DNA of 9,755 bases from Methanobacteriota archaeon. GTDB lineage: Archaea > Thermoplasmatota > Thermoplasmata > RBG-16-68-12. Where the stretch lies: contig VBME01000192.1 of NCBI GenBank assembly GCA_005878995.1, positions 1-9,755 of the forward strand, in the 5' to 3' direction. The notes beneath the pieces are model-generated. The model searched no databases. It saw nothing but the letters and a program-made list of their open reading frames with translations, and was not told the DNA's origin. Positions 1-9,755 of this stretch are shown piece after piece. A program made the translations under genes and the position numbers. How positions within the stretch are numbered: the stretch's first letter is position 1; every line of letters begins with the position of its first letter.

Positions 1-2
1 TC

Positions 3-425
3 GTCGCGGGCGGATACGGACCCGCCCAAGGAAACGTCCGGCCGCTGGGTCGGATCCCGCACTCCGACATGCCGTGGTGGTACTCGGCCTCCGACTTCTT
101 CTTCCTCCCCTCCCGCTACGAGGGGTTCGGCCTTTCCACGATTGAAGCCCTCTCGTGCGGTGTCCCGGTGGTCGTAAGCGAAGCCGCGTTTCCCTTCTCG
201 GGGAATCGGTCCCAATGCGGAATCGTCGTGGACGGGGATCGGGAGCAGGACTTCGTCCAAGCGATTCATCAGGTCGTGGGGGATGGAGACTCCTTCTCCC
301 CCCGGGAATTCGCCGTCCCCAGGTTTTCCATCAAGGTGTTCGAGGATACCTGGCGAGGGTTCGTCAATTCCGTCCTCGGTGCCGGCGGATATTCCCTCCC
401 GGCCACTCCGGAGGAAAATTCGTGA
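3..425 (+). CDS. GT4-type glycosyltransferase, C-terminal part (5' truncated by window edge)
   Basis: This is the 3' end of a glycosyltransferase whose start lies outside the window; the frame is open from base 3. The visible 140 residues match the C-terminal nucleotide-sugar-binding half of GT-B, family 4 enzymes. There is a PHSDMPWWYSASDFFFLPSR stretch, then YEGFGLSTIEALSCGVPVV. This carries the EGFGLxxxEAxxxGxPVV signature, in which the first Glu is normally the EX7E residue that contacts the donor sugar nucleotide. Such enzymes transfer a sugar from a nucleotide- or lipid-linked donor to a growing glycan at the cytoplasmic face. Its stop codon overlaps the GTG start of the flippase gene, so the two are almost certainly cotranscribed. 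Together they suggest synthesis of a surface glycan or N-glycosylation precursor. The exact sugar and acceptor cannot be read from the sequence. Confidence 0.85.
   Translation, partial: VAGGYGPAQGNVRPLGRIPHSDMPWWYSASDFFFLPSRYEGFGLSTIEALSCGVPVVVSEAAFPFSGNRSQCGIVVDGDREQDFVQAIHQVVGDGDSFSPREFAVPRFSIKVFEDTWRGFVNSVLGAGGYSLPATPEENS
410..415 (+). promoter_or_regulatory. Shine-Dalgarno site that fixes the flippase start
   Basis: GGAGGA lies 6 nt before a GTG at 422-424 that overlaps the preceding TGA stop (423-425). The spacing and the stop-start overlap decide in favour of this start over the upstream in-frame ATG at 155, which would lie inside the glycosyltransferase coding region. Confidence 0.75.
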
Positions 426-1975
426 GCGCCGAGCCCTCGCCGGAGGTCTGGAGAGGCAGAACATCCGCACCGGCGACGCTGCGGGCCCCGCCGAGTGAAG
501 CGGGCAGATTTGGACGAAACTTCGCGTTTGCCGCCGTCGGCCAGCTCGTTGCGCAAGTCCTCACGTTCGTCCTGTCGATTTCCCTCGCGAGACGGTTCGA
601 TCCGAGCATCTATGGAATTTTCGTCTTCGGCTTCGCGTTCCCGAGCTGGTTCCTACTGCTGGTCTCTCTCGGGCTGGATGAAGCGATTTCGACAAACGTC
701 GCCGCGGATCGGTCCAGGGCACGCCGCTACCTCACCACCGTCGCGCTCCTTCGACTTCTTCTTGTAGCAATCGCTCTCGTCGCACTCTGGGTTGCCACCC
801 AGATCGTATTAGCCGATCCGTTGGCGAGGAGCGTCACAATGCTTCTCGGGAGTGCCAGCGTCATCTCCTCATACGCGAACACGTTCAACTCGATCTTCCG
901 AGCGTTCGAACGCTTCGAGTACCCGGCCTTGGTCACGATCGTCGAGCGATCGGTCACCGTGGGAATCTCTCTCCGCCTGTTGTCCCTCGGGCGTAGTCTC
1001 CTTGAAGTGTGTGTTGTGTTCCTGATTGGCAGCTTGATCACGTTAGCCCTCTCCGGTGCAATCGCAACGAGGAAGTTCGCATTCTTCACCAAGGCAGTCA
1101 ACGCGAGGACCTTGAAGGAAATCGTGAAGACGGCGATTCCCTTCGGACTCGCCAATACGGTGGCAACGTTCGTTTTCACGACTGGGCTCGTTCTCCTGAC
1201 GATTTTGCGAGATTCTGCTTCGACTGGTCTGTTCAACGCCGCGTTCACGTTGTTGTTCGGTATGTTCTCGTTCCTGTCCATCCTCAGCGGCACGCTGCTA
1301 CCGATGATGTCCCGGCTAAGCCAAGAATCCCGACGGAAGCTCGCCAGGGCCCTCCAGAGGATTCAGAAGCTGGCGCTCATCGCTGGAGTACCGCTGGCGC
1401 TGGGCGGCTGGTTCTACGCGGACGCGATCATCGCATTGTTCTATGGCACCGCATTTCTTCCCGCGGCGGACAGCTTCCGGATCCTCGTCTTCAGTTTTTG
1501 TGTCGACACGGCCATGATGGGCAACGCACCTGCTCTCGCTGCAATCGGCAAGATGAAGCTGGTCTTGTACATTGGCTGTGTGGCTGCCGCGAGTACGATC
1601 GCGCTGAGCCTCTTGCTCATTCCGCCTTTCGGCGCGGTGGGCGCTGCGTATGCGTTCTTCGTATCGCATCTCCTGGCCGCAGGGCTAGGTGCCGTTGCCG
1701 TCCGACGCCTGATATCGCCGCTCGGCACATCCAGAATGATGGTCAAATCCGCCTTCGCGGGTTTTGTGATGCTGTTCGTCTTAGTCGCGCTCCCACGGCT
1801 GCCGCTCTTGCTCGGAGTCGCAACCGGTGCCGCGGTCTACTTCGCCGTCCTGTTCGCGATCCGGGGCGCGTCGAAGGAAGATCGGGCCCTGGTGGGAGAA
1901 GCGCTCCGCGGGGCCCTCCCGATCGCGGTCGTCCGCCGGTTCATCGGCATGGTCCGCGGGGCCCTCATGCGGTAG
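422..1975 (+). CDS. Polysaccharide / lipid-linked oligosaccharide flippase (Wzx-like, MOP superfamily)
   Basis: The predicted protein has 517 residues and starts at GTG 422, four-base-coupled to the upstream glycosyltransferase and preceded by a good ribosome site. After a soluble N-terminus of about 35 residues it is dominated by hydrophobic segments, roughly 12-14 membrane helices. The first helix region reads FGRNFAFAAVGQLVAQVLTF followed by SLARRFDPSIYGIFVFG. That is the usual opening of the polysaccharide biosynthesis export family (N-terminal helix pair, then an R-R-[FL]-[DG]-P-x-x-YG loop). Length and topology match family members of 450-520 residues. Known members flip lipid-linked glycans across the cytoplasmic membrane. 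Next to a GT4 enzyme the likely role is export of an S-layer or surface-glycan precursor. The substrate is not predictable. A hairpin with a short T-run lies 35 nt after the stop. Confidence 0.85.
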   Translation: MSAEPSPEVWRGRTSAPATLRAPPSEAGRFGRNFAFAAVGQLVAQVLTFVLSISLARRFDPSIYGIFVFGFAFPSWFLLLVSLGLDEAISTNVAADRSRARRYLTTVALLRLLLVAIALVALWVATQIVLADPLARSVTMLLGSASVISSYANTFNSIFRAFERFEYPALVTIVERSVTVGISLRLLSLGRSLLEVCVVFLIGSLITLALSGAIATRKFAFFTKAVNARTLKEIVKTAIPFGLANTVATFVFTTGLVLLTILRDSASTGLFNAAFTLLFGMFSFLSILSGTLLPMMSRLSQESRRKLARALQRIQKLALIAGVPLALGGWFYADAIIALFYGTAFLPAADSFRILVFSFCVDTAMMGNAPALAAIGKMKLVLYIGCVAAASTIALSLLLIPPFGAVGAAYAFFVSHLLAAGLGAVAVRRLISPLGTSRMMVKSAFAGFVMLFVLVALPRLPLLLGVATGAAVYFAVLFAIRGASKEDRALVGEALRGALPIAVVRRFIGMVRGALMR

Positions 1976-2009
1976 CCGGAGTCCTGCACGCAGAAGGCAT
2001 ACAAACGAT

Positions 2010-2030
2010 TCCGGACGGACGCCGGATTTT
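2010..2030 (+). terminator. Hairpin plus T-run after the flippase gene
   Basis: TCCGG (2010-2014) can pair with CCGGA (2022-2026) around a 7-nt loop, directly followed by TTTT (2027-2030). It lies 35 nt after the flippase stop and before the next promoter-like element. Archaeal termination depends mainly on T-runs, so the T4 may matter more than the stem. The stem is short and this remains a tentative call. Confidence 0.4.
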
Positions 2031-2142
2031 CCGTGCGAAGCTTGGATGGGTCATCACGGTCCGGATCGGTATCGTCTGCGGATGCGATTGAAACGAGGAG
2101 CTTGTCTCCCGCACCTTTGTCAAACTCAAACGCGCGACCAAA

Positions 2143-2152
2143 TCTATTAATA
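2143..2152 (+). promoter_or_regulatory. TATA-like box upstream of the acidic-tail membrane protein gene
   Basis: TCTATTAATA, preceded by an A-rich stretch that could serve as a BRE, is the most AT-rich patch in the 227-nt gap after the flippase. About 25-30 nt downstream falls near 2175, which would give a leader of roughly 30 nt before the ATG at 2203. A perfect hairpin (2172-2189) would then sit at the transcript start. Confidence 0.45.
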
Positions 2153-2171
2153 CGCTCGCGGTCGATGAATC

Positions 2172-2189
2172 GTCAGACAGAGGTCTGAC
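2172..2189 (+). repeat. Perfect 7-bp hairpin in the predicted 5' leader
   Basis: GTCAGAC (2172-2178), a four-base loop AGAG, and GTCTGAC (2183-2189) form a perfect inverted repeat 13 nt before the ATG at 2203. It may be an operator for a dimeric regulator or an RNA hairpin at the 5' end of the transcript. The sequence alone does not tell which. Confidence 0.5.
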
Positions 2190-2202
2190 CAACCTCACTG
2201 GG

Positions 2203-3161
2203 ATGGGTATGGGACTTCTTCGTTGGCTCCTCTGGCCCCGCCGCGCCAAAGACACAGATGAGGAGGCACCGCGCCGACGGCGCACGGGAAAGCCCCGGAG
2301 CCGATCCCACCAACCGGGCGTCTACCGGATCGAGGTCGATAACGAGGCGGGTCGGTTTCACGGGGACGGGCCGCCGTTCTCGTTCTGGTCATCGTCCCGT
2401 GTGATCCTGATCCTCTCCTTCCTCCTTTGGTGGATCCAGCCCGCCGGACCGATGATTGCGGGATACGTCGGCGGCCGCCGCGCGGGCTCTCCGATCAAGG
2501 CCGTCATCGCCGCGCTCATGCCTGTGTTTGCGATTTACATTGCGAACGCGGCATACGCCCACAACTTTGCAGCCCACCAGATCGACTTCGTCGCCTCCCT
2601 GCCCGCTGTGGTCAGCGACGGGGTTTCGAGCATCCTTCCGTTCCTCATTCCCTACAAGGAGTTCATGGTGTCGTACATGAAGGGCTTCGTCGAGGCCCTG
2701 ACGACCACGTTCGGAATGGGGACGAACGGATACCTGATGGTCGTCATCTTCGCGTACATCGGCGGGCTCATCGCGGAACAGACCCGCCGCGAGCTCGTGT
2801 ACCGCTCCGGGTCCGGGGCTTCGGTCGGTGTGAACCTCGTTCAGCCCCTCCTGGGAGCCCGACCCTACGTCGAGGAGGATGATGAGGCGTATGACGAGGA
2901 CGAGGACATCCCCCTGAGCCGGAGGACGATGACGGCGAGGAGGTCGTGGTCTCGCGAACGCATCGCGTTCACTCGAGTGCCGCGGAGGAGAGGCACGAAC
3001 ACCGCCGCGCGACGCGCGCGCGGGCCGAAGACGACGAGGACGAGGACTCTCGTGGACCGCCGCCCCCACATGCGACGCACGTCCGCAGCCAAGCGGAGGA
3101 ACGCGCGATCCAACGATTCGTCGAACGGGCCTTGCGGAATTACGATCATTCGAAGCTCTGA
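2203..3161 (+). CDS. Uncharacterised multi-TM membrane protein with acidic C-terminal tail; apparent frameshift near 2910-2914
   Basis: I do not recognise a named family. The N-terminus (about residues 1-65) is basic and soluble. Hydrophobic segments follow at about 67-92, 97-118, 130-150 and 175-192. The first contains AGPMIAGYVGGRRAGSPIKA, a glycine-rich turn loosely like small archaeal DUF5518-type membrane proteins (weak similarity by eye). After residue 221 comes an acidic run (VEEDDEAYDEDED). The literal frame then becomes an implausible Arg-rich tail that continues to 3198, through the tfs promoter. The -1 frame is open from 2895. It continues the acidic, low-complexity style and ends in RSQAEERAIQRFVERALRNY with a stop at 3159-3161, just before the tfs TATA box. 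One extra base in the C5 run at 2910-2914 joins the frames into a 319-residue protein. The ATG at 2209 is an alternative start. A true frameshift mutation or programmed slippage is not excluded. Confidence 0.65.
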
Positions 3162-3170
3162 GCGCGCAAT

Positions 3171-3180
3171 GTTTTTATCG
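3171..3180 (+). promoter_or_regulatory. TATA box of tfs
   Basis: GTTTTTATCG is centred about 35 nt before the tfs ATG (3210). This predicts a transcript with a leader of only a few bases, and no Shine-Dalgarno is visible, so translation is probably leaderless. The box also argues that the upstream gene ends at 3161 and not at 3198. Confidence 0.7.
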
Positions 3181-3209
3181 CACGCCCCCCTGGCCTGATT
3201 GTCTCCCCA

Positions 3210-3524
3210 ATGTTCTGTCCGAAATGCGGCTCGCTCCTGTTTCCAGAGAAGGGGAAGGTACACTGTAATTCGTGCGGGTACGAACGGTCCCTCTCCGGGA
3301 AGGACGCCACGATCACGAAGGTCGCGCGGCCCGGGAAGGAGAAGCCGTCGGAGACGCTCGTCCTCGACGAGATCACGGAGACGCTCCCGAAAACGCGCGT
3401 CGAATGTCCCAAGTGCGGACACTACGAGGCGTTCTGGGTGATGCGACAGACGCGCGCGGCGGACGAGCCGACGACGCGCATCTACCGCTGCGTGAAATGC
3501 CAGCACACGTGGCGCGAGTACTGA
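3210..3524 (+). CDS. tfs: Transcription factor S (TFIIS/RPB9-like transcript cleavage factor)
   Basis: The predicted protein has 104 residues, the normal length for archaeal TFS. The N-terminal zinc ribbon reads MFCPKCGSLL...CNSCGY (Cys 3, 6, 19 and 22). A linker leads to the C-terminal TFIIS-type zinc ribbon, ECPKCGHYEAFW ... RCVKCQHTWREY. The loop between its Cys pairs contains TRAADEPTTRIYRC. The Asp-Glu pair there is the acidic pair that TFS/TFIIS inserts into the RNA polymerase active site to stimulate cleavage of backtracked RNA. All eight zinc ligands and the acidic pair are present, so a functional cleavage factor is expected. It has its own TATA box and is followed after 24 nt by the pcna promoter, placing two information-processing genes side by side on the same strand. 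Confidence 0.97.
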   Translation: MFCPKCGSLLFPEKGKVHCNSCGYERSLSGKDATITKVARPGKEKPSETLVLDEITETLPKTRVECPKCGHYEAFWVMRQTRAADEPTTRIYRCVKCQHTWREY

Positions 3525-3545
3525 TCCCGGCGAGGCCGCCCGGGA
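3525..3545 (+). terminator. GC hairpin between tfs stop and pcna TATA box
   Basis: TCCCGG (3525-3530) pairs with CCGGGA (3540-3545) around a 9-nt loop, immediately after the tfs TGA and four bases before the pcna TATA element. It may separate the two transcription units. The T-rich TATA box that follows could itself act as the T-run. Confidence 0.4.
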
Positions 3546-3548
3546 ACC

Positions 3549-3557
3549 TTTATTATA
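3549..3557 (+). promoter_or_regulatory. TATA box of pcna
   Basis: TTTATTATA is the strongest AT patch around the gene. It is centred about 43 nt upstream of the TTG start at 3596. It predicts initiation near 3578-3582, leaving a short leader that still contains the GGAGG ribosome site. Confidence 0.7.
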
Positions 3558-3586
3558 GTTGACCGGATTTCGGAGGGAATTCTGGG

Positions 3587-3591
3587 GGAGG
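3587..3591 (+). promoter_or_regulatory. Shine-Dalgarno site that supports a TTG start for pcna
   Basis: GGAGG within a GGGGGAGGA run sits 4 nt before TTG 3596. There is no ATG or GTG in this frame at the expected N-terminus, while TTG gives the canonical PCNA opening MFEGKVKADVLK. The start is therefore TTG. Confidence 0.75.
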
Positions 3592-3595
3592 ACGG

Positions 3596-4336
3596 TTGTT
3601 CGAGGGGAAGGTCAAGGCCGATGTTCTCAAGGAGGTGGTCGACGTCGTTTCGACGCTCGTCGACGAAGCGAAGTTCAACGTCGGCAAGGATTCCGTCGTG
3701 GTGAAAGCGGTCGACCCGGCCCACGTCGCGATGGTCGACCTCAGCCTCGATCGGGGCGCGTTCGAGGCTTACAAGGCGGACGAAGGCGAGCTCGGGGTCG
3801 ACATGGACAAGATGAAGGAGATCCTGCGGCTCGCAAAGGCCGGAGAGACGATCGCGTTGCGACACGACGAGGACAAGAACCGGCTCGTGGTGACGGTCGG
3901 GAACACGACGCGTCGCATGGCCCTCGTGGACACGGCCGGGATGAGCGATCCGAAGGTGCCCAGCCTGAACCTGCCGGCGAAAGTGGTCGTCCGGACGGAT
4001 GAGCTCCGGCAGGCGATCCGCGCGTCGGAGAGCATCAGCGATCACATCGCCCTCAAAGCGTCTCCAGAAGGGTTCGAAATCGTCTCCGAAGGCGACACGG
4101 ACAATGTCTCGCACATGGTCCCAAAAGACCTGCTCGAGGAGCTCCAGGTCAAAGAAGCGGTCCGTTCCCTCTTCCCGCTCGACTACTTCTCGAACATGGT
4201 GAAGGCGATCAGCTCCGCGCCGAACGTGACCCTGTATCTCGGTTCCGACTATCCGGTGAAGCTGGAGTTCAAGATCGCCGGTGGCAAGGGCGAAGTGAAG
4301 TATCTCTTGGCACCCCGAATCGAGAGCGACGGATAG
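3596..4336 (+). CDS. pcn: DNA polymerase sliding clamp (PCNA)
   Basis: The predicted protein has 246 residues, the normal length for archaeal PCNA, starting at TTG. PCNA is a homotrimeric ring that encircles DNA and tethers polymerases, FEN1, ligase and other PIP-box proteins. The N-terminal domain starts FEGKVKADVLKEVVDVVSTL and includes SVVVKAVDPAHVAMVDLSLD. The interdomain connector region is near residues 115-130 (ALVDTAGMSDPKVPSLNLPA). The C-terminal domain has ALKASPEGFEIVSEGDTDNV, MVKAISSAPNVTLYLGSDYP and KYLLAPRIESDG. The LAP-[RK]-IE ending is the conserved strand next to the partner-binding pocket. The protein is complete and uninterrupted: there is no intein, although a homing-endonuclease gene begins 100 nt after its stop. 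It has its own TATA box and ribosome site. Confidence 0.98.
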   Translation: MFEGKVKADVLKEVVDVVSTLVDEAKFNVGKDSVVVKAVDPAHVAMVDLSLDRGAFEAYKADEGELGVDMDKMKEILRLAKAGETIALRHDEDKNRLVVTVGNTTRRMALVDTAGMSDPKVPSLNLPAKVVVRTDELRQAIRASESISDHIALKASPEGFEIVSEGDTDNVSHMVPKDLLEELQVKEAVRSLFPLDYFSNMVKAISSAPNVTLYLGSDYPVKLEFKIAGGKGEVKYLLAPRIESDG

Positions 4337-4385
4337 GCTTAGTACCAGTGAGAGCAGCGTACCGAGCGGTGGCCGCCAGAAGCCT
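4335..4385 (+). repeat. Foldable element overlapping the pcna stop (6-bp stem enclosing two small hairpins)
   Basis: AGGCTT (4335-4340, overlapping the TAG) pairs with AAGCCT (4380-4385). Inside, GTAC (4342-4345) can pair with GTAC (4359-4362), and GCGG (4366-4369) with CCGC (4373-4376) around a 3-nt loop. The whole is a compact three-way junction at the pcna 3' end. It may be a 3' processing or termination element. The inner stems are only 4 bp, so chance is possible. Confidence 0.35.
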
Positions 4386-4435
4386 GACTACATGTAATCG
4401 GCAGGGACAAGGTCCTGGACCGGCCTCGGCATCAT

Positions 4436-5455
4436 ATGCCTTTGGGAGAAACTCTCGCTTACCTTGCCGGCCTTGTGGACGGTGATGGTTATTTCAAGGT
4501 GAGTCGTGCCTACAGGACGCCCGGCACGGTTCACCCATACTATGCCACAACCGTCGGAGTGTCCCAACTCTGGCCAGGTGAAGCGGTGAGGGTGTTCGCG
4601 GCTACTTTTGGGGGCGTCGTCATGGACCCGAAAAAGATTTCGGTCGGACGATTGATGGCACGGTGCGAACTCCGTGGGTCCAAGGCGGAATCGGCCGCGA
4701 GGCGTCTCCTCCCTTTCCTCCAGTTGAAGAGGGAACAAGCCATTCTCCTCATCGAAATTGGACGACTGAGGCCGCGTCGCCGCCTGCGGGTCCGCGAACG
4801 CGGAGCCGCGTGCGTCCTGATGGAAGGGGTACGACAGGCGCTGCGGTCGTCTCACGATGGGACTCGCCCAACCGGGAAGCTGGTTTCATCGCGGCTCTCT
4901 TTGGAGGGTTACCAAGAACTGACTCCCGAACAACTTGGATGGACCCGAGAGCAGCTGCTCAGCTATCTCGCCGGTATCATAGACAGTGACGGAAATCTCA
5001 GGATCGAGAGGAAGAGAGTTAGAGGGATGATTGGCCCTCACTACCGGATCAACATCCGATGTGGACAAGTCCTACCATCCCGTGCCGTTGAGCTTCTCGC
5101 AAAGACCTTTGGCGGTCACGTCGGCCTCCGGAGGTCCCGTCGACCAAATTGCAGGGACTTGGCCACATGGAGCCTTTACGACAGGGCGGCTGAATCTGCG
5201 ATTCGGGCGCTCCTTCCCTATCTCGTGGTGAAGAAGACAGAAGCCCTTCATCTTCTCGAACTGCGCTGGATGAAGGCTCAAGGCAAGAACGGATTGACCG
5301 AGTGGGTGCACGCGAACCGATGGCAGGCCTCAGTAAGAATGCGAAAACGGTGCTATACATTCGAACAGATTGCCGAATTCGAACGGATTTTCCTCAGGGT
5401 TCAACACATGCACTCGCCCGACCGACGAAGTTTCACAACCACGAGCAACGACTAA
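4436..5455 (+). CDS. Free-standing double-motif LAGLIDADG homing endonuclease
   Basis: The predicted protein has 339 residues. It has two LAGLIDADG motifs, LAGLVDGDG at 10-18 and LAGIIDSDG at 178-186. Each retains the late Asp (D17, D185) that binds the catalytic metal in this family. The two halves are internally homologous. AATFGGVV...AARRLLPFLQLKREQA in the first half is echoed by AKTFGGHV...AIRALLPYLVVKKTEA in the second. This is the layout of a monomeric pseudo-dimeric enzyme that cuts a long asymmetric DNA site. No intein splicing blocks are visible. The flanking pcna is intact and no split RNA gene is evident, so it looks free-standing. Codon choice looks more mixed and AT-tolerant than in neighbouring genes (judged by eye), consistent with transfer. 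No convincing ribosome site precedes the ATG. It converges on the srp54 relic. A domesticated, non-cutting role cannot be excluded. Confidence 0.85.
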   Translation: MPLGETLAYLAGLVDGDGYFKVSRAYRTPGTVHPYYATTVGVSQLWPGEAVRVFAATFGGVVMDPKKISVGRLMARCELRGSKAESAARRLLPFLQLKREQAILLIEIGRLRPRRRLRVRERGAACVLMEGVRQALRSSHDGTRPTGKLVSSRLSLEGYQELTPEQLGWTREQLLSYLAGIIDSDGNLRIERKRVRGMIGPHYRINIRCGQVLPSRAVELLAKTFGGHVGLRRSRRPNCRDLATWSLYDRAAESAIRALLPYLVVKKTEALHLLELRWMKAQGKNGLTEWVHANRWQASVRMRKRCYTFEQIAEFERIFLRVQHMHSPDRRSFTTTSND

Positions 5456-5471
5456 GCCTCGCGTGCCTCTC

Positions 5472-5526
5472 GGACTCCGACCGTGCACGGCAGACGCCGC
5501 TCTTCGAGCGTACTCGCTTGGAGTCT
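5472..5526 (+). repeat. Three-stem foldable element between the homing-endonuclease gene and the srp54 relic
   Basis: GGACTCC (5472-5478) pairs with GGAGTCT (5520-5526) over 7 bp with one G-U wobble. It encloses the 10-bp palindrome CCGTGCACGG (5481-5490) and the hairpin CGCTC-TTC-GAGCG (5498-5510). It has no tRNA T-loop or CCA-type end. It lies between two converging reading frames and may act as a two-way terminator or be a small RNA. No family is recognised. Confidence 0.4.
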
Positions 5527-5530
5527 CTAT

Positions 5531-5617
5531 TCATTCCTCGCCGACGTGCACTCCAGAAGCCTCGAGTTGCTGGAGCAGCTGTTTTCGCATTTTTCGGTTG
5601 CCGGCGAAGCCCTTGAT
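5531..5617 (-). pseudogene. Relic of the srp54 3' end (last 28 codons plus stop)
   Basis: Read on the minus strand this segment encodes a peptide whose first 23 residues are identical to residues 420-442 of the intact SRP54 in this window (start IKGFAGNRKM, end LEASGV). It ends HVGEE plus TGA where the intact protein ends DVDEG plus TGA. The alignment to 7875-7961 has no gaps. By my count 19 of 87 bases differ, in 18 codons, of which 15 are synonymous. Similarity stops abruptly at 5617: upstream codons no longer match the M domain, and no start codon or other SRP54 domain is present. It is therefore a broken fragment, not a gene. The mostly silent divergence means both copies spent a long time as parts of functional genes, so this is not a fresh local duplication. 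It probably marks the former 3' end of a resident or foreign srp54. Confidence 0.9.
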
Positions 5618-5629
5618 TGGCGAGAGCGC

Positions 5630-5657
5630 GTTAGCGCTTCTAGCGACGCACGCTAAC
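5630..5657. repeat. Perfect 7-bp inverted repeat next to the srp54 relic boundary
   Basis: GTTAGCG (5630-5636) and CGCTAAC (5651-5657) are perfect inverted copies separated by 14 nt. They begin 13 nt beyond the point where srp54 similarity ends. This could be a terminator, or a binding-site pair left by whatever joined the two sequences. Confidence 0.45.
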
Positions 5658-5746
5658 TCTAGTCCACCGTGCCTACTCGTTGGTTCGCCTCATTCCAATC
5701 GTGAATCGACCAAGGCTGCGCATACCTTCCGGGGGTGATGGACAGC

Positions 5747-5763
5747 GACCTTGCCTGAAGGTC
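5747..5763 (-). terminator. Hairpin downstream of pit
   Basis: GACCTT (5747-5752) and AAGGTC (5758-5763) form a perfect 6-bp stem with a 5-nt loop, about 54 nt past the pit stop on the minus strand. No long T-run follows, so it may be a 3'-end stabiliser and not a terminator. Confidence 0.35.
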
Positions 5764-5805
5764 ACGAGAGTATGACGGTTGCTATCCTCGTCGAACGGTT
5801 TCCAG

Positions 5806-5828
5806 TTCGGAGGTCCTCAGACTCCGAA
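5806..5828 (-). terminator. 7-bp hairpin spanning the pit stop codon
   Basis: TTCGGAG (5806-5812) and CTCCGAA (5822-5828) are a perfect inverted repeat with a 9-nt loop. The loop contains the pit stop (5817-5819). In RNA it would fold at the end of the reading frame and may define the 3' end of the duf47-pit transcript. Confidence 0.4.
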
Positions 5829-7055
5829 TGCAAGCCGCAGTGCCGCGTAGGCGGCCATGCCGATTCCCGCCGACACGGGGATCGTGATGATCCACGCCCA
5901 GACGATTCGGCGCGCGACGCCCCACCGTACGGCTGACAGGCGCTTTGTCGCGCCAACTCCCATAATCGCCGAGGCGATTACATGGGTCGTGCTGACCGGA
6001 ATGCCGGCTAGGGCCGTGCTCGCAAGCGCGATACCGCCCGCGGTTTCTGCAGAGAAGCCCTGCCAGGGCCGAAGTGCCGTGACGCGCTGCGACATCGTCC
6101 GTACGATTCGCCAGCCACCAAACAACGTGCCGAGCGAGATGGAGGCGTGCGCCCCGAGGATGACCCAGAACGGCACATGGAATTCCCCCGACGGAGGTCC
6201 CCACGGCGGGTTGATCGCAGCGACGACGAGGATGAGGGTGATGATCCCCATGCCTTTTTGTGCGTCGTTCGTCCCGTGGGTCACGCTGTAGAAGAAGCTG
6301 GAGACGAGTTGCAAGCGCCTGAACTCGTGATTTACGCGGGTCGGCGTGAATCTCCGAAAGAGCCGGATCACGAGGAGGGCAAGTCCGAACGCAAATAGGA
6401 GCCCGACAAGCGGCGCGGCGACCATGTAGACGACGATCTGAACGAGGCCTTTCAATAGGATTCGAGCGAGGATGATGGCAGGGAAGAGACCTGAGACAAG
6501 ACCCGCTAGGATGACGATCCCGAGGGTCGGAGAGTCCTCCCGCGCGAGTCCCCAGAGGAGGACCGTGACCGCTCCCGCAGCGAATGCGATGAATGTCAGC
6601 TCGAGGAAGAGTAGCATGTTCCCAGCGCTGGGAAAGAGGATCGCTTGGACGCCTCCCGCCAGAATCGCAGACCCTACCAGACCCCCGATCAAAGCGTGGC
6701 TGCTCGAAGTCGGAAGGCCCCAAAACCATGTGAGGAGGTCCCACACGATAGCCCCGAGGACCCCTCCCATGATGATCGCCAGCGTATGCAGGAATTGCGC
6801 GTCGGAGGACGGGACGGAGCCGACGCCAAGCACGCTCGGGTCGATGATCCCTTTCCCGATCGTCTCCGCAATCGCGTTAGTAATGAAGGCCATCCCGACG
6901 AAGTTTCCGACTGCGGCTAGTCCGACCGCTTTCGTGGGCGTGAGGACTTTGGTGGCGACGACGGTAGCGATTGCGTTCGCGGCGTCGTGAAATCCATTGA
7001 AGAAATCGAACGAGAAGACAACGAGGATCGCGACCACAATGAGTTCTACAAACAC
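5817..7055 (-). CDS. pit: PiT-family inorganic phosphate permease
   Basis: The predicted protein has 412 residues. PiT permeases carry inorganic phosphate, or metal-phosphate, across the cytoplasmic membrane using a H+ or Na+ gradient. The family's inverted repeat is clear. The first signature is FDFFNGFHDAANAIATVVAT (about residues 16-35) and the second THGTNDAQKGMG (259-270). The matching serine-rich turns are PTSSSHALIGG (115-125) and PVSTTHVIASAIMG (353-366). About 10 hydrophobic segments are seen, with a basic cytoplasmic loop near 230-247 (RLFRRFTPTR). The start is GTG at 7055-7053; a modest purine-rich stretch (AGAGGCAGGG) precedes it. It lies 118 nt downstream of the DUF47 gene on the same strand, the standard pairing of PiT with a PhoU-like regulator. 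Both sit between the two copies of the srp54 3' end. Confidence 0.96.
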   Translation of the reverse strand: MFVELIVVAILVVFSFDFFNGFHDAANAIATVVATKVLTPTKAVGLAAVGNFVGMAFITNAIAETIGKGIIDPSVLGVGSVPSSDAQFLHTLAIIMGGVLGAIVWDLLTWFWGLPTSSSHALIGGLVGSAILAGGVQAILFPSAGNMLLFLELTFIAFAAGAVTVLLWGLAREDSPTLGIVILAGLVSGLFPAIILARILLKGLVQIVVYMVAAPLVGLLFAFGLALLVIRLFRRFTPTRVNHEFRRLQLVSSFFYSVTHGTNDAQKGMGIITLILVVAAINPPWGPPSGEFHVPFWVILGAHASISLGTLFGGWRIVRTMSQRVTALRPWQGFSAETAGGIALASTALAGIPVSTTHVIASAIMGVGATKRLSAVRWGVARRIVWAWIITIPVSAGIGMAAYAALRLAFGV

Positions 7056-7107
7056 AACCCTGCCTCTTCTCCCGAGCTCCGGCGCTGGCCAGCCACGCTC
7101 GGCGGCA

Positions 7108-7122
7108 CGGAGCGGTGCTCCG
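7108..7122 (-). promoter_or_regulatory. GC-rich hairpin in the gap between duf47 and pit
   Basis: CGGAGC (7108-7113) and GCTCCG (7117-7122) form a perfect 6-bp stem with a 3-nt loop. The palindrome GCTGGCCAGC lies nearby at 7084-7093. Both are in the 118-nt gap ahead of pit. They could tune the relative expression of the two genes through attenuation, processing or regulator binding. No phosphate-responsive archaeal motif that I know is evident. Confidence 0.35.
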
Positions 7123-7173
7123 CTGTATCGATCAGCCCGCCACGGTTTTCCATGAACGAGACCGGCGCATCCC

Positions 7174-7803
7174 TTACTGATTCTTCGCGACGATATCGCT
7201 CAGAACATTTGCGACATCCTCGCAGTAGTCGGTGGCCTGCTCGAGCCGCTCGATGATCTCCTTGAACTTGATGATGTGGACAGGATCCGCCTCCTTGAAA
7301 AGGTCCGCCACCGCATTGTTCATCAGATCGTCCGCGGCGTTCTCTAGCCGGTGCACCTCGATCGCGATGCGTTCGACTTCATCGCCCAGCTTTGTGTCGC
7401 GGATCATTCCGACGGCATCCTTCAGCAAGCGGGTCGCGTCGGCAATCACGTCTCCGAGCTGAATCATCGCCTCCGAGGGCCGTTCCACGCCGTAGAGATG
7501 AAGTCGGTTCGCTGCTGCATAGATCATATCGAGGACGTTGTCCAGGGAGCTTGCAAGTGACTGAATGTCCTCTCGATCGATCGGCGTGATAAAGGTCCGA
7601 TTCAGCGCCTCGAAGACGTTGTGGACGAGTTCGTCCCCCTTGTGTTCGATGTCCTTGATGTGTCGCCGCTTCGCAGGCACGTCCCGGAAGTCGCCTAACA
7701 GATCTTGGAGCGCAACTGCGCCTTCGTCGACCGTCGCCGCCACCTGAGCCAGTTGGTCGAAGAAATGCCGTTCCTGGGGAATGATCCACTCCTTCAACCC
7801 CAT
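7174..7803 (-). CDS. DUF47 / PhoU-like phosphate transport accessory protein
   Basis: The predicted protein has 209 residues, typical of the DUF47 (PhoU_div) family, and forms an all-alpha bundle. Two metal-site style motifs are visible: DIEHKGDELVHNVFEALN (about 51-68, E53...D57) and HRLENAADDL (151-160, E154...D158). Between them is the family stretch TFITPIDREDIQSLASSLDN (70-89). The C-terminal helix reads RLEQATDYCEDVANVLSDIV. DUF47 proteins usually adjoin PiT permeases and are thought to regulate phosphate uptake, as PhoU does for Pst; direct biochemical evidence is limited. Here it precedes pit on the minus strand. The ATG at 7803 has a GGAGG site (7812-7816) 8 nt upstream. A weak TATA-like patch is at about 7840-7847. 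Its start lies 71 nt beyond the srp54 stop. Confidence 0.94.
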   Translation of the reverse strand: MGLKEWIIPQERHFFDQLAQVAATVDEGAVALQDLLGDFRDVPAKRRHIKDIEHKGDELVHNVFEALNRTFITPIDREDIQSLASSLDNVLDMIYAAANRLHLYGVERPSEAMIQLGDVIADATRLLKDAVGMIRDTKLGDEVERIAIEVHRLENAADDLMNNAVADLFKEADPVHIIKFKEIIERLEQATDYCEDVANVLSDIVAKNQ

Positions 7804-7811
7804 CTTCCATG

Positions 7812-7816
7812 CCTCC
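7812..7816 (-). promoter_or_regulatory. Shine-Dalgarno site of the DUF47 gene
   Basis: On the minus strand GGAGG lies 8 nt before the ATG at 7803. It supports this start and shows that the gene does not rely on leaderless initiation, unlike tfs and probably srp54. Confidence 0.65.
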
Positions 7817-7874
7817 TGCGCCGCGGTAGCGGTGCATCCACATTAAGCTTCTCGTGCGCTCGAATGAACGCGGA

Positions 7875-9218
7875 TCAGCCTTCGTCGACGTCGACGCCGG
7901 AGGCCTCCAGCTGTTGAAGAAGCTGCTTTCGCATCTTTCGGTTTCCCGCGAATCCCTTGATCGCTTTCCGCGACATCTCGTAATTCCGCAAGAGTTCCTT
8001 TACGTCCCTCGGCGCGACCCCGGCGCCTCGGGCAATGCGTTGGACGCGGGAAGACTTCACCAGCTTCGGCTCCGTCATCTCCTTGTCCGTCATTGAGTCC
8101 ATGATGATCTTGAATCGACGGAGTCGCGCTTGCGTGCTCTCCATGTCCGAATCTTTCAGCTTCGCGCCGACGCCAGGAATCAACGAAGCCAGCTTGCGCA
8201 TCGGGCCCATGTCCGTCAGCATCTCGATCTGTTCGTACATCTCGTGGAGCGTGAACTTCCCCGCCATGATCTTTTTCGTGAGCGCCTCGGCCCTCTCCGC
8301 GTCGATCGCGTCTTGCGCCCGTTCGAGGAGAGTCTCCAAGTCACCCATTCCGAGGAGGCGGGAGATGAACCGAGGAGGCTCGAACTTCTCGAGGTCGTCG
8401 ATCTTCTCGCCGACCCCAATGAAGACGATGGGCGCCTTCACCTCCGCGACCGCGGAGAGGGCGCCGCCCCCTTTCGCGGTGCCATCGAGCTTTGTGACGA
8501 TGACCCCTGTGATTCCGACTGCGTCGTGGAACGCCTTCGCCTGGGGGCCGGCTTGCTGCCCGACCGTGGCGTCGATCACGAGGAACCGTTCGTCTGCTTC
8601 GACCGCCTTCGCGACGGCCTCGATTTCCGCGATCAGGTCTGGCTCGAGTGCGTGGCGGCCGGACGAGTCGACGACGACGACGTCGGTCTCCGCGAGTCCT
8701 TTCATGCCCGCCTTGGCGATCTTCACGGCGTCCTTCGCCCCCGAGTCACCGTAGAACGCCGCGTTGATCTGTTCGGACAGCTGCTTCAGTTGATCGTACG
8801 CGGCCGGCCGGTGCACGTCCGCCGCGACAAGGCCTACCGACAACCCTTTTTTCTGGAAGTATTTCGCGAGCTTCCCTGCCGTGGTCGTCTTGCCCTGGCC
8901 GTAGAGCCCGACGAGGAGGATCCGCTGTTTCTGAATCGGGACGTCCCGCGTCGACCCGAGGATTTTCACGAGTTCCTCGTAGATGATCCGAACGACGTGC
9001 TCGCGCGGGCTCATGCCCGCGGGCGGTTTTTCCTCCAAGGCGCGACGCTGGAGCTGCTTCGTAATGGCGAGCGCCAGCTGCACGTTCACGTCGGCCTGGA
9101 TCAGCGCACGCTGAATGTCGCGGACGATTTCTTTGATCAGGGATTCGTCCACGTAGCTCGCGCCCGCGATCTTGCGGAGGGCCGCGCGGAGAGAGTCCCC
9201 GAGCTTCTCAAGGACCAT
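7875..9218 (-). CDS. srp54: Signal recognition particle GTPase subunit SRP54
   Basis: The predicted protein has 447 residues, full length for archaeal SRP54. It binds 7S RNA and signal peptides and docks with FtsY to deliver nascent membrane and secreted proteins. The N domain (about 1-95) contains the helical ALIQADVNVQLA stretch. In the GTPase domain (about 96-295), G1 is GLYGQGKTTTAGKLA (104-118), the I-box region AADVHRPAAYDQL (132-144), G3 VDSSGRH (183-189), G4 TKLDGTAKGGGALS (242-255) and the closing loop FIGVGEKIDDLEKFEP (266-281). G1 and G3 deviate from the common GLQGSGKTTT and DTAGR. The M domain (about 318-447) has GKFTLHEMYEQIEML and the RNA-binding SSRVQRIARGAGV (389-401). Its last 28 codons are duplicated as a relic at 5531-5617, so this 3' end may be of foreign origin. 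A TATA-like box lies 26-32 nt upstream of the ATG. Confidence 0.98.
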   Translation of the reverse strand: MVLEKLGDSLRAALRKIAGASYVDESLIKEIVRDIQRALIQADVNVQLALAITKQLQRRALEEKPPAGMSPREHVVRIIYEELVKILGSTRDVPIQKQRILLVGLYGQGKTTTAGKLAKYFQKKGLSVGLVAADVHRPAAYDQLKQLSEQINAAFYGDSGAKDAVKIAKAGMKGLAETDVVVVDSSGRHALEPDLIAEIEAVAKAVEADERFLVIDATVGQQAGPQAKAFHDAVGITGVIVTKLDGTAKGGGALSAVAEVKAPIVFIGVGEKIDDLEKFEPPRFISRLLGMGDLETLLERAQDAIDAERAEALTKKIMAGKFTLHEMYEQIEMLTDMGPMRKLASLIPGVGAKLKDSDMESTQARLRRFKIIMDSMTDKEMTEPKLVKSSRVQRIARGAGVAPRDVKELLRNYEMSRKAIKGFAGNRKMRKQLLQQLEASGVDVDEG

Positions 9219-9243
9219 TCGAAGACACCGAAGGGGTATTCCG

Positions 9244-9250
9244 CTTTAAG
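9244..9250 (-). promoter_or_regulatory. TATA-like box of srp54
   Basis: CTTAAAG on the minus strand is centred about 29 nt before the srp54 ATG (9218), predicting a near-leaderless transcript. No Shine-Dalgarno is visible. It suggests srp54 can be transcribed independently of the two small genes upstream. Confidence 0.5.
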
Positions 9251-9280
9251 TCTGAGCACCTGGGAATCGGGCGGCCACGC

Positions 9281-9516
9281 TCAACGACCGAGGATGAGCA
9301 AGACCGTCGAGATGACCGTCGCCACCAGACTGAACGCCAGGACGACATCAATGGTGTCCAGTTTGTCGCTGATCCTCGCCAGGTGGAACAGCTCGGCCTG
9401 TTGGAACGAATCGATTCCTGCCGGTTGCGAACCGGGGGCCTTCCAAGCTATGACACCGCAAACCGGGCAGGAAAATCCCCCCGGGAGTGTTTGAATCGGC
9501 GCACGCGGCCGGTCAT
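9281..9516 (-). CDS. Small CPxC zinc-knuckle-like, single-TM protein; apparent frameshift in a G6 run
   Basis: No named family is recognised. In the main frame the peptide reads SCPVCGVIAWKAPGS, a soluble helix AELFHLARISDKLDTIDVV, and a C-terminal hydrophobic helix ending VLLILGR before TGA at 9283-9281. That frame has no ATG, GTG or TTG before the CPVC. In a neighbouring frame, ATG 9516-9514 overlaps the upstream gene's TGA (an ATGA junction) and encodes MTGRVRRFKHSRG. It then hits a stop after 23 codons. One extra base in the run of six G (plus-strand C 9477-9482) fuses the two into a 78-residue protein: basic N-terminus, CPxC, helix, tail anchor. The single CPxC pair would need a partner to complete a zinc site. 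Without the fix, only a 23-residue peptide would start at the ATG. Confidence 0.6.
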
Positions 9517-9755
9517 AAGTGTTTTGCCGAGATAAGCAAAAGGACGATTCCGACCACGAACATTACGCCGCCGAAAATCATTGCCGGGAGGAAAATTTCG
9601 CGGTATGGGTAGTCACCGAGGCAACCGGAACCGGCAGGGACTTCACACTGAAAGTAGGACCACGCCGCCACACCCACACCCATGACGATGAAGCTCAGAA
9701 CAGTCGTCAGCCAGCCCCATTTCTTCCGGCTCCATCCCTCTCCGTTCGTGGTTGC
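9513..9755 (-). CDS. Uncharacterised two-TM membrane protein, C-terminal 80 residues (5' end outside window)
   Basis: The minus-strand frame is open from the window edge to TGA at 9515-9513, giving 80 residues. The visible start is charged and aromatic (NGEGWSRKKWGW). A first membrane helix follows (LTTVLSFIVMGVGVAAW), then a loop with two Cys (FQCEVPAGSGCLGDYPYREI). A second helix reads IFLPAMIFGGVMFVVGIVLL, and the protein ends SAKHL. The loop cysteines could form a disulphide if the loop faces outside. The stop overlaps the ATG of the small CPxC gene, so the two are translationally coupled. No start codon is seen within the first 25 codons; the true start is probably just past the edge. 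I do not recognise a family. Confidence 0.7.
   Translation of the reverse strand, partial: ATTNGEGWSRKKWGWLTTVLSFIVMGVGVAAWSYFQCEVPAGSGCLGDYPYREIFLPAMIFGGVMFVVGIVLLLISAKHL

Follow-up and report, generated by a model that had tools for sequence, protein, structure and literature searches.

Phage T4 carries free-standing homing endonucleases (seg and mob) that spread by intronless homing, and one-sided homing with microhomology joints was described for intron homing in the same phage (PMC2988022). In the sections of that source used here, the endonuclease gene lies between other genes, its target is often in a neighbouring gene with the cut hundreds to thousands of bases away, and flanking DNA is co-converted. 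Mobile ORFs of fungal mitochondria combine an endonuclease gene, mostly of the LAGLIDADG type, with a foreign gene end that travels with it; according to the part of the source consulted, this left C-terminal duplications and hybrid host genes in Glomus (atp6, atp9, cox2 and nad3) and Allomyces (atp6) (PMC3630166). Homology-facilitated illegitimate recombination (HFIR), proposed for Vibrio T6SS loci, shows homology at one end, an illegitimate joint at the other and an orphan 3' piece, and the passages drawn on here invoke no endonuclease (PMC5361080).

The archaeal locus described here shares traits with all of these systems. Within the window, i.e. the whole 9,755-nucleotide stretch that was analysed (contig VBME01000192.1), the intact srp54 gene (7875..9218, minus strand; identified by Pfam) ends in 87 bases (7875-7961) that recur at 5531-5617. 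The initial annotation had reported this repeat as gap-free and in the same orientation, and indeed both copies are on the minus strand and align without gaps with 68 of 87 bases identical. The best alternative placement of the 87-mer elsewhere in the window reached 41/87 (mean 22.5, sd 4.5), and the likeness extends no further than the stop codon at one end and about 5617 at the other. The repeat finder missed this pair, whose longest exact run (8 bases, read by eye) is shorter than its 9-base seed. Between the copies are two long ORFs, both with family matches to the genes named in the annotation: pit, a phosphate permease of the PHO4 family (5817..7055, minus strand; PF01384, E 7e-81), and duf47 (PhoU_div; 7174..7803, minus strand; PF01865).

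The order of these parts, taken from the window alone, led the initial annotation to propose that srp54 had been entered by a phosphate module, which supplied a new srp54 tail and left the displaced one behind. The synteny of relatives contradicts this model. Fourteen of the genomes examined, from three genera (10 from the host genus, 2 from a second genus in its family and 2 from a different family), have pit-duf47 between pcna and srp54 and lack the relic at 5531-5617. This is the old arrangement that the annotation itself had named as evidence against its proposal, and the empty site of an integrative element, with no DNA between the copies, is not what these relic-free genomes show. Furthermore, the tail of the working srp54 differs at 1/87 bases from the nearest genome examined (G001, 94-96% identical to the window) and the srp54 body at 27/1257, which indicates that this tail is native and not, as had been supposed, foreign. 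Entry of the module is thus very improbable; judged by synteny, pit and duf47 are old residents of the locus outside the insertion, and no second copies of their tails were found in 26 stretches. One srp54 tail does appear to be foreign, as the annotation had it, namely the relic (last 28 codons and stop; gene body absent). Its 19 differences from the host tail, 16 of them in the third position of a codon, change 18 codons but only 3 residues, all within the last 5. Decay of a tandem duplicate of the resident srp54 would account for the same protein tail, but 19 random changes, simulated in 20,000 draws, gave on average 12.2 residue changes and never fewer than 6. The mostly silent substitutions speak against such decay, and the relic is not a recent own copy either because it is 19/87 from the host tail, compared with 1/87 between the tails of the window and G001; hardly any weight is left for this explanation. 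When aligned with 13 closer srp54 tails of the host genus, the relic matched 56-64 of 75 bases and those tails matched each other at 58-74/75; by the means (59.6/75 vs 63.4/75), its distance to members of the genus slightly exceeds the distances among them. An assembly artefact is likewise very improbable, since metagenome ORF P0003, with 330/333 identical residues (3 differences), spans the endonuclease gene described below, the same relic and the same joint.

G001 has the order pcna-pit-duf47-srp54 and lacks both the LAGLIDADG gene (4436-5455) and the relic. Its contig (G001:C134) matches window positions 2915-4329 and 5615-9218, with 25 bases of the contig between both matches. The segment missing from G001 extends from 4306 to about 5614/5615 and comprises a foreign pcna end, a leader, the endonuclease gene, a spacer and the srp54 tail. 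Its right limit is anywhere from 5615 to about 5631, and the boundary of the empty site in G001 coincides with the relic edge or lies at most about 16 bases from it. By these comparisons, the newcomer is 4306 to about 5615, with the phosphate module excluded, and it bears a foreign gene tail at each end, that of pcna on the left and that of srp54 on the right. The leader that separates the endonuclease gene from pcna (4337..4435, plus strand) contains ACTACATGTA at 4387-4396, which by eye is similar in some other carriers, and P0001 reads through most of the leader (also by eye). The spacer (5456..5530) runs from the stop of the endonuclease gene to that of the relic, and nothing in 37 searched genomes of the order matched it at length. 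By eye the spacer is free of the TTAATG motif that is frequent between srp54 and duf47 in relatives. The initial annotation left out of its account that only these 75 bases separate the relic from the stop of an endonuclease gene that is intact, and that the relic and this gene belong together. Comparison with G001 shows a three-base overlap (GAT, 5615..5617) of the relic with host DNA that lies downstream of pit, a probable illegitimate joint, although an overlap of this length is weak evidence and can be chance. In agreement with the annotation, no integrase was detected by Pfam in eight ORFs, one more and part of another (61 listed, many overlapping), and the window contains no tRNA, tmRNA or Rfam feature (Rfam at gathering threshold) as integration target.

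A free-standing LAGLIDADG homing endonuclease is expected to have two repeats with acidic motif residues. The gene at 4436..5455 (plus strand) encodes a 339-aa protein with the motifs LVDGDG and IIDSDG, identified by Pfam, profile and fold as a free-standing two-repeat enzyme of this type. Its Pfam match (LAGLIDADG_3/Hom_end) is barely over the cut-off; a profile search matched I-MsoI with E 2e-16, and the AlphaFold model (pLDDT 87) had mMsoI (3fd2) as best Foldseek match (E 8e-15). Sequence profile and predicted structure therefore both point to the LAGLIDADG fold of I-MsoI and I-CreI (PDB 3fd2, 1m5x), at 16% identity to 3fd2 in the structural alignment. Natural I-MsoI and I-CreI are intron-encoded homodimers, and the monomerised 3fd2 has two repeats in one chain, as does the window protein. 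Among 26 aligned sequences, window included, D17 is conserved in at least 90% and D185 is invariant. The dN/dS against G012 is 0.18, indicating purifying selection. The gene is outside an intron or intein: a complete pcna precedes it, and Rfam at gathering threshold matched nothing in the window. A search at E 1e-20 found eight loci of the family, counting the window, and seven of them are immediately behind pcna. Such a position, on the same strand as pcna, is seen in the window, G012, G009 (remnant), G005, G004 (contig edge), G027 and G031 (fragment). G019 has a decayed start of the gene (E 2e-5); carriers, remnants and empty sites all occur at this site in the host genus. No match was found in 72,556 plasmid records, and 27 relatives on viral contigs were at 22-40% identity, none of them close. 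A phylum search of 389 genomes, a sample not shown to include any known carrier, gave none at E 1e-12. A literature search for pcna-linked endonucleases in archaea yielded nothing relevant among the matches listed, judged by title and start of abstract. We infer a putative free-standing homing endonuclease that has the pcna 3' end as its target.

The pcna gene for the sliding clamp (3596..4336, plus strand; Pfam PCNA_N/C) is a hybrid, with host sequence to about 4305 and foreign sequence in codons 236-243 (4304-4327) and the end. All 8 of these codons differ from G001 and none of the 8 residues does, whereas in the preceding 236 codons only 28 differ (Fisher p 1e-7) and in the last 60 of those 2%. 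Recombination did reach into a conserved gene, as the initial annotation had considered. The change is consistent with co-conversion; plain recombination would look alike. No second pcna tail, i.e. a displaced native end, was found in the 26 stretches including the window at E 1. In the host genus, the last 24 bases before the terminal residues of pcna are silently recoded far above expectation (0.69 vs 0.38 for amino-acid-matched codons; rank 1 of 193 windows), with 52 of 55 pairs, which are not independent, above expectation. Recoding is close to expectation in f3 (0.26 vs 0.24; 7/10 pairs above) and lower than expected in f2 (0.25 vs 0.47; 0/3 pairs above), both without the endonuclease behind pcna, and it is not raised in G007/G015. 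The srp54 tail of the host genus has no such excess (rank 266/393).

We propose, with a probability of roughly 0.65, that the endonuclease gene came from a relative and entered here by one-sided homing with an illegitimate right joint, most likely once its product had cut the 3' end of pcna. Repair would have copied donor DNA, by homology, from a point inside pcna, co-converting the last codons and keeping the gene intact. Copying would have continued through the endonuclease gene into the donor srp54 tail directly behind it. The right end would have had no matching partner because the recipient had pit-duf47 there and not srp54, and it may have been joined at the three-base overlap downstream of pit, leaving the 87-base tail as footprint. 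The simplest source would be a relative in which pcna, endonuclease gene and srp54 adjoin. Such an arrangement was absent among the loci inspected, and spacer plus relic as a probe of the 37 genomes of the order gave, beyond about 45 bases, native srp54 tails only. Of the ancestral orders that the initial annotation had named for the window, pcna plus the endonuclease gene converging on srp54 would hold for the donor, but not for the ancestor of the window.

The same foreign segment could have come in by pcna-anchored HFIR with the endonuclease as a passenger. Since HFIR leaves an identical footprint in the cases covered by the cited passages (PMC5361080), and since other portions of the interval were exchanged too, this deserves consideration. 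Elevated recoding at the pcna end also occurs in g2 (0.58 vs 0.24, 3 pairs) and f5 (0.88 vs 0.21, 1 pair), where the endonuclease was not found. We nevertheless regard a passenger as unlikely, because it leaves unexplained the place of the family behind pcna, the recoding at the pcna end and not at the srp54 end, and the purifying selection. It is less likely still that endonuclease and relic predate the split of the window and G001 and that G001 lost both by conversion to an empty allele. An old presence with losses is possible in that the dS of the endonuclease gene between the window and G012 (0.74) is within the range of its neighbours pcna, tfs and srp54 (0.70-0.94), and remnants in the genus show that decay and loss do occur. 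Conversion of G001, however, would require a foreign pcna end in G001 and a breakpoint that arose independently close to the one at the relic edge, from which the G001 match starts at most about 16 bases away. The polarity from empty site to insertion is read from this one close relative.

If one-sided homing is correct, the locus resembles the T4 seg/mob genes in its position between genes, in a target in the neighbour gene and in flank co-conversion. It differs from them, as described in the sections cited (PMC2988022), in having a LAGLIDADG enzyme instead of GIY-YIG/HNH, an archaeal chromosome as host, a second foreign gene tail, and a proposed site next to the gene. As in the fungal mobile ORFs, the endonuclease gene lies beside a 3' end that is foreign and in frame with the invaded gene, here the pcna end directly before it. 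Compared with the fungal cases covered by the cited part of the source (PMC3630166), the hybrid is pcna, no displaced native end of it remains, and the additional tail comes from another gene, srp54, that is itself whole.

The locus would exemplify apparent intronless homing on an archaeal chromosome, where a near relative shows the empty site, two gene ends are foreign and the joint can be read; it names a probable 24-base target within a conserved replication gene. It also cautions that gene-end repeats are not necessarily marks of an integrase-type element. More tentatively, and possible rather than probable in our view, the endonuclease may recognise the last ~24 bases of conserved pcna (LLAPRIES), a site indispensable to the host, which carriers and hosts would escape by silent recoding, making it the most silently diverged of 193 eight-codon pcna windows in the genus. 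Each cut might then drag neighbouring DNA and act as an engine that repeatedly swaps what lies between pcna and srp54, be it Pit+DUF47, ABC+DUF47 or no transporter module. The locus makes testable whether a selfish endonuclease forces silent recoding and drives exchange of neighbouring metabolic genes. The phosphate module itself shows signs of repeated in-situ replacement that predate the split of the window and G001 and are separate from the relic.

The 3' end of the working srp54 gene (7875-9218, minus strand) recurs, as the initial annotation had noticed, gap-free and in the same orientation as a partial copy at 5531-5617 (minus strand), here called the relic. It shares 68 of 87 bases with 7875-7961, compared to 41/87 for its next-best placement within the window. 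Both encode the same SRP54 C-terminus save for three of the last five residues, and third positions hold 16 of the 19 differences; 19 changes placed at random always caused at least six residue changes (20,000 draws). These mostly silent differences mean that the relic was still within a working gene when it diverged. Aligned to 13 closer srp54 tails of the host genus, the relic shares 56-64/75 bases with each (mean 59.6; G016 was missed by the search pattern); these tails match one another at 58-74/75 (mean 63.4), and the relic shares 54-58/75 with those of G004, G005 and G013. By these ranges, the relic is like a somewhat outlying member of the genus. One srp54 tail is foreign, as had been proposed, but it is the relic: the working tail is native, with 1/87 bases different from G001, the nearest genome and a member of the genus (srp54 body 27/1257). 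A metagenome ORF (P0003, 330/333 residues identical) spans the endonuclease, the relic and the joint, so this arrangement was also assembled elsewhere.

In the window, pcna (3596-4336, plus strand) and an endonuclease gene (4436-5455, plus strand) precede the relic, followed by the phosphate-uptake genes pit (5817-7055, minus strand) and duf47 (7174-7803, minus strand). The latter two had been taken for added DNA carrying a foreign srp54 tail. This does not agree with the relatives, as 14 genomes contain the pcna-pit-duf47-srp54 block on a single contig and none has the relic. These are 10 of 19 genus genomes (G001, G002, G003, G006, G007, G009, G012, G015, G016 and G019; a contig end cuts pcna in G002 and G015), G020 and G021 from another genus of the family, and G026 and G030 from another family. 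Given this spread over three genera, pit-duf47 is an old resident of the locus. The endonuclease lies between pcna and pit in G012, and a remnant in G009. Three further genus genomes (G010, G017, G018) have contigs that break off within the block and agree with it, and the contig of G022, from the other genus, breaks off there as well; G004, G005, G011 and G013 show or begin a different arrangement, whereas nothing can be read from G008 and G014. In family f3 of the same order, 12 bases lie between the ends of the pcna and srp54 matches in all five genomes (G024, G029, G033, G035, G037), so that direct pcna/srp54 neighbourhood does exist in other members of the order.

Comparison with G001 delimits the insertion. 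G001 matches 2200-2914 at 96%, 2915-4329 at 94% and 5615-9218 at 96%, and only 25 bases separate its last two matches; its genes run pcna, pit, duf47, srp54, and endonuclease and relic are both absent. Codons 236-243 of pcna all differ from G001, all silently, compared to 28 of the preceding 236 (Fisher p 1e-7) and 2% of the 60 just upstream. At the right edge the match resumes at 5615-5631, and GAT (5615-5617) is common to relic and host sequence. The segment from ~4306 to ~5615 therefore has foreign gene ends on both sides, that of pcna on the left and that of srp54 on the right.

The pcna end is silently recoded in the host genus. We compared the last eight codons before the terminal residues, which always encode LLAPRIES. 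Among 11 genus genomes including the window, a fraction of 0.69 of these codons differs per pair, where the same amino acids at other places in pcna predict 0.38 (52/55 pairs above); this is the top rank among 193 eight-codon windows covering 200 codons. Ends of srp54 (rank 266/393, or 124/393 when cut nine codons earlier; G019 missed by the patterns) and tfs (13/83; G015, G016 and G019 missed) rank lower. In f3 the value is 0.26 against 0.24 (7/10 pairs above) and in family f2 0.25 against 0.47 (0/3 pairs above; 3/5 genomes used); the genomes used from both have no space behind pcna for an endonuclease. Counting against a link with the endonuclease, the pcna end is also raised in another genus, g2 (0.58 against 0.24, three pairs), and in family f5 (0.88 against 0.21, one pair), with no endonuclease seen in either. 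Family f6, where one is present, gives 0.88 against 0.54 (one pair). Among six close pairs that have no genome in common (window/G001, G007/G015, G012/G009, G003/G006, G016/G019, G020/G021), five are raised, the exception being G007/G015 (0.12 against 0.18). The recoding is compatible with a target in the pcna end, of the length of a homing site, but does not prove one.

The window endonuclease is barely over the Pfam threshold; among 26 aligned family sequences, 14 match Hom_end and 12 LAGLIDADG_3. A profile search against solved structures gave I-MsoI (E 2e-16), and the predicted model (pLDDT 87) best matches monomerised I-MsoI (E 8e-15). With a dN/dS of 0.18 against G012, the gene has been under selection. 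A protein-database search matched 110 proteins at E 1e-3, and a class-wide search of 400 genomes gave seven matches at E 1e-20, six of them immediately downstream of pcna and on its strand (G004, G005, G009, G012, G027, G031). The seventh, a distantly related single-repeat LAGLIDADG ORF (L113:2038-2661) on a contig of G279, lies among ORFs that by eye resemble DNA methyltransferases and is possibly viral. G009 retains only the gene end and G031 only the start, and the G004 copy runs to the contig edge; the first 19 codons remain in G019 (E 2e-5), while G003 and G015 show no more than suggestive traces. Such intact copies, remnants and traces fit the cycle of invasion, decay and loss outlined for such genes in a preprint (PMC13405050). 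Further distant LAGLIDADG matches (25-30% identity) occur elsewhere in 11/19 genus genomes, and endonucleases of this kind thus seem abundant in the group. The leader upstream of the window gene contains ACTACATGTA at 4387-4396, and by eye a similar motif precedes the endonuclease in G005, G012 and G004 and is present in the G019 remnant; it could be a promoter, a target or neither.

We propose one-sided homing, in which pcna homology would have anchored the left side. On the right, the donor srp54 would have lacked a partner because pit-duf47 stands in between, leading to an illegitimate joint. For T4, PMC2988022 describes repair of this type, in which a break with homology on one side only is closed at microhomology joints, and fungal endonuclease elements bear foreign gene ends according to PMC3630166. 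The main rival is a footprint of the same kind made without any endonuclease, as put forward in PMC5361080. Under one-sided homing, how the donor genes were ordered, which way the change went and that a cut was made are all inferred.

As dS, tree conflict and an alternative module indicate, the initial annotation was right that phosphate genes move at this locus, though not in the relic event. In the window/G012 comparison, dS is higher for pit (1.22) and duf47 (1.64) than for pcna (0.70), srp54 (0.94) and tfs (0.81). G016 and G019 group together in the tree of pcna+srp54 (98/99) but not in that of the module (AU p 0.036); the flanks reject placing window, G001 and G019 together (p 0.0007), a grouping with weak support (65/22) in the module tree. 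In G005, G013, G023 and G027, the place of pit between pcna and srp54 is taken by an ABC module (L138:1338-6579, L110:8213-13426, L055:1357-6278, L117:9980-15105) of a two-domain BPD permease, two ABC ATPases and one or two DUF47 proteins, assigned by Pfam for four G013 proteins and the G023 and G027 permeases and by eye for the remainder. No binding-protein gene was noticed in these four modules, which are possibly another phosphate uptake system. G020 and G030 have a shorter, distant pit (L049:6213-7145, L116:5818-6762; ~43-54% identical to the window pit, in pieces), and G021 and G026, from the same respective genera, have the window type (~73%) in the same place.

Lastly, the membrane protein at 2203-3198 had no Pfam match as full ORF or first 246 residues. 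Its last third is of low complexity and varies among relatives, and G001 matches the gene as two pieces.
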